From Ottowia thiooxydans DSM 14619 (GTDB lineage Bacteria > Pseudomonadota > Gammaproteobacteria > Burkholderiales > Burkholderiaceae_C), in NCBI RefSeq assembly GCF_000422885.1, contig NZ_AUGX01000001.1, positions 311,238 through 375,237 on the forward strand: a stretch of DNA of 64,000 nt, written 5' to 3'. Of the stretch, positions 1 through 64,000 are shown in pieces; position 1 is the first letter of the stretch; the number at the start of each line of letters is the position of its first letter. A program made the position numbers and the translations under genes. A model generated the notes under the pieces. The model worked only from the letters and a program-made list of their open reading frames with translations. It was not told the DNA's origin and ran no database searches.

Positions 1-322
1 AGCCGGTGATGGTGTTGCCAACGCCTGGGCCGGAAGTGACCAGCACCACACCAGTTTTGCCTGTGGTTCGTGCATAGCCTTCAGCGGCGTGCACTGCGGC
101 TTGCTCGTGGCGAACCAAGATGTGGCGCAGCCTGGGCTCAGCATGCAAGGCGTCATACAAAGGGAGTGCGGCGCCACCGGGATAGCCGAAAAGGGTGTCC
201 ACGCCGCATTCAATGAGTGTGTCCAGCAAGGTTTGCGCGCCATTGCGCGGAGCTGACGGCTCGGGGTGCAAAACCGTATTGGCTACGGCGGGCTGGGAAT
301 CCAAGAGGGATGATGAGTGCAT
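1..322 (-). CDS. Acetolactate synthase-type ThDP enzyme, N-terminal part (partial)
   Basis: The reverse strand reads from an ATG at 322 and stays open to the window edge, giving 107 codons. After a roughly 28-residue leader come [15 protein letters not shown], then [15 protein letters not shown] and [11 protein letters not shown]. These are the start of the Pyr-binding domain of acetohydroxyacid synthase large subunits (IlvB/IlvI/IlvG type), including the conserved Glu of RHEQ that activates thiamine diphosphate. The reaction would be condensation of two pyruvates, or pyruvate plus 2-ketobutyrate, for branched-chain amino acid synthesis. The gene is divergent from an Lrp/AsnC regulator, which suggests local amino-acid control. 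The rest is outside the window, so other ThDP enzymes such as a catabolic synthase cannot be excluded. Confidence 0.85.
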
Positions 323-402
323 AACCTCAATTTTTACGGTTATGAGGCAGAATTGGCTTCGAGATTTTCAATATCTAAGGCTTTTATTCTGAAAAAATTT
401 CT

Positions 403-879
403 ATGAATAATGCAAATGAAGAAAAATCATTCGACAAGAAGGATTTGAGTATTCTGCGTATCCTGCTGCAGGATGCGCGCCGAACGCTCCAGGAGATTGG
501 TCAAGAGGTGGGGCTGTCCACCACCAGTTGCTGGAGCCGGATCAAGCGGCTTGAATCCGAAGGCGTGATCAAGCGCTACACCGTAGAGGTGGACCCAGCC
601 AGCCTGGGTTACAGAGACACCGTCATCGTGCAACTCAATCTGGAGAGCCACACGGAAGACACGCTCTACGCCTTCGGCCAGGTGCTGGCCACCATTCCAG
701 AGGTGTTGGAAGCCTACTTGGTATCTGGTGATTACGATTACTACATCCGCATCGCGGTGCGCGACACCCGAGACTATGAGCGCTTGCTGCGCGAAAAGCT
801 CTACAAGATACCTGGTATCCGGCACAGCAAGTCCAGCTTTGTGCTGCGCGTTCTGAAGGAAGAAAGTGTGCCGGTCTAG
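403..879 (+). CDS. Lrp/AsnC family transcriptional regulator
   Basis: This 158-residue protein has an N-terminal winged helix-turn-helix (about residues 10-65, with LSILRILLQDARRTLQEIG and LSTTSCWSRIKRLESEGVI). A RAM/ActD effector-binding domain follows (about 70-150, with VSGDYDYYIRIAVRDTRDYE). Order and length are typical of Lrp/AsnC proteins, which bind amino acids and form octamers. It is transcribed away from the acetolactate-synthase-type gene across an 80-bp AT-rich gap, the usual arrangement for a regulator controlling its divergent neighbour. The effector cannot be read from sequence; a branched-chain amino acid is only inferred from the neighbour. Confidence 0.9.
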   Translation: MNNANEEKSFDKKDLSILRILLQDARRTLQEIGQEVGLSTTSCWSRIKRLESEGVIKRYTVEVDPASLGYRDTVIVQLNLESHTEDTLYAFGQVLATIPEVLEAYLVSGDYDYYIRIAVRDTRDYERLLREKLYKIPGIRHSKSSFVLRVLKEESVPV

Positions 880-917
880 GGTCTGCAGGTTGGGCGTTCC
901 AAGATCATGAACAAGTT

Positions 918-1886
918 CTATGCAGCAGGTTCGATCGCCACAGGTTTGCGGTGGGCGGCAAGACAGGTGAGAACGCTCAGTACCACGCAGATCAATGCTG
1001 CGATTTCCAACCAGGTTGGCAGGCGTTGTTCCCAGATGAATCCATATAACAGGGCAAAAAGCGTCTCGAACAAGATCATCTGGCCCACAAGCGTCAGCGG
1101 CAGCAGGCGGCTCGCACGGTTCCACAATCCATTGCCGACGATGGAGGCGAAAACCGCCACCCCCACCGACACAGCGCCGAACAGAAGCCACGCGTTGACT
1201 TGGTGATCCGCATTGTTCAGTGCCAGCGCAAATGGGATCAAGAGCAGGCTTTGAGCGCCCGTGACCACACCGGTCAATAAGCTCCAATCATGGGAAGAAA
1301 CGCGGTCTAGCTTAGCAAGGCAACGCGCGTTCCCTATTGCGTATGCAGACCATGATGCCAAGGCTCCTATGGCGCACAACAAACCGATTAATTGCTGGAT
1401 GGGCGAGCCAGTGCTGGGCCCTGCAATGGCTTGCCAGCCAATACAGATCGCGCCCAGCGTGCAAAGCAACAGTGACGGGGCGAGTTTGCTCAAGGGGACC
1501 GCCCCATGTTCTCGGCTACCGGTAACTGTCACCACCACTGGCAGAAAGCCGATCACAAGCGAAGTCATGGCAATTCCCCCAATCTGCACGGCGTTGGCCA
1601 GAAGGATGTAGTACAGCGTATTGCCCGCAAATGAGAGCCACATCAGGTTCCACCATTGGTGGCGCGGGACGTGGGCAACCAGTGGGCGCCAGCGCGGGGC
1701 GAGCAGTGCAGCTGCAATCAATCCGTAACTTAGATACCGCCCGATCGTGATCTGCAGCGGGCTGAATTCCCGCACCAGTTCTGGAGCAAGAAAAACCAGG
1801 CCCCAGAACGCACCCGCTCCCATCCCGCAGGCAAGGCCGGCCCAGATTTTGCTGCTGTGGCTTTGAGACATGGGAAGCGTATTCAT
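918..1886 (-). CDS. DMT/EamA family permease
   Basis: A 322-residue integral membrane protein with about ten hydrophobic segments arranged as two EamA repeats (roughly 15-145 and 160-300). Characteristic pieces are GMGAGAFWGLVFLAPEL near the start and GNGLWNRASRLLPLTLVGQ plus PTWLEIAALICVVLSVL in the second half. The family includes exporters of amino acids and metabolites (RhtA/YdcZ-like). It lies between two Lrp/AsnC regulators and is divergent from the second, a common set-up for amino-acid exporters. The substrate is unknown. A second ATG five codons in is a possible alternative start. Confidence 0.85.
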   Translation of the reverse strand: MNTLPMSQSHSSKIWAGLACGMGAGAFWGLVFLAPELVREFSPLQITIGRYLSYGLIAAALLAPRWRPLVAHVPRHQWWNLMWLSFAGNTLYYILLANAVQIGGIAMTSLVIGFLPVVVTVTGSREHGAVPLSKLAPSLLLCTLGAICIGWQAIAGPSTGSPIQQLIGLLCAIGALASWSAYAIGNARCLAKLDRVSSHDWSLLTGVVTGAQSLLLIPFALALNNADHQVNAWLLFGAVSVGVAVFASIVGNGLWNRASRLLPLTLVGQMILFETLFALLYGFIWEQRLPTWLEIAALICVVLSVLTCLAAHRKPVAIEPAA

Positions 1887-1958
1887 GTGAGTAATTTAAT
1901 CGTTTAGGTGATATAAATTGACTCTGAATTCTTGTTGTGGAGAGAAAATTTCTCGGTT

Positions 1959-2447
1959 ATGCCCAAGAAAACTGTTAATTCTCCCTTTGTCCTGGATCGT
2001 TATGACAGGGCTATTCTGGACATCATCCAACGCGACAACAAGACGCCTCAGCGGGTGATTGCTGAATCGGTGAGTCTTTCCACAGCCGCGGTGCAGCGGC
2101 GCATTGCAGCCATGGAAAAGTCAGGTGTGATCGCCGCCAATGTGGCGGTGGTGGATCCTGATGCTGTAGCGGCCACCATCACTGCGATTGTGGAAGTGCA
2201 ACTGAGGGATGAACGCGCATCCACTTCTGATCTGGCAAGGGAGCTGTTTCGCAATACGCCGGAGGTGCAGCAGTGCTTTTATGTCACCGGTGGAGTCAGT
2301 TTCATTCTGATCATCATCGCGCCGAACATGCCTACCTACGAAGGCTTGACCCGGCGCCTGTTCGCCGAAAACGAGCTGGTGGTGTATTTCAGGACACTGG
2401 TCGCGCTGGACAGGGTAAAAACTGATACGGCCATCGTCATCCCTTGA
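1959..2447 (+). CDS. Lrp/AsnC family transcriptional regulator
   Basis: A 162-residue Lrp/AsnC protein: winged HTH at about 13-65 (YDRAILDIIQRDNKTPQRVI, LSTAAVQRRIAAMEKSGVI) and a RAM domain after it (YVTGGVSFILIIIAPNMPTY). I start it at the ATG at 1959, giving MPKKTVNSP. A TTG nine codons earlier in the same frame is possible but less likely; a GGAGAG lies about 15 bases upstream of 1959. It is divergent from the DMT permease, so it probably controls that exporter and itself. It is clearly a different paralogue from the regulator at 403-879. Confidence 0.88.
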   Translation: MPKKTVNSPFVLDRYDRAILDIIQRDNKTPQRVIAESVSLSTAAVQRRIAAMEKSGVIAANVAVVDPDAVAATITAIVEVQLRDERASTSDLARELFRNTPEVQQCFYVTGGVSFILIIIAPNMPTYEGLTRRLFAENELVVYFRTLVALDRVKTDTAIVIP

Positions 2448-2464
2448 TAGGGCGATAGGGCTGT

Positions 2465-2481
2465 TCAGCTGGGACAGCTGA
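2465..2481. terminator. Short stem-loop between convergent genes
   Basis: TCAGCTG and CAGCTGA form a perfect 7-bp stem around a 3-base loop, midway between the ends of the Lrp-type gene and the convergent folA. There is no T-run, so it is at best a weak or Rho-assisted stop. Confidence 0.35.
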
Positions 2482-2522
2482 GCTCCTGTGCGGCATTAGG
2501 GGTATCCGTCAGAGTGAAGGTG

Positions 2523-3035
2523 TTAAGTCCCCAGAGCGTTGGTCGCTGATTTTCTATAGGTGACGAAACTCAAACCCAGTCCGTTGGCTGCCGTCACTTC
2601 ATTGCGTGCCACAGCTTGCCAGGAGCTATCAAGCACAGGCGCATGGGCATCACCTTCAAAATCAGCATCAATCTCGGTGGCGACCACCTCATTTGCCAGC
2701 TCAATGGCTTGGGCATAAATCTGGGCCCCACCAATGACCCAGACCTCCGAAGCATCCTCACATTTTTGCAAAGCTTCTTGCAGGCTGGCGACGCGTGTGG
2801 CCCCTGAGTTGTTCCAATCTGCTTGCCGTGTGATCACGATATTGGTTCGGCCAGGCAAGGGGCGAAAACGCGGAGGAAGCGAATCCCAGGTTTTGCGCCC
2901 CATGATGACCGGATGATTCAATGTGACGCGTTTGAAGTGCGCCAGATCTTCCGGCAGATGCCAAGGCATCACCCCATCTTTACCGATGACACCATTGCGA
3001 GCGCGAGCGTAGATCAGGCCAATTTTCGATGTCAT
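2523..3035 (-). CDS. folA: Dihydrofolate reductase
   Basis: A 170-residue protein, close to the usual bacterial DHFR length. It reduces dihydrofolate to tetrahydrofolate with NADPH, regenerating the cofactor consumed by ThyA. Family landmarks are GLIYARARNGVIGKDG, MPWHLPEDLAHFKR with the catalytic Asp at residue 30, VIMGRKTWDSLP, and VIGGAQIYAQAIE in the NADPH site. The start MTSKIG at 3035 gives the family N-terminus; the frame is open further upstream, but those codons run into the preceding gene region. It is the last gene of a probable thyA - GT41 - folA transcript. Confidence 0.95.
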   Translation of the reverse strand: MTSKIGLIYARARNGVIGKDGVMPWHLPEDLAHFKRVTLNHPVIMGRKTWDSLPPRFRPLPGRTNIVITRQADWNNSGATRVASLQEALQKCEDASEVWVIGGAQIYAQAIELANEVVATEIDADFEGDAHAPVLDSSWQAVARNEVTAANGLGLSFVTYRKSATNALGT

Positions 3036-3061
3036 TGCAGTCTCGGGTCTTAAAGACGTTC

Positions 3062-4873
3062 TTACTTGGAAGAGTTGGGATTTTGGGTGACGGCACCCGG
3101 GGCTGAAGTGCCTTGCCACATGCCTTCAATGGCTTGCTCGAAATCGCGGGCAAACCGGGCGGCATTGAAAAGGGGGCTGCCTTGTACCTGTTCGCGCAGG
3201 CCTGAGCGTAACTGGGCCAGTTCAAGCGGGTTTTCGGCAGCTGATTGCGCCCAGTGTATGGCTTGAGCTACGTAATCGGCTTCTGATCCAGCAGCCCAGT
3301 CAGTCAGTCCTGCCGCAGCCATGATGCTTTGTCCTTGTCGCCCAAGCATGCCGGGGAGCGCCAGTGTGAGCGTGGGTACGCCCATCCAGAGTGCTTCAAC
3401 CGTGGTGGTTCCACCGGGGTAGGGGAAGGTGTCCAGAATCAGATCGACCTCTTGATAGGCAGCCAGATAGTCTGCTCGGCTTTGGCCTGCGGCCAAGTGC
3501 ACGCGTTCCAAAGGTATACCGCAGGTCGTCAGGCGGCTCTCGAATTCGCTGCGTGGCAGGGGAAGATCGAATTGAGTGCTCTGAATGCGTAGCTGTGCTT
3601 TGGGAGCGCGCTTGAGAATCTCTGCCCAGACACGCAACACGCGGTTGTTGATCTTCTGCAGGGTTTGAAAGCTTCCGAAGGTGATGTGGCCTCGTTCAGT
3701 GGCCGGTGCCTTGGATGTCTCTGGCGCGTTTTCTGGTGGCGTGAAGCAATACCGGATGCTGGGCATTCGCCACACCTTCTCTGCGAACAAGTTTTCTTCT
3801 TGAGGGGGAACGCTGACCGGGTCCGCCAGGACGTAATCAATGGCTGGCTGCCCGGTGGTGGAAAAATAACCCAGCCAGGAAATTTGCAGCGGAGCCGGGT
3901 GCAGAGAAAAAAGGCTCTGACGGTGGCCGGCCGTATAGCCAGATAGATCAATTAGCACGTCGATCTGGTCTTGTTCGATCAAAGCAGCAGCGTCTTGATC
4001 ATTGAGCGATTCGATCACGCGCCACTGCGCAAAATGAGGTCTCAATTTTTCGGAAACTTCATCTTCGAAGATGTTGTTGCTGTAGGCGAATAGCGAGAGG
4101 CGAGAACGGTCGAGCTGGGCAAGTGTGGCTTCAAGAAAAAAGCCTACCGGATGCTCACGCAGATCAGCTGAAACAAAGCCAACTCTCAGCAATGGCTTGA
4201 GCGCGCCCCTGCTCGCTGAGCGAGCGCGCGCCAAGCCCGAGGATGGCGATAGGCGCCTGGCCCAGGCGCTATTGACCAGTGGGCTGAAATCCTCAAGATA
4301 GTGGTGCGTAAAGAGAAGGCTGCTCAATGCATCTGCATGATGCGGATTGAGCGACAAGGCGCGTTGATAGCTCGCGAAAGCGCCTTGATAATCCTGGCGC
4401 CGCTGCAACAGCTTGCCGATCGCGAAGTGTGTTTGGGCGTCTTTTGGATCGAGCGCCAAACTACGCTGGTAGCTTTGAAGGGCATCCTGCGTGTGGCCCA
4501 GGGCTTCCAGTGCAACCCCCAGGTTCAGGTGCAGCCCAGCATGGCGAGGCTGGAGTTGAATGGCGCGTTCTAGCAAAGCACGAGCCTCTTTTGATCGCTC
4601 GGCCTGCAATAGCAAAAATCCCAGGTTGGCGAGGGCATCGACATCCGAAGGGTTGATCTGCAAGATGCCGTTAAAAATATTTTCTGCTTTTTCCGCCTGG
4701 CGCGTTTGCACAGCCAGAATGGCCTGCAGCATTTGCACATCGCGCAAGTGTGGTGCTAGGCGAGCCGCTTCATCCAGCAAAGCCTGAGCAGAATCGAACG
4801 AGCGTTGTTGAAGGTGTACAGAGGCCTCTTGAAGCAGGGCTTGAAGCGGCTTGCCGGAAGCGGGTGAACTCAT
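3062..4873 (-). CDS. TPR protein with GT41 (SPINDLY/OGT-like) glycosyltransferase domain
   Basis: A 603-residue protein. Residues about 10-200 are tetratricopeptide repeats (for example LANLGFLLLQAERSKEARAL, then HLNLGVALEALGHTQDAL). From about 229 a GT41 catalytic region begins: LRVGFVSADLREHPVGFF, IDVLIDLSGYTAGHRQ, APLQISWLGYFSTTG, IDYVLADPVSVPP, ITFGSFQTLQKIN and near the end LDTFPYPGGTTTVEALWMGVPT. Eukaryotic OGT and bacterial relatives transfer a sugar from a nucleotide donor to Ser/Thr or other side chains. The conserved His of the HPVG motif is present (241). No signal peptide, so it should be cytoplasmic. It sits 26 bp upstream of folA and 13 bp downstream of thyA. Acceptor and donor are unknown; AsnGT or flagellin modification are alternatives to protein O-GlcNAc transfer. 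Confidence 0.88.
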   Translation of the reverse strand: MSSPASGKPLQALLQEASVHLQQRSFDSAQALLDEAARLAPHLRDVQMLQAILAVQTRQAEKAENIFNGILQINPSDVDALANLGFLLLQAERSKEARALLERAIQLQPRHAGLHLNLGVALEALGHTQDALQSYQRSLALDPKDAQTHFAIGKLLQRRQDYQGAFASYQRALSLNPHHADALSSLLFTHHYLEDFSPLVNSAWARRLSPSSGLARARSASRGALKPLLRVGFVSADLREHPVGFFLEATLAQLDRSRLSLFAYSNNIFEDEVSEKLRPHFAQWRVIESLNDQDAAALIEQDQIDVLIDLSGYTAGHRQSLFSLHPAPLQISWLGYFSTTGQPAIDYVLADPVSVPPQEENLFAEKVWRMPSIRYCFTPPENAPETSKAPATERGHITFGSFQTLQKINNRVLRVWAEILKRAPKAQLRIQSTQFDLPLPRSEFESRLTTCGIPLERVHLAAGQSRADYLAAYQEVDLILDTFPYPGGTTTVEALWMGVPTLTLALPGMLGRQGQSIMAAAGLTDWAAGSEADYVAQAIHWAQSAAENPLELAQLRSGLREQVQGSPLFNAARFARDFEQAIEGMWQGTSAPGAVTQNPNSSK

Positions 4874-4886
4874 TCAAAAATAGCAA

Positions 4887-5711
4887 TCACACGGCCACTG
4901 GTGCTTTGATGGCCGCATGGTGTTGATATCCCTGCACCTCGAAATCTTCGTACTCGTAATCGAAGATCGAAGCTGGCTTACGGCGGATGGCGAGGGTGGG
5001 GTAGGGGAAGGGCTGGCGTGAGAGCTGTTCCTTCACCTGCTCTTCATGGTTGGAATAGATGTGGCAATCGCCACCGGTCCAGATGAAATCGCCCACGGCC
5101 AGATCGCACTGCTGGGCCACCATGTGGGTCAGCAAGGCGTAGCTGGCAATATTGAACGGCACGCCAAGAAAAATATCCGCACTGCGCTGGTAGAGCTGGC
5201 AGCTGAGTTTCCCATTGGCCACATAGAACTGAAAGAAGGCGTGGCAGGGCATCAGCGCCATCTGATCGAGCTCTGCCACGTTCCAACTGCTGACGATGAT
5301 GCGGCGCGAATCCGGGTTCTTCTTCAGCGTTTCCATCACCTGGGCGATCTGATCAATATGCCCGCCCCCGGGGGTGGGCCATGAACGCCATTGCACGCCA
5401 TACACGGGGCCTAGATCACCCGTTTCCGGATTGGCCCACTCATCCCAGATGGTCACGCCGCGCTCTTGCAGCCAGCGTGCATTGCCATCACCGCGCAGAA
5501 ACCAAAGCAGCTCATTGATGATGCTTTTCAGGTGAACCTTCTTGGTGGTGACCAGCGGGAAGCCTTCACTCAAATCAAAGCGCATCTGGTGGCCGAAGAC
5601 ACTTTTGGTACCCGTGCCGGTGCGATCAGCCTTGAACACGCCATGTTCATTCACATGGCGCATGAAGTCTTCGTACTGATGGCGGATGGGGCGGTTGGTC
5701 GGCGTTGTCAT
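4887..5711 (-). CDS. thyA: Thymidylate synthase
   Basis: A 274-residue ThyA that methylates dUMP to dTMP with methylene-tetrahydrofolate and yields the dihydrofolate recycled by FolA. Visible residues are [12 protein letters not shown] near 29 (phosphate-binding Arg 30), the catalytic Cys 156 in [14 protein letters not shown], and the C-terminal segment ending AAIKAPVAV. Start [16 protein letters not shown] at 5711 fits the family; the open frame upstream does not. It is slightly longer than the 264-residue E. coli enzyme, through extra residues in the mid-region (around 95-120). First gene of the thyA - GT41 - folA group and divergent from the SOS cassette. Confidence 0.96.
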
Positions 5712-5798
5712 GGTCGAGATTGTGGCGCATTTCTGATTTTCACTCAGTCTAAACACCTTCCCGCTGTTACCTGGTTGACCTTGGCAGATGTTGAAAAA

Positions 5799-5818
5799 TA
5801 CTGTATAAAAACGCAGTA
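5799..5818 (+). promoter_or_regulatory. LexA (SOS) box upstream of imuA
   Basis: TACTGTATAAAAACGCAGTA contains CTG-N10-CAG with an A/T-rich centre and flanking TA steps, matching the proteobacterial LexA consensus. It ends 14 bases before the imuA ATG and so can occlude its promoter. It lies about 90 bases upstream of thyA, so an effect there is less likely. Confidence 0.85.
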
Positions 5819-5832
5819 TTGAAGTTTACATC

Positions 5833-6696
5833 ATGGGCGCTTTTTCACTTTCTCACACTGATATGCCCGGCGTATGGCACGCCGATGAATTAGCCGGCGG
5901 AGCCGTGCGCACGGTCGTCACTGGTCATTCGCTATTGGATGCGGAGTTGCCTGGCGGTGGCTGGCCCTTGGGCGCCATGACCGAGCTGCTCCAGCCATCG
6001 GTGGATGCTCCGGTCTGGCAGCTCCTGCTCCCCGCGCTGGCCGCGCATTGGCAAGCCCGGGGCGAAGCCGTGGCGTTGGTTCACCCGCCTCATGAGCCTT
6101 TCATGCCCGCATTGATGGCGGCGGGCTTGGCTGCTCAGGCTGTTCTATGGATCCGTGGCGAGACGGCAGCTGCTTCCTTGTGGGCTGCCGAGCAGGCGCT
6201 GCGCTGTGCAGACGTGGGGGCCGTCATGGCCTGGCTGCCAGGGGCCCGCGCTGTGGATCTGCGGCGGTTGCAAGGTGCTGCGGCCAGGCGAGCGGATAGC
6301 CTGCTGTTTGTGCTTCGGCCAGCAAGTGCGGCGGCATCCGCTTCGCCAGCTCGGGTGCGCTTGGTGGTTCGGGGCGCCTCCTCGGGGCGAAATGCCGAAC
6401 CGCGTTTGCAAATCAATATTCTCAAACGCCGTGGTCCTCCACTGGTGGAGCCCCTGTTTCTGAACGCGCAAGGCGATGGTGTACGGGCGTTGCTGTTGGC
6501 CGTCCAGCAGTCCCGGCAGCGCCCGCACGACGCAAGTCAAAGCGGAGGTGCCGCCGTACTGCCCTTTTTGGCGATTCCGTCTCAGCCTCTCCATCCGCAC
6601 ACCCATTTCTACTCCCATCCCCAGTTGGTTATTCCAACTCCCGCAGACTCATCAGGAGGTTTCCATGCATTGGATCGCTTTGCAGTGGCCGCTTGA
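5833..6696 (+). CDS. imuA: ImuA-type (SulA-like) translesion mutagenesis protein
   Basis: A 287-residue protein that opens with MPGVWHADELAGG, then a RecA/SulA-like core with LPGGGWPLGAMTELLQ and MAWLPGARAVDLRRLQGAA. It belongs to the ImuA family, the accessory protein of the ImuA-ImuB-DnaE2 mutasome that copies damaged DNA with high error. A LexA box lies just upstream. The reading frame overlaps the start of imuB by 32 bases. The C-terminal 80 residues are Pro/Ser-rich and probably disordered. Confidence 0.88.
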   Translation: MGAFSLSHTDMPGVWHADELAGGAVRTVVTGHSLLDAELPGGGWPLGAMTELLQPSVDAPVWQLLLPALAAHWQARGEAVALVHPPHEPFMPALMAAGLAAQAVLWIRGETAAASLWAAEQALRCADVGAVMAWLPGARAVDLRRLQGAAARRADSLLFVLRPASAAASASPARVRLVVRGASSGRNAEPRLQINILKRRGPPLVEPLFLNAQGDGVRALLLAVQQSRQRPHDASQSGGAAVLPFLAIPSQPLHPHTHFYSHPQLVIPTPADSSGGFHALDRFAVAA

Positions 6697-8134
6697 AGAG
6701 GCTGCAGGTGGCGATGCGGCGCTTCCCATGCGTGAGGCATTGGGTTGGTGGGCGCTGGAATTCACTCCGCGCGTGGTTTGGCTAGACGAAGCCTTGCTTT
6801 TGGAGGTTTCGGCAAGTGTGCGGCTTTGGGGAGGGCGGCAAGCCATGCTGGACCGCATGCTGGAGTCCAATCCCGCGCAGGGCAAGATGCAGTTGGCACA
6901 GGCCATCAGTGGCATCAGCGCGCTGGCACGTTTACGCCTGCGTGTTGCAGGCCTGCCGCTGCCAAGTGGAGGAATTGGCGCGCTGCCTCTCGCCACACTG
7001 ACGGCTGCACGTCCACACCTGGATTTGCTGGCGCGCCTGGGTTGCCGCACTTGGGGCGATGTGGCGGCGCTGCCACGCGGGCCTTTGGTGCGGCGCTTTG
7101 GGGTTGAGTTGCGCGCTGCACTCGATGTGGCTTGGGGCGCAACGCCTGAGAGCTACCGCTGGCTTGAGCTGCCTGATGTTTTTGATCAGTCTCTGGAATT
7201 GGCTGCTCGCGTGGAAAACGCCCAAGCGCTGATGTGGTCTGCCAACCGCCTGCTTACCGCTTTGCAGATCTGGCTGCGTGCGCGCCAGCTTGGCGTGCTA
7301 GCCTTCGAGCTGATTTGGGATCTGGATCTGAAGCGCCTGGATGGCCGGCCATTGCCTCCGCATCAGTCGCTCATAGTTCGCACCGCTGAGCCAGCGCAAT
7401 CCATGGAGCATTTGAGGCGTTTGCTGGCCGAGCGCCTGGCACAAGTGCAGTTGTTGGCGCCTGCGGTGCATTTGCGCTTGCGTTCGCTGGAAACCGCGCC
7501 GTGGCTGGCGGGAAGCACCAGTTTTCTGCCTGAAGACCAGCGCAACGGAGACCCACTGCATGCCTTCCTTGAGCGTGTCAGTGCGCGCCTGGGCTCGGCG
7601 CAGGTGCTGTCGCCCACCATGCGTGCCGATCATCGGCCGGAGTGCGCGCAGGAATGGAGTGAGGCCGTGGGGTTGGCGGCTGGTTCGGCCAGCTTGCGTG
7701 CGCGGCAAGGTCGTGGTGCAGGCGGGCGAATATCTGCCGCTACAGGTAGAGGCGTGGGTGTGAAAAGCGCAGATATGAAAGAACTCAAGCGGCCAAAATT
7801 GCCATCAGGTTTTTCTGCCACCAATGAGAAAGATCGCTCAGCCTATCTGCCTGACGCCTTGGCGCCCACTTGGTTGCTGCGTGAACCCCTGCCGCTGGAA
7901 TTGCGAGACGATCAACCCTGCTACCGAGGTTTATTGCGTCTGCTCACTGGTCCGCGCCGCATTGAAGCCGGATGGTGGGGGGCGGCCATGCCAGGCCAGG
8001 GAGTGCCCGCCGCACGTGATTACTACATTGCCCAGAACCCAGCAGCTGAATTGCTGTGGGTGTACCGGGAGCGCCCTAGCTCGCGCCATGAGGGACGTGA
8101 GGCGCGCTGGTTTCTCCAAGGCTTGTATTCATGA
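6665..8134 (+). CDS. imuB: ImuB, catalytically altered Y-family polymerase-like protein
   Basis: The ATG at 6665 is preceded by a good AGGAGG (6655-6660) and gives 489 residues starting MHWIALQWPLEE. A long upstream extension in the same frame only shadows imuA. The protein resembles Y-family polymerases (RLWGGRQAMLDRML, GVELRAALDVAWGATPESYRW). The first metal-binding Asp of active polymerases is replaced (WIALQWPLE), although WLDEALLLEV keeps an Asp-Glu pair. ImuB proteins act as non-catalytic hubs that recruit DnaE2, ImuA and the beta clamp. The C-terminal part (about 430-489) has the usual GPRRIEAGWW and DYYIAQNPAAELLWVYRE. I saw no obvious clamp motif. Confidence 0.9.
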   Translation: MHWIALQWPLEEAAGGDAALPMREALGWWALEFTPRVVWLDEALLLEVSASVRLWGGRQAMLDRMLESNPAQGKMQLAQAISGISALARLRLRVAGLPLPSGGIGALPLATLTAARPHLDLLARLGCRTWGDVAALPRGPLVRRFGVELRAALDVAWGATPESYRWLELPDVFDQSLELAARVENAQALMWSANRLLTALQIWLRARQLGVLAFELIWDLDLKRLDGRPLPPHQSLIVRTAEPAQSMEHLRRLLAERLAQVQLLAPAVHLRLRSLETAPWLAGSTSFLPEDQRNGDPLHAFLERVSARLGSAQVLSPTMRADHRPECAQEWSEAVGLAAGSASLRARQGRGAGGRISAATGRGVGVKSADMKELKRPKLPSGFSATNEKDRSAYLPDALAPTWLLREPLPLELRDDQPCYRGLLRLLTGPRRIEAGWWGAAMPGQGVPAARDYYIAQNPAAELLWVYRERPSSRHEGREARWFLQGLYS

Positions 8135-8136
8135 AG

Positions 8137-8219
8137 TCCCCCCTGAGGCGCTTACGCGCCTTCCCCCCTGGGGGGACGCCACTGGCGGCCGGGCGGAGCC
8201 CGCTCCGCGGTGGCACTTG
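8137..8219 (+). repeat. Intergenic two-hairpin repeat (family R1), copy 1
   Basis: Starts three bases after the imuB stop. It contains GGCGC-TTAC-GCGCC followed by CCCCCC-T-GGGGGG, two adjacent perfect hairpins, then a GC-rich tail with CGCTCCGCGG. The same layout recurs at 38594-38690 (inverted) and 63407-63543. Confidence 0.85.
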
Positions 8220-8269
8220 TATGGCTTGCTCCGCAGCCGTTAGAGCTTCGCTCATGTTGGGGGTTCTGC

Positions 8270-8294
8270 TCCCTCTCCCGCTTGCGGGAGCGGG
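8270..8294. repeat. GGGAGAGGG-type palindrome (family R2)
   Basis: CCCTCTCCCGC / GCGGGAGCGGG form a near-perfect palindrome within the 231-bp imuB-dnaE2 gap. The same core occurs at 15669-15689, 21595-21615, 21670-21693, in the 38-kb array and at 63583-63606. With the R1 copy it fills nearly all of this gap; no separate promoter or LexA box for dnaE2 was seen. Confidence 0.75.
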
Positions 8295-8365
8295 CAGGGG
8301 TGAGGGCGCCCGGCTGAGGGCGGACAGCGTCTGCAATGTAGAGGGCGATCGTCAGACTAACTGAC

Positions 8366-11300
8366 ATGAATACGGCCACCATCCTCCGGCTGCCAGATCG
8401 TCGCAGCAGCACGTCGCCGCAGGGCTCGGCGTCTGCATCGTTGCCCGAAGCGGTGCTGCCAGGCTACGCGGAGCTTCACTGCTTGACTAATTTCAGCTTT
8501 CAGCGGGGGGCTTCCAGCGCCGAAAGTCTTGTGCGGCGCGCTTGGGCGCTCGGGTATGAGGCGCTGGCGATTACGGATGAATGCTCTGTCGCTGGCGTGG
8601 TGCGGGCTTGGAAAGAGCTGGGTCTGTGCGAATCGGGCAGCGATGCTTATGACGAAGAATTGGGGCAGATCCGCTCCGCACGTCTGGCGCTTGGTATGCA
8701 GCAACCCATGCGCCTGGTTTGCGGCAGCGAGTTTCGTTTTGAAGGGCAGGGGACCTTGGTGGCGTTGGCGCGCAACCTGAATGGCTGGGGAAATTTGTGC
8801 GAAGTCATCACAAATGCCCGCCGCGCTGCGACCAAGGGGCAGTACTGTATGGATTCGCTCTTGAAAACGTTGGCTGCGCTGGGCGATTGCGAACTTCTAT
8901 GGTCACCTTGGCGTTCCGCTGCGGACGTTTCTCATGGGCAGGCTTCTTCGTTTCTGTCAGAAGGTGAGGAAAGGGCGCTTTCTGATTTTGGTGTCTCGCT
9001 ACTGGTCGAATTGAATGGTGCCGCTGATGATGCCCTGTGGATGTCTTTTATGCGGGAACTCAGCCAAGCCACGGGTTGCCCCTTGCTCGCTGCGGGCGAT
9101 GTGCATATGCATGTGCGCTCCGCCAAGCGGCTGCACGATGTGATGACCGCTATCCGCCTAGGAAAGTCCGTGCAGGAGTGTGGTTTTGAGTTGCAGGCCA
9201 ACGCCGAGCGCCACTTGCGTCCGCGCGGGCAACTGGCCGATGTGTACTCCTCGGAGTTTCTGACCCGTACGCTGGCAGTGGCTGAGCGCTGTACTTTCTT
9301 GCTGACGGAGGTTTGCTACAACTACCCGAGGGAAACCGTTCTTGAGGGACTGACCCCGATGGAAACTCTGGAGCGCTATACAAGGGAAGGGGCGGTTTGG
9401 CGGTTTCCAGAAGGTCCAAAGTCAAGAATCCAGGGTTTCATCGATGCTGAGTTGAAGCTCATTGCTGAATGCAACTATGAGATGTTCTTTCTCACTGTGT
9501 ACGACATCGTGAGAAAAGCGCGCAGCATGGGAATTTTGTGCCAAGGACGTGGCTCGGCTGCCAACTCGGTAGTGTGCTACTGCCTTGGGATTACAGAGGC
9601 TGATCCCCGGGTATCGAACCCGCTGCTGGCGCGCTTCATCAGCAGGCAACGCCGCCATGAACCCCCTGATATTGATGTCGATTTTGAGCATGAGCGGCGT
9701 GAAGAGGTTATTCAATACATCTATGGGAAGTACGGACGTGACCGGGCAGCGCTGGCCGCTACAGTCATCTGTTACCGCAGACGCAGTGCGTTGCGCGATG
9801 TGGGTAAGGCACTGGGTATCGATATACGCCTGATCGATGTTTTTGCAAAAGACCACCACTGGTTCGATACCGACCTGGCGGCTCACCGGTTGAGTGCGCT
9901 GGCTCAAGATGTGGGCACGACCTTGACGGAAGAATTAGCTGCCTTGTGGCTGGAATTGACCAATCAATTGCGTGGTGCGCCTAGGCACTTGAGCCAGCAC
10001 GTAGGGGGATTCGTCTTGACCGAAACCCCATTGCACCGGCTGGTGCCATTGGAGCCTGCGGCCATGGAAAAACGCCAGATCATCCAGTGGGATAAGGATG
10101 ATCTGGACGCCTTGAGCATGATGAAAGTGGATGTGCTGGCTCTGGGTATGCTGACGGCAGTGCGGCGCTGCCTGGATATGGTTTCAGCCCAACGAGGAAA
10201 GCCTTTCACCTGCGCCGATATTCAGCATGAATGCCCGGAAACCTACCGCATGATCCAGAAGGCTGACACCGTGGGCACCTTCCAGATTGAGAGCCGGGCG
10301 CAGATGTCCATGTTGCCGCGCTTGCGGCCGGATACGTTTTACGATTTGGTAGTGCAGGTAGCCATTGTCCGGCCGGGGCCAATCAGCGGAGGCATGGTTC
10401 ATCCCTACCTGAAGGCACGCGAGCGGCGGCGGCAGGGTCTGCCGATTGAGTACGAACGTTCTTCTAAAGATCCGCCTCCTAACCACAAAAATCACCTTGA
10501 CCCAGCTAGTCAACCGCAGTTGAGCAAAGCACTTGAGCGCACGCTGGGGATTCCTATTTTCCAGGAACAGGTGATGGAACTGGCCATGATCGCAGCTGGT
10601 TACAGCGCCGAGGGGGCTGACAAGCTGCGCCGGGATATGGCCGCATGGAAGAGGAAAGGTGGCTTGGGTCCGCACCGTGAAAAGCTGATTTCCGGCATGC
10701 TTAAAAACGGGTACAAGCAGGAGTATGCAGAGCGAATTTTCAAGCAGATCGAAGGGTTTGGTGAATATGGTTTCCCTGAAAGCCATGCCTACAGCTTTGC
10801 ACTGATCGCTTATCAGAGCAGTTGGCTCAAATGCCACGAACCCGAGGCATTCCTGGCTGCCATGCTCAACTCCCAGCCCATGGGATTTTATGGACCTTCG
10901 CAGTTGATTCAAGATGCGCAAAGGCACGATGTCGTGGTGCTGCCGTCGGATGTCACGGTAAGCGATTGGGATTGCACGCTCGAATGTGTCGCTCCTGGCT
11001 CCGCCTCTCGCTCGGCTGTTCGCCTGGGACTGCGGTTGGTCAAGGGGTTTGGCGAGGCGGCAGGTGCCAAGGTGGTTGAGTCAAGAAGGTTGGCGCCATT
11101 TGCGAGCGTGAACGATCTATGTCTTCGTGCCGATCTGGAGTCCAAGGATATCAATTCTCTGGCTTCAGCCGATGCTTTGCGCTCCCTCAGCGGCCACCGC
11201 CGCCAGCAGGTGTGGCAGGCGTCCGCCGAGAGGCGGGCACCGGGCTTGCTGCGTGAAGCACCAGTGGAAGAGGCCGCGTTGTCCTTGCCGGCTGCACTCG

Positions 11301-11740
11301 AAGGTGAAGAGATCGTGCACGATTACGCCACCCTGGGTCTTTCGTTGCGTAATCATCCATTGGCCTTGTTGCGGGAGCGGCTAGCTCGGCGCGGTGTGCT
11401 CAGTGCCGCTGAATTGAATGAACTGCCACATGGGCGACGTGTCACGGCCTGCGGGCTGGTCATTGGCCGCCAGCAGCCCGGCACCGCCAAGGGCACCATT
11501 TTCGTCACCCTTGAGGATGAAACTGGCCCAGTGAACGTCATCGTCTGGAAAAGCGCGCGGGTCGATGAGGAGCAGCGCAATGCTTTGCTGCGCTCACATC
11601 TGTTGGCAGTGGAGGGCGAATGGCAGAAAGATGAAAGCAGCGGTGGTCTGGTTCGACACTTGATTGCCCAGCGTATGCACGATCTGACCCCTTTATTGGG
11701 GCGTCTCGCCGAATCAACGAGCAGCCGGGATTTTCATTGA
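8366..11740 (+). CDS. dnaE2: Error-prone DNA polymerase III alpha subunit DnaE2
   Basis: At 1124 residues it has the C-family polymerase layout: N-terminal PHP domain (YAELHCLTNFSFQRGASS, LAITDECSVAGVVRAW), palm (GRGSAANSVVCYCLGITE, PPDIDVDFEHERREEVI with the metal-binding Asp residues), fingers/thumb, helix-hairpin-helix, and an OB fold near the end (RRVTACGLVIGRQQPGTAKG, DETGPVNVIVW). DnaE2 lacks the replicative tau/clamp tail and acts in induced mutagenesis with ImuA and ImuB. It follows imuB after a repeat-filled gap. Its TGA overlaps the ATG of the next gene, implying coupled translation. Confidence 0.95.
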   Translation: MNTATILRLPDRRSSTSPQGSASASLPEAVLPGYAELHCLTNFSFQRGASSAESLVRRAWALGYEALAITDECSVAGVVRAWKELGLCESGSDAYDEELGQIRSARLALGMQQPMRLVCGSEFRFEGQGTLVALARNLNGWGNLCEVITNARRAATKGQYCMDSLLKTLAALGDCELLWSPWRSAADVSHGQASSFLSEGEERALSDFGVSLLVELNGAADDALWMSFMRELSQATGCPLLAAGDVHMHVRSAKRLHDVMTAIRLGKSVQECGFELQANAERHLRPRGQLADVYSSEFLTRTLAVAERCTFLLTEVCYNYPRETVLEGLTPMETLERYTREGAVWRFPEGPKSRIQGFIDAELKLIAECNYEMFFLTVYDIVRKARSMGILCQGRGSAANSVVCYCLGITEADPRVSNPLLARFISRQRRHEPPDIDVDFEHERREEVIQYIYGKYGRDRAALAATVICYRRRSALRDVGKALGIDIRLIDVFAKDHHWFDTDLAAHRLSALAQDVGTTLTEELAALWLELTNQLRGAPRHLSQHVGGFVLTETPLHRLVPLEPAAMEKRQIIQWDKDDLDALSMMKVDVLALGMLTAVRRCLDMVSAQRGKPFTCADIQHECPETYRMIQKADTVGTFQIESRAQMSMLPRLRPDTFYDLVVQVAIVRPGPISGGMVHPYLKARERRRQGLPIEYERSSKDPPPNHKNHLDPASQPQLSKALERTLGIPIFQEQVMELAMIAAGYSAEGADKLRRDMAAWKRKGGLGPHREKLISGMLKNGYKQEYAERIFKQIEGFGEYGFPESHAYSFALIAYQSSWLKCHEPEAFLAAMLNSQPMGFYGPSQLIQDAQRHDVVVLPSDVTVSDWDCTLECVAPGSASRSAVRLGLRLVKGFGEAAGAKVVESRRLAPFASVNDLCLRADLESKDINSLASADALRSLSGHRRQQVWQASAERRAPGLLREAPVEEAALSLPAALEGEEIVHDYATLGLSLRNHPLALLRERLARRGVLSAAELNELPHGRRVTACGLVIGRQQPGTAKGTIFVTLEDETGPVNVIVWKSARVDEEQRNALLRSHLLAVEGEWQKDESSGGLVRHLIAQRMHDLTPLLGRLAESTSSRDFH

Positions 11741-12330
11741 TGACCATGCTAGCCACTACCCTTGTGCAGGGCGATCTGTTCGGAGACAACCCCCTACCTG
11801 AGCCGGCGCCACCCCGGCGGCTATTGACCATGTTGTTTCCAGATGCCCAAGCTTGTGCTGCCATAGATGCCGAACGCCAGCGATGGCTGGGCCACCCACG
11901 CGAGCTGTACCCCATACCCGAGCGTATGCACATCACGTTTCAGAGCTTCAACCAGGTTGATTGGCCGCACGAGCGGGATTGGCTCATCGCGCTGAAAGAG
12001 CTGCGGTTCGAACCGTTTGAAATCGCGCTCGCCCACGCTGAGCTATGGGACGCAAGTGGCCAAAGAATTGCTGTACTCCTGCCAGAGCCCTCGGCCGAAT
12101 TGGCTGAATTGCACCTGGCGACAGCTCGGCTTGCGCGCCGTGCCGGTTTGCCTGCCGAAACGAGAGCCTGGGTGCCGCACCTGACGACGCTGCGCGGTGC
12201 GAAAAAAACCAAATTGCAGCCTTTGACACAGGCCATTCGATGGCGTGTTTCGCATATCGACTGGATATGGTCAGAATTAAAACCCAAGCCGCTGCGCTAT
12301 CACCGACTAGGCCAGTTTGGGGCGCATTGA
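11740..12330 (+). CDS. 2H phosphoesterase (2'-5' RNA ligase/LigT family) with possible clamp-binding tail
   Basis: A 196-residue protein with the two His-x-Thr motifs of the 2H superfamily, H64-I-T66 (RMHITFQSF) and H147-L-T149 (WVPHLTTLR), at the normal spacing. Such proteins open cyclic phosphates or reversibly join 2'-5' RNA ends. The 2H fold begins around residue 26. Before it is a flexible tail with QGDLF at residues 10-14, which fits the QxxLF-type beta-clamp-binding pentapeptide. The ATG overlaps the dnaE2 TGA by one base, so the gene appears to be the last member of the SOS cassette. The function in mutagenesis is inference. Confidence 0.82.
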   Translation: MTMLATTLVQGDLFGDNPLPEPAPPRRLLTMLFPDAQACAAIDAERQRWLGHPRELYPIPERMHITFQSFNQVDWPHERDWLIALKELRFEPFEIALAHAELWDASGQRIAVLLPEPSAELAELHLATARLARRAGLPAETRAWVPHLTTLRGAKKTKLQPLTQAIRWRVSHIDWIWSELKPKPLRYHRLGQFGAH

Positions 12331-12338
12331 GCTTCCCC

Positions 12339-12427
12339 AGGAGACTGCCAGACTTGGAAATTGCCGGCTGTAACTGGGCCACTCCGGTCCATTTTTGCCA
12401 TCGGATCTCCAAGTCAGGCAGCCTCCT
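12339..12427. repeat. 89-bp inverted repeat element upstream of alaS
   Basis: Arms at 12339-12360 and 12406-12427 are inverted copies matching at 19 of 22 positions (AGGAGACTGCCAGACTTGG against AGGAGGCTGCCTGACTTGG). The 45-bp centre is unrelated between arms. Size and arms resemble a miniature inverted-repeat element; an alaS leader structure or a terminator for the preceding gene is also possible. No target duplication is obvious. Confidence 0.6.
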
Positions 12428-12584
12428 AGACTGATCATGAGCGTTCTCAAGGGTGAAACAGCTAAAATTTGGCTGGTTCAACCTAACTCCCCAGAAAACC
12501 CGAGGTTTTGTGCCTTGCTACGGTTTCGCCCGTGGTAAGAAAAACTGTTGACGGTTGCGACCGCGCTCGAATCGGTCAAAGAAT

Positions 12585-15215
12585 ATGAAAACTAATCGTC
12601 CTCCCGTTTCTGTCGCTGAAATCCGCAAGACATTCCTGGATTTTTTCGAAAGCAAAGGCCACGCAGTGGTGCAGAGCAGCCCATTGGTACCGGGCAACGA
12701 CCCCACGCTGATGTTCACCAACAGCGGCATGGTGCAGTTCAAGGACGTCTTTCTCGGCGCCGACAAGCGGCCTTATGTGCGAGCGACCAGTGTGCAAGCT
12801 TGTTTGCGCGCCGGCGGCAAGCACAACGATCTGGAAAACGTGGGCTATACAGCGCGCCACCATACGTTTTTCGAGATGCTGGGCAACTGGTCTTTTGGTG
12901 ACTATTTCAAGAGAGAAAGTATTGAGTGGGGTTGGGAGCTGCTGACCAAGGTGTTTGGCCTGCCTGCCGAGCGCTTGCTGGCCACCGTCTATGCAGAAGA
13001 TGACGAGGCCTACGGCATCTGGACTGAGATCATCGGCCTGCCGCCAGAGCGCGTGATCCGCATTGGCGACAACAAGGGCGGCCGCTATAAGAGCGACAAC
13101 TTCTGGATGATGGCTGACACCGGCCCTTGCGGCCCTTGCAGCGAAATCTTCTATGACCATGGCCCCGAGATTCCCGGTGGCCCTCCTGGGTCGCCTGATG
13201 AAGATGGCGACCGTTTCATCGAAATCTGGAACCACGTGTTCATGCAGTTTGAAATGCATGACGACGGCAAGCTCACCCCATTGCCCGCGCCTTGCGTGGA
13301 CACAGGCATGGGCCTGGAGCGCCTGGCAGCTATCTTGCAGCACGTGCACAGCAACTATGAGATCGACCTGTTCGACACGCTCATCAAGGCTGCGGCGCGC
13401 GAAACAGGGTGTGAAGATATTGCCAATCCTTCACTTAAAGTCATCGCTGACCACGTGCGGGCCACGGCGTTTCTCGTTAGCGATGGCGTGATCCCCAGCA
13501 ATGAGGGCCGCGGCTATGTGCAGCGGCGCATTATTCGCCGCGCCATTCGGCATGGCTACAAACTGGGCCAGAAAAAGCCTTTCTTCCATAAGCTGGTGCC
13601 CGATCTGGCCAAGCTGATGGGCGAAGCGTATCCGCGCCTGGCCGCTGATGAGCAGCGAGTAGGCGAAGTGCTGAAGGCGGAAGAAGAGCGCTTTTTTGAG
13701 ACGCTGGCCAACGGCATGGAAATTCTTGATAGCGCCCTGGCGAGTGGACAGACTTCTCTGCCGGGTGAAGTGGCCTTCAAGCTCCACGATACCTTTGGCT
13801 TCCCGCTGGATCTGACACAAGACGTATGCCGTGAGCGCGATGTCACTGTAGATGTGGCCGGTTTTGACGCCGCCATGGAGCGCCAAAAGGCTGCGGGCCG
13901 CGCTGCAGGCAAATTCAAGATGGATAAGGCCGTTGAATACAGCGGCACAGCCAATGCCTTCACCGGCTACGACGAACTCGCACACACCAGCAAAGTTGTG
14001 GCGTTGTACGTGGAAGGCACGCCCGCGAGCGAACTGAAGGAAGGCCAGAGTGGCATCGTGGTGCTGGACTCCACGCCCTTTTATGCTGAATCCGGCGGCC
14101 AGGTGGGCGATCAGGGCGTGCTGGCAACCGAGGGCGTTGAATTCGGAGTGCAAGACACGCAGAAGATTCGCGCAGACGTATATGGCCACCATGGGGTAAT
14201 GACCCAGGGCGCGCTCAAAGTAGGTGACGTGATCGATGCGCGGGTTGATCAGCAGCGCCGCGCTGCCACCATGCGCAACCACAGCGTCACGCATTTGATG
14301 CACAAGGCGTTGCGTGAGGTGCTGGGCACACACGTGCAGCAAAAGGGCTCATTGGTCGATGCAGACAAAACCCGTTTCGACTTCGCTCATGGCGCAGCCG
14401 TGACTTCCGAGCAGATCCTTGAGATCGAACGGCGCGTGAACGAAGAAATCCTTGCCAATGCAGCCACCCAGGCGCGCGTGATGGATATAGAAAGTGCGCA
14501 AAAGACCGGCGCCATGATGCTGTTTGGCGAGAAATACGGTGAAACCGTACGCGTGCTCGATATCGGCACCAGCCGCGAACTATGCGGTGGTACGCACGTG
14601 GCGCGCACCGGAGACATTGGCTTGTTCAAGGTCCTTAGCGAAGGTGGCGTGGCGGCGGGCGTGCGGCGTATAGAAGCCATCACGGGTGCCAACGCGCTGG
14701 CTTACCTGCAAGGGCTTGAGTCCACGCTGCACAGCGTGGCAGCCACCTTGAAGGCACCAGCCACCGAAGTGCAGGGCCGTTTAGGGCAAATGCTTGATCA
14801 GGTGAAGGCGCTTGAGAAGGAAGTTTCTCAGCTGAAAGGCAAATTGGCGTCTTCGCAGGGCGATGAACTGCTCATGCAGGCTGTCGACGTCAAAGGAATC
14901 AAGGTGCTGGCTGCGAAGCTGGAGGGCGCTGATGCCAAGACATTGCGCGAGACCATGGACAAGCTGAAAGACAAGCTCAAATCCGCAGTCATTGTGCTGG
15001 CCGCTGTAGATGGCGCCAAGGTTCAATTGGCTGCAGGGGTCACGGCTGACAGCGTGGGCAAGGTCAAAGCCGGGGAGCTGGTTAACTTTGTCGCCCAGCA
15101 GGTAGGGGGTAAAGGCGGCGGCAAACCCGACATGGCCATGGCCGGTGGAACGGATGCCAGTGGCCTGCCACAGGCGTTGCAGTCTGTTCAGGGCTGGGTT
15201 GCTGAGCGCGTCTAA
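12585..15215 (+). CDS. alaS: Alanyl-tRNA synthetase
   Basis: 876 residues, normal for a bacterial AlaRS. It has the class II catalytic core ([49 protein letters not shown]). The editing domain metal site is [13 protein letters not shown] and [13 protein letters not shown]. The C-terminal domain is Gly/Ala-rich ([15 protein letters not shown]). It charges tRNA-Ala and hydrolyses mischarged Ser/Gly. I place the start at 12585 (MKTNRPPVS); ten more codons upstream are in frame but carry no family residues. Confidence 0.97.
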
Positions 15216-15255
15216 GCACGTTGCAGGACCTGGCCCAGTCAAGGTTTTGAATTCA

Positions 15256-15276
15256 TCTTTCCCGACAAGGGAAAGA
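15256..15276 (+). terminator. Stem-loop downstream of alaS
   Basis: TCTTTCCC and GGGAAAGA make a perfect 8-bp stem with a GACAA loop, about 40 bases after the alaS stop. No long T-run follows. A second perfect stem (GCAAGAGCA / TGCTCTTGC) lies at 15365-15390. Confidence 0.5.
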
Positions 15277-15399
15277 CTAGCTACACGAAGGCCGAGCGCA
15301 GCAATGGCCCGAGTGGGTATCCCACCCCTTGAGGCCGTGCCGAGGAGCACAGGGCAAGGGGCGGGCAAGAGCACTGCAAGATGCTCTTGCTTCAAGAAC

Positions 15400-15695
15400 T
15401 AGCTTGCGGCAGTTGTTTGAACGTAGTGAGCGAAGCGAAAGAAGAGAGTTCTGCCGCACCGCCCCTTGACCGAGCACCGCAGGGTGCCCGGAGCGCAGCG
15501 TAGGGACACGGACTTGGGGTCGCCTTTTTTGTGCATACTATTTTTTGGCGACGCAAAAAATAGTATGTGCGCTGCCGGGCGCAATTCCCGGCCTCCGACC
15601 TAAAGAGAAAAGCTGAAGGTGATTAGCAACCGCAGCGCTCAATCAACCGCTGCCAGCCCTCACCCCAACCCTCTCCCAAAGGGAGAGGGAGTAAA
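15400..15695. repeat. About 296-bp dispersed repeat (family R3), copy A
   Basis: The block runs from CTAGCTTGCGGCAG to GGGAGAGGGAGTAAA and is paralogous to 21330-21622 along its whole length. It contains the conserved strings GAGCGAAGCGAAAGAAGAG and GGACACGGACTTGGGGTCGC. A perfect 14-bp hairpin follows (CATACTATTTTTTG at 15534-15547 with its complement at 15554-15567). It ends in a CCCTCTCCC/GGGAGAGGG palindrome. It occupies most of the 553-bp gap between alaS and the MBL-fold gene; the open frames inside it have no independent support. Confidence 0.88.
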
Positions 15696-15768
15696 GACGA
15701 CCCGCACGCCCAACCAGCCAGCCAACCAGCCAACCCAACTAACCCAACCCAACCCAATTGAAGCGCAT

Positions 15769-16719
15769 TCAGTCACCATTCATCACATGCGTTTCATTAC
15801 GCCGAAGCATGCCTTTGCTGAACAAGGGCTCCACTATCAAATCAAGCCACTCGCCGAAACCGACATCCGGCCGGTGCTGCTTGTGCAATACGGGCAATAA
15901 AGGCATGGCATTCAGCCACGCCTCAAACCCCGCATGCGGCACACTTTCAAAATCCATCATCTGATACTTGATCATCACCTTGGCTGCGTGCAGAGCATGC
16001 TGCGCCGGATGATCCTTGTAGTACTCAATGCGTTTGCGCGCGGAAGCAAAGGCGGCGTCTATGGCGCCACTGTCACGTGAAAAGGGCGCTCCATGCCCGG
16101 GGATGACGACGCGGGGTGACAGTCGTTCAATCAGAGCCAGCGTATCGGTAAAGGTATCGAAACCACCCGAGCCGTCTATGTGCTGAAAGATGACGCCCAC
16201 ACTGCTTTCCCACATCGCATCGCCAGAGATCAAAAGGCCATGCTCGGGCTCGAACAGCAGGATTGCCAAAGCGTCATGGCCGGGTGCAGCGTGAATCTCC
16301 CAATGGTGGTTACCGAATCGCACGGTGTTGCCGGGGATCAAGGCATCACTGGCTGTGAAGGGGTCGCAGCGCTGGCCCGTGCCGTCGAAGGTGAGGGCGT
16401 CCTTATTCCATGTCTGCACATACAACAAGGACTCCACGGGCACCCAGGTGGAAGCGTCGGGCCAGGCCGCCTGCAATGCCGCCGTGCCGCCACAATGGTC
16501 GCTGTGCAGGTGGGTATGGGCAATGGTGGCCAACGGTTGATCGCCAAGCACCTTGGCCAGCAGGGTGACCGTTTGCGCGGCATGCTTGGTGTGGCCAGTG
16601 TCAATGACGGCTGGCGCGTCGCCCAGGCAGACGATGTTGTTGGAAGAGAGCCAACCACGCTCCATGACGTGCATGTCAGCAGGCAAGAGGGATGAGGCCA
16701 TTCGCGTTTCAGATCGCAT
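15769..16719 (-). CDS. MBL-fold metallo-hydrolase
   Basis: A 316-residue protein with the metallo-beta-lactamase signature HTHLHSDHCGG and downstream metal ligands in APGHDALAILL, LLISGDAMWESSVG and VVIPGHGAPF. The extra C-terminal 90 residues are largely helical. Such enzymes hydrolyse thioesters, lactones or phosphoesters with two zinc or iron ions; the substrate is unknown. No signal peptide is apparent. It could also start six codons later (MASSLLPAD, 16701). It lies 219 bp from the RluA-type gene and need not share its transcript. Confidence 0.85.
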   Translation of the reverse strand: MRSETRMASSLLPADMHVMERGWLSSNNIVCLGDAPAVIDTGHTKHAAQTVTLLAKVLGDQPLATIAHTHLHSDHCGGTAALQAAWPDASTWVPVESLLYVQTWNKDALTFDGTGQRCDPFTASDALIPGNTVRFGNHHWEIHAAPGHDALAILLFEPEHGLLISGDAMWESSVGVIFQHIDGSGGFDTFTDTLALIERLSPRVVIPGHGAPFSRDSGAIDAAFASARKRIEYYKDHPAQHALHAAKVMIKYQMMDFESVPHAGFEAWLNAMPLLPVLHKQHRPDVGFGEWLDLIVEPLFSKGMLRRNETHVMNGD

Positions 16720-16843
16720 AGTTTGGAGCTAATACCGTTCAGTTTAGGGCGCTGCATCCGAGATGCTCAAAAGAGCGCTGTATGTCCATCATTCTGGCGC
16801 AGGCGGAAATCCAGAGAGTGCCTCAAGTCCTGCGGGTCTTGTT

Positions 16844-16874
16844 CTAGGCCGCATTTAGTGTGAGCACGCCCTAG
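16844..16874. mobile_element. Remnant end of the CTAG-flanked MITE family
   Basis: CTAG, then GCATTTAGTGTGAGCACGCC, then CTAG. The last 17 bases before the right CTAG match the right end of the complete elements at 21164-21332 and 26146-26314 with one change, but the body and left end are missing. Probably a deletion derivative. Confidence 0.6.
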
Positions 16875-16938
16875 TTAAATTGGACTCCTGCTTGGGGCGC
16901 AACGATGGCTTTCTGGATTCAGCATAGCCGTACAGCGT

Positions 16939-17859
16939 TTAGAGACTTGCTTTTAACTTCAGCCCCGAGCTGAATTCTCGCTCCTGTCCCGTCACGGGGT
17001 CTTTGAAAGCCAGGCGGCGAGCCAGCAATTGCAGGGGATTGGCTTCGTCGTCGGCCTCGCTTGGTCCGCGCATCACCCGTGGGTAAAACGAATCGCCCAA
17101 TATGGGAATGCCGAGCGCAGCCATGTGTATGCGCAACTGGTGGCGTTGCCCCGTGACTGGAAGCAACCTGTAATGGGCCAACGAGCCGTGCAAAGCGATG
17201 AGTTCAACGCGAGTGTGGCTGTTGGCTGGCCCTGGCACTTCGTGCGAAAGGAAGAACCGGTCAGGGTCAGTTTCCAGGCGGCTGATATGCGTACGGGGTA
17301 GTTCAAGTTCGGGCCTGTAGGAGGCCACGGCTTCGTATACCTTCTCCACGGCACGCTCGCGAAACAAGGCCTGGTAAGGCGCACGGGTGGCGGGTTGCAC
17401 GGCAAAGGCTACCAGGCCAGCGGTTTCCCGGTCTATACGGTGAATAGGGCTCAGATGCTCAAGACCTAGCCTGTGCTTCAGGCGGACCACCAGGCTGCGG
17501 TGAACGTAGGGTCCGCTGGGAATGACCGGCATGAAATGGGGTTTGTCGGCCACCACCAGCCATTCGTCCTGAAAAACGATGGTTTCGCACTCGGGTGCTT
17601 CAGGTTCGTTGGGTTGACTGCGGTAGTAGTGCAGGCGCTGGCCGGGCCGGCAAGCGGAAGTGGCCGCGACGGGAAGGGCATCTTCTCCCAACACATCGCC
17701 GGCAGCTAACCGGGCCGCCCAAGCATCTCTGCTCAAAATGGGCAGGCGGTCTGCCAGGAAATCCAGCACTGTGGGCCATGAGGCGGTGGGCACGGCCACT
17801 GTGCTGGGGCTCACGCCGTTGCGCAAAGGCAGATCGAGCGGACGCGGGGCTTGGGCCAT
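16939..17859 (-). CDS. RluA-family pseudouridine synthase
   Basis: A 306-residue enzyme with the RluA catalytic motif HRIDRETAGLVAF, whose Asp attacks the uridine ring, plus VADKPHFMPVIPSG before it and HQLRIHMAALGIPILGD after it. It isomerises specific uridines in rRNA or tRNA to pseudouridine. The N-terminal 90 residues (FLADRLPILSRDAWAARLAAGDV) resemble a reduced S4-like domain. It follows trmB by 19 bp in the same direction, consistent with an RNA-modification operon. The exact RNA target cannot be stated. Confidence 0.88.
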   Translation of the reverse strand: MAQAPRPLDLPLRNGVSPSTVAVPTASWPTVLDFLADRLPILSRDAWAARLAAGDVLGEDALPVAATSACRPGQRLHYYRSQPNEPEAPECETIVFQDEWLVVADKPHFMPVIPSGPYVHRSLVVRLKHRLGLEHLSPIHRIDRETAGLVAFAVQPATRAPYQALFRERAVEKVYEAVASYRPELELPRTHISRLETDPDRFFLSHEVPGPANSHTRVELIALHGSLAHYRLLPVTGQRHQLRIHMAALGIPILGDSFYPRVMRGPSEADDEANPLQLLARRLAFKDPVTGQEREFSSGLKLKASL

Positions 17860-17878
17860 GCGGCTTCTGGGAAAAGAA

Positions 17879-18652
17879 TCAGACCCTGTGAAACACGAGA
17901 TCCCAGACGCCGTGGCCCAATTTCAGCCCACGCAACTCGAACTTGGTTAATGGGCGGTAATCAGGCTTTTGAGCATAAGTTTCCGCTGAGTTGGCTAGCA
18001 AAGACTCTTCACCAAGCACAACCAGCATCTGTTCGGCATAGGGTTGCCAATCGGTGGCGCAGTGAATATAGCCGCCAGGCTTCAGCCGGCTGGCCAATTC
18101 ACGCACGAAAGCTGGTTGGATCAGGCGCCGCTTGTTATGGCGCTTCTTGTGCCAGGGGTCTGGAAAGAAAATGTGAATGCCATCCAATGAGGCGGGAGCG
18201 ATCATGCTCGCCAGCACCTCAACAGCGTCATGCTGCAAGATACGGATGTTGTCCAGATTTTGCTCGCCCATCGACTTCAGCAATGCGCCTACGCCCGGTT
18301 CGTGGACTTCGCAGCCAATGAACAGGGTGTCGGGCTGCACGCCAGCGATATGCGCGGTGGCCGCGCCCATTCCGAAGCCAATTTCCAGTACGGTTTTCTC
18401 ATACTGCTTCCCTTGGGCGCTGGCCGAAGCGGCGCAGGTGGCCACCAGGTCTGGGGTGTTTGGATCGAAGGCCAAAAGGTAGCGAGGCCCCAGATCGGTC
18501 AGTGCGCGTGCCTGGCCCGTGGTCACTCGCCCGGCGCGGGTCACGAAGCTGCGAACGGCGCGGGGGAAAGGCACGTCAGCCGCCGAAGGTTTAGTACTTT
18601 CCACGTCTCCGGCATGCTCAACGCGTTCGCCGCTCTCGTTCCCCATCATCAT
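17879..18652 (-). CDS. trmB: tRNA (guanine-N7)-methyltransferase
   Basis: 257 residues with the TrmB SAM-binding motif [15 protein letters not shown] and the family-specific [18 protein letters not shown]. It methylates G46 in the tRNA variable loop. It begins ATGATGATGGGG, overlapping the suhB stop by four bases. The N-terminal 35 residues are variable and probably disordered. Gene order suhB-trmB-rluA-like suggests one transcript. Confidence 0.95.
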
Positions 18653-19542
18653 GGCTGCTCAGCTCCCGCGTCCGGCTCCTGCTTCTCGGGTGCGTGCCCG
18701 GCCTTGAGGGTGAGGCCGGCTCTGGGCGCCACGGTATCGAACTTGGAGTATTGATTCAGCAGGGCCACCAGCTGAGCATAGACGCGCGGGCTGGCGGCCA
18801 GGCACTCTTCGTGTTCCAGGAACTCCGCTTCACCGGTGAAATTGCCAATCAGGCCCCCAGCCTCTGTGACCAACAGCGAACCCGCGGCTGCATCCCAGGG
18901 TTTGAGGCCTGTTTCAAAAAAGCCGTCAGTGAAACCCGCAGCAACATAAGCCAGATCCAGCGCGGCAGCGCCTGGGCGGCGCAGGCCGGCGGTGCGCTGC
19001 ATCACATCGGACATCATGCGCAGATATTTGGGGAAATCGTCGCCCTTGCGAAACGGAAAACCGGTGGAGATTAAGCACTGGTTCAGCTGGGTGCGCTTGC
19101 TTACGCGGATGCGCCGGTCATTCATGTAGGCACCCCGCCCACGGGTGGCGGTGAACAAATCGTTGCGTGAGGGGTCGAAAACCACCGCCTGCTCCACGCG
19201 CCCGCGCACGCTCAGGGCGATGCTGACGCAATAGACCGGGAAGCCGTGAATGAAATTGGTAGTGCCATCCAGGGGATCGATGATCCAGACGTGATCGGAT
19301 TGGGCATTACCATGGGTCGAGCCGGATTCCTCAGCAAGGATGCCATGGTGAGGGTAGGCGGTGAGCAGCGTCTCGATGATGGCTGCTTCGCTCGCATGGT
19401 CGACTTCGGTCACGAAATCGTTGACCTGCTTTTGAGAAATTCGAACGGCCTCGACGTCGAGCGCAGCGCGGTTAATGATGGCGCCAGCGGCGCGTGCGGC
19501 CCGAATGGCCACGTTGAGCATGGGGTGCAGGGTGGAGTTCAT
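18649..19542 (-). CDS. suhB: Inositol-1-monophosphatase family protein (SuhB-like)
   Basis: A 297-residue protein starting [17 protein letters not shown], a classic SuhB/IMPase N-terminus. Metal and substrate motifs are the Glu in [25 protein letters not shown] and [17 protein letters not shown]. The family dephosphorylates inositol phosphates, and SuhB also binds rRNA antitermination complexes. The start at 19542 is preferred over a six-codon extension. The C-terminal tail (about 265-297) is longer than usual and has no known role. It is divergent from greB. Confidence 0.92.
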
Positions 19543-19597
19543 AGGTTGTAGCAAGAGCAAGAGCCGGGATAGCCCGCCCGCTCGATGGCGGGGGCTA

Positions 19598-19643
19598 AGA
19601 GCGTGTTGACAATCTCCTCACGCGGAGAACGTAAACACGCTCT
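19598..19643. repeat. 46-bp inverted repeat between suhB and greB
   Basis: Arms AGAGCGTGTTGACAATCTCC and GGAGAACGTAAACACGCTCT pair at 17 of 20 positions around a 6-base centre. The outer AGAGCGTGTT resembles the ends of the MITE-like elements nearby, so this may be two element ends brought together by an internal deletion. It lies in the divergent promoter region of suhB and greB. Confidence 0.6.
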
Positions 19644-19694
19644 AAAACCGCTATTTTCCCACGGATACAAACCGCGGTTAGCATGGCGGCTGAA

Positions 19695-20282
19695 ATGAGC
19701 AAGGCATTTACACGCGAATCAGACGCAGAAGACGACGACGATGACGCCGGCGGTGCACAGCCGGCGTTGCCGCCCGGGACGCGCAATTACATCACGCCGC
19801 AGGGCTACGCCAGGCTCCGCGACGAACTATTGACCCTCTTGGATGTTGAGCGCCCACAGGTGGTGGAGGCGGTGCATTGGGCGGCCAAAAATGGCGATCG
19901 CTCTGAAAATGGCGACTATCTCTACGGCAAAAAGCGCCTGCGCGAAATCGACCGGCGTACCCGTTTCCTGACACGGCGCCTGGAAATTGCCGAGGTTACA
20001 GACCCCAGCGCTCACCATGGCGGCGAGCAGGTGTTCTTTGGCGCCAAGGTGATCTACGTAGAAGACGATGGTACAGAGCGCACGATCACCATCAAAGGGG
20101 TTGATGAGGCGCAAAGCAGTTTGGGCGAGGTGAGCTGGATTTCTCCCATTGCCCGCACGCTATTGCGTTCCCGTGTCGGTGACGTGTTGAAACTGCAAAC
20201 ACCGGCTGGAGCGAGGGAAATCGAGGTGCTGAGCGTGGAATACCCCACGCCGGGCATAGCGTCTCAGTCCCCTCCGGCATAG
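19695..20282 (+). CDS. greB: Transcription elongation factor GreB
   Basis: A 195-residue Gre factor with an acidic N-terminal extension (ESDAEDDDDDAGG). The coiled-coil finger follows (ITPQGYARLRDELLTLLDVE, NGDRSENGDYLYGKKRLREI), then the FKBP-like C-terminal domain (GEVSWISPIARTLLRSRVGD). The YGKKRLREIDRR basic stretch distinguishes GreB from GreA. It enters the RNA polymerase secondary channel and stimulates cleavage of backtracked RNA. I chose MSKAFTRES at 19695 as start; an ATG four codons upstream is also possible. Confidence 0.93.
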   Translation: MSKAFTRESDAEDDDDDAGGAQPALPPGTRNYITPQGYARLRDELLTLLDVERPQVVEAVHWAAKNGDRSENGDYLYGKKRLREIDRRTRFLTRRLEIAEVTDPSAHHGGEQVFFGAKVIYVEDDGTERTITIKGVDEAQSSLGEVSWISPIARTLLRSRVGDVLKLQTPAGAREIEVLSVEYPTPGIASQSPPA

Positions 20283-20301
20283 ACGATTAGCGTTCCTGGC
20301 G

Positions 20302-20865
20302 CTATTTCGCCATCGCCTTCAGTTCCGCGTCGATGGCGGCAAGCAACTTCTTGGCCGGGCGCCAGGTGATTTCATCAGAATTTGAACCGGCCTGGTAGGT
20401 CCAGGCCCAACGAGCTTCGCTGAGGTGGGTGATGACCGCCACAAGCCTTCGATCGGACTCCAAGCGCCCGCGCTCTTGCAGTTCGCTCAGGCGGTCGAGC
20501 AGGGGAGCTGCCCAATCCAGCACGCGATCGATTTCTTTACGAGACGGGGCTGCGTCTTTCAACGCACCGGCCCAAGGCAGTTGAACAAACAAGGCCAGAG
20601 GACCGCTTACCAGGAAGTAGTGAAATGCCCCGTTGTTGACGCCTTGGGTGTCTATTGCCAACACGGCATAGTCTTTTGGGCGATCGGATCTCAACAGCTT
20701 GGCTACATGGGCTTCCATGTCGTAGGGCGAAACTACCAACTCGCAGGAGGAATAGACGCCGGGTGAGCGCTCGCTCAGTTGCGCTGAAAGCTCATGCGGC
20801 AACTCAGGAAAACCAAGCCCTTCAGCGCGCAGAAACGCTTGGGCATTAATAGAGTCTGTGCTCAT
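20302..20865 (-). CDS. Hypothetical protein
   Basis: A 187-residue cytoplasmic protein with no signal peptide or membrane segment and no motif I recognise. Hydrophobic/aromatic stretches such as FHYFLVSGPLALFVQLPW, followed by the helical DRVLDWAAPLLDRLSELQERG, suggest a compact alpha/beta fold. Coding potential looks normal for its neighbours. It is convergent with greB, 19 bp apart, and its upstream side faces a 1.1-kb repeat region. Confidence 0.7.
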   Translation of the reverse strand: MSTDSINAQAFLRAEGLGFPELPHELSAQLSERSPGVYSSCELVVSPYDMEAHVAKLLRSDRPKDYAVLAIDTQGVNNGAFHYFLVSGPLALFVQLPWAGALKDAAPSRKEIDRVLDWAAPLLDRLSELQERGRLESDRRLVAVITHLSEARWAWTYQAGSNSDEITWRPAKKLLAAIDAELKAMAK

Positions 20866-20899
20866 GGAAAATCAATTGCGGTCAGGTAAAGGGGTTCTA

Positions 20900-21076
20900 A
20901 GAGCCTGTTCAAAGTCTCTGCGCGAGGGCTATTGTGTTCGAAAGACTGTGGATGCAAGGGGTGCGCCCATGCGACGAAAAACGCAGGGATACCTCGTGGT
21001 ATCGCGAGTATTTTTAACGCCGCAGACGCTGTTTTTCGAGCGCAATAGGACCGCGAGGAGACTTTGAACAGGCTCT
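20900..21076. mobile_element. MITE-like element with AGAGCCTGTTCAAAGTCTC ends
   Basis: A 177-bp segment bounded by AGAGCCTGTTCAAAGTCTC and its exact inverted complement at 21058-21076; the similarity continues inward over CGCG. It encodes nothing. The interior is itself roughly palindromic (CTATTG near the left, CAATAG near the right). The ends resemble IS5-superfamily terminal repeats as I recall them. Flanks CTA and AAG leave a TA duplication possible but unproven. Confidence 0.75.
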
Positions 21077-21084
21077 AAGAGGTT

Positions 21085-21160
21085 GTCGAACTTGGTAATC
21101 GCCAGCGGTGAACCGACCGCTGCGGCTCATTTGGAGCCGGCGATTTTTAAGTTGGGCAGT
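21085..21160. repeat. Imperfect inverted repeats between two MITE-like elements
   Basis: AACTT..ATCGCC near the left and GGCGAT..AAGTT near the right pair imperfectly, and AGCGGT/ACCGCT sits inside. It may be a decayed further element. No gene. Confidence 0.4.
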
Positions 21161-21163
21161 ATC

Positions 21164-21332
21164 CTAGGGCGTGTTCACACTAAATTCACCCCGGCCCGAA
21201 GGGTGAGGCTCTGGCAAACCGCACTCGGCGTTGCAAACCCTCGCCGGGTGTCCAACCCGGCTGCGGTTTGCGCCTTGATTGCGGCTCGCCAGAACCTCAC
21301 GCGGGGGCGAATTTAGTGTGAACACGCCCTAG
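21164..21332. mobile_element. CTAG-flanked MITE, copy 1 (169 bp)
   Basis: CTAG + GGCGTGTTCACACTAAATTC at the left and the perfect inverted complement GAATTTAGTGTGAACACGCC + CTAG at the right. The interior is non-coding and strongly palindromic (GTGAGGCTCTGGC near one end, GCCAGAACCTCAC near the other). It shares roughly nine bases in ten with the 26146-26314 element, which has the same 169-bp length but inverted orientation. The right CTAG is also the first four bases of repeat R3 copy B, showing where it inserted. Confidence 0.88.
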
Positions 21333-21622
21333 CTTGCGGCAGCTGTTTGAACGTAATGAGCGAAGCGAAAGAAGAGAGTTCTGCCGCACCGCCCCTTGCC
21401 TGAGCACCGGAGGGTGCCCGAAGCGCAGCGCAGGGACACGGACTTGGGGTCGCATTTCTTTGGTTCCTTGCTTTGTGCGAGCAAAGAAAGGGACTGCACT
21501 GCCGGGGGCAATCCCGGCCTCCGACCTCAATACAAGAGGAGAAGGGACTTACAACCGCAGCGCTTCAATCGACCGCCGCTTGCCCTCACCCCCACCCTCT
21601 CCCAGGGGGAGAGGGAGTAAAA
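21330..21622. repeat. Dispersed repeat R3, copy B
   Basis: Full-length paralogue of 15400-15695 (CTAGCTTGCGGCAG to GAGAGGGAGTAAA). The hairpin at the equivalent position has a different stem (CCTTGCTTTG at 21466-21475 against CAAAGAAAGG at 21482-21491, one mismatch). Ends in CCCTCTCCC/GGGAGAGGG. A further repeat, from AAACCAGCCTC to a GCATGCGG palindrome (21620-21693), recurs at 38217-38295. Confidence 0.88.
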
Positions 21623-21930
21623 CCAGCCTCAGGTTCTGGGGCTCAAGTCGGCAGGCGCGCCTGCATCAGTCTCTCCCGCATGCGGTAGAGGGAGTAAGAA
21701 CCGTCGCGTGCGACTGACAACCCGCACAAGCACAGCGCTCGCAAGGCGAGGCAAAGCAAGACCCCAAGCCCCGCCAAGTCAGCATCCACTGACCTCTGGC
21801 TTTGCATACTGTTGCAATTAACATCGCAGCTTTGCAGTGCAAGGAATTTCCAGGCAAACCGTTCACCAGTCTGCCGCGTTGAGTAGACTGGGCAAAACCA
21901 GCATTTTTTGTTGCCGGTCCGTCCCAAAAC

Positions 21931-21991
21931 AAAAAGGTGCCCCCTCGGGGGCAGCGGACCACGCGAAGCGGAGGAGCGTGGGGCCCTTTTT
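21931..21991. terminator. Terminator-like hairpin just upstream of the FecR-like gene
   Basis: AAAAAGGTGCCCC at the left and GGGGCCCTTTTT at the right can pair over about 11 bp and end in a T-run on the + strand and an A-run read as T on the other. It ends 30 bases before the next ATG. It could act as an attenuator or insulator. The stretch 21694-21930 before it shows no gene. Confidence 0.55.
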
Positions 21992-22021
21992 CTGCGCCCT
22001 CCCCTTGCCCCTACTTGAGCC

Positions 22022-23917
22022 ATGCAAACATCCACTTTTCATCTCAAAATTCGGCACTGGCTGGTTGCCACCTTCATGTTGGCGGGCTCTACGCTGGCAT
22101 GGGCACAGGCTGAGCAGGTAGATCCGCCGGATCGGGTGGCCTACATCAGCCTCCAGGAAGGCACGGCTGTGCTGGCAACGGACGGCAGCGGCAGTTGGTC
22201 TCCCGCCGTTCTCAATATGCCAGTGACCTCCGGGGCTCGATTGGCAACGGAAAACGGCTCACGCACCGAATTGCACAGCGGATGGTCAGCCTTCCGTCTA
22301 TCAGGTAAATCCGAGCTGGAAATCACCGAATTGGATGACGACGGAACTCGCCTCGCATTAACCAGTGGCACCCTTTCCGCCCGTGTACGCGAACTTCAGC
22401 AAGGTGAACGCTTTGAGATCGGCACACCTAACATCGCTTTGGTAGCCAATCAGCCAGGGGAATACCGTTTCGATGTAGATCCGCGCTCAGACACTACTCG
22501 CTTGTCCATACACAAAGGAAGTGCCACCGTGTATGGCGAAGCAGGTCAATCGGTCAACGTGGGAGCCGGCGAACAATTGATCCTCACTGGACGCTCGCTC
22601 GGTGGTGCCACCCGGGGAATCATCAGCTACCGAGACACCTTCGATCAATGGGTTGCCTCAAGGGATGTACTGGATGATCGCTCAGCTTCCGCGCGTTATG
22701 TGTCCCCAGGCGTACCAGGCTATCAACAGTTAGACGCCTATGGCGACTGGAATCAGGATGCCACGCATGGCGCCGTTTGGTTTCCGAGGGTGTCCGATGC
22801 GAACTGGGCCCCTTACCGCGATGGTCAGTGGCGCTGGGTCGATCCATGGGGCTGGACATGGGTAGATGCCGCACCCTGGGGTTTTGCACCGTTTCACTAT
22901 GGCCGCTGGGCGCAAATTGGCCCACGTTGGGCTTGGGTACCCGGCCCGGTCGTGCGGCGCCCCGTGTATTCGCCTGCGCTGGTGGGCTTCATGGGTGGCA
23001 CCAGCGGTGACACAAGTTGGGGTATATCGCTTGGAAACGGAGGCCCTGGCGCCGCCTGGTTCCCCCTGGCCCCAGGCGAGTATTGGGAGCCTGGTTACCG
23101 AGCCAGCCCGCGTTACATGCGCGCCCTGAACCCATGGGCCAACTCACGCGTTCCTCCGCGAGGTTCCAATTATTTCTTCCAACGCCACCCGAACGCGATC
23201 AGCGTGGTCGCGCGCGATCAATTCGGCATAGGCGAAGGCCGCAGACCTCGCTTTACCGACGGCAGCCGCCTCCCGCCCGGCCAGTGGAATGGCGCGCGCA
23301 TTGTGCCGCCACCACCGCGCCCCAACTTGCCGGGCATATCCGGCCCGCGCAACCCTGGCAGTGGGTATTTTGGCGCCATCCCGAATCGATCTTCCCCAAT
23401 GCCAGCGCCCGGCTACAACGCTGGTGGCGATCGCCCATATCAACCCGGGTTTGAGAACCGTCGCCCTGGAGGTCAACCGCAGATGGGGGATGACCGCTCA
23501 CGTGAATCACAGGCTTGGCGGATCCAGCAACAGCAGGAACAACACCGATTTGATCGCCAACGCGACCAGCAGCAACAAATGGAGCGCGAACGTGGGGCAC
23601 AGCAGCTACGTGAACAGCAGGTCATCGCTGAGCAGCAGCGGGCCATGCGCGATCACCAACAGCGCCAGATACAGCAACAACGCGAGCAGCAGCAACAGCA
23701 GCACAGGCAGTTTCAGCAACAGCAAGAACAACGGCAGCAGCTGGATCATCAGCGCCAGGCCGCTCAGCAGCAACAAAACCAGTGGCGCGAACAACAGCAG
23801 CAGCACCGCCAGCAAATGGAACAGCAGAGGCAGTCCCAACAACGCCCGCAACCCATGCGACCAGGAGAGCGCCCGGGGTTCCAGCGGCCGCCCAATAACC
23901 TCGCAGGCCAGGATTGA
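22022..23917 (+). CDS. Secreted FecR-like/DUF6600-type protein with glutamine-rich tail
   Basis: 631 residues. A signal peptide (about 1-29, ending LAWAQA) directs export. Residues about 40-190 resemble a FecR-like beta domain (VAYISLQEGTAVL, SGARLATENGSRTELHSG, GSATVYGEAGQSVNVGAGEQLIL). From about 210 comes a Trp/Tyr/Pro-rich segment (WAPYRDGQWRWVDPWGWTWV, FHYGRWAQIGPRWAWVPG) typical of DUF6600. Residues about 495-610 are almost pure Gln/Arg repeats predicted as a long charged helix or disordered region. The function is unknown; such proteins are described as envelope or surface-associated. It stands upstream of another secreted repeat protein. The start ATG at 22022 gives a good signal sequence. 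Confidence 0.82.
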   Translation: MQTSTFHLKIRHWLVATFMLAGSTLAWAQAEQVDPPDRVAYISLQEGTAVLATDGSGSWSPAVLNMPVTSGARLATENGSRTELHSGWSAFRLSGKSELEITELDDDGTRLALTSGTLSARVRELQQGERFEIGTPNIALVANQPGEYRFDVDPRSDTTRLSIHKGSATVYGEAGQSVNVGAGEQLILTGRSLGGATRGIISYRDTFDQWVASRDVLDDRSASARYVSPGVPGYQQLDAYGDWNQDATHGAVWFPRVSDANWAPYRDGQWRWVDPWGWTWVDAAPWGFAPFHYGRWAQIGPRWAWVPGPVVRRPVYSPALVGFMGGTSGDTSWGISLGNGGPGAAWFPLAPGEYWEPGYRASPRYMRALNPWANSRVPPRGSNYFFQRHPNAISVVARDQFGIGEGRRPRFTDGSRLPPGQWNGARIVPPPPRPNLPGISGPRNPGSGYFGAIPNRSSPMPAPGYNAGGDRPYQPGFENRRPGGQPQMGDDRSRESQAWRIQQQQEQHRFDRQRDQQQQMERERGAQQLREQQVIAEQQRAMRDHQQRQIQQQREQQQQQHRQFQQQQEQRQQLDHQRQAAQQQQNQWREQQQQHRQQMEQQRQSQQRPQPMRPGERPGFQRPPNNLAGQD

Positions 23918-23947
23918 GTTGACTGGTTACCAGGAAGCTGACACCGA

Positions 23948-24004
23948 TGTCGACAGATTTGGTTTTTCAACGGACTTCCAACTCATGAAACCAGACTGTC
24001 GACA
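23948..24004. repeat. Inverted repeat TGTCGACAG...CTGTCGACA
   Basis: Arms of 9 bp at 23948-23956 and 23996-24004, 39 bases apart, in the gap after the FecR-like gene. Each arm carries a GTCGAC core. It could be a terminator for the upstream gene or an operator for the next; no T-run. Confidence 0.4.
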
Positions 24005-24123
24005 GTTCTTTCAAAAAATAATAAAAATGTAATCAAATGAAATAAAATTTGCCGCATCTGGTGCAAGGAATGTGAATCACCGTTTGATTCCACTTGCACG
24101 AATGACCAAATCAAAGGGTACAG

Positions 24124-26040
24124 ATGCGGGAAAAAAAGTTGGAAGTGCAAATCGGCACGGGCCCATCAAACAGCTCATCCTGGGTCAAAGCCATCGCAGC
24201 GGGCACAGCAGCCGCCCTGACTGGCACTTCAGGTTTCGCGCAAACCATCACCACAACGCCTGTTCCCGGCTCCGCAGCGATAGCCGCAGTCCCTACGAGC
24301 GGCTTTTGGACGCTTACCTTGATGGCTGCACTACTGGCAGCCTTGGGGGCATGGCTGATTCGCTCTAATCACGCACAGCGGGCCGCTCGCTCAATTTGTG
24401 GCGTACTGGCCCTCGCCCTCGGCTTGGTAGCCCTGGGTTACAACCCATCCGTACGAGCCGCTGTGGCTTCAATGTGGTCATTTACCCAGCCCGGTGGTGA
24501 AACACTGAACATCCCAATCCTCCCTGAAGGGAGCTCGCAAGAGCCCTCAGGGTTCACGCCCATCCAGTTCACCAATGCCAGTGGAGCCAGGCTGAAGATC
24601 TCGGCCATCACCGATCCCGCGAGCATTTCAGCCTGCTTCCCATCTGGTGTCCCTGCGAGCCTGCCTACAACACCGCTTCCCATTGGCGCGACCGTTTGCG
24701 CTCAGAACCTTGAACTCGATCAGAACTCGAGCTGCTTTGTGGATGTCGCTTCCATGTGCACCAAAGGCGTGGCGACGATCAGCGCTTCGCCCACAACCCT
24801 GTCATTTGCGCCCAACGCCTATGACAGCATCACCGTGACGGCCCACCCTTCATCATTGGTCTCCGCCACCAACGTGGTGCCAACGATCCCTCAAGGCAGC
24901 AGCCTCACTGTGATGAGCAACACCTGCGGCAGCCAGTTGCCACCAGGCGGCGCCTGCACCATCACCCTGACGAGCACTTCCGCAGAAGGGCCAACGAACG
25001 TCGTCATCGGAGGTGCCAATACCAATGCAGTCAGTGCAGCCGTCACGGTTGCACCCAACACATATACGGTAGGCGGCGTAGTTTCTGGCCTGGTGGGAAG
25101 TGTGACGCTACAGAACAATGGCGGCGACTCACTGACGCAACTTTCCAATGGGAGCTTTACGTTCTCCACACCCGTTGCACAAGGCAGCCCCTACTCGGTC
25201 ACGGTGGCCGCACAACCCGCCACCCAGACCTGCACAGTGATCAACGGCTCGGGCACCATGTCCGCCTCCAACGTGAGCAACATCGCGGTCACATGCTCCA
25301 CGAACACGTATACGGTAGGCGGCGTAGTTTCTGGCCTGGCGGGGAGCGTGACGCTCCAGAACAACGGCAGCGATTCGCTGGTTCAAAGTTCCGACGGGAG
25401 CTTCACGTTCTCCACACCCGTTGCACAAGGGAGCTCCTACTTGGTCACGGTGGCCGCACAACCCGCCACCCAGACCTGCACAGTGATCAACGGCTCGGGC
25501 ACCGTGTCCGCCTCCAATGTGAGCAACATCGCGGTCACATGCTCCACGAACGCGTATACGGTAGGCGGTGTAGTTTCTGGCCTGGCGGGAAGCGTGACGC
25601 TACAAAACAATGGCGGCGACTCACTGACGCAACTTTCCAATGGGAGCTTTACGTTCTCCACACCCGTTGCACAAGGCAGCCCCTACTCGGTCACGGTGGC
25701 CGCACAACCCGCCACCCAGAGCTGCACAGTGATCAACGGCTCGGGCACCGTGACCGCCTCCAACGTGAGCAACATCGTGGTCACATGCTCCACGAACACG
25801 TATACGGTAGGCGGCGTAGTCTCTGGCCTGGTGGGAAGCGTGATACTCCTGAACAACGGCAGCGATACACTGGTTCAAAGTTCCGGCGGGAGCTTCACGT
25901 TCTCCACACCCGTTGCACAAGGGAGCTCCTACTTGGTCACGGTGGCCGCACAACCCGCCACCCAGAGCTGCACAGTGATGAATGGCTCGGGCACCGTGCC
26001 CGCCTCCAATGTGACAAACATCGAGGTCAACTGTAGCTAG
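24124..26040 (+). CDS. Secreted repeat protein with internal IPTL-type exosortase signal (midcut-by-XrtH-like)
   Basis: 638 residues. A signal peptide ends near residue 40 (SGFAQ). At 56-80 is VPTSGFWTLTLMAALLAALG followed by AWLIR: a Pro-Thr motif, hydrophobic helix and basic stop. This matches the IPTL sorting signal of exosortase H substrates, here near the N-terminus rather than at the C-terminus, followed by a second hydrophobic helix (91-107). I recall NCBI naming such proteins midcut-by-XrtH. Residues about 130-310 form beta-rich domains with paired Cys. From 312 to the end are four 82-residue repeats (TYTVGGVVSGL, SFTFSTPVAQGS, VTVAAQPATQ). AAAGGG lies before the ATG. No exosortase gene is in the window. 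Confidence 0.8.
   Translation: MREKKLEVQIGTGPSNSSSWVKAIAAGTAAALTGTSGFAQTITTTPVPGSAAIAAVPTSGFWTLTLMAALLAALGAWLIRSNHAQRAARSICGVLALALGLVALGYNPSVRAAVASMWSFTQPGGETLNIPILPEGSSQEPSGFTPIQFTNASGARLKISAITDPASISACFPSGVPASLPTTPLPIGATVCAQNLELDQNSSCFVDVASMCTKGVATISASPTTLSFAPNAYDSITVTAHPSSLVSATNVVPTIPQGSSLTVMSNTCGSQLPPGGACTITLTSTSAEGPTNVVIGGANTNAVSAAVTVAPNTYTVGGVVSGLVGSVTLQNNGGDSLTQLSNGSFTFSTPVAQGSPYSVTVAAQPATQTCTVINGSGTMSASNVSNIAVTCSTNTYTVGGVVSGLAGSVTLQNNGSDSLVQSSDGSFTFSTPVAQGSSYLVTVAAQPATQTCTVINGSGTVSASNVSNIAVTCSTNAYTVGGVVSGLAGSVTLQNNGGDSLTQLSNGSFTFSTPVAQGSPYSVTVAAQPATQSCTVINGSGTVTASNVSNIVVTCSTNTYTVGGVVSGLVGSVILLNNGSDTLVQSSGGSFTFSTPVAQGSSYLVTVAAQPATQSCTVMNGSGTVPASNVTNIEVNCS
25057..26037 (+). repeat. Four tandem 246-bp coding repeats, ABAB order
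   Basis: Units begin at 25057, 25303, 25549 and 25795, exactly 246 bp (82 codons) apart. Units 1 and 3 share GGDSLTQLSNGSF and GSPYSVTV; units 2 and 4 share LVQSS.GSF and GSSYLVTV. The array therefore looks like a 492-bp dimer that duplicated once. The reading frame is kept throughout. Confidence 0.92.
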
Positions 26041-26051
26041 AAGATAGAGCT

Positions 26052-26076
26052 CCTGGCCGGGGCTACGCAGCCCAGG
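26052..26076 (+). terminator. Stem-loop after the repeat protein
   Basis: CCTGG..GGGCT-ACGC-AGCCC..CCAGG-type pairing 12 bases after the stop codon; GC-rich stem without a T-run. Confidence 0.4.
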
Positions 26077-26145
26077 CTCCTAAGCACAACTGCCCAGAAT
26101 TACATCGGCGCAACTGCCGAGGGCTGGAGAATGATCGCAAGCAAG

Positions 26146-26314
26146 CTAGGGCGTGTTCACACTAAATACACCCCCGCGTGAGGCTCTGGCGGCCCGCATT
26201 CAAGGCGCAAACCGCAGCCGGGTTGGGCACCCGGCGAGGGATTGCAACGCTGAGTGCGGGTTGCCAGAGCCTCACCCTGCGGGCCGGGGTGTATTTAGTG
26301 TAAACACGCCCTAG
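26146..26314. mobile_element. CTAG-flanked MITE, copy 2 (169 bp)
   Basis: Same length and ends as the element at 21164-21332, but with its interior inverted relative to it (left GGCGTGTTCACACTAAAT, right ATTTAGTGTAAACACGCC, one mismatch between the arms). CTAG lies at both junctions. Non-coding. It takes up about half of the 350-bp gap between the repeat protein and pmbA; nothing else is evident in that gap beyond the stem-loop above. Confidence 0.88.
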
Positions 26315-26390
26315 GACGCGCCCCCATCGTGACAGGAGCCATCTCAAGCTCCTTCGCGCGCCAACCAGGGGGTGCCGCCGCCTGGCGAGC

Positions 26391-27773
26391 TCAGCTACCG
26401 GCCACCTTCATGCGGTTGATCAGCAAGGAGCCAGTGGTCTTCGCGCCGTAGTTGTACGCGTCTGCACCGACTGCTGTGATGCCCGCAAGCATGTCGCGCA
26501 GGTTCCCGGCAATCGTGATTTCGTGCACCGGAAAAGCAATGCGGCCGTTTTCCACCCAGAAACCGCTGGCGCCGCGCGAATAATCGCCCGTCACGTAATT
26601 CACGCCCTGCCCCATCAACTCGATCACGAAAAGGCCGGTGCCCAGCTTTTGCAACATGGCTTCGAGATCGTCCCCGGGCTGCGTGAGGCGGGATGTCAGG
26701 GTCAGGTTATGCGAGCCACCCGCATTACCGGTAGTTTTCATACCCAGCTTTCGTGCCGAGTAGGTGGTCAGGAAGTACCCCTCCACGCGACCGGCGGTCA
26801 CCACTTTGCGAGCACGCACCCGGACACCTTCATCATCGAAAGGTGAAGAGCCTTTTCCGCCGCGAATGAAGGGATCTTCCGCAATGTCGATGTGTTTGGG
26901 GAAAACCTTCTTACCCAACGAATCCAGGAGGAAAGTGGCTTTCCGGTACAAGGCCCCGCCACTCACCGCTTGTACAAACCCGCCCAGTAAACCGGCCGCT
27001 AAAGGCGACTCGAAAAGTACAGGCACTTCACAAGTGGCGATCTTGCGGCTTTTCAGGCGGCTCAACGCGCGTTCAGCGGCGTACCGACCTACGGCCTCCG
27101 GGCTAGCCAGTTCCTGCGCCGCGCGCATGGAGCTGTACCAGTAATCGCGCTGCATACCGCTACCCTTGCCGGCAATCGGCGCGACAGACAGGCTGTGGCG
27201 CGAGCTTGCGTAGCCACCGCGAAAACCATGCGTGTGGGCACTGAAAAAATGGCTTTGCTGCGCCGACACACCCGCGCCTTCGCTGTTGGTGATGCGTTTG
27301 TCAGTAGCGAAAGCTGCACGCTCTGCAGCCACTGCCATCTGGGCTGCCTCCTCGCTGGTGACAGCCCAGGGGTAAAATAGGTCGAGATCGGGGTGTTCGG
27401 TCGCAATATCGGACTCATCCGGCAGGCCTGCTACAGGATCGGCCGCTGTGAAGCGTGCAATATCGTAGGCTGCCTGCACCGTTTGTTCGATGGCTGCGCG
27501 CGAAAAATCAGAAGTGCTGGCATTTCCGCGCCGCTGGCCGAGGTAGACCGTCACGCCGAGCGATTTATCTCGGTTGCGCTCAACGTTTTCCAGCTCTCCC
27601 TTACGCACGCTCACCGAAAGTCCAGAACCTTCAGAGGCTTCGGCACCTGCGTCAGTGGCGCCTAGTTTTTTGGCATGTTTAATGGCGGTATCGACCAAAT
27701 CCTCGAAAAACGCGCGAGAGTAGCTAAAACCGGATTCGGCGCCTTGTCCGGCGCCCACAGATGTTTTATTCAT
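26391..27773 (-). CDS. pmbA: Metalloprotease PmbA/TldE
   Basis: A 460-residue TldE/PmbA protein starting MNKTSVGAGQG. Landmarks are VSVRKGELENVERNRDKSLGV, the mid-protein SAHTHGFRGGYASS, and the C-terminal GNAGGSHNLTL, TGDYSRGASGFWVENG and FPVHEITIAGNLRDML. With TldD it forms a heterodimeric metalloprotease that degrades unfolded peptides and matures microcin-type peptides; TldE itself is usually the non-catalytic subunit. The start at 27773 is favoured over an ATG in frame 15 codons upstream. It is divergent from darP, a pairing seen in many proteobacteria. Confidence 0.93.
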   Translation of the reverse strand: MNKTSVGAGQGAESGFSYSRAFFEDLVDTAIKHAKKLGATDAGAEASEGSGLSVSVRKGELENVERNRDKSLGVTVYLGQRRGNASTSDFSRAAIEQTVQAAYDIARFTAADPVAGLPDESDIATEHPDLDLFYPWAVTSEEAAQMAVAAERAAFATDKRITNSEGAGVSAQQSHFFSAHTHGFRGGYASSRHSLSVAPIAGKGSGMQRDYWYSSMRAAQELASPEAVGRYAAERALSRLKSRKIATCEVPVLFESPLAAGLLGGFVQAVSGGALYRKATFLLDSLGKKVFPKHIDIAEDPFIRGGKGSSPFDDEGVRVRARKVVTAGRVEGYFLTTYSARKLGMKTTGNAGGSHNLTLTSRLTQPGDDLEAMLQKLGTGLFVIELMGQGVNYVTGDYSRGASGFWVENGRIAFPVHEITIAGNLRDMLAGITAVGADAYNYGAKTTGSLLINRMKVAGS

Positions 27774-27846
27774 GGTGGCGGCTATCATACTTGCCGCTTC
27801 CCGCCTTTGCTGGCGCAATGCGCCTCAACTTGTTGATCCATATTTC

Positions 27847-28533
27847 ATGTCCCGCAAATTCAAGAAAGGCTACTACGTACGTGGCCATTTCGTTGCCGAA
27901 GGTAGCGAACTAGATCTAGAGCTCAAGCGCGAGCTTAAAGGCGGCGGCGAAGAGCCTAGTAAAACCGAATTGAAGGCCCAAAGCTCAGAGCTTCAAGGCC
28001 TGGGCGAAGACTTGCTCGGCTTGCGCCGCGATCTCTTCGAGGCCCTTGAGCTTCCATCCAAGCTCCTGGAAGCCTTGGAAGAGCTCAAGCGCATCACCAA
28101 TTTTGAAGGTCGGCGCCGGCAAAGCCAGTTCGTGGGTAAATTGATGCGCAAGCTCGACGAAGAAGAGGTCGAATCCATTCGTGTCGCCTTGGAAGTGCAA
28201 CGCAAAGGTTCGGCAAAAGAGACGCTATTGCTGCACTCGGCGGAAGACTGGCGCGAGCGGCTGATTAAAGACGATACCGCCGTGGCAGCCTGGATTGAGG
28301 AGTTCCCGCAAAGCGATTCGCAGCAGCTTCGCGCGTTGGTGCGCCAAATTCGCAAAGATGCCCCTCCGGCAGCGGAAGCGAACGCAGCAGAGTCCAAGGG
28401 TCTGGCACCGCGCAAAACCCGCGCCTGGCGGGAATTGTTCCAACTCGTGCGCGAGCAGCTTGCTGAGCCTGACGACACAGAAGGCGCCGCTGACACCGAC
28501 ACCGATCCAGACACCCCCTCTTCGACATCATGA
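27847..28533 (+). CDS. darP: DarP (YjgA/DUF615) ribosome biogenesis factor
   Basis: A 228-residue, highly charged alpha-helical protein starting MSRKFKKGYYVRGHFVAEGS. The core LPSKLLEALEELKRITNFEGRRRQ is split here as LPSKLLEAL and FEGRRRQSQFVGKLMRK, typical of DUF615/YjgA. The E. coli homologue binds late 50S precursors and supports peptidyl-transferase-centre maturation. It is longer than the 183-residue E. coli form through an acidic C-terminus (about 195-228, rich in Asp/Glu/Thr). Its stop overlaps the mog start by four bases. Confidence 0.88.
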   Translation: MSRKFKKGYYVRGHFVAEGSELDLELKRELKGGGEEPSKTELKAQSSELQGLGEDLLGLRRDLFEALELPSKLLEALEELKRITNFEGRRRQSQFVGKLMRKLDEEEVESIRVALEVQRKGSAKETLLLHSAEDWRERLIKDDTAVAAWIEEFPQSDSQQLRALVRQIRKDAPPAAEANAAESKGLAPRKTRAWRELFQLVREQLAEPDDTEGAADTDTDPDTPSSTS

Positions 28534-29138
28534 GCCACGCACTCGACCCCGTCACCATTGGCATAGTCTCCATCAGCGACCGCGCCTCCAGCGGGGGCTA
28601 CGAGGACCAAGGCTTGCCGGCCTTGCAAGGCTGGCTCACCAAGGCGCTGGAAAACACCATCACTTTCGAGTCACGCCTGATTCCTGATGAGAAAGAGTTG
28701 ATCAGCCAGACATTGATCGAGTTGGTCAATTCAGGCTGCTCCCTGGTCCTGACCACCGGTGGCACGGGCCCCGCAGTGCGTGATGTCACCCCCGAAGCCA
28801 CCCTGGCCGTGGCTGACAAGGAAATGCCAGGTTTCGGCGAGCAGATGCGCCAGATCAGCCTCACCTTCGTACCCACAGCCATTCTTTCGCGCCAGGTCGC
28901 GGTCATTCGCGGCAACACGCTCATCATCAACCTGCCGGGCCAGCCCAAAGCCATTGCCGAAACACTGGAAGGGCTGAAAGATGGGGATGGCAAGCCGCTG
29001 GTGCACGGCATCTTTGCAGCCGTGCCCTATTGCATCGATCTGATCGGAGGCCCCTACTTCGAGACGCATGATGCAGTGTGCAAGGCATTTCGGCCGAAAA
29101 ATGCGATACGGCCCAGGCGGACAGAAACCACGGTATAA
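28530..29138 (+). CDS. mog: Molybdopterin adenylyltransferase (Mog/MoaB family)
   Basis: 202 residues with the MoCF_biosynth fold: IGIVSISDRASSGGYEDQG, LVLTTGGTGPAVRDVTPEAT and LIINLPGQPKAIAETLEGL. The enzyme adenylates molybdopterin before molybdate insertion. The TTGGTGP loop with its Asp and the PGQP motif are intact. It overlaps darP by four bases (ATGA), so the two are probably cotranscribed. Confidence 0.93.
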   Translation: MSHALDPVTIGIVSISDRASSGGYEDQGLPALQGWLTKALENTITFESRLIPDEKELISQTLIELVNSGCSLVLTTGGTGPAVRDVTPEATLAVADKEMPGFGEQMRQISLTFVPTAILSRQVAVIRGNTLIINLPGQPKAIAETLEGLKDGDGKPLVHGIFAAVPYCIDLIGGPYFETHDAVCKAFRPKNAIRPRRTETTV

Positions 29139-29214
29139 ACCCAAAGACTGACAGGCCTCGGAGATAGGCCAGTGGCCAGAAGCCAAAGGCCAGAACCCAG
29201 AAGAAAAAAGAGCA

Positions 29215-30201
29215 ATGCCAATCTACAGATGCAACGCCTGCGCTTACGTTTCGGAGGAGGCCATCGTGCCGGTGGGGCAAAAGCAGCCTTGTGCGCGCTG
29301 CGGTCACGCCTGCACCGTGTATGGCACCGTGTTCTTCGTGGAGAAACTGGTCGAGCGTTACACCGCTGCCATGCGCGAGCTGCAGGTGTTGCGGTCAGCG
29401 GGAGACGATGCGCCAGAGGATCAAGAAGAAGCACCTGCGTCCGCGACCGTGGAAGCATCAAGCAGCGGTTCTTTAGCCACTGCTGAGCAGCATCAACCTC
29501 TCAAAGACTGGTTTTCAGCCCGAAAAATCTCCGCCGAATTTGACCTTCAGCAGGTCGACACGGCGGGCTATTTCGATGATGCGGCACGCATGCTGGGTGA
29601 TGGGTTGGGCCTGTTTGGCGAGTTGATCGACCGAGTGTCTTTTGCTTATCGCAAAGGACACTCCAGCGTCTTTCTTGAGCTGGGGCGTCTGGCTCAAGTA
29701 GACGCAAAGGCCATTACGCAGCTGTGTCGTGAGCTCTACAGCCACACCTTCTTTTCTCGCTACTACTATCAGAAGCCAGAAAAGACCGTTCGGGTAACCT
29801 TGCAGACGGCGCCCGCAATACGTCGCTTCTTCGAAGGCGGCTGGTTTGAATGGTACGTACTTCTGCAAACGCTGGATGCGCTAAAAGCAGCCAACGTGAA
29901 CCAGTTCTCTTGTGCACGAGGCGTCAAGGTGACGTTCCCGAACGAAGACCTGCACGAGCTGGACGTCATGGTATTGCCGGCCGGTGGCAGCCCCATCTGT
30001 GTGGAATGCAAAAGCGGAGAATTCCGCCGGGATATTGAAAAATACCTACGCCTGCGAAAGCGCCTGGGGCTCAACCGCCAAAATTTCATCATTTGCGCGG
30101 CCGACTTGACCGACGAACAAGCCACCGGCTTGTCCGCAATGTATGAGCTGACCTTTCTCAATTTGCGCCTATTGCCCGCACACCTTAAGAGCCTGCTTTA
30201 A
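29215..30201 (+). CDS. Zinc-ribbon protein with PD-(D/E)XK nuclease-like domain
   Basis: A 328-residue protein not assignable to a named family. The N-terminus has a zinc ribbon with Cys pairs C6-x2-C9 and C26-x2-C29 (YRCNACAYVS, PCARCGHAC). Residues 60-95 are acidic and low-complexity. Residues 100-200 are helical. The C-terminal 125 residues carry a restriction-nuclease-like set: E212 in GGWFEWYVLL, D250 in LHELDVMVLP and E264-x-K266 in ICVECKSGEF. This order resembles the nuclease domains of Card1/DUF1887-type proteins, but no CARF domain is seen. It lies 76 bp after mog. It could act in nucleic-acid processing or defence; this is inference. Confidence 0.72.
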   Translation: MPIYRCNACAYVSEEAIVPVGQKQPCARCGHACTVYGTVFFVEKLVERYTAAMRELQVLRSAGDDAPEDQEEAPASATVEASSSGSLATAEQHQPLKDWFSARKISAEFDLQQVDTAGYFDDAARMLGDGLGLFGELIDRVSFAYRKGHSSVFLELGRLAQVDAKAITQLCRELYSHTFFSRYYYQKPEKTVRVTLQTAPAIRRFFEGGWFEWYVLLQTLDALKAANVNQFSCARGVKVTFPNEDLHELDVMVLPAGGSPICVECKSGEFRRDIEKYLRLRKRLGLNRQNFIICAADLTDEQATGLSAMYELTFLNLRLLPAHLKSLL

Positions 30202-30231
30202 TCGCCAAGCTAAGCAGTATTGCAGGAAGGC

Positions 30232-30262
30232 CTTAGCGCTCGTTCAAAGTCTCTTCAAGCAA
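30232..30262. mobile_element. Possible remnant of the AGAGCC-type MITE end
   Basis: TTAGCGCTCGTTCAAAGTCTC resembles the AGAGCCTGTTCAAAGTCTC end of the element at 20900-21076 (about 14 of 19 positions). No matching right end is clear. It lies between the nuclease-like gene and convergent cysE. Confidence 0.35.
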
Positions 30263-30313
30263 AACTGCGAAACCGCCTTGAACGCCCGGACGCCTGTTTA
30301 AACTGGGGCCGGG

Positions 30314-31084
30314 CTATTTGCCCACGAGGTCGTTGAATTTTTTAGCCTCAAAGCTGTCTTCACGCGCAGCGGCTTCCGGCACGCAATCGGGATCGAGCTT
30401 GCAAGCCAATTTTTCAACCGCTTGCCATAGCAACGAGATTTGATGGTCGTGCGTGGCGGTGCCATCAATCAAACCACGCAGAGCCTGACTCACGGGATCA
30501 TCGCTTTGCGTCACCCCATAAGCCGAGAAGCCCATTTTGGCCGCCGCCTGCTCACGCATGGCGTCCCCTTCTGCCTGGATGATCCTGGCGGGGTTACCGA
30601 CCGCCGTGGCCCCTGCCGGTACCGGCTTGGTCACGACGGCTGAAGACCCGATTTTGGCCCCATCACCCACCGTAAAGCCACCGAGCACCTGGGAGTTGGC
30701 CCCCACGATGACGCGTTTTCCCAGGGTGGGATGGCGCTTGCTGCCTTTGGTGAGCGAAGTTCCACCCAGTGTCACCCCCTGATAGATGGTGCAATCATCA
30801 CCAATCTCGGCGGTTTCACCGATCACCACACCCATTCCGTGATCAATAAAAACCCGCTCGCCAATGGTGGCGCCTGGGTGAATTTCGATGCCGGTGAGAA
30901 AACGTCCCCAATGGGATATCCAGCGCGCCAGCCAAAGCCAGCCGCGCTTCCAAAGCGCGTGCGCAATGCGATGCAACACCAGCGCGTGAAAGCCTGGATA
31001 GGAAAAAATCACATCCCATACGCTGCGTGCAGCGGGATCGCGCTCTAGGATGGCGCTGGAATAGGAGCGAATGCGGTCTAACAT
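30314..31084 (-). CDS. cysE: Serine O-acetyltransferase
   Basis: 256 residues. An N-terminal helical domain ([36 protein letters not shown]) is followed by a left-handed parallel beta-helix of hexapeptide repeats ([59 protein letters not shown]). It acetylates serine with acetyl-CoA for cysteine synthesis. The C-terminal tail after about 200 is longer than usual, with no terminal Ile. It is divergent from the LysR gene at 31201. In related genomes I recall cysE next to trmJ; here trmJ lies 12 kb away. Confidence 0.95.
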
Positions 31085-31154
31085 GGTGCGTGAAGTCTAC
31101 TCGCGGGCGGCGCTTTCAGCAGCAGCGTGGGTATGTCAATGTGGAGTTCAAAAC

Positions 31155-31165
31155 CAATTGATGCA
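31155..31165. promoter_or_regulatory. Candidate LysR-regulator site, copy 1
   Basis: CAATTGATGCA, 36 bases upstream of the LysR start codon. The identical 11-mer occurs at 43105-43115, upstream of the operon at 43016-38672. LysR proteins usually autoregulate from such sites. Confidence 0.5.
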
Positions 31166-31200
31166 TACTTTGGATCATTGCAGATTTGCGCGAGTACGGA

Positions 31201-32127
31201 ATGTCCATCAATTTCAGCCTGAACGACCTGCAGGCTTTTCGAACGGTGGCGGAACTGGCCAATTTTCGCAAGGCATCGGAAGCGCTTCACCTGTCTCAAC
31301 CGGCCTTCAGCCGGCGCATCGAAAAACTGGAGGAGGCGCTGGGCGTCAAGCTACTCGAACGCACCACGCGCAAGGTGAGTTTGACCGCAGTGGGGCGGGA
31401 CTTTGATCGAAAAGTCAAACAACTGCTGGACGATCTCGACAGCACCCTTCTAGGCATTCGCGGCGTCGCCGCCACCCGCATGGGCGAGGTGACCGTTGCC
31501 TGCGTACCTTCCACTGTTTACTACTACCTATCGCAGGTCGTCTCTCGGTATCACGAGCAATACCCGAGGATCCGTGTAAAGGTGTTCGATGCGGGCGCTA
31601 ACGAGGTGCTCTCTGCTGTAGCTCGTAGCGAAGCGGATTTTGGCCTCAATTTCATTGGCAGCCAAGAGCCTGAGATTGAGTTCAAACCCTTGCTTGAAGA
31701 GCGCTTCGTCGCCGCATGCCGGCGCGATCACCCGCTGGCCCTCGCACGCAAGGTGAGTTGGAGCGAGTTGAGCCAATACGACTTCATTTCTACCAGCAAG
31801 AGCTCAGGCAATCGTCTTTTGATAGACCAAGCCCTGGCGGGTCTGACGAGTCGGCCGCAAAGCCTGTTTGAAGCCCAGCACGTGACCACCATGCTGGGAC
31901 TGGTGGAGGCGGGGCTTGGGGTTGCAGCGGTCCCGTCGATGGCGATGCCAGGGCCCGACCATCCTCTGCTGGTCAGCGTGCCGCTGGTAGACCCCATCGT
32001 CACAAGGAAAGTGGGCCTTATCCGGCGCAAAGGCCGGCCCTTGTCCCCCGCAGCCCAGCAGCTCTACGACTTCTTCATAGAGATGAAGGGCAAGCGCGCG
32101 CCAAAATCCAAGCCAGCAAAGACCTGA
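31201..32127 (+). CDS. LysR family transcriptional regulator
   Basis: A 308-residue LTTR: N-terminal winged HTH (LNDLQAFRTVAELANFRKA, LHLSQPAFSRRIEKLEEALG, LLERTTRKVSLTAVG) and a periplasmic-binding-protein-like effector domain (about 90-300). ATG at 31201 yields MSINFSLNDL; an in-frame start five codons upstream is less likely. It opens the catabolic island next to cysE. A repeated 11-bp motif upstream of both this gene and the distal CoA-transferase operon suggests it controls both. The inducer is unknown, probably a pathway acid or CoA ester. Confidence 0.9.
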   Translation: MSINFSLNDLQAFRTVAELANFRKASEALHLSQPAFSRRIEKLEEALGVKLLERTTRKVSLTAVGRDFDRKVKQLLDDLDSTLLGIRGVAATRMGEVTVACVPSTVYYYLSQVVSRYHEQYPRIRVKVFDAGANEVLSAVARSEADFGLNFIGSQEPEIEFKPLLEERFVAACRRDHPLALARKVSWSELSQYDFISTSKSSGNRLLIDQALAGLTSRPQSLFEAQHVTTMLGLVEAGLGVAAVPSMAMPGPDHPLLVSVPLVDPIVTRKVGLIRRKGRPLSPAAQQLYDFFIEMKGKRAPKSKPAKT

Positions 32128-32148
32128 GAAGGTGTGAACGAATCCTTC
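32128..32148 (+). ncRNA. Small hairpin motif, copy 1 (stem GAAGG/CCTTC)
   Basis: Starts right after the LysR TGA: GAAGG, loop TGTGAACGAAT, CCTTC. A second copy at 36939-36959 has the same loop but a compensated stem. No T-run follows, so it is not a standard terminator. Confidence 0.5.
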
Positions 32149-32201
32149 TGGGGTCGCATCCTTCATCGAACTCGCTCAAGCCCGCTCCACCACCGCATGT
32201 A

Positions 32202-33338
32202 CTACGCGGACGACGCACCTGCCTTGACTTGACGGGAAAGCTCCGCGATGGCTTCATCCAGCTCAGGGACGAAAGCGAAGCCTGCTTCAACAAAAATCCG
32301 TTTCGCTTCGATCGCGGTCATTTCAGCCTCAGCGGCTGCAGCGGCCACGATGCCAACCACCACTGGTTTCGAGGTGGGGTGTTCCTGAAGAGCCTTGATC
32401 GTTCCACGCACGATAGGCGCAAGTGACGCTGCCGCGAGAGTAAAGTAGACCAAGACACCCTTGATAGCCGGACTCTCGGAAAGCTGGAGTATTCGTTTGG
32501 CCTTGTTCTCGTAGACTGCGGGATCGTTGCCGCCACTGCCGTCAACGAAGTTCGCAGCATGTAGGCCGGCGTCGGCGAGCATATCAACCACAGTCATGCC
32601 CAGCCCAGCTCCTCCGGTGAGCAAGCCTATGCTGCCGGGCATCTCCACAAAAGTATCTAATTCTCCCCGGCCTCTGCTGTTCAGCCGCGACGACACCGAA
32701 TCGTATCGATGCGGATGTCGGGCTTCCGCATGGTCATCCAGAATGATTTTGGCATCCAAGGCCACCAGTTTCCTATCCGGGGTAACCGCCAGCGGATTGA
32801 TTTCAATCAGCTCGGCATCCTCGGCGCACCAGACTCTCCACAGCTCCAGCGCAAAGCGGCTGACTGGCCCGATCAGCCCTTCTTCCAAGCCTGCCGTACG
32901 CAAGAACTCAACTACTTTCCATGCCACGAGACCTTTCAAAGGGTTGATGAGCAAGCACTGAACCTGCTCGGGGTGGCTCTCGACCTCCACTCCCCCCGCA
33001 CATGAAAACAGAAGGCAGGGCGCGCAGGCGACATCGTCGATGGTGAAGGCGATGTAGAGCGCAGCCGTAATTTGCGCGGGCTGCTCAAGCATCAGCCAGC
33101 CGGGCTCGCCACGCTCATTCAACAACGCTCGCAGGGCGTCTACGGTTCGAGCCAACGAGCCAACATCGGCTCTCTTGATGAGCCCTGCCTTGCCGCGTCC
33201 GCCAGAGAGTATTTGGGCCTTGACCATCGCATCGCCCGAGAACTGGGCAGGCTCATCCGGTGCAAGCAAGCATCTATGTAAGACCGGGATGCCATGGTTT
33301 TCCAGCAAAGCTTTGCCATCGAATTCAATGAGCTGCAT
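32202..33338 (-). CDS. Succinyl-CoA synthetase beta subunit-like (ATP-grasp acid-CoA ligase subunit)
   Basis: A 378-residue SucC-like protein starting MQLIEFDGKALLENHGIP. It has an N-terminal ATP-grasp region (VKAQILSGGRGKAGLIK, AELIEINPLAV with Glu/Asn metal ligands) and a C-terminal CoA-ligase domain (GLLTGGAGLGMTVVDML, NFVDGSGGN). With a SucD-like partner it would form an ADP-forming ligase for a di- or hydroxyacid. Unlike true sucCD, its partner (34250-35158) is on the opposite strand beyond a GntR gene. The context (hydratase, HMG-CoA-lyase-like, Bug protein) points to a dedicated catabolic acid rather than the TCA cycle. Confidence 0.82.
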   Translation of the reverse strand: MQLIEFDGKALLENHGIPVLHRCLLAPDEPAQFSGDAMVKAQILSGGRGKAGLIKRADVGSLARTVDALRALLNERGEPGWLMLEQPAQITAALYIAFTIDDVACAPCLLFSCAGGVEVESHPEQVQCLLINPLKGLVAWKVVEFLRTAGLEEGLIGPVSRFALELWRVWCAEDAELIEINPLAVTPDRKLVALDAKIILDDHAEARHPHRYDSVSSRLNSRGRGELDTFVEMPGSIGLLTGGAGLGMTVVDMLADAGLHAANFVDGSGGNDPAVYENKAKRILQLSESPAIKGVLVYFTLAAASLAPIVRGTIKALQEHPTSKPVVVGIVAAAAAEAEMTAIEAKRIFVEAGFAFVPELDEAIAELSRQVKAGASSA

Positions 33339-33388
33339 AAGTCCTGTCCGGTGATGGGATTCAACCAAGGGATTGCGTATCCTACTTC

Positions 33389-33412
33389 AAAGTTCTAATA
33401 TGCTAGAACTTT
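33389..33412. promoter_or_regulatory. GntR/HutC operator (perfect inverted repeat)
   Basis: AAAGTTCTA and TAGAACTTT are exact inverted copies separated by ATATGC. It lies midway between the divergent SucC-like and GntR genes, 30 bases from the GntR ATG, and is a natural site for the HutC-type regulator encoded beside it to repress both directions. Confidence 0.75.
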
Positions 33413-33441
33413 AACGAAACACCCCAAGGACATTTGACGAC

Positions 33442-34269
33442 ATGAGTCGACTCGGTTCATCAAAGCTCGATTCCTCCAAGCCCACCGATTCAAAGGGGCA
33501 GCATGACTCCATTGCGCTGTATGTGCGCATTGCCAGCATTTTGAAAGGCCGCATCGTGCGGGGTGACTGGCCGCACGATGCCTTGGTACCCGGCGTTGAA
33601 CAGTTAAGCAACACTTATGGCGTGGCCCGTGCCACGGCCAGGCAAGCCCTGCAAGCGCTCGTGGCCGAGGGGTTGATCGTGAGCGAGCGGGGGCGCGGCA
33701 GCAGGGTTTCGTATGTGAAGCCACCTGCGAGCGAGGTTGACGGCGGGCTATTTCAGGTTCTTGCGCCTGAACCCAAGGAACACAAGATCATTGTTCTAGA
33801 GCGGCGACACCGTGTGTCCCTCAACACCGCCCTTTTCAAGGTGGGCTCTCCCTATGAGTCCTACACATTGATACGCAAGGTGCATTTGCTCAATGGCATT
33901 CCCTATGGGTACTACGAGGTCAGTATTGCCAGCGAGATCTATGAACGCTTGCCGGCCGGCGCAGACGCCCGCCAGAAGCTGGCTCGGCTGCTGGCGGCCA
34001 GCGGTGTCGAAATGGCCAAGGGTGAAGACATCTTGACGGTGGATAGCGCTGATTGGGAAGAAGCCAAATATCTCGAATACCCGATGGCCAGTCCAATCGC
34101 ACGCATTGTGCGCGTCATGACTGATCGTTCGGGGCGCATTGCCTACGCGGCTAACAACATCTATCGCGGGGACAAATTCAAACAGACTCGCGCCGTGTCT
34201 GGCTATCTGTATGTGCCGGACGAATCAACCTCCAGCAAAACAAAGAAAAATGTCAATTCTCTTGGATGA
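33442..34269 (+). CDS. GntR family (HutC-type) regulator
   Basis: 275 residues. A GntR winged HTH occupies about 20-90 (LYVRIASILKGRIVRGDWPH, GVEQLSNTYGVARATARQ, LVAEGLIVSERGRGSRV). A UTRA/chorismate-lyase-like effector domain follows (about 105-265, LIRKVHLLNGIPYGYYEV, ILTVDSADWEEAKYLEYP). A perfect 9-6-9 inverted repeat lies upstream. Its 3' end overlaps the SucD-like start by 20 bases, tying it to the ligase operon. The signal is probably the acid substrate or its CoA ester. Confidence 0.9.
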   Translation: MSRLGSSKLDSSKPTDSKGQHDSIALYVRIASILKGRIVRGDWPHDALVPGVEQLSNTYGVARATARQALQALVAEGLIVSERGRGSRVSYVKPPASEVDGGLFQVLAPEPKEHKIIVLERRHRVSLNTALFKVGSPYESYTLIRKVHLLNGIPYGYYEVSIASEIYERLPAGADARQKLARLLAASGVEMAKGEDILTVDSADWEEAKYLEYPMASPIARIVRVMTDRSGRIAYAANNIYRGDKFKQTRAVSGYLYVPDESTSSKTKKNVNSLG

Positions 34270-35158
34270 GGGGGCCCGCGTAGTCCTCCAAGGTACCACT
34301 GGAGGCTATGGCCTCAACCAGATGAGGGCCATGAAAAAGGCCGGCACGAATGTGGTTGCGCTAGCCTCTGCTGGCCGTGGTGGGCAGGTGATGGATGGGA
34401 TTCCCGTATTCGATACGCTTATTCAAGCCGCGACGGCTACAGGCGCCAACGCTGTAGCGACCTATGTGCCCGCAGCCGGTGTGCGCGATGCGCTCGTCGA
34501 AGCCGCTGATGCCGGACTGAAGCTGATGGTGGTGGGAGCAGAGTTCGTACCCATTCAGGATGCGCTGTGGGGGCTGGCTTATGCCCGGGAGCGTGGCCTA
34601 TGGGTGGTGGGGCCGAACTGTGTAGGGCTCACCTCTCCCGGAAAGGCCGCATTGGGCTCTATTCCGCCCGACTACACCATGCCAGGAGCCGTGGGGCTCA
34701 TGGGACGCAGCGGAACACTTTCATTGACGACGGTGCGGCTTCTGACGCGTGCCGGCCTGGGGCAGACCACATGCGTCAGCATGGGTGGCGACATGGTTAT
34801 CGGGCGCAACCCGGTGGAGTACCTGCAAGCCTTCCTTGAGGACCATGAAACGCAGGTGATTGTCTCGCTGGGAGAGATCGGCGGAGGCAAGGAGTATCAG
34901 ATGCTCGACGCCATTGCCTCCCAGAAGAAGCCGGTGGTGTGCCTCATCGTAGGCCGCCACGCGCCTGCCAACACACGCATGGGGCACGCAGGTGCTTTCG
35001 TGAGCGATCACAAGTCCACCGCAATGGCGAAGCGCGAAGCACTTGCAGAGGCGGGTGCCATCGTCGCAGACAGCCCGTTTCAACTGGTCGAGATTGTCCG
35101 TGGCCTCCTCCTTGATGCCAAGCAAGTTAACCAGCCTGCCTTTCAACCTTCAGAGTAG
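34250..35158 (+). CDS. Succinyl-CoA synthetase alpha subunit-like
   Basis: 302 residues starting MSILLDEGARVVLQGTTGG. The N-terminal CoA-binding Rossmann domain (GTTGGYGLNQMRAMKKAGTN, LWVVGPNCVGLTSPGKAALG) is followed by a domain with the phosphohistidine motif GHAGAFVSDHKSTAMAKREA. It works with a SucC-like beta subunit to make an acyl-CoA and ADP + Pi. The active-site His is present. It overlaps the GntR gene and is 11 bp before the enoyl-CoA hydratase. Acid specificity is unknown; malate, itaconate, 3-methylglutaconate or HMG are all possible. Confidence 0.85.
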   Translation: MSILLDEGARVVLQGTTGGYGLNQMRAMKKAGTNVVALASAGRGGQVMDGIPVFDTLIQAATATGANAVATYVPAAGVRDALVEAADAGLKLMVVGAEFVPIQDALWGLAYARERGLWVVGPNCVGLTSPGKAALGSIPPDYTMPGAVGLMGRSGTLSLTTVRLLTRAGLGQTTCVSMGGDMVIGRNPVEYLQAFLEDHETQVIVSLGEIGGGKEYQMLDAIASQKKPVVCLIVGRHAPANTRMGHAGAFVSDHKSTAMAKREALAEAGAIVADSPFQLVEIVRGLLLDAKQVNQPAFQPSE

Positions 35159-35169
35159 AAGCCGACCCG

Positions 35170-35952
35170 ATGCCCAATTTCGATTTCATCCAATACGAAC
35201 GCAAAGGCGCTGTAGCCTGGCTGACCATCAATCGCCCCGAAGTGCGCAATGCGATCAATAGCCAGGTGATGCGCGAGTTGCATACCGGGATCGAGCTTGC
35301 CGAAGACGACGAAGAAGTGCGCGCTATCGTGCTGACGGGTGCGGGGGATCGGGCCTTTTGCGCCGGCGGGGATCTTCAGCCCTCCACTCAGCAGTTCGTG
35401 CGTGATTTCTCGCGCATGGATCTGCCACTTGTTCGGCTGATCACCAAAGCCACGCAGAGCACGCTTCCCATCATCGCGCGGGTGAATGGCCACGTGATGG
35501 CGGGAGGCATGGCGTTGTTGAGCATGGCTGACATGGCGGTTGCCGTAGACAGCGCTCGCTTTGGCCTGCCTGAGGTCAAAATTGGAATGTTTCCCTTGCA
35601 GGTGGATGCGCTACTGCAGCGCTTGATTCCTCGCAGGAAGATGGTGGAGATGAGCTTGACTGGGGAGCCCATCACCGCTGACGAAGCGCTTGCCATCGGT
35701 TTGGTCAATCACATTGTTCCCGCAGCCGAATTGGACGCCAAGTTGGATTGGTTGCTCTCGCGCCTGCTGGACAAATCACCCACCGCGGTGCGGCTAGGCA
35801 AACAATCCATGGAAGCCGTGGCCGACATGACGCTTCAGCAAGGCCTCACCTTCATGGCTCAGCAGCTTGGCACCATGGCACTCACGCAAGACTCCAAAGA
35901 GGGCCTTGCCGCCTTCGCCGAGAAGCGCCAGCCACATTGGACCAATCGGTAA
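35170..35952 (+). CDS. Enoyl-CoA hydratase/isomerase family protein
   Basis: A 260-residue crotonase-fold protein. The oxyanion-hole segments are present (VLTGAGDRAFCAGGDL; RVNGHVMAGGMALLSMADM), with FGLPEVKIGMFP after them. Crotonase hydratases normally have two Glu here. In this protein the first is replaced (GHVMAGGMALLSM lacks it), while E in PEVKIG remains, so hydration is possible but not certain; isomerase or lyase activity is an alternative. Between the ligase and an HMG-CoA-lyase-like gene, methylglutaconyl-CoA hydration would make sense. Confidence 0.85.
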   Translation: MPNFDFIQYERKGAVAWLTINRPEVRNAINSQVMRELHTGIELAEDDEEVRAIVLTGAGDRAFCAGGDLQPSTQQFVRDFSRMDLPLVRLITKATQSTLPIIARVNGHVMAGGMALLSMADMAVAVDSARFGLPEVKIGMFPLQVDALLQRLIPRRKMVEMSLTGEPITADEALAIGLVNHIVPAAELDAKLDWLLSRLLDKSPTAVRLGKQSMEAVADMTLQQGLTFMAQQLGTMALTQDSKEGLAAFAEKRQPHWTNR

Positions 35953-35969
35953 AACCGAGAAGTAGCGCC

Positions 35970-36938
35970 ATGTCTGATTTTCCCAAGTCCGTGAACATCT
36001 GCGAGGAAGGTCCTCGGGAAGGTTTCCAGAGCGAACCCAACATGGTTCCAACGGCTGACAAGATCCGCTTCATCGAAGCACTCGCGGAAACCGGCGTGAG
36101 GGAAATCAACTGCGTTTCTTTTGTAAATCCCAAGCGCGTGCCTCAGATGGCGGATGCAGAGGCCGTGGCTGCGGGCATCCGCAAACGCCCTGGTGTGCAC
36201 TACACCGGAACCATTCTGAATGCGGCGGGGTTCGATCGCGCGAGAAAGACCCCCCTGGACTGCTTGCCGCTGTTGTTTCTGTCCGCTTCAGAAACGTTTG
36301 GCATTCGCAATAGCAACAAGAACCGCACGGAGGCCTTGGCTGAACAGCAGGAGTTGTTGAGCCTATACCAGGCGGCCGGTTTCACACCACGGGATGGCTA
36401 CGTCTTCACGGCTTTCGGCTGCGCGTACGAGAGCGATATCGCCCCGTCCACCGTGGTGCGTGCAGTATCAGAATTGCTCGAGCTTTTCAAAGGTCTGCCG
36501 GTGCCACGCATTGTGCTGTGCGATACGGTGGGTTGGGCCCACCCCTTGTCCGTGGAGCGTCTGGTGGGTTCATTGCGCGAACGCTGGCCTGAGCTTCGTC
36601 TGGGCTTGCATCTGCACGACACGCGTGGCTTGGGAATAGCCAACGCCATGGCCGGCTTGCGTCTGGGTGTCGATCACTTTGATAGCTCCTGCGGAGGGCT
36701 TGGAGGCTGCCCCTTCGCCGGCAATACGGCGGCGGCGGGGAACATAGCCACTGAAGAGTTGGTGCAGATGTGCGAGGAAATGGGTATCAGCACGGGCATC
36801 GATCTTGAGCGACTGATTGAATGCGTGGCGATGGCGGAGGAGATAGTCGGTCATCCGCTGCCGTCCAAGGTCGCGCATGCGGGCTCTCTTGCGGCGAGGA
36901 GAAAGCGCAATGCGCAAATAGCGCTTTCTGCCAACTGA
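35970..36938 (+). CDS. Hydroxymethylglutaryl-CoA lyase-like protein
   Basis: A 322-residue TIM-barrel of the DRE/HMGL family: VNICEEGPREGFQSEPN (substrate-metal motif with Glu-Gly-Pro-Arg-Glu in place of the usual Asp-Gly-Leu-Arg-Asp), then LCDTVGWAHP, GLHLHDTRGLGIANAMAG with the His-x-His metal site, and the active-site Cys loop SSCGGLGGCPFAGNTAAAGN. HMG-CoA lyase cleaves HMG-CoA to acetyl-CoA and acetoacetate; relatives cleave citramalyl- or other 3-hydroxyacyl-CoAs. It sits 17 bp after the hydratase gene. The EGPRE variant hints at a modified substrate. Confidence 0.83.
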   Translation: MSDFPKSVNICEEGPREGFQSEPNMVPTADKIRFIEALAETGVREINCVSFVNPKRVPQMADAEAVAAGIRKRPGVHYTGTILNAAGFDRARKTPLDCLPLLFLSASETFGIRNSNKNRTEALAEQQELLSLYQAAGFTPRDGYVFTAFGCAYESDIAPSTVVRAVSELLELFKGLPVPRIVLCDTVGWAHPLSVERLVGSLRERWPELRLGLHLHDTRGLGIANAMAGLRLGVDHFDSSCGGLGGCPFAGNTAAAGNIATEELVQMCEEMGISTGIDLERLIECVAMAEEIVGHPLPSKVAHAGSLAARRKRNAQIALSAN

Positions 36939-36959
36939 GACGGCGTGAACGAATCCGTC
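36939..36959 (+). ncRNA. Small hairpin motif, copy 2 (stem GACGG/CCGTC)
   Basis: Immediately after the lyase stop: GACGG, loop CGTGAACGAAT, CCGTC. Compared with 32128-32148 the middle stem pair changes from A-T to C-G on both sides while the loop is kept (10 of 11 bases). Confidence 0.5.
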
Positions 36960-37017
36960 ATGCCCGCTTTGGCATTAAGTTGAATATTGCACCAACTAGA
37001 AAACAACCGGAGACATC

Positions 37018-37974
37018 ATGAAGATAAGCACCCTCCTCGCTGGCGCGGGCCTGCTGATTTCAAGCGGTTTAGCTTTCGCGCAGTCCTATCCCAACAAGCC
37101 CATTCACTTCGTTACCGGGTTCGCTGCAGGGTCTTCGATTGAGAATCTGTCTCGCATCGTGCTGGATGACATTTCCAAGCGTACGGGTGCGGTGTTCGTA
37201 GTGGAGCAGCGTCCGGGCGCCTTGGGCATGATAGGTATGAATGCGGTGGCGAAAGCCCCACCTGATGGGTACACACTCATGCCCACCTCCAGTGCGACCC
37301 ACTCCTCAGCACCGCAGTTGACCAAGATGACCGTCGCCGATCCAGTCAAGGACTTCACACACCTCGGCGCGCTGGATCGTTTCCATTTGATGCTGGTCGT
37401 CAACGCCAGTTCAGGCATCAAGACCGTTGAAGATCTTGTGGCAGAGGCGAAGAAGAAAAGCCTCAACTATGGATATGGCTCAGCCACTGGCCAGGTGGGC
37501 GCCTCGGCTTTTGTGCGCGCTGCGGGGATTGACAGGAATGTGGTGGGAATTCCGTATAAGAGTCAGCCGCTCGCATTGACGGACCTCGTGGGCAATCAGG
37601 TGCAATTCGTCACTTCCGATTTGCCTTCAGTAGACGCATTGGTTCGCGGAAACAAGCTCACCGCCTTGGCAGTCTCCGGAGACAAACGTGCCACCTTATT
37701 CCCTGATGTTCCCACGCTGACCGAGCGTGGCATCAATGCGGAGTTGATCGGCTGGGTAGGCGTTGCCGGACCTGCTGGCCTGCCGGAAGAAGTACGTACC
37801 TGGTGGCAGCGCAATCTGACCACTACGCTTAACAGGCCCAACGTCATTGAAGATTTCAAGGCAAGAGGTGTTGAGCCATTCATCCTCTTCGGACCGACAC
37901 TAGAGAAATTCGTAGCCGACCAGTATCAAGTCTGGGGCCGCCACATCCGCGAAGCGGGCATCAAGCCAGAATAA
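37018..37974 (+). CDS. Bug/TctC family tripartite tricarboxylate transporter substrate-binding protein
   Basis: A 318-residue periplasmic protein with a signal peptide (about 1-21, GLAFA-QS) followed by YPNKPIHFVTGFAAGSS, the Bug family opening, and VVEQRPGALGMIGMNAVAKA. Bug proteins capture carboxylates, often dicarboxylates, and either feed TctAB permeases or act as sensors. No TctAB is nearby. A purine-rich CCGGAGACATC precedes the ATG. It closes the ligase-hydratase-lyase operon, supporting an organic-acid substrate. Confidence 0.9.
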   Translation: MKISTLLAGAGLLISSGLAFAQSYPNKPIHFVTGFAAGSSIENLSRIVLDDISKRTGAVFVVEQRPGALGMIGMNAVAKAPPDGYTLMPTSSATHSSAPQLTKMTVADPVKDFTHLGALDRFHLMLVVNASSGIKTVEDLVAEAKKKSLNYGYGSATGQVGASAFVRAAGIDRNVVGIPYKSQPLALTDLVGNQVQFVTSDLPSVDALVRGNKLTALAVSGDKRATLFPDVPTLTERGINAELIGWVGVAGPAGLPEEVRTWWQRNLTTTLNRPNVIEDFKARGVEPFILFGPTLEKFVADQYQVWGRHIREAGIKPE

Positions 37975-37980
37975 GGTGCA

Positions 37981-38274
37981 GAGTTGACCATTCCAGGTGG
38001 ACTCTAGGCCGGCCCGTTTCCAACGCACAGGTCTCCGCCTTCTGGACACGCCCCTTACCCTCACCCTGCTCTCTCCTGCATGCGGGAGAGAGTTCTAACT
38101 CAGAAAGCCGTGGAGTAGGCCCACCTGAGCGGAAACGCGCAGCGCCACTATGGACACGCCGCTTGCCCCCACCGGTTGGCCGGCCCCGCCCAGCCTTCCC
38201 CCAGATGGGAAGGAGTAAACCAGCCTCCGGTTCTGGGACTCGAGTCGACAGGCGCGCCTGCATCAGGCTCTCCA
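37981..38274. repeat. Degenerate repeat units preceding the 132-bp array
   Basis: The string CAACGCACAGGTCTCCGCCT at 38021, the palindrome CTCTCCTGCATGCGGGAGAG at 38071-38090, and TCAGAAAGCCG are diverged copies of array sequence. 38217-38295 repeats the segment at 21620-21693. No gene. Confidence 0.7.
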
Positions 38275-38593
38275 GCATGCGGGAGAGGGTTCTAATTCAG
38301 AAGGCCGCGGAGCAGGCCATACGAGGTGGACCGGAGGCAAGCCCGTCTCCAACGCACAGGTCTCCGCCTTCTGGAGACGCCCCTTACCCTCACCCTGCCC
38401 TCTCCCGCATGCGGGAGAGGGTCCTAATTCAGAAGACCGCGGAGCAGGCCATACGAGGTGGATTGGAGGCAGGCCCGTCTCCAACGCACAGGTCTCCGCC
38501 TTCTGGAAACTCCCCTTACCGTCACCCTGCCCTCTCCCGCATGCGGGAGAGGGTTCTAACTCAGAAGGCCGCGGAGCAGGCCATACGAGGGTA
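38275..38593. repeat. 132-bp tandem repeat array
   Basis: GCATGCGGGAGAGGGT recurs at 38275, 38407 and 38539, exactly 132 bp apart. Each unit has the palindrome CTCTCCCGCATGCGGGAGAG, then TCAGAAGGCCGCGGAGCAGG, then AACGCACAGGTCTCCGCC. About 2.4 units with a few changes. 132 is a multiple of three, so long open frames arise by chance; I call no gene. Confidence 0.88.
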
Positions 38594-38690
38594 GCCGCGG
38601 AGCTGGCTTTGCCAGGCCGCTGGCTGCGTCCCCCCCAAGGGGGGAAGGCGCGCAAGCGACTCAGGGGGGAGTCATTTCCTCAGGGGGGAG
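38594..38690 (-). repeat. R1 two-hairpin repeat, copy 2 (inverted)
   Basis: On the reverse strand: TCCCCCCTGAGTCGC, GCGCGCC, TTCCCCCC-TT-GGGGGG, then CCAGCGGCCTGGCAAAGCC. A partial second CCCCCCTGAGG at 38679-38689 lies inside the end of the neighbouring gene and encodes its last residues and stop. Confidence 0.85.
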
Positions 38691-40024
38691 CTTAATACGC
38701 GGTCCACCATCACACCAGCCTGCCCCAGGTTATTGGCAGGATCACACATGGCTTCGAGCTGTGCCCGCGTCACGTGTTTGTTGATCTCAGGGTGCTCGGC
38801 AAGGATGTCGATCAGAGGGCGATTCTTGGTGATCGATTCGCGGCAGAGGTCATACACCAGATCGTGCGCATACTCACGGCCAATATAGGGGCCCAAGCCC
38901 ATCATGACGGCCTCTGACATCACCAAACCGTTGGTGATGTCAATATTGGCGCGCATGCGCGTTGCATCTACTTCCAGGCCCTTCAATACGAACTTGGTCT
39001 GCTTCAACGCACCGGACATGAGGCAGAAAATCTCAGGTAATGACACCCATTCGATTTCCCAGGGACCGGTAGAGCGTTCATGATCGGCCACCATGGCATC
39101 CATCAGCGCGGCTGCATGCTGACGCACCACAGAGATATTGGCGTGGATGTACAGGCACGAGATGGGGTTGCGCTTTTGCGGCATGGTGGAGGAAGAGCCG
39201 CGGCCAGGCGCATAGGGCTCGAACACTTCCGCCACTTCCGTCTGCATCATCAGCTTGACATCCATCGCTATCTTGCCAAGCGAGCCCCCCACCAAACCGA
39301 GGAACGCACCCACTTCCGCGATGGTGTCTCTCACCGTGTGCCAGGAAATCAGCGGTTGGGCAAGCCCCAGTTCCTGCATCAAACCGGCCTGCGTTTCCAT
39401 GGCGCCTTTTTCGAGCGAAGACAGCGTACCGGATGCACCACCAAACTCCCCCATCAGCACGCGAGGCTTGAGCTGTTGCAGACGTTCACGATGCCGGTCG
39501 ATACCGGCCAGTATGCTGGCCATCTTGTAGCCAAACGTGATGGGAGTGGCCTGCTGCAAGTTGGAGCGGCCAATGATGGGCGTGTCCCTGTATTTTTTTG
39601 CCAGGGCGGCAAGCGCATCACCGATCTCATTGAGATCCTGCTCTACCAATGCCAGGCCTTCGCGCATCTGCAGCACAGCGGCGGTATCGGTGATGTCCTG
39701 GGTGGTGGCGCCCCAATGGCAGTACTCACCCAGCTTGTCACGGCAATTGGCGTTGATCTGGTTAACGACCGCAATGATGGGATACCCAATCTGCTCGGTC
39801 TTCGCTTTGAGTTTGTCCCAGTCAATCATGGACAACTCGCAGTTGCGCACGATTTCGTCCGCGGCCTCTTGCGGGATGATCCCAAGCTTGCCTTGAACCT
39901 TGGCAAGGGCTCGTTCGATGTCCAGGTACTTGGCCGTGCGATTTTCGTCAGACCAGACATCGCGCATGCGAACGTCGCTGAACATGTCGCCGAAGATGCG
40001 TGAATCGATGATCGTGGATGCCAT
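38672..40024 (-). CDS. Fumarase/aspartase-superfamily lyase (PurB/PcaB-like)
   Basis: 450 residues with the superfamily signature GRGSSSTMPQKRNPISC, the other conserved segments YCHWGATTQDITDTA and GRSNLQQATPITFG, and the C-terminal helical domain LDVERL-like replaced by EHPEINKHVTRAQLEAMCDP. It belongs with adenylosuccinate lyase and carboxymuconate cycloisomerase. In this operon (CitE-like lyase, CoA-transferase, hydratase) a catabolic role is likelier than purine synthesis: possibly elimination giving fumarate or an unsaturated dicarboxylate. The last residues SSPLRK and the stop come from an R1 repeat. Gap to the CitE-like gene is 49 bp. Confidence 0.85.
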   Translation of the reverse strand: MASTIIDSRIFGDMFSDVRMRDVWSDENRTAKYLDIERALAKVQGKLGIIPQEAADEIVRNCELSMIDWDKLKAKTEQIGYPIIAVVNQINANCRDKLGEYCHWGATTQDITDTAAVLQMREGLALVEQDLNEIGDALAALAKKYRDTPIIGRSNLQQATPITFGYKMASILAGIDRHRERLQQLKPRVLMGEFGGASGTLSSLEKGAMETQAGLMQELGLAQPLISWHTVRDTIAEVGAFLGLVGGSLGKIAMDVKLMMQTEVAEVFEPYAPGRGSSSTMPQKRNPISCLYIHANISVVRQHAAALMDAMVADHERSTGPWEIEWVSLPEIFCLMSGALKQTKFVLKGLEVDATRMRANIDITNGLVMSEAVMMGLGPYIGREYAHDLVYDLCRESITKNRPLIDILAEHPEINKHVTRAQLEAMCDPANNLGQAGVMVDRVLSSPLRK

Positions 40025-40073
40025 GGAGTCTCCTTGAATATGGAAGCGTTAATCTTTCGTTCTAGAGGGCTGC

Positions 40074-40913
40074 CTAAGAGCCACCTAGAGCCAGCACGCG
40101 CTGGGCTTGAAGTACTACGGGCCTGTCGACCATGCGGCCATCCAGCCGCGCGGCGCCAGGCGATGCGGCATCAGCGGCCAATACCCGGCGAGCCCACTCA
40201 AGCGCCTGGGCGCTTGGAAGCAAGGCTTCGTGAATGAGCCCAACCTGTTTGGGGTGAATGCACAGCTTGGCCCCAAATCCAAAACTGCGCGCCTGCGCCA
40301 AGTCAGCCAGAAGCCGGGCATCGTCATCGAGCTGCGGCGTGACGCCAGCCACTGGTGCAGGTAAATCAGACAGGCGCGATGCGATCACGATGCGGCTGGC
40401 GGCATAGGCGAGCCCGCTGGCGTCAACCGAAATATCCATATCCAGCTCGAGTGCGAAATCCAGCGTACCGAACAGCAATCTCGACACACCAGGCGCGCTC
40501 GCGATCTCATCCACATAAGCTACGCCGCGGGCACTCTCTATCAATGCCAGAACGCGGGCGCCAGGCACACCCGTTGTGACAGCGGCAATCTGCGAGGCGT
40601 TCTCCGCTTTTGGCAAGACGATGGTCGCCGCACCGCAAACTCTCAGCGCGCCCAGATCGTCAGCAAAATAAGATGAACCTGCATCATTAATCCGTACTGC
40701 GACCCGCGAGCGCTGCTCCGATGACGCGGATGCCAGCCATCCAGCGACTATCTCGCGAGCACGGGGCTTGTCGTCAGTGCTCACGGCGTCTTCAAGATCC
40801 AGGATCACGCAGTCGGCACCGGTGGCAAGCGCCTTGGCAAAACGATCTTCCCTTGTACCCGGCACAAACAGGTAGGTGCGCGGCGGCAATTCGCTAGTGC
40901 AGTGATTCATCAT
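40074..40913 (-). CDS. CitE-like CoA-ester lyase (HpcH/HpaI family), probable citramalyl-CoA-type lyase
   Basis: A 279-residue TIM-barrel starting MMNHCTSELPPRTYLFVPGT. Motifs are FVPGTREDRFAKAL, DCVILDLEDAVSTDDKPRAR, VRINDAGSSYFADDL, VLPKAENASQIAAV, LALIESARGVAYVDEIA and AKLCIHPKQVGLIHEAL. The family splits citramalyl-, malyl- or citryl-CoA; (S)-citramalyl-CoA to acetyl-CoA and pyruvate is the last step of itaconate degradation. It follows the CoA-transferase stop by 10 bp. A long upstream extension in the same frame only shadows the CoA-transferase. Confidence 0.87.
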   Translation of the reverse strand: MMNHCTSELPPRTYLFVPGTREDRFAKALATGADCVILDLEDAVSTDDKPRAREIVAGWLASASSEQRSRVAVRINDAGSSYFADDLGALRVCGAATIVLPKAENASQIAAVTTGVPGARVLALIESARGVAYVDEIASAPGVSRLLFGTLDFALELDMDISVDASGLAYAASRIVIASRLSDLPAPVAGVTPQLDDDARLLADLAQARSFGFGAKLCIHPKQVGLIHEALLPSAQALEWARRVLAADAASPGAARLDGRMVDRPVVLQAQRVLALGGS

Positions 40914-40923
40914 GGAGGACTTT

Positions 40924-42117
40924 TTAAACTGCCTGCGCAGTATGCAAAGCCTCAATGTCCGAGCCGGAATACCCCAGCTCAGCCAGAATGGCATCCGTGT
41001 GCTGGCCCAGCGCGGGCACGGCGTCCATGCGGGGTTCGCTGTCCCAGCTACCTGGTGGCAACAGGGCCGGCAGAGGTCCTTGGGGAGAATCCACTGTGGT
41101 CCAACGGCCACGCGCCTGCAATTGAGGATGCGCCCAGACGTCTCGCATTGTGTTGACCTGCGCGTTCGCGATCTGCGCCAGCTCCAGCCGCTCCACGACC
41201 TGAGCAGCCGTGATCGTTGCAAAGGCCTCTACGATGATCTGACGCAGCGCCACGCGCTCTGCCACGCGTTTGAAATTCGCAGTAAAGCGCGGATCTGTGG
41301 CCAGCGCGGGCAGTTGCAGCACCTTTTCGCAAAAACTCACCCACTCACGTTCATTTTGCAGGCCTAGCATCACAGTGCCCCCATCTCCCGCAGGGAACGG
41401 GCCGTAGGGGTAGATAGTGGCATGGCTCGCGCCGGTACGCGGCGGCGGCTCTGCTCCCTCGAAAGCGTAGTACAGAGGGTAGCTGTTCCACTCAGTCAGG
41501 GCTTCCAGCATGGAAATGTCGATGCGCTGGCCTTTTCCGGTTTGGCCGCGTTGAATAACCGCCGCCAGGATGTTGCTGTAGGCGTACATACCCGCAGCGA
41601 TATCGGCAATGGATGTGCCGGCCTTGCTGGGCTCTTCAGGAGTACCTGTGACCGAGACAAACCCCGATTCACTCTGGATCAGGAGGTCGTAGGCCTTCTT
41701 GTCCCGATAGGGGCCAGGATTCACAGGATGATCGCCATAGCCGGATATGTCGCAGACGATCAGCTCGGGTTTGAGCTTGGACAAACGCTCATACCCCATG
41801 CCCAGGCGCGCAGCAGCCCCCGGGGCCAGGTTCTGTACGACTACATCGGCTTTCTCAAGTACCAGCCGTTCAAGAATTTTGGCCGCTTCTGGCGACTTGA
41901 CATCCAGCGTCAAGCTTTCCTTGGAGCGATTGGTCCAGACGAAGTGCGAGGCCAAGCCGCGTACGCGCTGATCGTAGCCACGCGCAAAATCGCCTGCACC
42001 AGGCCGCTCGATCTTGATGACCCGCGCCCCCATATCCGCCAGTTGCCGCGTGGCGAAAGGCGCCGCAATGGCGTGTTCGAGGGTGACGACCGTAATACCT
42101 TTTAATGGCTGCAGCAT
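40924..42117 (-). CDS. CaiB/BaiF family (class III) CoA-transferase
   Basis: 397 residues starting MLQPLKGITVVTLEHAIAAP. Typical features are TRQLADMGARVIKIERPGAG, NRSKESLTLDVKSPEA, AYDLLIQSESGFVSVTGTPE with the likely catalytic Asp, and GQRIDISMLEALTEW. It would move CoA from succinyl-CoA or another donor to a carboxylic acid, the first step in itaconate or mesaconate breakdown. It is flanked by the hydratase and the CoA-ester lyase, the gene set seen in itaconate degraders. Start 42117 removes a 26-codon extension without family residues. Confidence 0.9.
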   Translation of the reverse strand: MLQPLKGITVVTLEHAIAAPFATRQLADMGARVIKIERPGAGDFARGYDQRVRGLASHFVWTNRSKESLTLDVKSPEAAKILERLVLEKADVVVQNLAPGAAARLGMGYERLSKLKPELIVCDISGYGDHPVNPGPYRDKKAYDLLIQSESGFVSVTGTPEEPSKAGTSIADIAAGMYAYSNILAAVIQRGQTGKGQRIDISMLEALTEWNSYPLYYAFEGAEPPPRTGASHATIYPYGPFPAGDGGTVMLGLQNEREWVSFCEKVLQLPALATDPRFTANFKRVAERVALRQIIVEAFATITAAQVVERLELAQIANAQVNTMRDVWAHPQLQARGRWTTVDSPQGPLPALLPPGSWDSEPRMDAVPALGQHTDAILAELGYSGSDIEALHTAQAV

Positions 42118-42158
42118 GGCAATGTGTCTTGTTTTAAGTATGTTCAGCGCAACCAGAT

Positions 42159-43016
42159 TCAGCGCAACACGGCGGTGGCATCCATGGTCAACCATCCGTC
42201 ATGGTCGGACGCCCAGAGGCGAATGGTCTTGCCATCTTCCTGCGGTTGGCCATGCACATGGAAAGCGTTCAGATCGAATGTGGGCCGCTGCGCCTTGAAA
42301 CGGAAGCTGGCAATGTCGGCATCCGGCCGCTGGCGGCGCAGCAGGTCCATGAGCAGCGTGGCGATGAGCGGACCGTGCACGATCAAGCCGGGGTAGCCTT
42401 CGACCTCCGTGACGTACTTTCGGTCGTAATGGATGCGGTGACCGTTGAAGGTCAGAGCTGAATACCTGAAGAGCAACACGTCATCTGGCACGATTTCTCG
42501 CTTCCAGGCCCCCTGCTCTGCAGCCTGCGGAGGTGGCGCCACATCGTCGGGCCGCTGCGCTTCCCGGTAAACGATGTCGTGAAATTCGATCAAGGCAGGC
42601 TCACTCGCTCCGTTGCAGCGGACTTCATGCCGAACCTTCACAAACACCAACTTTCCGGTACGCCCTTCCTTGGTGCTCACATCCGCAATGGTGGAAGTTC
42701 GCTCTACTTTGTCGCCCACGCGAATGGGCGAGCGAAATTCAAACTGACTACCAGCCCACATGCGGCGCGGCAGGGGCACGGGTGGAAGGAATCCACCGCG
42801 TTTGGCATGACCATCAACCCCAATTTCCGATTGCCGATACATTGGCAAAAAGTACAGCCAATGCCACAAATGAGGTAGCGGGGAGCCGGCGGGCAAAGCC
42901 GTCGCGGGGTAATCCAGCGTGGCGTTCAACGCCACGACAGGCGTAGGAGTGATGGTGTCCTGGAGAATCTCGCTCCGCCCAACCCAGGCATTCAACGAAT
43001 CAGCTGTGGTGTTCAT
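42159..43016 (-). CDS. Double-hotdog acyl-CoA hydratase (MaoC/FAS1-like; itaconyl- or mesaconyl-CoA hydratase type)
   Basis: 285 residues made of two hotdog halves. The C-terminal half carries YSALTFNGHRIHYDRKYV, the hydratase motif with catalytic Asn/His and Asp, and YPGLIVHGPLIATLLMDLL. The N-terminal half (LPPVPLPRRMWAGSQFEF, IRVGDKVERTSTIADVSTKE) looks like the FAS1-like dehydratase domain of mesaconyl-C4-CoA hydratases. It would hydrate itaconyl- or mesaconyl-CoA to citramalyl-CoA. First gene of its operon; a putative LysR site lies about 90 bases upstream. Confidence 0.87.
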   Translation of the reverse strand: MNTTADSLNAWVGRSEILQDTITPTPVVALNATLDYPATALPAGSPLPHLWHWLYFLPMYRQSEIGVDGHAKRGGFLPPVPLPRRMWAGSQFEFRSPIRVGDKVERTSTIADVSTKEGRTGKLVFVKVRHEVRCNGASEPALIEFHDIVYREAQRPDDVAPPPQAAEQGAWKREIVPDDVLLFRYSALTFNGHRIHYDRKYVTEVEGYPGLIVHGPLIATLLMDLLRRQRPDADIASFRFKAQRPTFDLNAFHVHGQPQEDGKTIRLWASDHDGWLTMDATAVLR

Positions 43017-43104
43017 TTGGATATATCTGCAGAGTGATTGCTAGTATCTGGTTCAGCCTAAGTGTCGGTTACAACGGGTCGTCCGTGAATTGCAACATTC
43101 AGAT

Positions 43105-43115
43105 CAATTGATGCA
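43105..43115. promoter_or_regulatory. Candidate LysR-regulator site, copy 2
   Basis: CAATTGATGCA, identical to 31155-31165, within an inverted repeat ATTGCA-N17-TGCAAT (43088-43116). It lies upstream of the hydratase/CoA-transferase operon. Confidence 0.5.
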
Positions 43116-43234
43116 ATAAATGATAAAAATTAGACCCACTAGCAAAACCTAACCGGCAAACAACCGCAGAACCACAGCATCGGACACCTTCCGGGTCCGG
43201 GGTGCGATGGACGTAACGACGAAATCAGCCCGAA

Positions 43235-44008
43235 TCAGCCAGCCGACTTGGCCCGTTTGGCATTCGCCGCGCTCTCGCTCATAGCCTTGGCAATGCCACG
43301 CAGGATGTGGATTTCCTCTTGAGTCAACTCTGCGCGGTTGAAAAGCTGAGTCAGCCGTGGCATCAGCTTCTTGGGTGCAGCGGGATCCAGAAAACCTATG
43401 TCGGCTAAAGATGTTTCCCAATGAACCAACATGCCGGCGATCTGAGCGGCGTCCGCATACTTTGGAGCCGATCCCATCGGCAGCGCCCAGGAATCACCAA
43501 AGCGAGCGAACAAAGCTTGCCGCCAGTCGTAAGCAATCAACTGCACGGCGGCAGCCAGATTGAGTGAGCCATAGTCAGGATTCGTGGGGATGGACAGCGC
43601 CACGTGGCAGCGATAGACATCCTCGTTTTTCATGCCGTAACGCTCAGAGCCGAACAAGAACGCGATGCCTTCAGGGGGCTCGTCAATTCTGCGTTCAGGC
43701 GCGAGCAAGCCTTGAAAATGCGCGCGCGGGCTGCGAGTAGGTGGTCCGAAGTCACGCGGGGTCATGGCTGTGGCGCACAGGTGAGTGCAGCCACTCAGCG
43801 CTTCTTCCACGGTGGATACCACGCGCGCCTTCTCCAGCACATCAGTCGCACCGCTGGCGCGCTCAACGGTCTCGGCGCGCGTAAGAACGTCTGGCCAGCG
43901 CGGCGCAACCAGGACCAGGTCATCAAAGCCCATGACCTTCATGGCACGTGCGACGGCTCCCACATTGCCGGCATGGCTGCTTTCAATAAGGACGAAACGG
44001 GTTTGCAT
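43235..44008 (-). CDS. trmJ: tRNA/rRNA 2'-O-methyltransferase, TrmJ-like (SPOUT)
   Basis: 257 residues. The knotted SPOUT fold signatures are VLIESSHAGNVGAVARAMKV, FLFGSERYGMKN and IPTNPDYGSLNLAAAVQL. TrmJ methylates the 2'-O of residue 32 in several tRNAs. A C-terminal helical extension (from about 165) ends with the basic NAKRAKSAG. Start MQTRFVLIES at 44008. In relatives I recall it next to suhB and cysE; here both are distant. Confidence 0.9.
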   Translation of the reverse strand: MQTRFVLIESSHAGNVGAVARAMKVMGFDDLVLVAPRWPDVLTRAETVERASGATDVLEKARVVSTVEEALSGCTHLCATAMTPRDFGPPTRSPRAHFQGLLAPERRIDEPPEGIAFLFGSERYGMKNEDVYRCHVALSIPTNPDYGSLNLAAAVQLIAYDWRQALFARFGDSWALPMGSAPKYADAAQIAGMLVHWETSLADIGFLDPAAPKKLMPRLTQLFNRAELTQEEIHILRGIAKAMSESAANAKRAKSAG

Positions 44009-44132
44009 GGTAGTTAAGGAATGCGAGGTGGCTACAGATATTCATGCCACCCTCACCGCCATGTTACCCACTGCGATCGCGAAACTTGGAACAAGCCTTA
44101 GCTCGCATGGAGTCCCACGTTTTGCTGATGAT

Positions 44133-45134
44133 TCAATCTCTCGGGGATGAAGCCGGTCGCGCAACGGCGTTCACGTAAGCGACCGACTGCTCTATAGCCC
44201 GGGCAGCTGCCGGCAGATCGTTGGCCTGATTCAAAAAACCGTGAGGTAAGGCATGGGCAACGGCAAGCTCGGCAGGAACACCACAATCCTTGAGTACGCG
44301 ATAAAGATCTATGGAGTCGTCATACAGCGGATCAAGCTCCGCAGCCAGGACGTAGGTGGGAGGCAACCCGCGAAGCTCGCCTTCCAGGGGGAAGATTCGC
44401 CAGTCGCTACCCGATGATGTGGGCATGTACGCCTCAAGATAGCGTGCCTGAGCTTGATTGCTCAGCCCAAAACGGCCATCCCCATAAGCTTCGAAAGAGC
44501 CGCCCTCTCGGTGAGGCCCGTAGCAGCCGTAGTAAAGGATCAAGGCCGATATGTCCGATGTGGCGTCTTCATCTCTTCGGCGCATGGCTTCAACCAGCGC
44601 CAAGTTGGCGCCTGCAGAGTCGCCGGCAAGAATTAATTCACCGCCTTCTTTCAGCTTGCTCGAAGGGCCGCAGAGAAAATCAATCACCGCACGGACATCC
44701 TCTAGAGCTGCGGGAAATGGGTATTCGGGCGCCAGCGAGTACTCCACGCCACAAACCGGCGCTTGCGCTGCGTACGCCAGATGACGCAAAACGGTGTCAT
44801 GCGTCAAGTTGGAGCCAACACACCAACCTCCCCCATGCAAATACACAATAGGAGTGCACTGAGCATGGTCAGCGCTGGGGTAATACCAGCGCAGCTTGAC
44901 GAGGCGCCCGTTGGTCAACAGGTCCTCATTCACCACTCGGTGCATGGAAACGCGGTTGGCGTGCGTCCGTATGCGCGCCTCCTCCAGCAGCTTGCGTGAC
45001 TCGGGAAAAGGCACGGCATATCGATCAACTTTCGCAACGCCCTCGGCTTGCTGCTCAAGCAAGCGCGCCAGAGCTGGATCCAATCGTTGTGCGTATGGCT
45101 GCCCAGTCCAAGGATTGACCGCTGGGGCTGGCAC
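44133..45134 (-). CDS. Alpha/beta hydrolase, hormone-sensitive-lipase type
   Basis: 333 residues from a GTG at 45134, 4 bp after the RidA stop; the frame remains open upstream but that part overlaps ridA. The HSL family motifs are HGGGWCVGSN (oxyanion hole) and AGDSAGANLAL (nucleophile Ser), with Asp in LAAELDPLYDD and His in ALPHGFLNQ completing the triad. It hydrolyses short esters or amides. Last gene of the eleven-gene diiron/ABC operon; the physiological substrate is unknown. Confidence 0.87.
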   Translation of the reverse strand: MPAPAVNPWTGQPYAQRLDPALARLLEQQAEGVAKVDRYAVPFPESRKLLEEARIRTHANRVSMHRVVNEDLLTNGRLVKLRWYYPSADHAQCTPIVYLHGGGWCVGSNLTHDTVLRHLAYAAQAPVCGVEYSLAPEYPFPAALEDVRAVIDFLCGPSSKLKEGGELILAGDSAGANLALVEAMRRRDEDATSDISALILYYGCYGPHREGGSFEAYGDGRFGLSNQAQARYLEAYMPTSSGSDWRIFPLEGELRGLPPTYVLAAELDPLYDDSIDLYRVLKDCGVPAELAVAHALPHGFLNQANDLPAAARAIEQSVAYVNAVARPASSPRD

Positions 45135-45138
45135 CTGG

Positions 45139-45528
45139 TCAGGCTTCCTTGAAGGCGACCGCCTCAATTTCAAATAGCCATTCCGGCTTTGCGAGTGCTT
45201 TTGCCACAACCAAGGTGGCGGCAGGCCTATGTTCACCAAGGTATTGCTTGCGCACTGCGTTCACTGCGGCCAAATCATCCGAATCGAGCAGGTAGGTGGT
45301 GATTTTCACGAGGTCTTGCACCCCCATGCCGGCATCTTCAAGAATGGCGACGAGATTGCTCCAAGCCGCATCGGCCTGGGCCTGAACGCCAGAAACCAAT
45401 GCGCCCTGTTTGTCTACGCCAATTTGCCCGGCGACATACAGCCACTGCCCAGGTCCACTGGTACGAACCGCATGCGAGTACGCACCTACGGGCGGGGCGA
45501 TGGAGGGTGAATTGCGGAATTCGGTCAA
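45139..45528 (-). CDS. RidA/YjgF family protein, non-archetypal
   Basis: 129 residues. The fold is clear: PPVGAYSHAVRTSGPGQWLYVAGQIG, shown here by PVGAYSHAVR and YVAGQIGVDKQG, then QADAAWSNLVAILEDAG and FEIEAVAF. The substrate-binding Arg found in true RidA (as in PARSCV) is replaced in HRPAATLVV, so it may belong to a Rid subgroup with another role. RidA proteins hydrolyse reactive enamines/imines such as 2-aminoacrylate; in pyrimidine (Rut) catabolism a relative works with an oxygenase and an alpha/beta hydrolase. It lies between two hydrolases. Confidence 0.88.
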   Translation of the reverse strand: MTEFRNSPSIAPPVGAYSHAVRTSGPGQWLYVAGQIGVDKQGALVSGVQAQADAAWSNLVAILEDAGMGVQDLVKITTYLLDSDDLAAVNAVRKQYLGEHRPAATLVVAKALAKPEWLFEIEAVAFKEA

Positions 45529-45539
45529 GACGGTCTCCT

Positions 45540-46445
45540 TTAAGTTTCTGAAAGATGTGGCGAAAGCAATTGCTCCAGCACGCGCTCGAAGAGTTCAAAA
45601 CCGGGGCTGGCCAGCTCTTCAAGAATGTCGAAATGGGTGCGGCCCGGCACAATCTGCAAGCTTGCGGGAATACCCAGTCCTTTGACGGTATCCACGAAAT
45701 CTCGGCTTTGGCCAATAAAGCCTTCAGTCTCCAGCCCTCCTACCGCCACCAGAAATTGGGCGCCGTAAAAACGCGTGAGAACGCTCGGGCTCATGCGCAA
45801 CGCCTCATCCGGCGTCATGCGCACGTCGTGGTTAACAGTAGTGAGCAACAGTGGTGGAAGTGAAAATACGCCACTCACTGGAACGACGGAAACCAAGGGA
45901 TGTCCACCAAGCTGATCAGGCGGCGTACCGCTCAGCATGGCGGCAAGTTGGCCACCAGCAGAGTGCCCGGAAATGCATACTCTGTGCGGATCGAAATTGA
46001 GTTCGGCGGCCTGCGCGTTCAAAAGCCGTACCGCGCTGCAAACCTGCTCAAAGATATCAGTCACGCGGACTTCAGGGGCCAACTGGTAGCCCAACATCGC
46101 CACGGCAATGCCACGCTTCACATACTCATGAGCAATAAAGCTGAACAGACGGTGATCCAGCGCTCGCCAGAATCCCCCGTGAATGAATATGAGAAGCGGC
46201 GCTGGAGCCTGCGGCGCTCCTGCATCTGCACCAGCTGGTTTTAGCGGAGGAAACCAGTCGATCGCGCAGCGCTCGGATTCACCATAGGAAATGCTTTTCC
46301 AGCCTTCTGCCTGGGCGCGGAACTGCTCGCTTCGGGTGCGATAGTCGGCATAGACGGAATCGCGCTCGGGATGCCGAGGACGCAGGCTGTAGTTAAGCTC
46401 CTCACGCTGCACCAACTCCAGAATGCGGTATGAACTAACCTCCAA
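45540..46445 (-). CDS. Alpha/beta hydrolase, kynurenine-formamidase-like
   Basis: 301 residues. Motifs are LIFIHGGFWRALD, the nucleophile elbow ISGHSAGGQLAAML, and near the end PGRTHFDILEEL. The N-terminal ELNYSLRPRHPERDSVYADY resembles arylformamidase-type hydrolases, which remove formyl groups from amines or hydrolyse small esters. The start overlaps livF by 11 bases; the next gene, RidA-like, follows by 11. A deformylase or ring-amide hydrolase role after the diiron oxidation is inference. Confidence 0.87.
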   Translation of the reverse strand: MEVSSYRILELVQREELNYSLRPRHPERDSVYADYRTRSEQFRAQAEGWKSISYGESERCAIDWFPPLKPAGADAGAPQAPAPLLIFIHGGFWRALDHRLFSFIAHEYVKRGIAVAMLGYQLAPEVRVTDIFEQVCSAVRLLNAQAAELNFDPHRVCISGHSAGGQLAAMLSGTPPDQLGGHPLVSVVPVSGVFSLPPLLLTTVNHDVRMTPDEALRMSPSVLTRFYGAQFLVAVGGLETEGFIGQSRDFVDTVKGLGIPASLQIVPGRTHFDILEELASPGFELFERVLEQLLSPHLSET

Positions 46446-47148
46446 GATAAGCTTCCTTTACCCGCGCATCGGCGAGAAGTTCTTTCGCGTTGCCTGAAAG
46501 AACCAAGCGACCACTCTCAATGACATACCCGTAGTCGGCATGCCGTAGCGTGACCTCGCTGTTCTGTTCGCAAACGAAAATGGTCATGCCCTTGCTCGAG
46601 AGCTCAGAGAGCGTCTCGAAGATCTGTTTGACCACCAAAGGTGCAAGCCCCATGGAAGGCTCGTCAAGCAGCAGCATCTTGGGCGCAGACATCAGGGCAC
46701 GCCCAATGGCAAGCATCTGCTGTTCGCCGCCGGATAGCGTTCCGGCTGCTTGGGGCAGGCGCTCCTTCAGCTTGGGAAACAGTTCCAGGACGAACTCGAG
46801 CTGGGTGTGATAGTGCGTGGTCTCGCGTTTGATCAAGTACTGAAACGCTCCCATCTCCAGGTTTTCGGCCACAGTGAGCGGCGCAAAAACTTTGCGCCCT
46901 TCGGGCACCAGCGCCATGCCTCTGCGGACCACGCGCTCAGCACCGAGACCGGAGATGTCTTGCCCTGAGTGAAGAATCTCGCCGCGAGTGGGTTTCATCA
47001 AGCCGCTGACGGTTCTCATCACGGTGGACTTACCAGCGCCATTGGCACCAAGAAGCGCGGTCACTGAGCGCTGTTCAATTCTGAGATTCAGCCCGTGCAA
47101 AACATCCCCGTTCCCATAGGAGGCATGAAGATCACGTATCTCAAGCAT
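46435..47148 (-). CDS. livF: Liv-type ABC transporter ATP-binding protein (LivF-like)
   Basis: 237 residues with Walker A GANGAGKST, the ABC signature LSGGEQQMLAIGRAL, Walker B MLLLDEPSMGLAP and the His loop in FVCEQN (His replaced by Gln, usual for LivF). It powers import through LivHM. It overlaps livG by 8 bases and the following hydrolase by 11. Confidence 0.92.
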   Translation of the reverse strand: MLEIRDLHASYGNGDVLHGLNLRIEQRSVTALLGANGAGKSTVMRTVSGLMKPTRGEILHSGQDISGLGAERVVRRGMALVPEGRKVFAPLTVAENLEMGAFQYLIKRETTHYHTQLEFVLELFPKLKERLPQAAGTLSGGEQQMLAIGRALMSAPKMLLLDEPSMGLAPLVVKQIFETLSELSSKGMTIFVCEQNSEVTLRHADYGYVIESGRLVLSGNAKELLADARVKEAYLGG

Positions 47149-47911
47149 GAACGGACTCCTCTCCCAAGTAGGCGCTGATCACTTCAGGGTTCGAAGAAAT
47201 CTCCTTGGGCGTGCCTTCGGCCAGGTAGCAACCGCTGCGCATAACCAGAATTTCATGGCAGAGGCTCATCACCATGCGCATGTTGTGCTCCACCAGCACC
47301 ACGGTGACACCCAACTTATTCACTTCCCGAATCATGCTGACCACAGGCGCCTGCTCAGATGCAGGCACTCCTGCGATGGGCTCGTCAAGCATCAGGATCT
47401 GGGGTTCCGCCGCCAGGGCCCGTGCGATTTCCAGCAGTTTCGACTCTCCGAAGCTCAAGTCTCCGGCAAGCCTGGTTGCACGGTCAGCGAGGCCCATCAA
47501 CCTCAGCTTCTCGTAGGCCACTTCCTCAATCTTGATCTCTTCCTTGTGCACACTGGGCATGCCGAGAAGCGCCTTCAGAAAGCCGGTGCGGGCTCTAGGG
47601 TGGTAGCCGATCATCACGTTCTCGATCAGGCTCAGGTCGGGAAATATCTGCAAATTCTGAAACGTTCGTGCGAGACCCAATGCCGCGCGCTCGTAGGGTT
47701 GAAGCGTCTGGATCTCTTGTCCTTGCAGCCTGATGGTGCCGGCGCTCAGTTTCTGAATTCCAGCAATGGCATTGAAAAGGGTTGTTTTTCCCGCGCCATT
47801 AGGCCCGATGATGCCCTTGATCTGTCCGGCCTGCACGTGCATGCTCAAGCCGTCAACGGCATGCAGGCCACCAAAACTCACTCGTACGTTTTCAACGTCC
47901 AACAGTGCCAT
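47141..47911 (-). CDS. livG: Liv-type ABC transporter ATP-binding protein (LivG-like)
   Basis: 256 residues with Walker A GPNGAGKTT, the LivG-specific RTFQNLQIFPDLSLIENVM, signature LSFGESKLLEIARAL, Walker B ILMLDEPIAGV and VLVEHNMRMVM. The start MALLDVENV at 47911 overlaps livM by 20 bases. Second ATPase of the importer. Confidence 0.93.
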   Translation of the reverse strand: MALLDVENVRVSFGGLHAVDGLSMHVQAGQIKGIIGPNGAGKTTLFNAIAGIQKLSAGTIRLQGQEIQTLQPYERAALGLARTFQNLQIFPDLSLIENVMIGYHPRARTGFLKALLGMPSVHKEEIKIEEVAYEKLRLMGLADRATRLAGDLSFGESKLLEIARALAAEPQILMLDEPIAGVPASEQAPVVSMIREVNKLGVTVVLVEHNMRMVMSLCHEILVMRSGCYLAEGTPKEISSNPEVISAYLGEESVHA

Positions 47912-48950
47912 TGTGAGACTCCGTTTGTGGTTTGTGCATAGGCTTGCTTTCACCGGCATTGGCCTTGGTCGACTTGTGTCTGTACCAGCGCACGCATCGC
48001 TGCCCCAGGGAAGAAGCGCCCCCCGGAAGATAGAGCAGCACCAGGATCATTCCGATGCCGAAGATCAGCAGCTCTGCGTCCTGAAAACGCCTCAGCAACT
48101 CAGGCACACCGGTGAGAACGGCCGCACCAAAGACCGGCCCCCAAAGCGATCCAACCCCGCCAAGAGCCACCATCACCACCATAAGAACCGAGCCAAAGAA
48201 GCCAAAGGTTTCAGGAGAGGCAAACTGGTTGAAGTGGGCGTACATGGCACCCGCAAGCCCAGCCATGCTTGCGGAGAGACTGAATGCCACCACTTTGGCG
48301 CGGAACGTATTGATGCCAAGGGTGTTGGCCCCAATCTCACTCCCCTCAATGGCACGCAGCGAGCGCCCGGACACACTGCAAAACAGGTTGATGAGACACC
48401 ACATGACCAGCGCCCCCATCAACCACGCGAGCCAGAAAAACCGGCCTGGAGTGTCCAGGGCGTACCCGAACATTTCGTAGGGAGCTATGGCGGCAAGACC
48501 GTTGGGCCCTCCCGTCAGAGGAACCAACTCCACAAACATGACGGAAAGAATGCCGCTGAAGCCCAAAGTCCCCATGGAGAGATAGGGCCCGCGTAAGCGC
48601 AGCGTAGCCCACCCGACAAATGCAGCGACCCCGCCAACGACCAAGATCGCGGCAAACGTTCCAATCCAGGGAGAAATATTCCAGCGCGTATTCAGCACGC
48701 CGCTCACATAGGCGCCCAGACCATAAAACGCCGCGTGAGCCAACGACACCTGCCCAGTCCAGCCCATGATCACGTTCAGGCTGGCGATCAAGATGAGGTT
48801 GATAAAGAAGTACACCCCCAGGCTCAGCACATACTCATTGGGAGCCAGCAATGGCCAAAACAGCGCCAGCGCCCAGACTGCGGCCAGTGTCCAGCGATGG
48901 CGGGCACGCCGATCGCCGATTGGAGAAGTGGAGGAAGTCAGCGTAGACAT
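47892..48950 (-). CDS. livM: Liv-type ABC transporter permease (LivM-like)
   Basis: 352 residues with about nine hydrophobic segments and the LivM motif GWTGQVSLAHAAFYGLGAYV, followed by LGGVGSLWGPVFGAAVL in the ATPase-contact region. The C-terminal 30 residues are polar. It forms the inner-membrane channel with LivH. It starts 3 bases after the livH stop. Confidence 0.92.
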   Translation of the reverse strand: MSTLTSSTSPIGDRRARHRWTLAAVWALALFWPLLAPNEYVLSLGVYFFINLILIASLNVIMGWTGQVSLAHAAFYGLGAYVSGVLNTRWNISPWIGTFAAILVVGGVAAFVGWATLRLRGPYLSMGTLGFSGILSVMFVELVPLTGGPNGLAAIAPYEMFGYALDTPGRFFWLAWLMGALVMWCLINLFCSVSGRSLRAIEGSEIGANTLGINTFRAKVVAFSLSASMAGLAGAMYAHFNQFASPETFGFFGSVLMVVMVALGGVGSLWGPVFGAAVLTGVPELLRRFQDAELLIFGIGMILVLLYLPGGASSLGQRCVRWYRHKSTKANAGESKPMHKPQTESHNGTVGR

Positions 48951-48953
48951 GTC

Positions 48954-49826
48954 TTACACCTTTTCCACTTGTCCGCGCCCGAGCAAGCCGTTTGGCCACT
49001 TCACGAGTACGAGCAACAACACCACGAATGCAACCGCGTCTTTGAAGTGCGATGAAATCATGCCGCCACCGAAACTCTCAGCCAAGCCGAGCAGCAGGCC
49101 GCCAATCATCGCGCCCGGCAAGCTACCCAGCCCGCCAAGCATGGCCGCGCAGAAAGCTTTGAAGCCAAGAATGGTTCCGTGGTCAAAAGAGGTGAGCGTC
49201 AGCGGCGTGACGATCACGCCCGCAACGGCACCAACCCCTGCCGCAAGAATGAACGAAAGACTCATTGTGAGCCTGGGGCTGATGCCTACGAGCGCTGCCG
49301 CTTCGGGCTGCGCAGCGGCGGCGCGCATGGCCTTGCCGAGGACAGTCCGGTTGAAGAAGTAGCCTGCTCCAGCCATCACCAGCGCAGCAATGCCTATGAT
49401 CCAAAGCGATTGGGTCTCCAGCATGGCACCCGCCAGGGAAATGGGACCGGTTTCAGAGAAAGAAGGCAGGCCGGCCGGGCTCTTCCCGAGCACCAACATG
49501 ACCATGCTTTTGGTGCAGATGGCAATCGCGATTGTCAAAATCGTGATCGACATAGGGCTGGGTTTTTTGAGTTTTCGAACGATGAACCGTTCGGAAAGAC
49601 CACCCACCGCCATGGCAACCACTACGGCCACGAGGAACGCGATGGCCAGCGGCACTTTGGCGGCATACAGCATGGCAGCCACCATTCCGCCCAACATCAC
49701 CCACTCCCCTTGCGCGAAGTTGAGCGCGCCGGTGCTCTTGAAAATGATGTTGAAGCCGAGTGCCACCATGGCATAAATGCTTCCGGTGCTGAGGCCTGCG
49801 AACAGCAACTGGAGGGTGTCGCTCAT
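48954..49826 (-). CDS. livH: Liv-type ABC transporter permease (LivH-like)
   Basis: 290 residues, about eight membrane segments, with LLFAGLSTGSIYAMVALGFN, FAQGEWVMLGG and the conserved AMLGGLGSLPGAMIGGLLLG. Partner of LivM. It follows the second ferritin-like gene by 23 bp, so transporter and enzyme genes are in one operon. Confidence 0.92.
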   Translation of the reverse strand: MSDTLQLLFAGLSTGSIYAMVALGFNIIFKSTGALNFAQGEWVMLGGMVAAMLYAAKVPLAIAFLVAVVVAMAVGGLSERFIVRKLKKPSPMSITILTIAIAICTKSMVMLVLGKSPAGLPSFSETGPISLAGAMLETQSLWIIGIAALVMAGAGYFFNRTVLGKAMRAAAAQPEAAALVGISPRLTMSLSFILAAGVGAVAGVIVTPLTLTSFDHGTILGFKAFCAAMLGGLGSLPGAMIGGLLLGLAESFGGGMISSHFKDAVAFVVLLLVLVKWPNGLLGRGQVEKV

Positions 49827-49849
49827 AAACCAGTCCCTTTGTGAACGGG

Positions 49850-50782
49850 TTACAAAAGACCCAGCACAGGATGCTGCGGTGGGGTGACGACAAAGCCCAA
49901 TTGCTCCAGACGGCCAAAGGCGTTTTGCAGATACTGCTTGAACGCACCCTGCTCACTTTCAGGAGTGGCAGCGCCCAGCCCTGCTTCTGCTGCCAGCGTG
50001 GCGGCCGCGGCATCGGGCTGTGTGTCGATCTGTGTGGACAAGGTGGGGATGTGGTAGCCCGAGAATGCGACCTCCTCGATCCAGGCACTGATCTGTTTGG
50101 AGATCATTTCCTTGGTTGCCATATCCATGTGCGCGGCCCGCTCCTCCAGATACAACCATCCGAACGACGCATGCCGCTCCTTGGCTTGAACCACCTGCTC
50201 CAGAATCTGCGCAGCGATGGGCTCTCTCGCGTTCCCGGCATAGAGGCGAGCTAACTCCAGCTCCAGGCCGTCCGCCATGGCGCATTGCGTGGCGACATAC
50301 GCATCCAGGGATTGCGTGGCGTTCAATGCGTCGCGGTAGAGAGTACGGTTGATGACTTCCTCCCAGGCAGAATTGGCGGGTCTGCTCTGGTAGCCGCCTA
50401 AAGCCTTGGCGTATCGGTGAAAGCACTCGACATGCCAGGCTTCTTCAGTGTTGCGGACGGTCAGGAAATACTTGGGGTCTGACTCGCGGTCCAACTCCAG
50501 GCAAAAGCGGATAAGCAAAGCCGGTGTTTCTGCCAGCCCGGTGTACTCAAGCCAGGCTCTGCGGCTCCATATCTGCTGCGCCGCCTCTAACTGCCCTGAA
50601 GAATAAGCGGAAAGATCGAGCTTGCTCCAATCGATGTCCTTGCCTGGACTCCAGTGTTTCTGCTTTCCGGTTTCATACAGTTCCCGGATCGACTGAATGG
50701 ACCGATGCAGATCCAGTGGAAAGCGGCGCTCTACCATGAGCGGGGTGGGCGTCAGAGTGACGACGGGTGCATGTGCCTGCAT
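49850..50782 (-). CDS. Ferritin-like protein, diiron-site-degenerate paralogue
   Basis: 310 residues, paralogous over its length to the protein at 50819-51754 (RFPLDL, IWSRRAWLEY, RFCLE, GGY, FGW). Four-helix ferritin-like fold. Helix A E79/E85 and helix B E114-A-W-H117 are kept. Where the paralogue has E169/E170 in helix C this has D171/G172, and helix D has K201-E-R-H204 instead of E-x-x-H. It probably cannot hold a complete carboxylate diiron centre and may serve as a structural partner, as non-catalytic subunits do in other diiron oxygenases. Family and reaction not recognised. Confidence 0.75.
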   Translation of the reverse strand: MQAHAPVVTLTPTPLMVERRFPLDLHRSIQSIRELYETGKQKHWSPGKDIDWSKLDLSAYSSGQLEAAQQIWSRRAWLEYTGLAETPALLIRFCLELDRESDPKYFLTVRNTEEAWHVECFHRYAKALGGYQSRPANSAWEEVINRTLYRDALNATQSLDAYVATQCAMADGLELELARLYAGNAREPIAAQILEQVVQAKERHASFGWLYLEERAAHMDMATKEMISKQISAWIEEVAFSGYHIPTLSTQIDTQPDAAAATLAAEAGLGAATPESEQGAFKQYLQNAFGRLEQLGFVVTPPQHPVLGLL

Positions 50783-50818
50783 GATGTGCTTTTCTCCTGA
50801 AGTCTTGCGCTACTGCGA

Positions 50819-51754
50819 TCAGAATTCCCCGTCGATCTTGGGGTGGCGAAACATGGGAAGCTGGATGCCCCATGACTCCTCCATCTGACGGCGAATCCTT
50901 TGGACAGAGGCCACGAAGACAGGCTTTTCCAGCTCTTCCACCGTCGCGCCCAGCCCGGCTTGCCAAGTGATGCGGTCAGTCTCCACCTCCGCGGACTTGG
51001 CCGCGCCCTCCGTGGCTAACCAGGCGCTGTGATAGCCATTGAGTTCCACCTTCTCGATCATCAGCACAACCGCGTCTTCCACGGCCTTCAACTCGGTTTT
51101 GGAGAGATGCGGGATGCGGTTGTCCATGAACGCCCAGCCAAAAGCACAATGGCGCACCTCGTCGCGCATGATGCTCTTGAGCACCTGGCGCGCCACTGGG
51201 TTCGGCGTGATGTCAATCAGGTGGCGAAACACATCGAATGCAATTTCTTCGGCCGCGCAGACCAACGCTGCAATGACACCTTCCAGGGGCACACTAGGAT
51301 CAAGGGCCATCTTGCGCACCCCGTGGGTGGCTATGGCTCCTTGAAACTCCGATTGTTCCGGTTGCTGGATGTAGCCGCCCAGCCTCTCCGCCATACGGAA
51401 ACACACCTCAGCATGGCGCGACTCTTCCTGAGTACGGATGGTGAAAAAGAGCCGCGTATCAGGTGGGCAGTTTTCCTGGCAGAACCGGATCTGTAAAGCA
51501 GGCGACTCAGAGATAGCCCCGTACTCACCCCAGGCACGCCGGCTCCAGTACATGCGCGCGGCATAAAGTTGCTCATCGGTGTAGACCGATGGGTCCAGCA
51601 GAGACCACTCGATATCCGTGGCCGGATTCCACTGATTGTTCGTGGCGGAATGGAACAGATTGCGCACGCGCGGTACGGCAATGTCCAGATCCAGTGGGAA
51701 ACGATTTTCGGGCGCATCCAGAATGGTGGGCGCTACGGCGAAGGTTGCACTCAT
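50819..51754 (-). CDS. Ferritin-like diiron carboxylate protein, likely oxygenase/oxidase
   Basis: 311 residues with a full set of diiron ligands: E77 or E83 in helix A (RRAWGEYGAISESP), E111-S-R-H114 in helix B, E169/E170 in helix C (VCAAEEIAFDVF) and E199-V-R-H202 in helix D (MRDEVRHCAFGW). Length is like AurF/CmlI-type N-oxygenases or small aromatic diiron oxygenases, but I cannot place it in a named family. It lies 24 bp after the substrate-binding protein gene and 36 bp before its degenerate paralogue. It probably oxidises the imported compound; no dedicated reductase or ferredoxin gene is in the operon. Confidence 0.78.
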   Translation of the reverse strand: MSATFAVAPTILDAPENRFPLDLDIAVPRVRNLFHSATNNQWNPATDIEWSLLDPSVYTDEQLYAARMYWSRRAWGEYGAISESPALQIRFCQENCPPDTRLFFTIRTQEESRHAEVCFRMAERLGGYIQQPEQSEFQGAIATHGVRKMALDPSVPLEGVIAALVCAAEEIAFDVFRHLIDITPNPVARQVLKSIMRDEVRHCAFGWAFMDNRIPHLSKTELKAVEDAVVLMIEKVELNGYHSAWLATEGAAKSAEVETDRITWQAGLGATVEELEKPVFVASVQRIRRQMEESWGIQLPMFRHPKIDGEF

Positions 51755-51778
51755 GTCGATCTCCTTGCAGTGCGTCGA

Positions 51779-52945
51779 TTACTTGTAGTCCGCGAGCCGG
51801 AAGCGACCGTCTTCGTACTTCAGCAAGACCAGATCGGATTTCGACAGACCGGAATGCTGAGTAGAGGAGAAGTTGAACGTTCCGCCAACGCCGTGGTAGT
51901 TCTGAACGCCTCGTATGGCATCGCGCACCTTGGCCTTGTCGGTATTGCCTTTTTCCAGCGCCATCTTGGCCAGATAGATGGCGTCGTAAGTTTGCGCGGC
52001 GAACTGATTCGGGCGGCGCTTGAAGCGCGTCTCGAATGCCTTGTTGAGGGTGAGAATCCGGGCCTTGACAGGGTCGCTATCCGGAAGGTCTTCGCCCACA
52101 GGAAATTTCACGCTGACCAACAAAACGCCCTTGGCAGCATCTCCTGCAAGGTCCATATAGCGTTTGTCTACGAAGCCGTAGCTATGGATAAACGGAATGT
52201 TGCCCATGCCCAGCGTTTTGGCCTGCCTCATCGCTACAACACCAGCAGGGGTGACCGTCCAGCAAACCAGGGCTTGCACTCCCGCAGCCTTCAGCTTGTT
52301 GATTTGCGGTGTCATATCCGTATCGCTTGGATTGAATGACTCGTAGCTCACATCCAGCCCGCGCTTAGGCGCCACCTTCTTCCATTGTTCGACAGCGCTC
52401 TGCCCAAAACCAGAAGAATCCGCCAGCATGCCGACTTTCTTGATCTTGTTTTTGTCGAAATAGTCGGCAATGCGTTCAACCGCCTGATCGTCATCCACGG
52501 TGGATTTAAATGTCCAAGGGCGCTCGTCTACAGGCGTGACAATTTGCATGCTGCCTTCGGTGGAGATGAACGGGACCTGCGCCTTCTCAGTCAGTTGCAG
52601 CATTGCAATGGCCATGCCGCTCATGTTGCCGCCGCCGACGATCATCTCAACCTTGTCCTGAGTCAGCAGGCGACGTGCCGCGCTCAGTCCTTTCTGCGTC
52701 TGGCTTTCAGCGTCGTAGAAGACCCATTCGATCTTCTTGCCGTTCACACCGCCCTTGGCGTTGATTTCATCCAAGGCAAGCTCCATCCCCGCCTTCATGT
52801 CGTCACCCAGAAAAGCAGCCGGCCCGGTGACCGAGAGAACAGAACCGATCTTGTAGGTGGATTGAGCCTTGGCTGACGTGGACAGACCCGTCATCAAAAG
52901 ACCAAGCAACTTCAGAGTCGTACGTTTGGAAAAAGATGTATTCAT
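51779..52945 (-). CDS. Liv-type ABC transporter substrate-binding protein
   Basis: 388 residues. A signal peptide covers about 1-28 (LMTGLSTSAKA-QS). The mature start YKIGSVLSVTGPAAFLGDDM and LALDEINAKGGVNGKKIEWV are standard for type I periplasmic-binding proteins of the Leu/Ile/Val family, which also take amides, aromatics and urea. The ligand is not predictable. It is the first structural gene after the GntR regulator (48-bp gap). Confidence 0.92.
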   Translation of the reverse strand: MNTSFSKRTTLKLLGLLMTGLSTSAKAQSTYKIGSVLSVTGPAAFLGDDMKAGMELALDEINAKGGVNGKKIEWVFYDAESQTQKGLSAARRLLTQDKVEMIVGGGNMSGMAIAMLQLTEKAQVPFISTEGSMQIVTPVDERPWTFKSTVDDDQAVERIADYFDKNKIKKVGMLADSSGFGQSAVEQWKKVAPKRGLDVSYESFNPSDTDMTPQINKLKAAGVQALVCWTVTPAGVVAMRQAKTLGMGNIPFIHSYGFVDKRYMDLAGDAAKGVLLVSVKFPVGEDLPDSDPVKARILTLNKAFETRFKRRPNQFAAQTYDAIYLAKMALEKGNTDKAKVRDAIRGVQNYHGVGGTFNFSSTQHSGLSKSDLVLLKYEDGRFRLADYK

Positions 52946-52993
52946 GGCAGTCGAGGGTTGGTGGTGGGGAAATGGGCAAGCGATGTCCGTCGA

Positions 52994-53848
52994 TCAATCG
53001 CTGACTTCGGTCGAAAGCGTCCCGCTAACGGTGTTGGCGGGATGAGATGCGAAGTGAGCGCTTGAAAGTGCGACCGAGAAGGTGTGGCGCACGGATTTGC
53101 CAGGCGAGTAGGACCGCCCGCACATCACAGGAAGACCTTCTTTGCAGAAATAAACGAGCTCCCTCACCATGACCGCTGATTCGGGCGGAACATTGAGCAG
53201 AGTGCCGAGCTCGGCTCCAGCGATCACAGCTTCAATACTGTTTTGAGCGTGAGACAGACTCACCCTGCGCGAGAGAAGATCTAAAAGCGAGTGCCGCGTG
53301 GCTTCCTGCTCGGAAATCGAGCCTGCCAGGTCAGGATGGATATAGCGGTAGTCGTAGGACACGGTAGCGTCGCCGCTCCTGCGCTGCCGTTCAATATGAA
53401 GTACGTCCTGCCCAGCACTCACACCCAGATGGAAACCCACGCTTTCCGGGCACGGCAGGATGGCGAAGCTACGAAGGCTGAAGGTGAGCGGGCGTCCCCC
53501 CTTCTCCCACTGATTCTGAAAGTCCATCTGAGGGCCAAAGATCTCATCGAACTTTTCAGTATTAACAAAAGTACCTTGCCCTTGAACCCGGCGCAGAAGT
53601 CCCTGAGTGACGAGTTCCTGCACTGCTTGCCGCACCGTATAGCGGCTGACGCCAAACATGGCACCAACTTCTTGATCGGAATAGAAAAGCCCGCCAGGTA
53701 GCGCTTCGGTTTGGATGATGGCTTGTAGCCGACGCTTGAGCTGCGCATAGAGCGGCAGAGCGGAATCTCGGTCAAGCCCGAGCTCTTGCCCGGCTTGATC
53801 GGTACTGCCCGGGCGCCCAGGGCTCTGCGTTTTATCTGTATAGGACAT
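52994..53848 (-). CDS. GntR family (HutC-type) regulator of the diiron/ABC operon
   Basis: 284 residues starting MSYTDKTQSPGRPG. GntR HTH at about 30-105 (LPLYAQLKRRLQAIIQTEAL, GAMFGVSRYTVRQAVQELV, LLRRVQGQGTFV) and a UTRA effector domain (about 130-270: IERQRRSGDATVSYDYRYIH, AVMVRELVYF). An eight-codon upstream extension exists. A 12-bp perfect palindrome lies in the divergent promoter region. First gene of the operon, so it probably represses its own transcript. Confidence 0.9.
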   Translation of the reverse strand: MSYTDKTQSPGRPGSTDQAGQELGLDRDSALPLYAQLKRRLQAIIQTEALPGGLFYSDQEVGAMFGVSRYTVRQAVQELVTQGLLRRVQGQGTFVNTEKFDEIFGPQMDFQNQWEKGGRPLTFSLRSFAILPCPESVGFHLGVSAGQDVLHIERQRRSGDATVSYDYRYIHPDLAGSISEQEATRHSLLDLLSRRVSLSHAQNSIEAVIAGAELGTLLNVPPESAVMVRELVYFCKEGLPVMCGRSYSPGKSVRHTFSVALSSAHFASHPANTVSGTLSTEVSD

Positions 53849-53888
53849 GACGATTAAAGAAATAATTTCCACTCATCAGCTTGTACGG

Positions 53889-53900
53889 ATATCATGATAT
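53889..53900. promoter_or_regulatory. Candidate GntR operator
   Basis: ATATCATGATAT, a perfect palindrome 41 bases upstream of the gntR ATG and 49 bases upstream of the divergent gene's ATG. Position and symmetry fit a shared operator. Confidence 0.55.
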
Positions 53901-53948
53901 GCAGTCAATCTTGTGTCAACAGCTTTTTTATTCAAAGGTGCTGGTTAC

Positions 53949-55178
53949 ATGCCCATTGGACTTATCGATTTCCCTAATACGCGGCTCCAGGGAGTGAGCC
54001 CTCTGAGCTTCGCGGAGCCTGCCTCGCTGAATGAGTTCGATCTGGTGATCTGGCGGCCTGCCGCCATCGCCAACGTCTATTCAAGAGACCACTCCTTCGA
54101 GGGCACGCCGGTACTGGATGTGCGAGATTCACAGCGGGTGTTCAGCCATATCCGTTACTGGCGCACCGAGTTCGAGGAATTCCTGGGTCGCGGCGGCACG
54201 CTCGTGATGCTGGCCCCGGGCTTCACCAAGATGGGGCTGCATACGGTGCAGGACGTCGTTCCGTTCGACGTGATCGAAGCCCTGCCGGGCTATAGAAGCC
54301 TAGGCCACCAAGCGTGCGAACCTTCCGCGTTGCGATGTGATGCAGGCGAGCCGTTTCGGCAGTTTTTCGACGCCTTCAGTGAGCAATTTGTAGCCTGCGC
54401 CACGTTGACGCCAGGTGAGGCGCAAGCCATTGCATCTGTTTCAGATAGCGACGGAGTCTGCGCAGTCTATGAATACCATCACCCGGGCCGCATTCTCGTT
54501 ATTCCGGAGTTGCGGGAAACCGCCTCTCCGGCGGCCCTCGCCACCATAGTGGATGCACTGGACGACCTCAGCGCCCGCCTCCGGCTGGACGCGCGCGTTT
54601 CAGGTTACGTGGGAGCTCGCCCAGTGGTGACGGAGAGAGAACGCGCACTACGTCAGCAACTGGCACAAACGTCGCAGGAGCGCCGCGAGTTGCAGTCCAG
54701 AGAAGCCGCATTGCTCAAGGAGATCTCCGACATCGCATTCTTTGGTCAACTAGAGCATGGTGACCGCGTAGGCGTTATCAACGCAGCGCTGCAGGTACTG
54801 CATGCCCTGGGCGCCTATGTGCAACATGGCATTGGATCCACCGGCACATTGGTGTTTGAGCACCTGGGCCATGCGTGTGTGCTGGTGCTGCTCGAAGAAG
54901 CGGACCTCACTTCCGCCAAGGAGATCACCGAGACTCTCAGTGAGCGAGCACAGCCCTGGGCCAATGAGCTGAACCGGGAGGTGGCGCCCATTGCATTCAT
55001 CGCCGGAGCCAATGCCGAGAACATCATGCGTCTGGCTACCGCCAAAAGCACAAACGCTGCGGTCATCTCATGGCTGACAGGAGCCACCCTGCAGATCGCC
55101 TACAAGGAAAGAAACTTTGATTTCCTGGATGAAGTCCGGGAGCAAGATGCGGCGCTGACACACCCAGCACGCCCGTAA
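53949..55178 (+). CDS. Hypothetical protein divergent from the diiron/ABC operon
   Basis: 409 residues from an ATG preceded by AAAGGTG (53934-53940); a GTG 12 codons upstream is the alternative. The N-terminal 230 residues look like an alpha/beta domain (FDLVIWRPAAIANVY, FLGRGGTLVMLAPGFTKMG, YEYHHPGRILVIPEL). Residues about 235-270 form a charged coiled coil (RERALRQQLAQTSQERRELQ). The C-terminal 140 residues (VINAALQVLHALGAYVQ, TLVFEHLGHACVLVLLEEAD) form a second alpha/beta domain, loosely like nuclease-type folds that follow coiled coils. I do not recognise the family. It shares the promoter region with gntR, which suggests co-regulation. Confidence 0.75.
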   Translation: MPIGLIDFPNTRLQGVSPLSFAEPASLNEFDLVIWRPAAIANVYSRDHSFEGTPVLDVRDSQRVFSHIRYWRTEFEEFLGRGGTLVMLAPGFTKMGLHTVQDVVPFDVIEALPGYRSLGHQACEPSALRCDAGEPFRQFFDAFSEQFVACATLTPGEAQAIASVSDSDGVCAVYEYHHPGRILVIPELRETASPAALATIVDALDDLSARLRLDARVSGYVGARPVVTERERALRQQLAQTSQERRELQSREAALLKEISDIAFFGQLEHGDRVGVINAALQVLHALGAYVQHGIGSTGTLVFEHLGHACVLVLLEEADLTSAKEITETLSERAQPWANELNREVAPIAFIAGANAENIMRLATAKSTNAAVISWLTGATLQIAYKERNFDFLDEVREQDAALTHPARP

Positions 55179-55273
55179 ATACCTGGGCGGCTGATGAGGT
55201 TTCGGCAAGGCTTAGCTGGTATCCCGTCCTGGCGGATAACATCTAGGGTTTGTCTTCTTATCTGCTCTCCATC

Positions 55274-55591
55274 ATGACCACTGAAAACTTCGCCAATGTG
55301 ACCCTCACCACGCAAGCCAGCGTCTATTTCGACGGCAAATGCGTTTCTCATGGCTTCACATTGGCCGACGGCACCAAAAAAAGCGTGGGCGTCGTCCTGC
55401 CGGCAACACTGACTTTCAATACCGGCGCTGCCGAGATCATGGAGTGCGTAGGCGGGAACTGCGAATACAAACTGGCTGGCTCGAACGAATGGAAAAAATC
55501 CGGGCCAGGGGAAAAGTTCAGCATTCCGGCCAATTCTTCATTCGAAATCCGAGTCACTGAGCCGTACCACTACATCTGCCATTTCGGTTGA
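55274..55591 (+). CDS. ppnP: Pyrimidine/purine nucleoside phosphorylase PpnP
   Basis: 105 residues, a single cupin domain: NVTLTTQASVYFDGKCVSHG, SVGVVLPATLTFNTGAAEIMEC and a C-terminal FSIPANSSFEIRVTEPYHYI. This is the DUF1255/YaiE family, which phosphorolyses several nucleosides. Start MTTENFANVT at 55274; eight additional codons upstream are probably untranslated. Confidence 0.92.
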   Translation: MTTENFANVTLTTQASVYFDGKCVSHGFTLADGTKKSVGVVLPATLTFNTGAAEIMECVGGNCEYKLAGSNEWKKSGPGEKFSIPANSSFEIRVTEPYHYICHFG

Positions 55592-55653
55592 TCGCCAAAG
55601 GCGAGCACGGCAGTGCTGAACGCCAGGGCGTAATTGAACACTGAGCGCCTGGT

Positions 55654-55688
55654 CCTGGGTGCGCACCTCCGAAGCGTGCGAGCCCAGG
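55654..55688. terminator. Stem-loop between convergent ppnP and bestrophin genes
   Basis: CCTGGG..CGCAC-N9-GTGCG..CCCAGG: two stacked perfect stems (6 and 5 bp) in the 138-bp convergent gap. It could stop transcription from both sides; no T-run. Confidence 0.5.
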
Positions 55689-55729
55689 CCCCGCCGGTGC
55701 GTTGCACGCCCGGACAATGCGCCTGAAAC

Positions 55730-56653
55730 TCAGCGGATGATGCCGCCTACCGGCTTCAGAAGTTCTGGCAACGTTGTCTCTCCAGACGCGCGGAGAAGAT
55801 CAATCTCGATGACCCGGCACATGGCGTCCAGTGGCAGGTGATGCGGGCGTACGCCAAATGGCTGCTCAATCTCATCGCCCAGGGCATCCAGGCCAAAAAA
55901 AGTATACGAAACGATCGCCACCACCACGGGAGTCATGACGCCTATGACGTCAATGAGGCCAAACGGCAACAGCAAACAATAGAGATACGCTGTGCGATGC
56001 AGAAGCAGGGTATAGGCGAAGGGTATGGGCGTTGAATCGATGCGTTCGCAACCAGCCTGCACACCGGCCAGCCCTGCAAGGGTCTTGTCCATTTCAGCAG
56101 CCAGGGGAAATGGCAGGCGATCTTCACGGACCCATCGAGCAAGATCAAGGGTGTTTCGTGTAAGAAGCTCGTTGCCGGGACTAACCCGCGCTGTTATTTC
56201 AGTCTGCTCTTGCGCGCCTATCCATTTGGTGAGCTCGTCTTTGGAATCCAGGCGGCGCAATTGGCATCGCAGCGAATGGGCGAACGCAACGGTACGAAAA
56301 AGAACGCGACGGACCTCCTCTGCTTGGGCTGGTGAATCAATCTTCACCCAGGCTTGTTGGCGAGCCAGGTTGCGGGATTGGTGGATCAACTCCCCCCAAA
56401 GCTTGCGCGCCTCCCAAAAGCGCTCATAGGCAGCGCTGTTGCGAAAGCCCAGAAAGATTGCCAACGCCAGCCCCATTAAAGTAAATGGGACAGGGGTCAG
56501 CGTCACTTTCCATGAAAACAGCAGGCCGTGCGTGATCGTCACGAGGACCGCCAAACCCGTGCAGGTGGCAATGCTCGCAGCAATGCGAGGAAGCACCGAG
56601 CCCTTGAGAGAAAAGAAAAGGCCGAGGGCGTTCGGCCGGTCAAGCAAGATCAA
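55730..56653 (-). CDS. Bestrophin-family (YneE-like) membrane protein
   Basis: About 307 residues if begun at the TTG at 56653, right after the murB stop; an ATG at 56707 would overlap murB by 53 bases. Features are DRPNALGLFFSLKGSVLPRI, PFTLMGLALAIFLGFRNSAA and YERFWEARKLWGELIHQSRN, with C-terminal helices ending PLDAMCRVIEIDLLR. Bacterial bestrophin homologues form pentameric ion channels. About four membrane helices. The TTG choice is based on family length (about 300) and is uncertain. Confidence 0.85.
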   Translation of the reverse strand: MILLDRPNALGLFFSLKGSVLPRIAASIATCTGLAVLVTITHGLLFSWKVTLTPVPFTLMGLALAIFLGFRNSAAYERFWEARKLWGELIHQSRNLARQQAWVKIDSPAQAEEVRRVLFRTVAFAHSLRCQLRRLDSKDELTKWIGAQEQTEITARVSPGNELLTRNTLDLARWVREDRLPFPLAAEMDKTLAGLAGVQAGCERIDSTPIPFAYTLLLHRTAYLYCLLLPFGLIDVIGVMTPVVVAIVSYTFFGLDALGDEIEQPFGVRPHHLPLDAMCRVIEIDLLRASGETTLPELLKPVGGIIR

Positions 56654-56654
56654 T

Positions 56655-57728
56655 CTACACCACCACTGGCTCCGGCTCCAGCCGAATGCCAAAACGTTCA
56701 TAAACACTGGTCTGAATGGCTTTGGCCAAGGTCATCACCTCTCCGCCTGTGGCGGGATGCTCGTGGCCTCCGCGATTGACCAGCACCAGTGCCTGCTTTT
56801 CGTACACGGCCGCATTGCCCACCTGCTTACCCTTCCAGCCACAGGCGTCGATCAGCCAGCCCGCCGCGAGCTTGATGCTTCCATCCGCCATGGGATAGTG
56901 CACCACCTTGGGGTCACGGCCGATGATGTCCAGGCATTGCTCTGGCGTGACGGTAGGGTTTTTGAAGAAGCTGCCAGCGTTGCCGATGACTGCGGGATCT
57001 GGCAATTTCGCGCGGCGAATCGCCACGATCCAATCGTAGATCTGCCGGGCACTCGGATTTGGAACGCCCTCCTCCTGCATGCGCCGCTCCAGATCCAGGT
57101 AGCCAAGCACCGGTTTCCAGGCCTTTGAAAGCGCAAAGCGCACGCGCAAGATAAGGGTGCGCCCTCCCAGACCCATGCTGGGCGGTGCAATCCCACTCTG
57201 GCTGGGAATGGCGGGTGGGTGTTTAAACACTGAATCTCGGTAGCCAAAGCCGCATTGAGCCGCGTTCAAGCTGAACAACTCACCCGTTGCCAGATTGATC
57301 GCGTCAAGCGAGTCGAAGCGGTCTTGCAACTCCACCCCATAGGCGCCAATGTTCTGCACTGGTGAGGCGCCCACGGTACCGGGAATAAGGGCCAGGTTTT
57401 CCAGGCCGGGCAGGCCTTGGTCCAGCGTCCAGGTCACGAAGTCGTGCCAATTCTCACCAGCGCCGGCCTCCACGATGTAAAAGCGCTCGGTTTCCCGCAC
57501 CACACGGCGACCCGGCACCTCGACTTTCAAGACCAGTGGCTTGACATCGCCAGTCAATACGATGTTGCTGCCTCCACCCAACACGAATTTGGGCTGACTG
57601 GCGAGTGCGGGATCAGCCAGCACCGCGCTGACATCATCTTCACTGCGCACGCGCACAAGGGTAGCCGCCCGGGCGGCGATGCCGAAGCTATTGAGCGGCT
57701 GAAGGGGGACATTTTGCTCCACGAACAT
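56655..57728 (-). CDS. murB: UDP-N-acetylenolpyruvoylglucosamine reductase
   Basis: 357 residues of the type I (E. coli-like) MurB: FAD-binding LNSFGIAARAATLVRV and LVPGTVGASPVQNIGAYGVE (seen here as LIPGTVGASPVQNIGAYG), RDSVFKHP with the catalytic-loop Tyr-Arg, and the C-terminal IGNAGSFFKNP with the active-site Ser and KLAAGWLIDACGWKGKQVG. It completes UDP-MurNAc synthesis with NADPH. Divergent from the DUF2164 gene. Confidence 0.95.
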   Translation of the reverse strand: MFVEQNVPLQPLNSFGIAARAATLVRVRSEDDVSAVLADPALASQPKFVLGGGSNIVLTGDVKPLVLKVEVPGRRVVRETERFYIVEAGAGENWHDFVTWTLDQGLPGLENLALIPGTVGASPVQNIGAYGVELQDRFDSLDAINLATGELFSLNAAQCGFGYRDSVFKHPPAIPSQSGIAPPSMGLGGRTLILRVRFALSKAWKPVLGYLDLERRMQEEGVPNPSARQIYDWIVAIRRAKLPDPAVIGNAGSFFKNPTVTPEQCLDIIGRDPKVVHYPMADGSIKLAAGWLIDACGWKGKQVGNAAVYEKQALVLVNRGGHEHPATGGEVMTLAKAIQTSVYERFGIRLEPEPVVV

Positions 57729-57771
57729 GGGACAATTGTCGCATCGCGTTCGCGCAAGCGCCTATTCAATC

Positions 57772-58044
57772 ATGGCCATCGAAATCTCAACCGAATCACG
57801 CAAGCAAGCCGTGGCTTCGATCATGCGTTATTTCGAGGAAAACATGGAAGAACGCATCGGCAACATTGCCGCCGGCGGTCTGCTGGGTTTCTTTCTCGAA
57901 GAACTCGGCCCGTTGGTGTACAACCAGGCAGTCGCCGATGTTCAGGAACGCCTTCAGCAAAGAGTCTCTGAAGTGGATCTTGAGGTGCACGAAGACGAAT
58001 TTCAATATTGGCGCAAATTTGAACGCCAAAGAAAAACCAAATAA
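57772..58044 (+). CDS. DUF2164 family small protein
   Basis: 90 residues starting MAIEISTESRKQAVASIMRY, with ENMEERIGNIAAGGLLGFFL and the acidic/aromatic tail EFQYWRKFERQRKTK. This matches the DUF2164 family, of unknown function and common near yajQ/murB in betaproteobacteria. No membrane segment is strong enough to call. It ends 21 bp before yajQ and is probably cotranscribed with it. Confidence 0.85.
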   Translation: MAIEISTESRKQAVASIMRYFEENMEERIGNIAAGGLLGFFLEELGPLVYNQAVADVQERLQQRVSEVDLEVHEDEFQYWRKFERQRKTK

Positions 58045-58065
58045 ACCCAACCAAAGGACCCAAAC

Positions 58066-58551
58066 ATGCCTTCATTCGATACCGTCTGCGAACCTGAAAT
58101 GGTGGAAGTCAAGAACGCAGTGGAGAACACCGCCAAAGAGATCGGCACGCGCTTCGACTTCAAAGGCACCTCCGCCGCTATTGAGCTGAAGGACAAGGAA
58201 ATTTCCCTGGTGGGAGATGCCGATTTTCAGCTTCAGCAGGTGGAAGACATCCTGCGCAGCAAGCTCATCAAGCGCAATGTGGATGTGCGCTTTCTCGACA
58301 AAGGCCCCGTCACCAAGATGGGTGGTGACAAGGTCAAACAGGTGATCACGGTCAAAAACGGCATTGCCACCGAAGATGGCAAAAAAATCCAGAAGATCAT
58401 CAAGGAAAGCAAGCTGAAGGTTCAAGCCTCCATCCAGGGTGACGCCGTGCGCGTGACCGGAACAAAGCGCGATGACCTTCAAGCAGTGATGGCATTGCTG
58501 CGCAAGGACATGGCTGACTTGCCACTCAGTTTCGACAATTTCAGAGACTGA
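58066..58551 (+). CDS. yajQ: YajQ family nucleotide-binding protein
   Basis: 161 residues: [20 protein letters not shown] at the start, [32 protein letters not shown] and the C-terminal [19 protein letters not shown]. Two RNP-like alpha/beta repeats. Homologues bind nucleic acids or cyclic di-GMP and influence transcription. Length is exactly typical. Confidence 0.95.
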
Positions 58552-58669
58552 TCAGGCTGGGCCTTCTGGGGATTCGCGGGCAACATGACTTCACAGTCGG
58601 CACCGATTCTCAATGGACTTGTTCAGCGGTCCTGCACCCAGGACTCCAAACACCGATTCGGAGGAGCGT

Positions 58670-59068
58670 ATGAAAGGTAAGTGTCTTTGCGGCAGCATTG
58701 AGGTCGTAGCCCAGGATCAGCAGGAGGTGGGCCTGTGCCATTGCACCAATTGCCGGCGTTGGTCAGGTGGCCCCATGTTTGCTGTTCACTGCGGTGCGCA
58801 AGTGGAATTCAGCGGTCCCGCGCCAGTGCGTTACCGTTCGTCTGAATGGGCAGAGCGAGGCTTCTGTCCCACATGTGGAACCCACTTGTTCTATCACCTC
58901 TTGCCAGCCAATGATTACATCCTGCCGGCCGGGCTGTTTCAGGACCGGGAGTTTCAGCTCACCAACGAGATCTTTGTAGACGAGCAGCCAGCCTACTATG
59001 CACTGCGCAACGACACACAGAAACTGACGGGTCAGCAGGTGTTCGAGCAGTTTCAGTCGAACACATGA
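58670..59068 (+). CDS. GFA (glutathione-dependent formaldehyde-activating/CENP-V) family protein
   Basis: 132 residues from the ATG at 58670 with a strong GGAGGA upstream. Zinc-ligand motifs are KCLCGSIEV, CHCTNCRRWSGG and FCPTCGTHLFYH. Members bind two zincs; a few act on S-hydroxymethylglutathione, most are uncharacterised. Overlaps the retropepsin gene by four bases. Confidence 0.9.
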   Translation: MKGKCLCGSIEVVAQDQQEVGLCHCTNCRRWSGGPMFAVHCGAQVEFSGPAPVRYRSSEWAERGFCPTCGTHLFYHLLPANDYILPAGLFQDREFQLTNEIFVDEQPAYYALRNDTQKLTGQQVFEQFQSNT

Positions 59069-59727
59069 AGCCAAGGAGTCTTCATCGCTGGGCCTCCTGG
59101 ACATCGATGGTCGTTTTATTGCAGGGTGCCAGTGCCCTCGCACAAACGTCAGTTTCGCTGCAGGGCATGCTGGGCAATCGAGCCTTGCTGATCATCGATG
59201 GAGGGAACCCTCGTAGCGTGGCGCCTGGAGACGCGATTGGCAACGTGCGCGTACTCTCCACCAGCGGCGATCAAGCCGTGATCACCATCGATGGAAAGAA
59301 GCAAACCTTGCGTGTGGGCGAGGCTCCCGGCAATGTACGGGGCGCTGCGCCAAGTCTTGGAGGCGACCACATCAGCCTGACCGCGGACAGCAGGGGGCAC
59401 TTTCTTACCCTGGGCAGCATCAACAACCGGCCCGTGAAGTTTATGGTGGATACAGGCGCTTCAACGGTGGCGCTGGGCCGAGCCGAAGCAGATAGGTTGA
59501 ATCTGGACTACAAATCCGGCACTGTGGTCCGCATGGGCACCGCAAACGGTGTCACCGAAGGCTGGCGCATCAAGCTACACAGCGTGCGGGTGGGTGATGT
59601 CACCGCCTACGACGTAGAAGCCATCATCACACCCATGTCCATGCCCGTGGTGTTGCTGGGCAATAGCTTTTTGAATCGCTTCAACATGAGGCGCGACGCA
59701 GATCAAATGATCCTCAGCAGGCGCTAG
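59065..59727 (+). CDS. Periplasmic retropepsin-like aspartic protease
   Basis: 220 residues. An N-terminal signal segment (about 1-26, LQGASALAQT) is followed by a small beta domain (QGMLGNRALLIIDGGNPRSV) and then a retroviral-type protease domain with the catalytic VDTGASTVALG and the flap/hydrophobic motif VVLLGNSFLNRF. It belongs to the TIGR02281-type clan AA proteases, which act as homodimers with one Asp per subunit. The target is unknown. Coupled to the GFA gene by a 4-base overlap. Confidence 0.88.
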   Translation: MKPRSLHRWASWTSMVVLLQGASALAQTSVSLQGMLGNRALLIIDGGNPRSVAPGDAIGNVRVLSTSGDQAVITIDGKKQTLRVGEAPGNVRGAAPSLGGDHISLTADSRGHFLTLGSINNRPVKFMVDTGASTVALGRAEADRLNLDYKSGTVVRMGTANGVTEGWRIKLHSVRVGDVTAYDVEAIITPMSMPVVLLGNSFLNRFNMRRDADQMILSRR

Positions 59728-59743
59728 GAACATGTTCATGACA

Positions 59744-59774
59744 GCACCAGGAGGTAAGAATGAACTCCTGGTGC
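59744..59774. terminator. Bidirectional stem-loop between convergent genes
   Basis: GCACCAGGAG and CTCCTGGTGC form a perfect 10-bp stem around an 11-base loop, between the ends of the protease gene and the convergent RidA gene. No T-run, but well placed as a terminator for both. Confidence 0.6.
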
Positions 59775-59783
59775 GGCTTCCAC

Positions 59784-60137
59784 TCAGCCTTGAGCGGCGG
59801 TCACGACTATCTCTATTTTCCAGGCAGGATTGGCCAGCGGCGCCTGAACCGTGGCCCGCGGAGGTGCATTGCCTGGCGCCACCCAGGCATCCCAGACCTC
59901 ATTCATCACGTCAATATCGGCAATGTCTGTGAGGAAAATCTGTGTGCGCAATATGCGGGTTTTGTCACTACCGCAACTGGCCAGATGCTGATCGACCTGC
60001 GCCAGCACGTCTGCCGTCTGGCCACGAATATCAGTGGCGCCGTTTTCAGGCACCATGCCGGCCAAATAGACGACGCCATTGAAAATGGCCGCCTCTGAAA
60101 AGCGTGTGCCCATACCAATGCGCTTCAGTTCACTCAT
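59784..60137 (-). CDS. RidA family protein
   Basis: 117 residues: [40 protein letters not shown] and the C-terminal [19 protein letters not shown]. The Arg of PPRATV corresponds to the catalytic Arg of archetypal RidA, unlike the RidA-like protein at 45139-45528. It deaminates enamine/imine intermediates. Overlaps the plsY stop by four bases. Confidence 0.9.
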
Positions 60138-60784
60138 TTTTTACCTTTTTTTCCCAATTTTGATTCGGTTCCAGCCATCAGGCGATTGATGTTTTCGCGG
60201 TGGCGATAGATCAAGAAGACCCCCATCACGGCCATCGCCAATGTCTTGGCACCTGCCGAATACCAGCCCACACCATCGCCCAGCAAGTAGTACGCGGGGG
60301 CGAACACCGCAGCCACCATGGAGGCGAGGGATGAATAGCGGAAGAAGAACGCGATGATGAGCCAGGTAGCCAGCGTGGCCGCCCCCAGCAGAGGCTCAAA
60401 GGCCAAAAGAACACCTGCCGCAGTGGCAACGCCTTTGCCACCGGCAAAACCGAAGAAAACCGGGTACAGATGCCCCAGAAAGGCGGCGGCACCCACCAAG
60501 GCTTGTGTACCCTCCCCCAAACCGTAGGCCGCGCCAAACCATTTGACCAGCATCACCGGCAACCATCCTTTGGCGGCATCGAGTAGCAAGGTGACGATGG
60601 CCGCAGCCTTGGAACCGGAGCGCAGCACGTTGGTGGCGCCCGGGTTCTTGCTACCGTAACTGCGCGGATCCTTCAGCCCCATGATTCGGCTGACGATGAC
60701 GGCGAAGCTGAGCGAGCCAATCAGGTAGGCAAGCAGAGCCGCGAGCAAAGGCCAAAGTATTTGCACGGTTTCGAATTCTTCCAA
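60134..60784 (-). CDS. plsY: Glycerol-3-phosphate acyltransferase PlsY
   Basis: 216 residues with five to seven membrane helices and the three PlsY motifs: [31 protein letters not shown] (phosphate-binding loop) and [17 protein letters not shown]. It transfers acyl groups from acyl-phosphate to glycerol-3-phosphate, the first step of phospholipid synthesis. The C-terminus is basic ([10 protein letters not shown]) and cytoplasmic. Confidence 0.95.
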
Positions 60785-60816
60785 AAGTTACAGAAATAGA
60801 CCTGAGCCAATAATAC

Positions 60817-61308
60817 CTACAAGTCGATCGCGCACTGAACCGGCTTGGCCTCCAGCAACTGCAAGCACACCTGTGGATCAATGCCTATCAGGTAACCACG
60901 CCGGCCGCCGTTGATAGCAATACGGGGCAGCGCCAGAATGCTTTCTTCGATATATACAGGCATGGCACGCCGAGTTCCAAACGGCGAAGTGCCCCCCACG
61001 AGGTAGCCGCTGTGGCGGTTGGCCACATCCGGCTGGCAGGGTTCTACCGATTTGGCGCCAATCTGGCGCGCCAGATTCTTGGTGGACACCTTGCGATTGC
61101 CGTGCATGAGCACGATGAGTGGCTTGGCATCCTGGTCTTGCATGATCAGTGTCTTGACCACGGTGAACGGATCAAACCCCAGGACTTCGGCACTGTGCTC
61201 GGCGCCGCCGTGTTCCAGGTACTCATAAGGATGCTCCGTGAACGCCACGGCTTGCGCGCGCAGCAGCGCGGTAGCTGGCGTTTCACTGACGTGGCCTCGT
61301 TTGCTCAT
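60817..61308 (-). CDS. ybaK: Cys-tRNA(Pro) deacylase YbaK/EbsC
   Basis: 163 residues: VVKTLIMQDQDAKPLIVLMH, NLARQIGAKSVEPCQP, NRHSGYLVGGTSPFGTRRAM and IAINGGRRGYLIGIDPQ. The YbaK fold hydrolyses Cys-tRNA-Pro made in error by ProRS. Substrate-site Lys in RKVSTK and the GGxSPFG loop are present. Located 6 bp downstream of the aldo/keto reductase gene. Confidence 0.93.
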   Translation of the reverse strand: MSKRGHVSETPATALLRAQAVAFTEHPYEYLEHGGAEHSAEVLGFDPFTVVKTLIMQDQDAKPLIVLMHGNRKVSTKNLARQIGAKSVEPCQPDVANRHSGYLVGGTSPFGTRRAMPVYIEESILALPRIAINGGRRGYLIGIDPQVCLQLLEAKPVQCAIDL

Positions 61309-61314
61309 AGGGGA

Positions 61315-62373
61315 CTACTGCGCTGGATCGCGCATTTCCAGACGGATGGCGTCTATAGCGGCCAGTACTTCAGGCGAGAGTTGGGTATCCCACGCGTTCA
61401 AATCCTCTTCCAGCTGCGCCATCGTCGTCACGCCGATGATGGTGCTGGCCACCCGCCAGGAGCGGTAGCAGAAAGCGAGCGCCATCTGTGAGGGTGTCAA
61501 GCCATGATCGCGCGCCAATTGGTTATAGCGGCGTGCGGCCTCCAGCGACGCCGGCAGGCCCCAGCGCTGGCTCTTCATGCGCTCGAACAGGCTCATGCGG
61601 CCTACTGGAGCGTCGGCTGAATGAATGCCAGTGGCGTCGTATTTACCTGTGAGCAAACCAAAGCCCAGTGGCGAATAGGCCAGCAAGCCGACCTCCAGCC
61701 GGTGGCAGGTTTCGTCGAGCCCGTTATCGTAGCCCCGTGCAATCAAGCAATAAGGGTTCTGCACGGTCGCCACACGTGGCAGACCATGCTGTTCAGCCAA
61801 CCGCACGAATTCATGGACGCCATAGGGCGTTTCGTTGGAAAGGCCAATGGCGCGCACTTTTCCGCTCTTGACCAACTTGCCCAGAGCTTCCAATTGCTCG
61901 CCGATGGAAGTCACCGATCTTTCACGCGAAGGATCGTAATAAAGATTGCCGAACGCAGGCACCTGGCGCTCAGGCCAGTGAATCTGATAGAGATCGATCA
62001 CGTCGGTTTGGAGGCGCTTCAGGCTGGCATGGCATGAGGCTTCAATATCTGCTGCAGTCAGGCCCTGTCCCTCACGGACCCAAGGCATGCCGCGCGAGGG
62101 GCCGGCCACTTTGCTGGCCAACACGATTTTCTCCCGGAGGCCCGGGCGGGCCTTAAGCCAGTTACCAATGAAGGTTTCAGTCCGTCCATAAGTGGGCTCG
62201 CTCGGCGGCACGGGATACATCTCGGCCGTATCCAAAAAATTGACACCGCGCTCAAGGGCGCGGTCCATGATGGCATGTGAAGTGGCTTCATCCACCTGTT
62301 GGCCGAAGGTCATGGTGCCAAGACAGATGGGTGTAACGCGCAGATCACTGCGCCCAAGGTTTATGGTTTGCAT
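61315..62373 (-). CDS. Aldo/keto reductase (Tas-like)
   Basis: 352 residues: MQTINLGRSDLRVTPICLGT at the start, NFLDTAEMYPVPP (Asp and Tyr of the tetrad), IVLASKVAGPS (Lys), IDLYQIHWPER (His), and the NADPH-binding LLTGKYD and TPSQMALAFCYRS. Length and the MYPVPPSEPTYGRTE segment match the Tas subfamily. It reduces aldehydes or ketones with NADPH; the substrate is unknown. Confidence 0.92.
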   Translation of the reverse strand: MQTINLGRSDLRVTPICLGTMTFGQQVDEATSHAIMDRALERGVNFLDTAEMYPVPPSEPTYGRTETFIGNWLKARPGLREKIVLASKVAGPSRGMPWVREGQGLTAADIEASCHASLKRLQTDVIDLYQIHWPERQVPAFGNLYYDPSRERSVTSIGEQLEALGKLVKSGKVRAIGLSNETPYGVHEFVRLAEQHGLPRVATVQNPYCLIARGYDNGLDETCHRLEVGLLAYSPLGFGLLTGKYDATGIHSADAPVGRMSLFERMKSQRWGLPASLEAARRYNQLARDHGLTPSQMALAFCYRSWRVASTIIGVTTMAQLEEDLNAWDTQLSPEVLAAIDAIRLEMRDPAQ

Positions 62374-62452
62374 TTGATGAGACGAAGTTCAAACTTTGGC
62401 GGAATCGTAACGCGTAGAACGTGTTCTTTTCCAAATTTGGATAATGGGGCCA

Positions 62453-63394
62453 ATGTACCAAGTCATGCGCCCCTCCCGCAGCGAGTTCATTCCGATCCGG
62501 TTTCATCGCTATCACGTACGGCTGTGGGGTGACTCCTCCCCAGGCCAAAAAAGCGCCCTGCCCCCTCTCGTGCTGGTGCACGGCTGGATGGATGTAGCCG
62601 CGTCGTATCAGTTCATGATTGATGCACTTTCGCCAGAGTTTTTTGCTGGGCGCATGATCATCGCCCCTGATTGGCGAGGTTTTGGCCAATCCACCGGCCC
62701 GGCCACAGATCATTACGAGTTTCCAGAATATCTGGGCGATCTGGAGATGCTTCTTGATCATTACGTGGGGGATCAACCTGTAGATCTGGTAGGCCACAGC
62801 ATGGGTGGCAACGTCGCCATGATGTATAGCGGCGTGCGCCCAACCCGTATCCGGCGGCTGGTGAACCTCGAAGGCTTTGGTATGCCGGGCACTCAACCCG
62901 ATCAAGCCCCGGCGCGCTATGGAAAATGGATTGACGAGATCAAGAATTTGCACGCGGGCAAGGACATGCTCAGAAGCTACGAGAATGAAAGCGGCGTAGC
63001 GGCCAGACTGATGAAAACCAACCATCGGCTGCCGCAAGACAAAGCCGACTGGCTGGCTGGCTACTGGTCCGAGCCGCGCCCCCAGGCCGATGGCAGCACG
63101 CGCTGGGAAATCTTGGGCGATGGCGCGCACCGAATTCCCACCGCGCAGCTTTTCCGCGTGGAGGAAATGATCGCCCTGTACAAACGAATCACCGCACCTG
63201 TCTTGATGGTGGAAGCCACCGAGGGCAGCTTGAAGGACGCGTGGAGAGGCAAGTACACCCAAGCCGAATTCGACGAACGCATCGTGCATGTGCCCAAGCT
63301 GCAACGGAAAAAGATTCAGGATGCGGGCCATATGCTGCATCATGATCAGCCGCAGGTCTTAGCGGGCATGCTGGAGCAGTTTTTAACCCCCTGA
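62453..63394 (+). CDS. Alpha/beta hydrolase
   Basis: About 313 residues (ATG at 62453; 62444 and 62465 are in-frame alternatives). Motifs are LVHGWMDVAASYQF (oxyanion hole), LVGHSMGGNVAMMY with the nucleophile Ser, an acid residue in VLMVEATEGSLKD and the His in IQDAGHMLHHDQP. Epoxide-hydrolase or esterase-like family without further resolution. An R1 repeat follows 12 bases after its stop. Confidence 0.88.
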   Translation: MYQVMRPSRSEFIPIRFHRYHVRLWGDSSPGQKSALPPLVLVHGWMDVAASYQFMIDALSPEFFAGRMIIAPDWRGFGQSTGPATDHYEFPEYLGDLEMLLDHYVGDQPVDLVGHSMGGNVAMMYSGVRPTRIRRLVNLEGFGMPGTQPDQAPARYGKWIDEIKNLHAGKDMLRSYENESGVAARLMKTNHRLPQDKADWLAGYWSEPRPQADGSTRWEILGDGAHRIPTAQLFRVEEMIALYKRITAPVLMVEATEGSLKDAWRGKYTQAEFDERIVHVPKLQRKKIQDAGHMLHHDQPQVLAGMLEQFLTP

Positions 63395-63406
63395 AAGGCT
63401 TTTGGA

Positions 63407-63543
63407 TCCCCCTGAGTCGCTATCGCGCCTTCCCCCAGAGGACGCAGCCAACGGCCTGGAGGTTGAGATCCCCCCTTAGGCGCTATCGCGCCTTCCCCCC
63501 AGGGGGACGCAACCAGCGGCCTGGCAAAGCCAGCTCCGCGGTT
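63407..63543 (+). repeat. R1 two-hairpin repeat, two copies in tandem
   Basis: First copy 63407-63462, second 63469-63543. Each has TCCCCC-T-GAG/TAGG, CGCTATCGCG, CCTTCCCCC and a purine-rich partner; the second continues into CCAGCGGCCTGGCAAAGCC as in the 38-kb copy. Lies just after the hydrolase stop, in the same orientation relative to the gene as the other copies. Confidence 0.85.
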
Positions 63544-63582
63544 ACTCCCGCATGGCCTGCTCCGCGGCCATCTGATCTGACC

Positions 63583-63606
63583 CCCTCTCCCGCACGCGGG
63601 AGAGGG
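63583..63606. repeat. R2 palindrome
   Basis: CCCTCTCCCGC-AC-GCGGGAGAGGG, perfect 11-bp arms around two bases. Confidence 0.85.
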
Positions 63607-63627
63607 AGTGAGAATCCAACCGCCGCC

Positions 63628-63662
63628 CGTCGCCCGTCGCCCGTCGCCTGTCGCCTGTCGCC
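63628..63662. repeat. Five tandem heptamers YGTCGCC
   Basis: CGTCGCC three times, then TGTCGCC twice, in register. A small VNTR-type run inside the gene-free 63395-63713 gap, which otherwise holds only the R1 and R2 repeats. Confidence 0.85.
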
Positions 63663-63713
63663 TGCCGTCACGCCTCACGCCATCGCGCCTTGCTCAAGCA
63701 CCTCCCGGAAGCC

Positions 63714-64000
63714 CTATCCTACCGAGTCAACATCCCTGGCTTTGATGCGCTCCAACCTGTAGCTCATCTGCGGCCGAGTCAGTCCCAACATCCGCGCAGC
63801 CGCAGAGAGGTTGCCCTCGCTGGCCTGCATAGCCGCCTGGATCAACTCCGACTCCAGATCCTCCAGACTGATCCCTCGGACAAGCGCCTCTCGCGCAACA
63901 GTAGCAGCCGGGCCGTCAGCGCTCCGCTCCAGCCGACCTGCCTGGTTCACGGTCATCTCACTGCGACTTGGCAACGACGGGAACAGATGGCACGCATCTA
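63714..64000 (-). CDS. C-terminal end of a sigma-54-dependent (NtrC/NifA-type) activator (partial)
   Basis: The reverse frame is open from the window edge to the stop at 63714 (95 codons). It ends with SLEDLESELIQAAMQASEGN, then LSAAARMLGLTRPQMSYRLE, the Fis-type helix-turn-helix found at the C-terminus of sigma-54 activators. The upstream residues (DACHLFPSLPSRSE) look like the linker after the AAA+ domain. The LTRPQ-x-x-YRL form recalls NifA-like members. Most of the gene lies outside. Confidence 0.85.
   Translation of the reverse strand, partial: DACHLFPSLPSRSEMTVNQAGRLERSADGPAATVAREALVRGISLEDLESELIQAAMQASEGNLSAAARMLGLTRPQMSYRLERIKARDVDSVG

Follow-up and report, generated by a model that had tools for sequence, protein, structure and literature searches.

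What function is served by an operon that encodes a complete ferritin-like diiron protein beside a ligand-deficient paralogue, together with a Liv-type importer, two alpha/beta hydrolases and a Rid-family protein? The operon lies in a 64,000-nt stretch of DNA from Ottowia thiooxydans DSM 14619 (this whole stretch is called the window, and all coordinates are window positions). The answer that we tentatively prefer, with slightly less than even confidence, is that it forms an inducible import-and-degrade module, in which a heteromer of the two paralogues, A (catalytic) and B (structural), oxidises a nitrogen-containing compound to an amide product that is then hydrolysed; the heteromer, the regulation, the reaction and the class of substrate are what we infer. 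If this is true, the pair would be a simple two-gene version of the partnership between a catalytic and a non-catalytic subunit seen in multicomponent diiron oxygenases, minus their reductase and bridging parts, and an arginine-less Rid protein would gain a defined pathway context.

Layout of the operon and its importer

Eleven co-oriented open reading frames occupy positions 44133-53848 on the minus strand, in the order gntR, SBP, A, B, LivH, LivM, LivG, LivF, abh1, rid and a gene for an HSL-type hydrolase, and every frame lies where the initial annotation had placed it, which confirms the eleven-gene operon. The intergenic gaps, reading downward from gntR, are 48, 24, 36, 23, 3, -20, -8, -11, 11 and -101 bp, where the final overlap, between rid and the HSL-type gene, is computed with a TTG start at 45239. 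A gene call based on codon usage favours a 309-aa HSL-type protein (44133-45062), which turns this overlap into a gap of 76 bp; the claim that no gap exceeds 48 bp thus holds for the TTG start and fails for the start at 45062. The initial annotation had known of no published pathway that combines these genes, and none was found in the open-licence literature searched.

The gene set, gene order, co-inheritance and ligand status were read from the sequences of the window and of 35 further loci, which were retrieved via peptide patterns of the window A and are therefore close relatives (60-95% identical to A). The set contains near-copies: four loci are from Achromobacter, and two, L009 and L025, correspond to contigs of the genomes G773 and G002. 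The gene cluster appears to be rare among bacteria yet well conserved.

The importer comprises a periplasmic substrate-binding protein of the Liv/HAAT type (SBP, 51779..52945; Pfam Peripla_BP_6, 1.7e-65), permeases of the LivH type (48954..49826) and LivM type (47892..48950), and ATPases of the LivG type (47141..47911) and LivF type (46435..47148), all on the minus strand; the permeases and ATPases are assigned by sequence, and for LivM, LivG and LivF the gene order is also conserved. The SBP gene immediately precedes A in 33 of the 35 loci, and LivHMGF is complete in 31, with two contigs ending early and L031 and L033 having none of these genes. The binding proteins in the PDB nearest to SBP are 3sg0 and 4dqd, which we take to be binders of aromatic keto acids. 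In the preferred reading the binding protein and LivHMGF would import a nitrogen-containing small molecule, and since the operon carries its own importer and binding protein, the substrate should be findable by screening the latter.

The paired proteins A and B

The presumed catalytic subunit, A (50819..51754, minus strand), has the ligand set E77, E111xxH114, E169/E170 and E199xxH202 in the window sequence, and the residues E77, E110, E111, H114, E169, E170, E199 and H202 are invariant in all 38 A rows of the alignment. The E, ExxH, E, ExxH pattern on a predicted four-helix core is that of the ferritin-like dinuclear carboxylate proteins. At the aligned positions B (49850..50782, minus strand) has E79, E114xxH117, D171/G172, K201 and H204, so that two of the four carboxylates of this pattern are replaced; the initial annotation had correctly set D171/G172 and K201 of B against E169/E170 and E199 of A. 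Over 35 rows of B, which omit the truncated B of L009, E113 and E114 are kept in all, H204 in 34, E79 in 33 and H117 in 25 (with Q in 8), and the replacement residues are themselves conserved (D171 in 34/35, G172 in 30/35, K201 in 31/35). This conservation argues that B, which is about 33% identical to A and matches no family in a Pfam search, is a maintained ligand-poor partner and not a decaying copy.

In all 35 retrieved loci A is followed immediately by B in the same orientation, and the two also adjoin in one Paraburkholderia chromid (L050). The side-by-side arrangement of a complete and a ligand-deficient member is thus borne out, with uniform ligand status throughout, and the neighbourhood survey that the initial annotation had proposed did not find the pair apart in most genomes within the A clade. 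A survey of the order found B orthologues only in the two genomes that have the A of the operon. A and B each form one clade in the tree (supports 100/98 and 99/100), and over 23 loci their distance matrices correlate at 0.87, which makes B the best partner of A (other genes 0.70-0.82); the correlation between B and LivG is 0.86, however, so co-inheritance alone could account for the value. On this evidence, together with the predicted fold, B is presumed to be a structural or regulatory subunit.

Both folds are model predictions (AlphaFold2 pLDDT 88.7 for A and 91.4 for B). R2lox is the nearest solved fold for each, with TM-scores for A of 0.62-0.69 in Foldseek and a maximum of 0.69 over the two proteins, and PaaA/PaaC are also matched by both. 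The comparison with R2lox is by fold alone; A and B share only 15-20% identity with it, and profile searches of PDB sequences with either protein brought up nothing beyond weak or short matches. R2lox has a Mn/Fe cofactor and a Tyr-Val ether cross-link, and we know of no ligand-poor partner or catabolic operon for it. The shared nearest fold would suit an R2lox- or R2-like oxidase pair with a protective or regulatory role (radical, ligand or aldehyde handling) in an operon whose main business is to import and hydrolyse an ester or amide, and the importer and hydrolases could indeed make up a pathway alone. This explanation is decidedly improbable, since the two loci without an importer, L031 and L033, retain A, A, B and abh1, which points to A/B and a hydrolase as the more stable core, and since no locus of the set, which was selected by A, lacks A or B, while rid and the HSL-type gene are optional.

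The sole Pfam match of A is to AurF (PF11583), at 28.8 bits and an E-value of 8.6e-7; as this is below the gathering cut-off of 29.6 and B has no match, A was not assigned to the family. Diiron N-oxygenases of the AurF/CmlI type, and DnfA, are known as stand-alone enzymes with no dedicated reductase. The weak match leaves room for a reading in which A works by itself as an AurF-like N-oxygenase of an imported amine. B would then be no subunit of it but a sensor, a chaperone or a metal-insertion factor in its own right, and abh1 and the HSL-type hydrolase would take off acyl groups, either ahead of the N-oxidation or following it. No dedicated reductase is encoded in the operon either, and relatives of A outside the clade (L044-L047; 27-38% identical) have no B and stand beside a hydrolase, abh1-like in L044 and of the Amidohydro_2 family in L046/L047, which suggests that the type of reaction does not need B. 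Against this stand the best 50 folds listed for A, which are R2lox, RNR R2 and PaaA with no AurF entry, and the adjacency of B in 35/35 loci with the distance pattern most similar to that of A, so that we regard the reading as possible though rather unlikely. The DnfABC cluster, in the part of PMC11440038 that describes it, differs from the A/B operon in its gene set.

In the preferred reading A and B would together form a heteromeric O2-activating oxygenase with its dinuclear metal site in A, and B would be a same-fold partner in which a conserved acid/lysine cluster takes the place of that site and which serves for structure or gating, in the manner of PaaC beside PaaA. PaaA and PaaC are described as a catalytic/structural pair of one fold with 17% identity (PMC4498308), and judged by sequence and predicted folds A/B share with PaaABCE and the bacterial multicomponent monooxygenases the combination of a catalytic subunit and a ligand-poor subunit of the same fold, only one of the two having the diiron ligands. 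They differ in their higher mutual identity, in showing no sign of a CoA-bound substrate, and in that no PaaB bridge or PaaE reductase was recognised at the operon. The operon contains no NAD(P)H reductase and no small bridging or coupling subunit. In the gene families that recur in at least three loci, of which c11, c13 and c14 are unassigned, the neighbours that were scanned yielded no candidate for a reductase, a ferredoxin or a bridging subunit, a result that counts against the preferred reading.

Hydrolases and the Rid protein

The oxidation would yield a hydrolysable amide, for example an N-formyl or N-acyl compound, via ring opening or N-dealkylation, and this amide would be cleaved by abh1 or, in some genomes, by an amidase-signature enzyme. 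The alpha/beta hydrolase abh1 (45540..46445, minus strand) is related to kynurenine formamidase (PDB matches to kynurenine formamidase, 3.8e-16, and Lipase 1, 7.4e-34) and has the motifs of the hydrolases of that kind: the oxyanion motif HGG-x-W, GHSAG with the serine of GxSxG, and the C-terminal His, H271, are each kept by 90% or more of 32 rows. It is found in 31 of the 33 loci that reach its slot; L042 has only the HSL-type gene there, and L020 and the chromid L050 have amidase-signature enzymes that are 53% identical to each other. This replacement points to amide hydrolysis, and the hydrolysis of formyl or amide products proposed in the initial annotation fits the slot, so that abh1 is presumed from sequence to be the amidase or formamidase of the pathway; as it is also near lipases, an esterase is possible. 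The succession of an oxygenase and a formamidase-like alpha/beta hydrolase resembles that of tryptophan dioxygenase and kynurenine formamidase, from which A/B differ in oxygenase class.

The HSL-type alpha/beta hydrolase (44133..45062, or from the TTG start at 45239; minus strand; Pfam Abhydrolase_3, 3.7e-49) was found in 9 of the 35 loci, and MaoC, CaiB and CitE genes lie downstream of it. L043 has a creatininase-family gene at the hydrolase slot; the creatininase-like frame of L022 looks degraded by eye, which suggests that such an enzyme is dispensable.

The rid gene (45139..45528, minus strand; Pfam Ribonuc_L-PSP, 2.7e-27) bears on another proposal of the initial annotation, a Rut-like route of oxygenase, hydrolase and RidA enamine deaminase. 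In the Rut pyrimidine pathway an oxygenase, a hydrolase and a Rid gene occur together, as they do in this operon, where rid lies between the hydrolases; it is present in 20 of the 35 loci and absent from 15, including two whose sequence stops short of the slot. The operon differs in having a diiron pair for the flavin oxygenase, a Liv-type importer and a Rid protein that lacks the catalytic arginine (Arg105 of E. coli TdcF) of the RidA/Rid1-Rid3 imine hydrolases. This position is Ala in 7 and Ser in 14 of the 21 aligned orthologues; Glu120 is kept in all 21, and Tyr17 in 20 with one gap. According to the account of the family in PMC4433059, imine hydrolysis by Rid proteins depends on the arginine, and the function of the arginine-less members is described there as unknown. 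Enamine hydrolysis by this protein is therefore not upheld, and since none of the scanned genes could be recognised as a RutA-type flavin oxygenase either, the Rut analogy is weak and the route was marked down to very improbable.

A bolder form of the preferred reading, which we hold to be rather unlikely, would make A/B the founding pair of a new class of two-subunit, reductase-free diiron oxygenases, in which the metal site of A would be gated or tuned by the conserved acid/lysine pseudo-site of B. The pair would serve for the oxidative opening or N-dealkylation of an N-heterocycle or amide that is imported, and an amide hydrolase and a Rid protein that lacks the arginine and has some new activity would act next.

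Regulator and flanking genes

A regulator of the GntR/HutC type would control the operon. The product of gntR (52994..53848, minus strand) is a HutC-type GntR/UTRA transcriptional regulator by its Pfam matches (UTRA 2.9e-24, GntR 6.2e-12), with a score of 98 bits against the HutC model that is under the cut-off of 220, and it is probably the repressor of the operon. An orthologue passing the filter lies upstream of SBP in 30 of the 35 loci, and L042 has a weak one. An operator search turned up the 8-mer CTAGACAA/TTGTCTAG, which is a lead only, immediately 5' of gntR in 11 of 32 loci as a raw count, but not in the window.

A frequent companion of the operon is the divergent gene at 53949..55178 on the plus strand, homologues of which occupy this divergent position on the upstream side of gntR in 14 of the 35 loci; it matches no Pfam family, and a PDB profile search gave no significant match (best E 0.021). 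One locus of the set, L011, is the Variovorax JS1663 locus. Degradation of N-nitroglycine, which was considered via this locus, was dropped, because its known enzyme, NnlA, belongs to the heme enzymes and the scanned L011 neighbours are unrelated; the part of PMC11035981 that treats NnlA names no such operon.

The acid freed by amide cleavage would probably enter CoA chemistry in some genomes. In L010, L013, L014, L016 and L017 the operon is followed by genes for an SDR, an acyl-CoA dehydrogenase and an APH-type kinase, and an acyl-CoA synthetase gene lies near it in L013, L014, L016, L017 and L021.

Conservation and distribution of the operon

The Pfam and NCBIfam assignments define eleven genes on the minus strand at 44133-53848, which encode, in order, a GntR/UTRA regulator, a Liv-type binding protein, the complete ferritin-like diiron protein A, its ligand-deficient paralogue B, LivH, LivM, LivG, LivF, the kynurenine-formamidase-like alpha/beta hydrolase abh1, a Rid-family protein and an HSL-type hydrolase whose gene has an uncertain start position. 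Close relatives of A were located at 35 loci when a single genome per species was searched, and every one of these loci carries the label Pseudomonadota or that of a class within it. The side-by-side pair described in the initial annotation is borne out, since B directly follows A on the same strand in 35 of 35 loci. The binding protein gene precedes A in 33 of the 35, and the full LivHMGF set is found in 31; the other four include L009 and L034, whose contigs end early. Of the 33 loci long enough to take in the hydrolase slot, 31 have abh1, and the Rid and HSL genes occur in 20 and 9 of the 35 loci, respectively. The A/B pair and its operon are real and maintained, and searches of an open-licence library of papers turned up no account of the gene set.

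In two loci (L031:3409-5307 and L033:2746-4670) B and abh1 come after two A genes in tandem, with no Liv importer beside them; an EamA-type transporter adjoins the genes of L031. A creatininase-family gene sits between B and LivH in L043, and the creatininase-like frame at the same place in L022 looks degraded by eye, which speaks against a need for that enzyme. Between the creatininase gene and LivH of L043 (7587-8386) lie frames that by eye resemble a transposase remnant.

Matches to A at 1e-20 occur in 5 of 399 genomes sampled from the order, and of these five the window genome and G002 alone carry the operon. The window genome is the only one of 398 in the phylum sample with a match at 1e-10, and the genus sample gives matches in 2 of 29 genomes. 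Among 72,556 plasmid records, A and B stand side by side on one Paraburkholderia chromid. Such patchiness is typical of an accessory catabolic cluster.

Metal ligands and relationship of the paralogues

Residues E77, E110, E111, H114, E169, E170, E199 and H202 are invariant in A (38 of 38 rows). B retains E79 (33 of 35), E113 and E114 (35 of 35 each) and H204 (34 of 35), and its H117 is H in 25 and Q in 8 of 35 rows. The third and fourth carboxylates are replaced in B by D171 (34/35), G172 (30/35) and K201 (31/35), frequencies which show that the replacements are themselves conserved. In the tree A and B each form one clade, and four B-less relatives fall outside both, that of L044 on a very long branch. 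The distance matrices of A and B correlate at 0.87 over 23 loci, compared with 0.70-0.82 for A against the other seven genes; the correlation of B with LivG, 0.86, nearly equals the A-B value.

The AlphaFold2 models (pLDDT 88.7 for A and 91.4 for B) find their best structural match in the R2-like ligand-binding oxidase R2lox (E 5.8e-5 and 1.2e-4, respectively), followed by R2 proteins and PaaA/PaaC. The latter, as described in PMC4498308, share one fold, with one subunit catalytic and the other structural, and in PaaA three acids near the site are bridged by a lysine (PMC4498308). By analogy, K201 of B, which lies amid conserved acids, may do something like this bridging lysine. The pair would resemble PaaA/PaaC in its working but lack its recognised partners: no neighbour family recurring in at least three loci could be recognised as a reductase or ferredoxin, within the part of the neighbours scanned and with three such clusters lacking an identity. 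On the features compared, the pair does not belong to AurF.

Hydrolysis and the proposed mechanism

Among PDB sequences, abh1 is most similar to Lipase 1 and to an esterase-like protein, with kynurenine formamidase next. An amidase-signature enzyme takes its place in L020, and the Paraburkholderia chromid, which has the order gntR-SBP-A-B-LivHMGF-rid followed by an amidase, gives no abh1 match; the two amidases are 53% identical. To judge from sequence, this substitution, an argument resting on two replacements, argues for an amide as the bond that abh1 would cleave, and the similarity of abh1 to lipases makes an ester possible as well. In L042 HSL alone fills the hydrolase slot.

The Rut-like enamine step suggested in the initial annotation is unsupported, because the catalytic arginine of RidA is replaced in all 21 Rid orthologues (A in 7, S in 14) and its loss is reported in PMC4433059 to nearly abolish imine hydrolysis. 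All 21 keep Glu120, and 20 keep Tyr17, the remaining sequence having a gap there. The same source gives serine at this position in about 10% of RidA proteins and states that arginine-less Rid subfamilies are thought to have another function (PMC4433059). The protein does not belong to RidA on the features compared.

The most likely mechanism, put forward tentatively and at slightly less than even likelihood, is one in which a compound would be imported by the Liv-type system, oxidised by an A/B heteromer and then hydrolysed at an amide bond. Downstream of the operon on the same strand, L010, L013, L014, L016 and L017 carry genes for an SDR, an acyl-CoA dehydrogenase and an APH-type kinase, and an acyl-CoA synthetase gene lies near the operon in the last four of these and immediately after rid in L021; these neighbours, four of the loci being near-copies from one genus, hint at CoA activation of the freed acid in the genomes concerned.

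Candidate operator and neighbouring modules

At most about 160 bp upstream of gntR, the 8-mer CTAGACAA/TTGTCTAG occurs twice in L022 and once each in L013, L014, L016, L017, L018, L020, L024, L026, L040 and L043, and is a possible operator; it is absent from the window. The divergent gene beside gntR (53949-55178, plus strand) belongs to a family for which neither Pfam nor the PDB has a relative, and its homologues hold the same position in 14 of 35 loci. The middle of its product appears coiled-coil-like by eye.

The other A-like gene of the 7.05 Mb host genome is on contig 50, in a second module (L044:7223-11609) comprising a LysR gene, a B-less relative of A at 27% identity, an abh1-like hydrolase and a TctC binding protein. 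B-less A relatives (36-38%) also lie near an Amidohydro_2 enzyme at L046:9585-10559 and L047:4614-6613, again an oxygenase and hydrolase combination. On the minus strand of the window at 38674-43016, a MaoC-like hydratase, a class III CoA-transferase, a RipC/CitE-like lyase and a fumarase-superfamily lyase stand in a row, all under the NCBIfam equivalog cut-offs; a MaoC homologue (50%) lies near the operon in L022. The row bears a likeness to an itaconate-type route.
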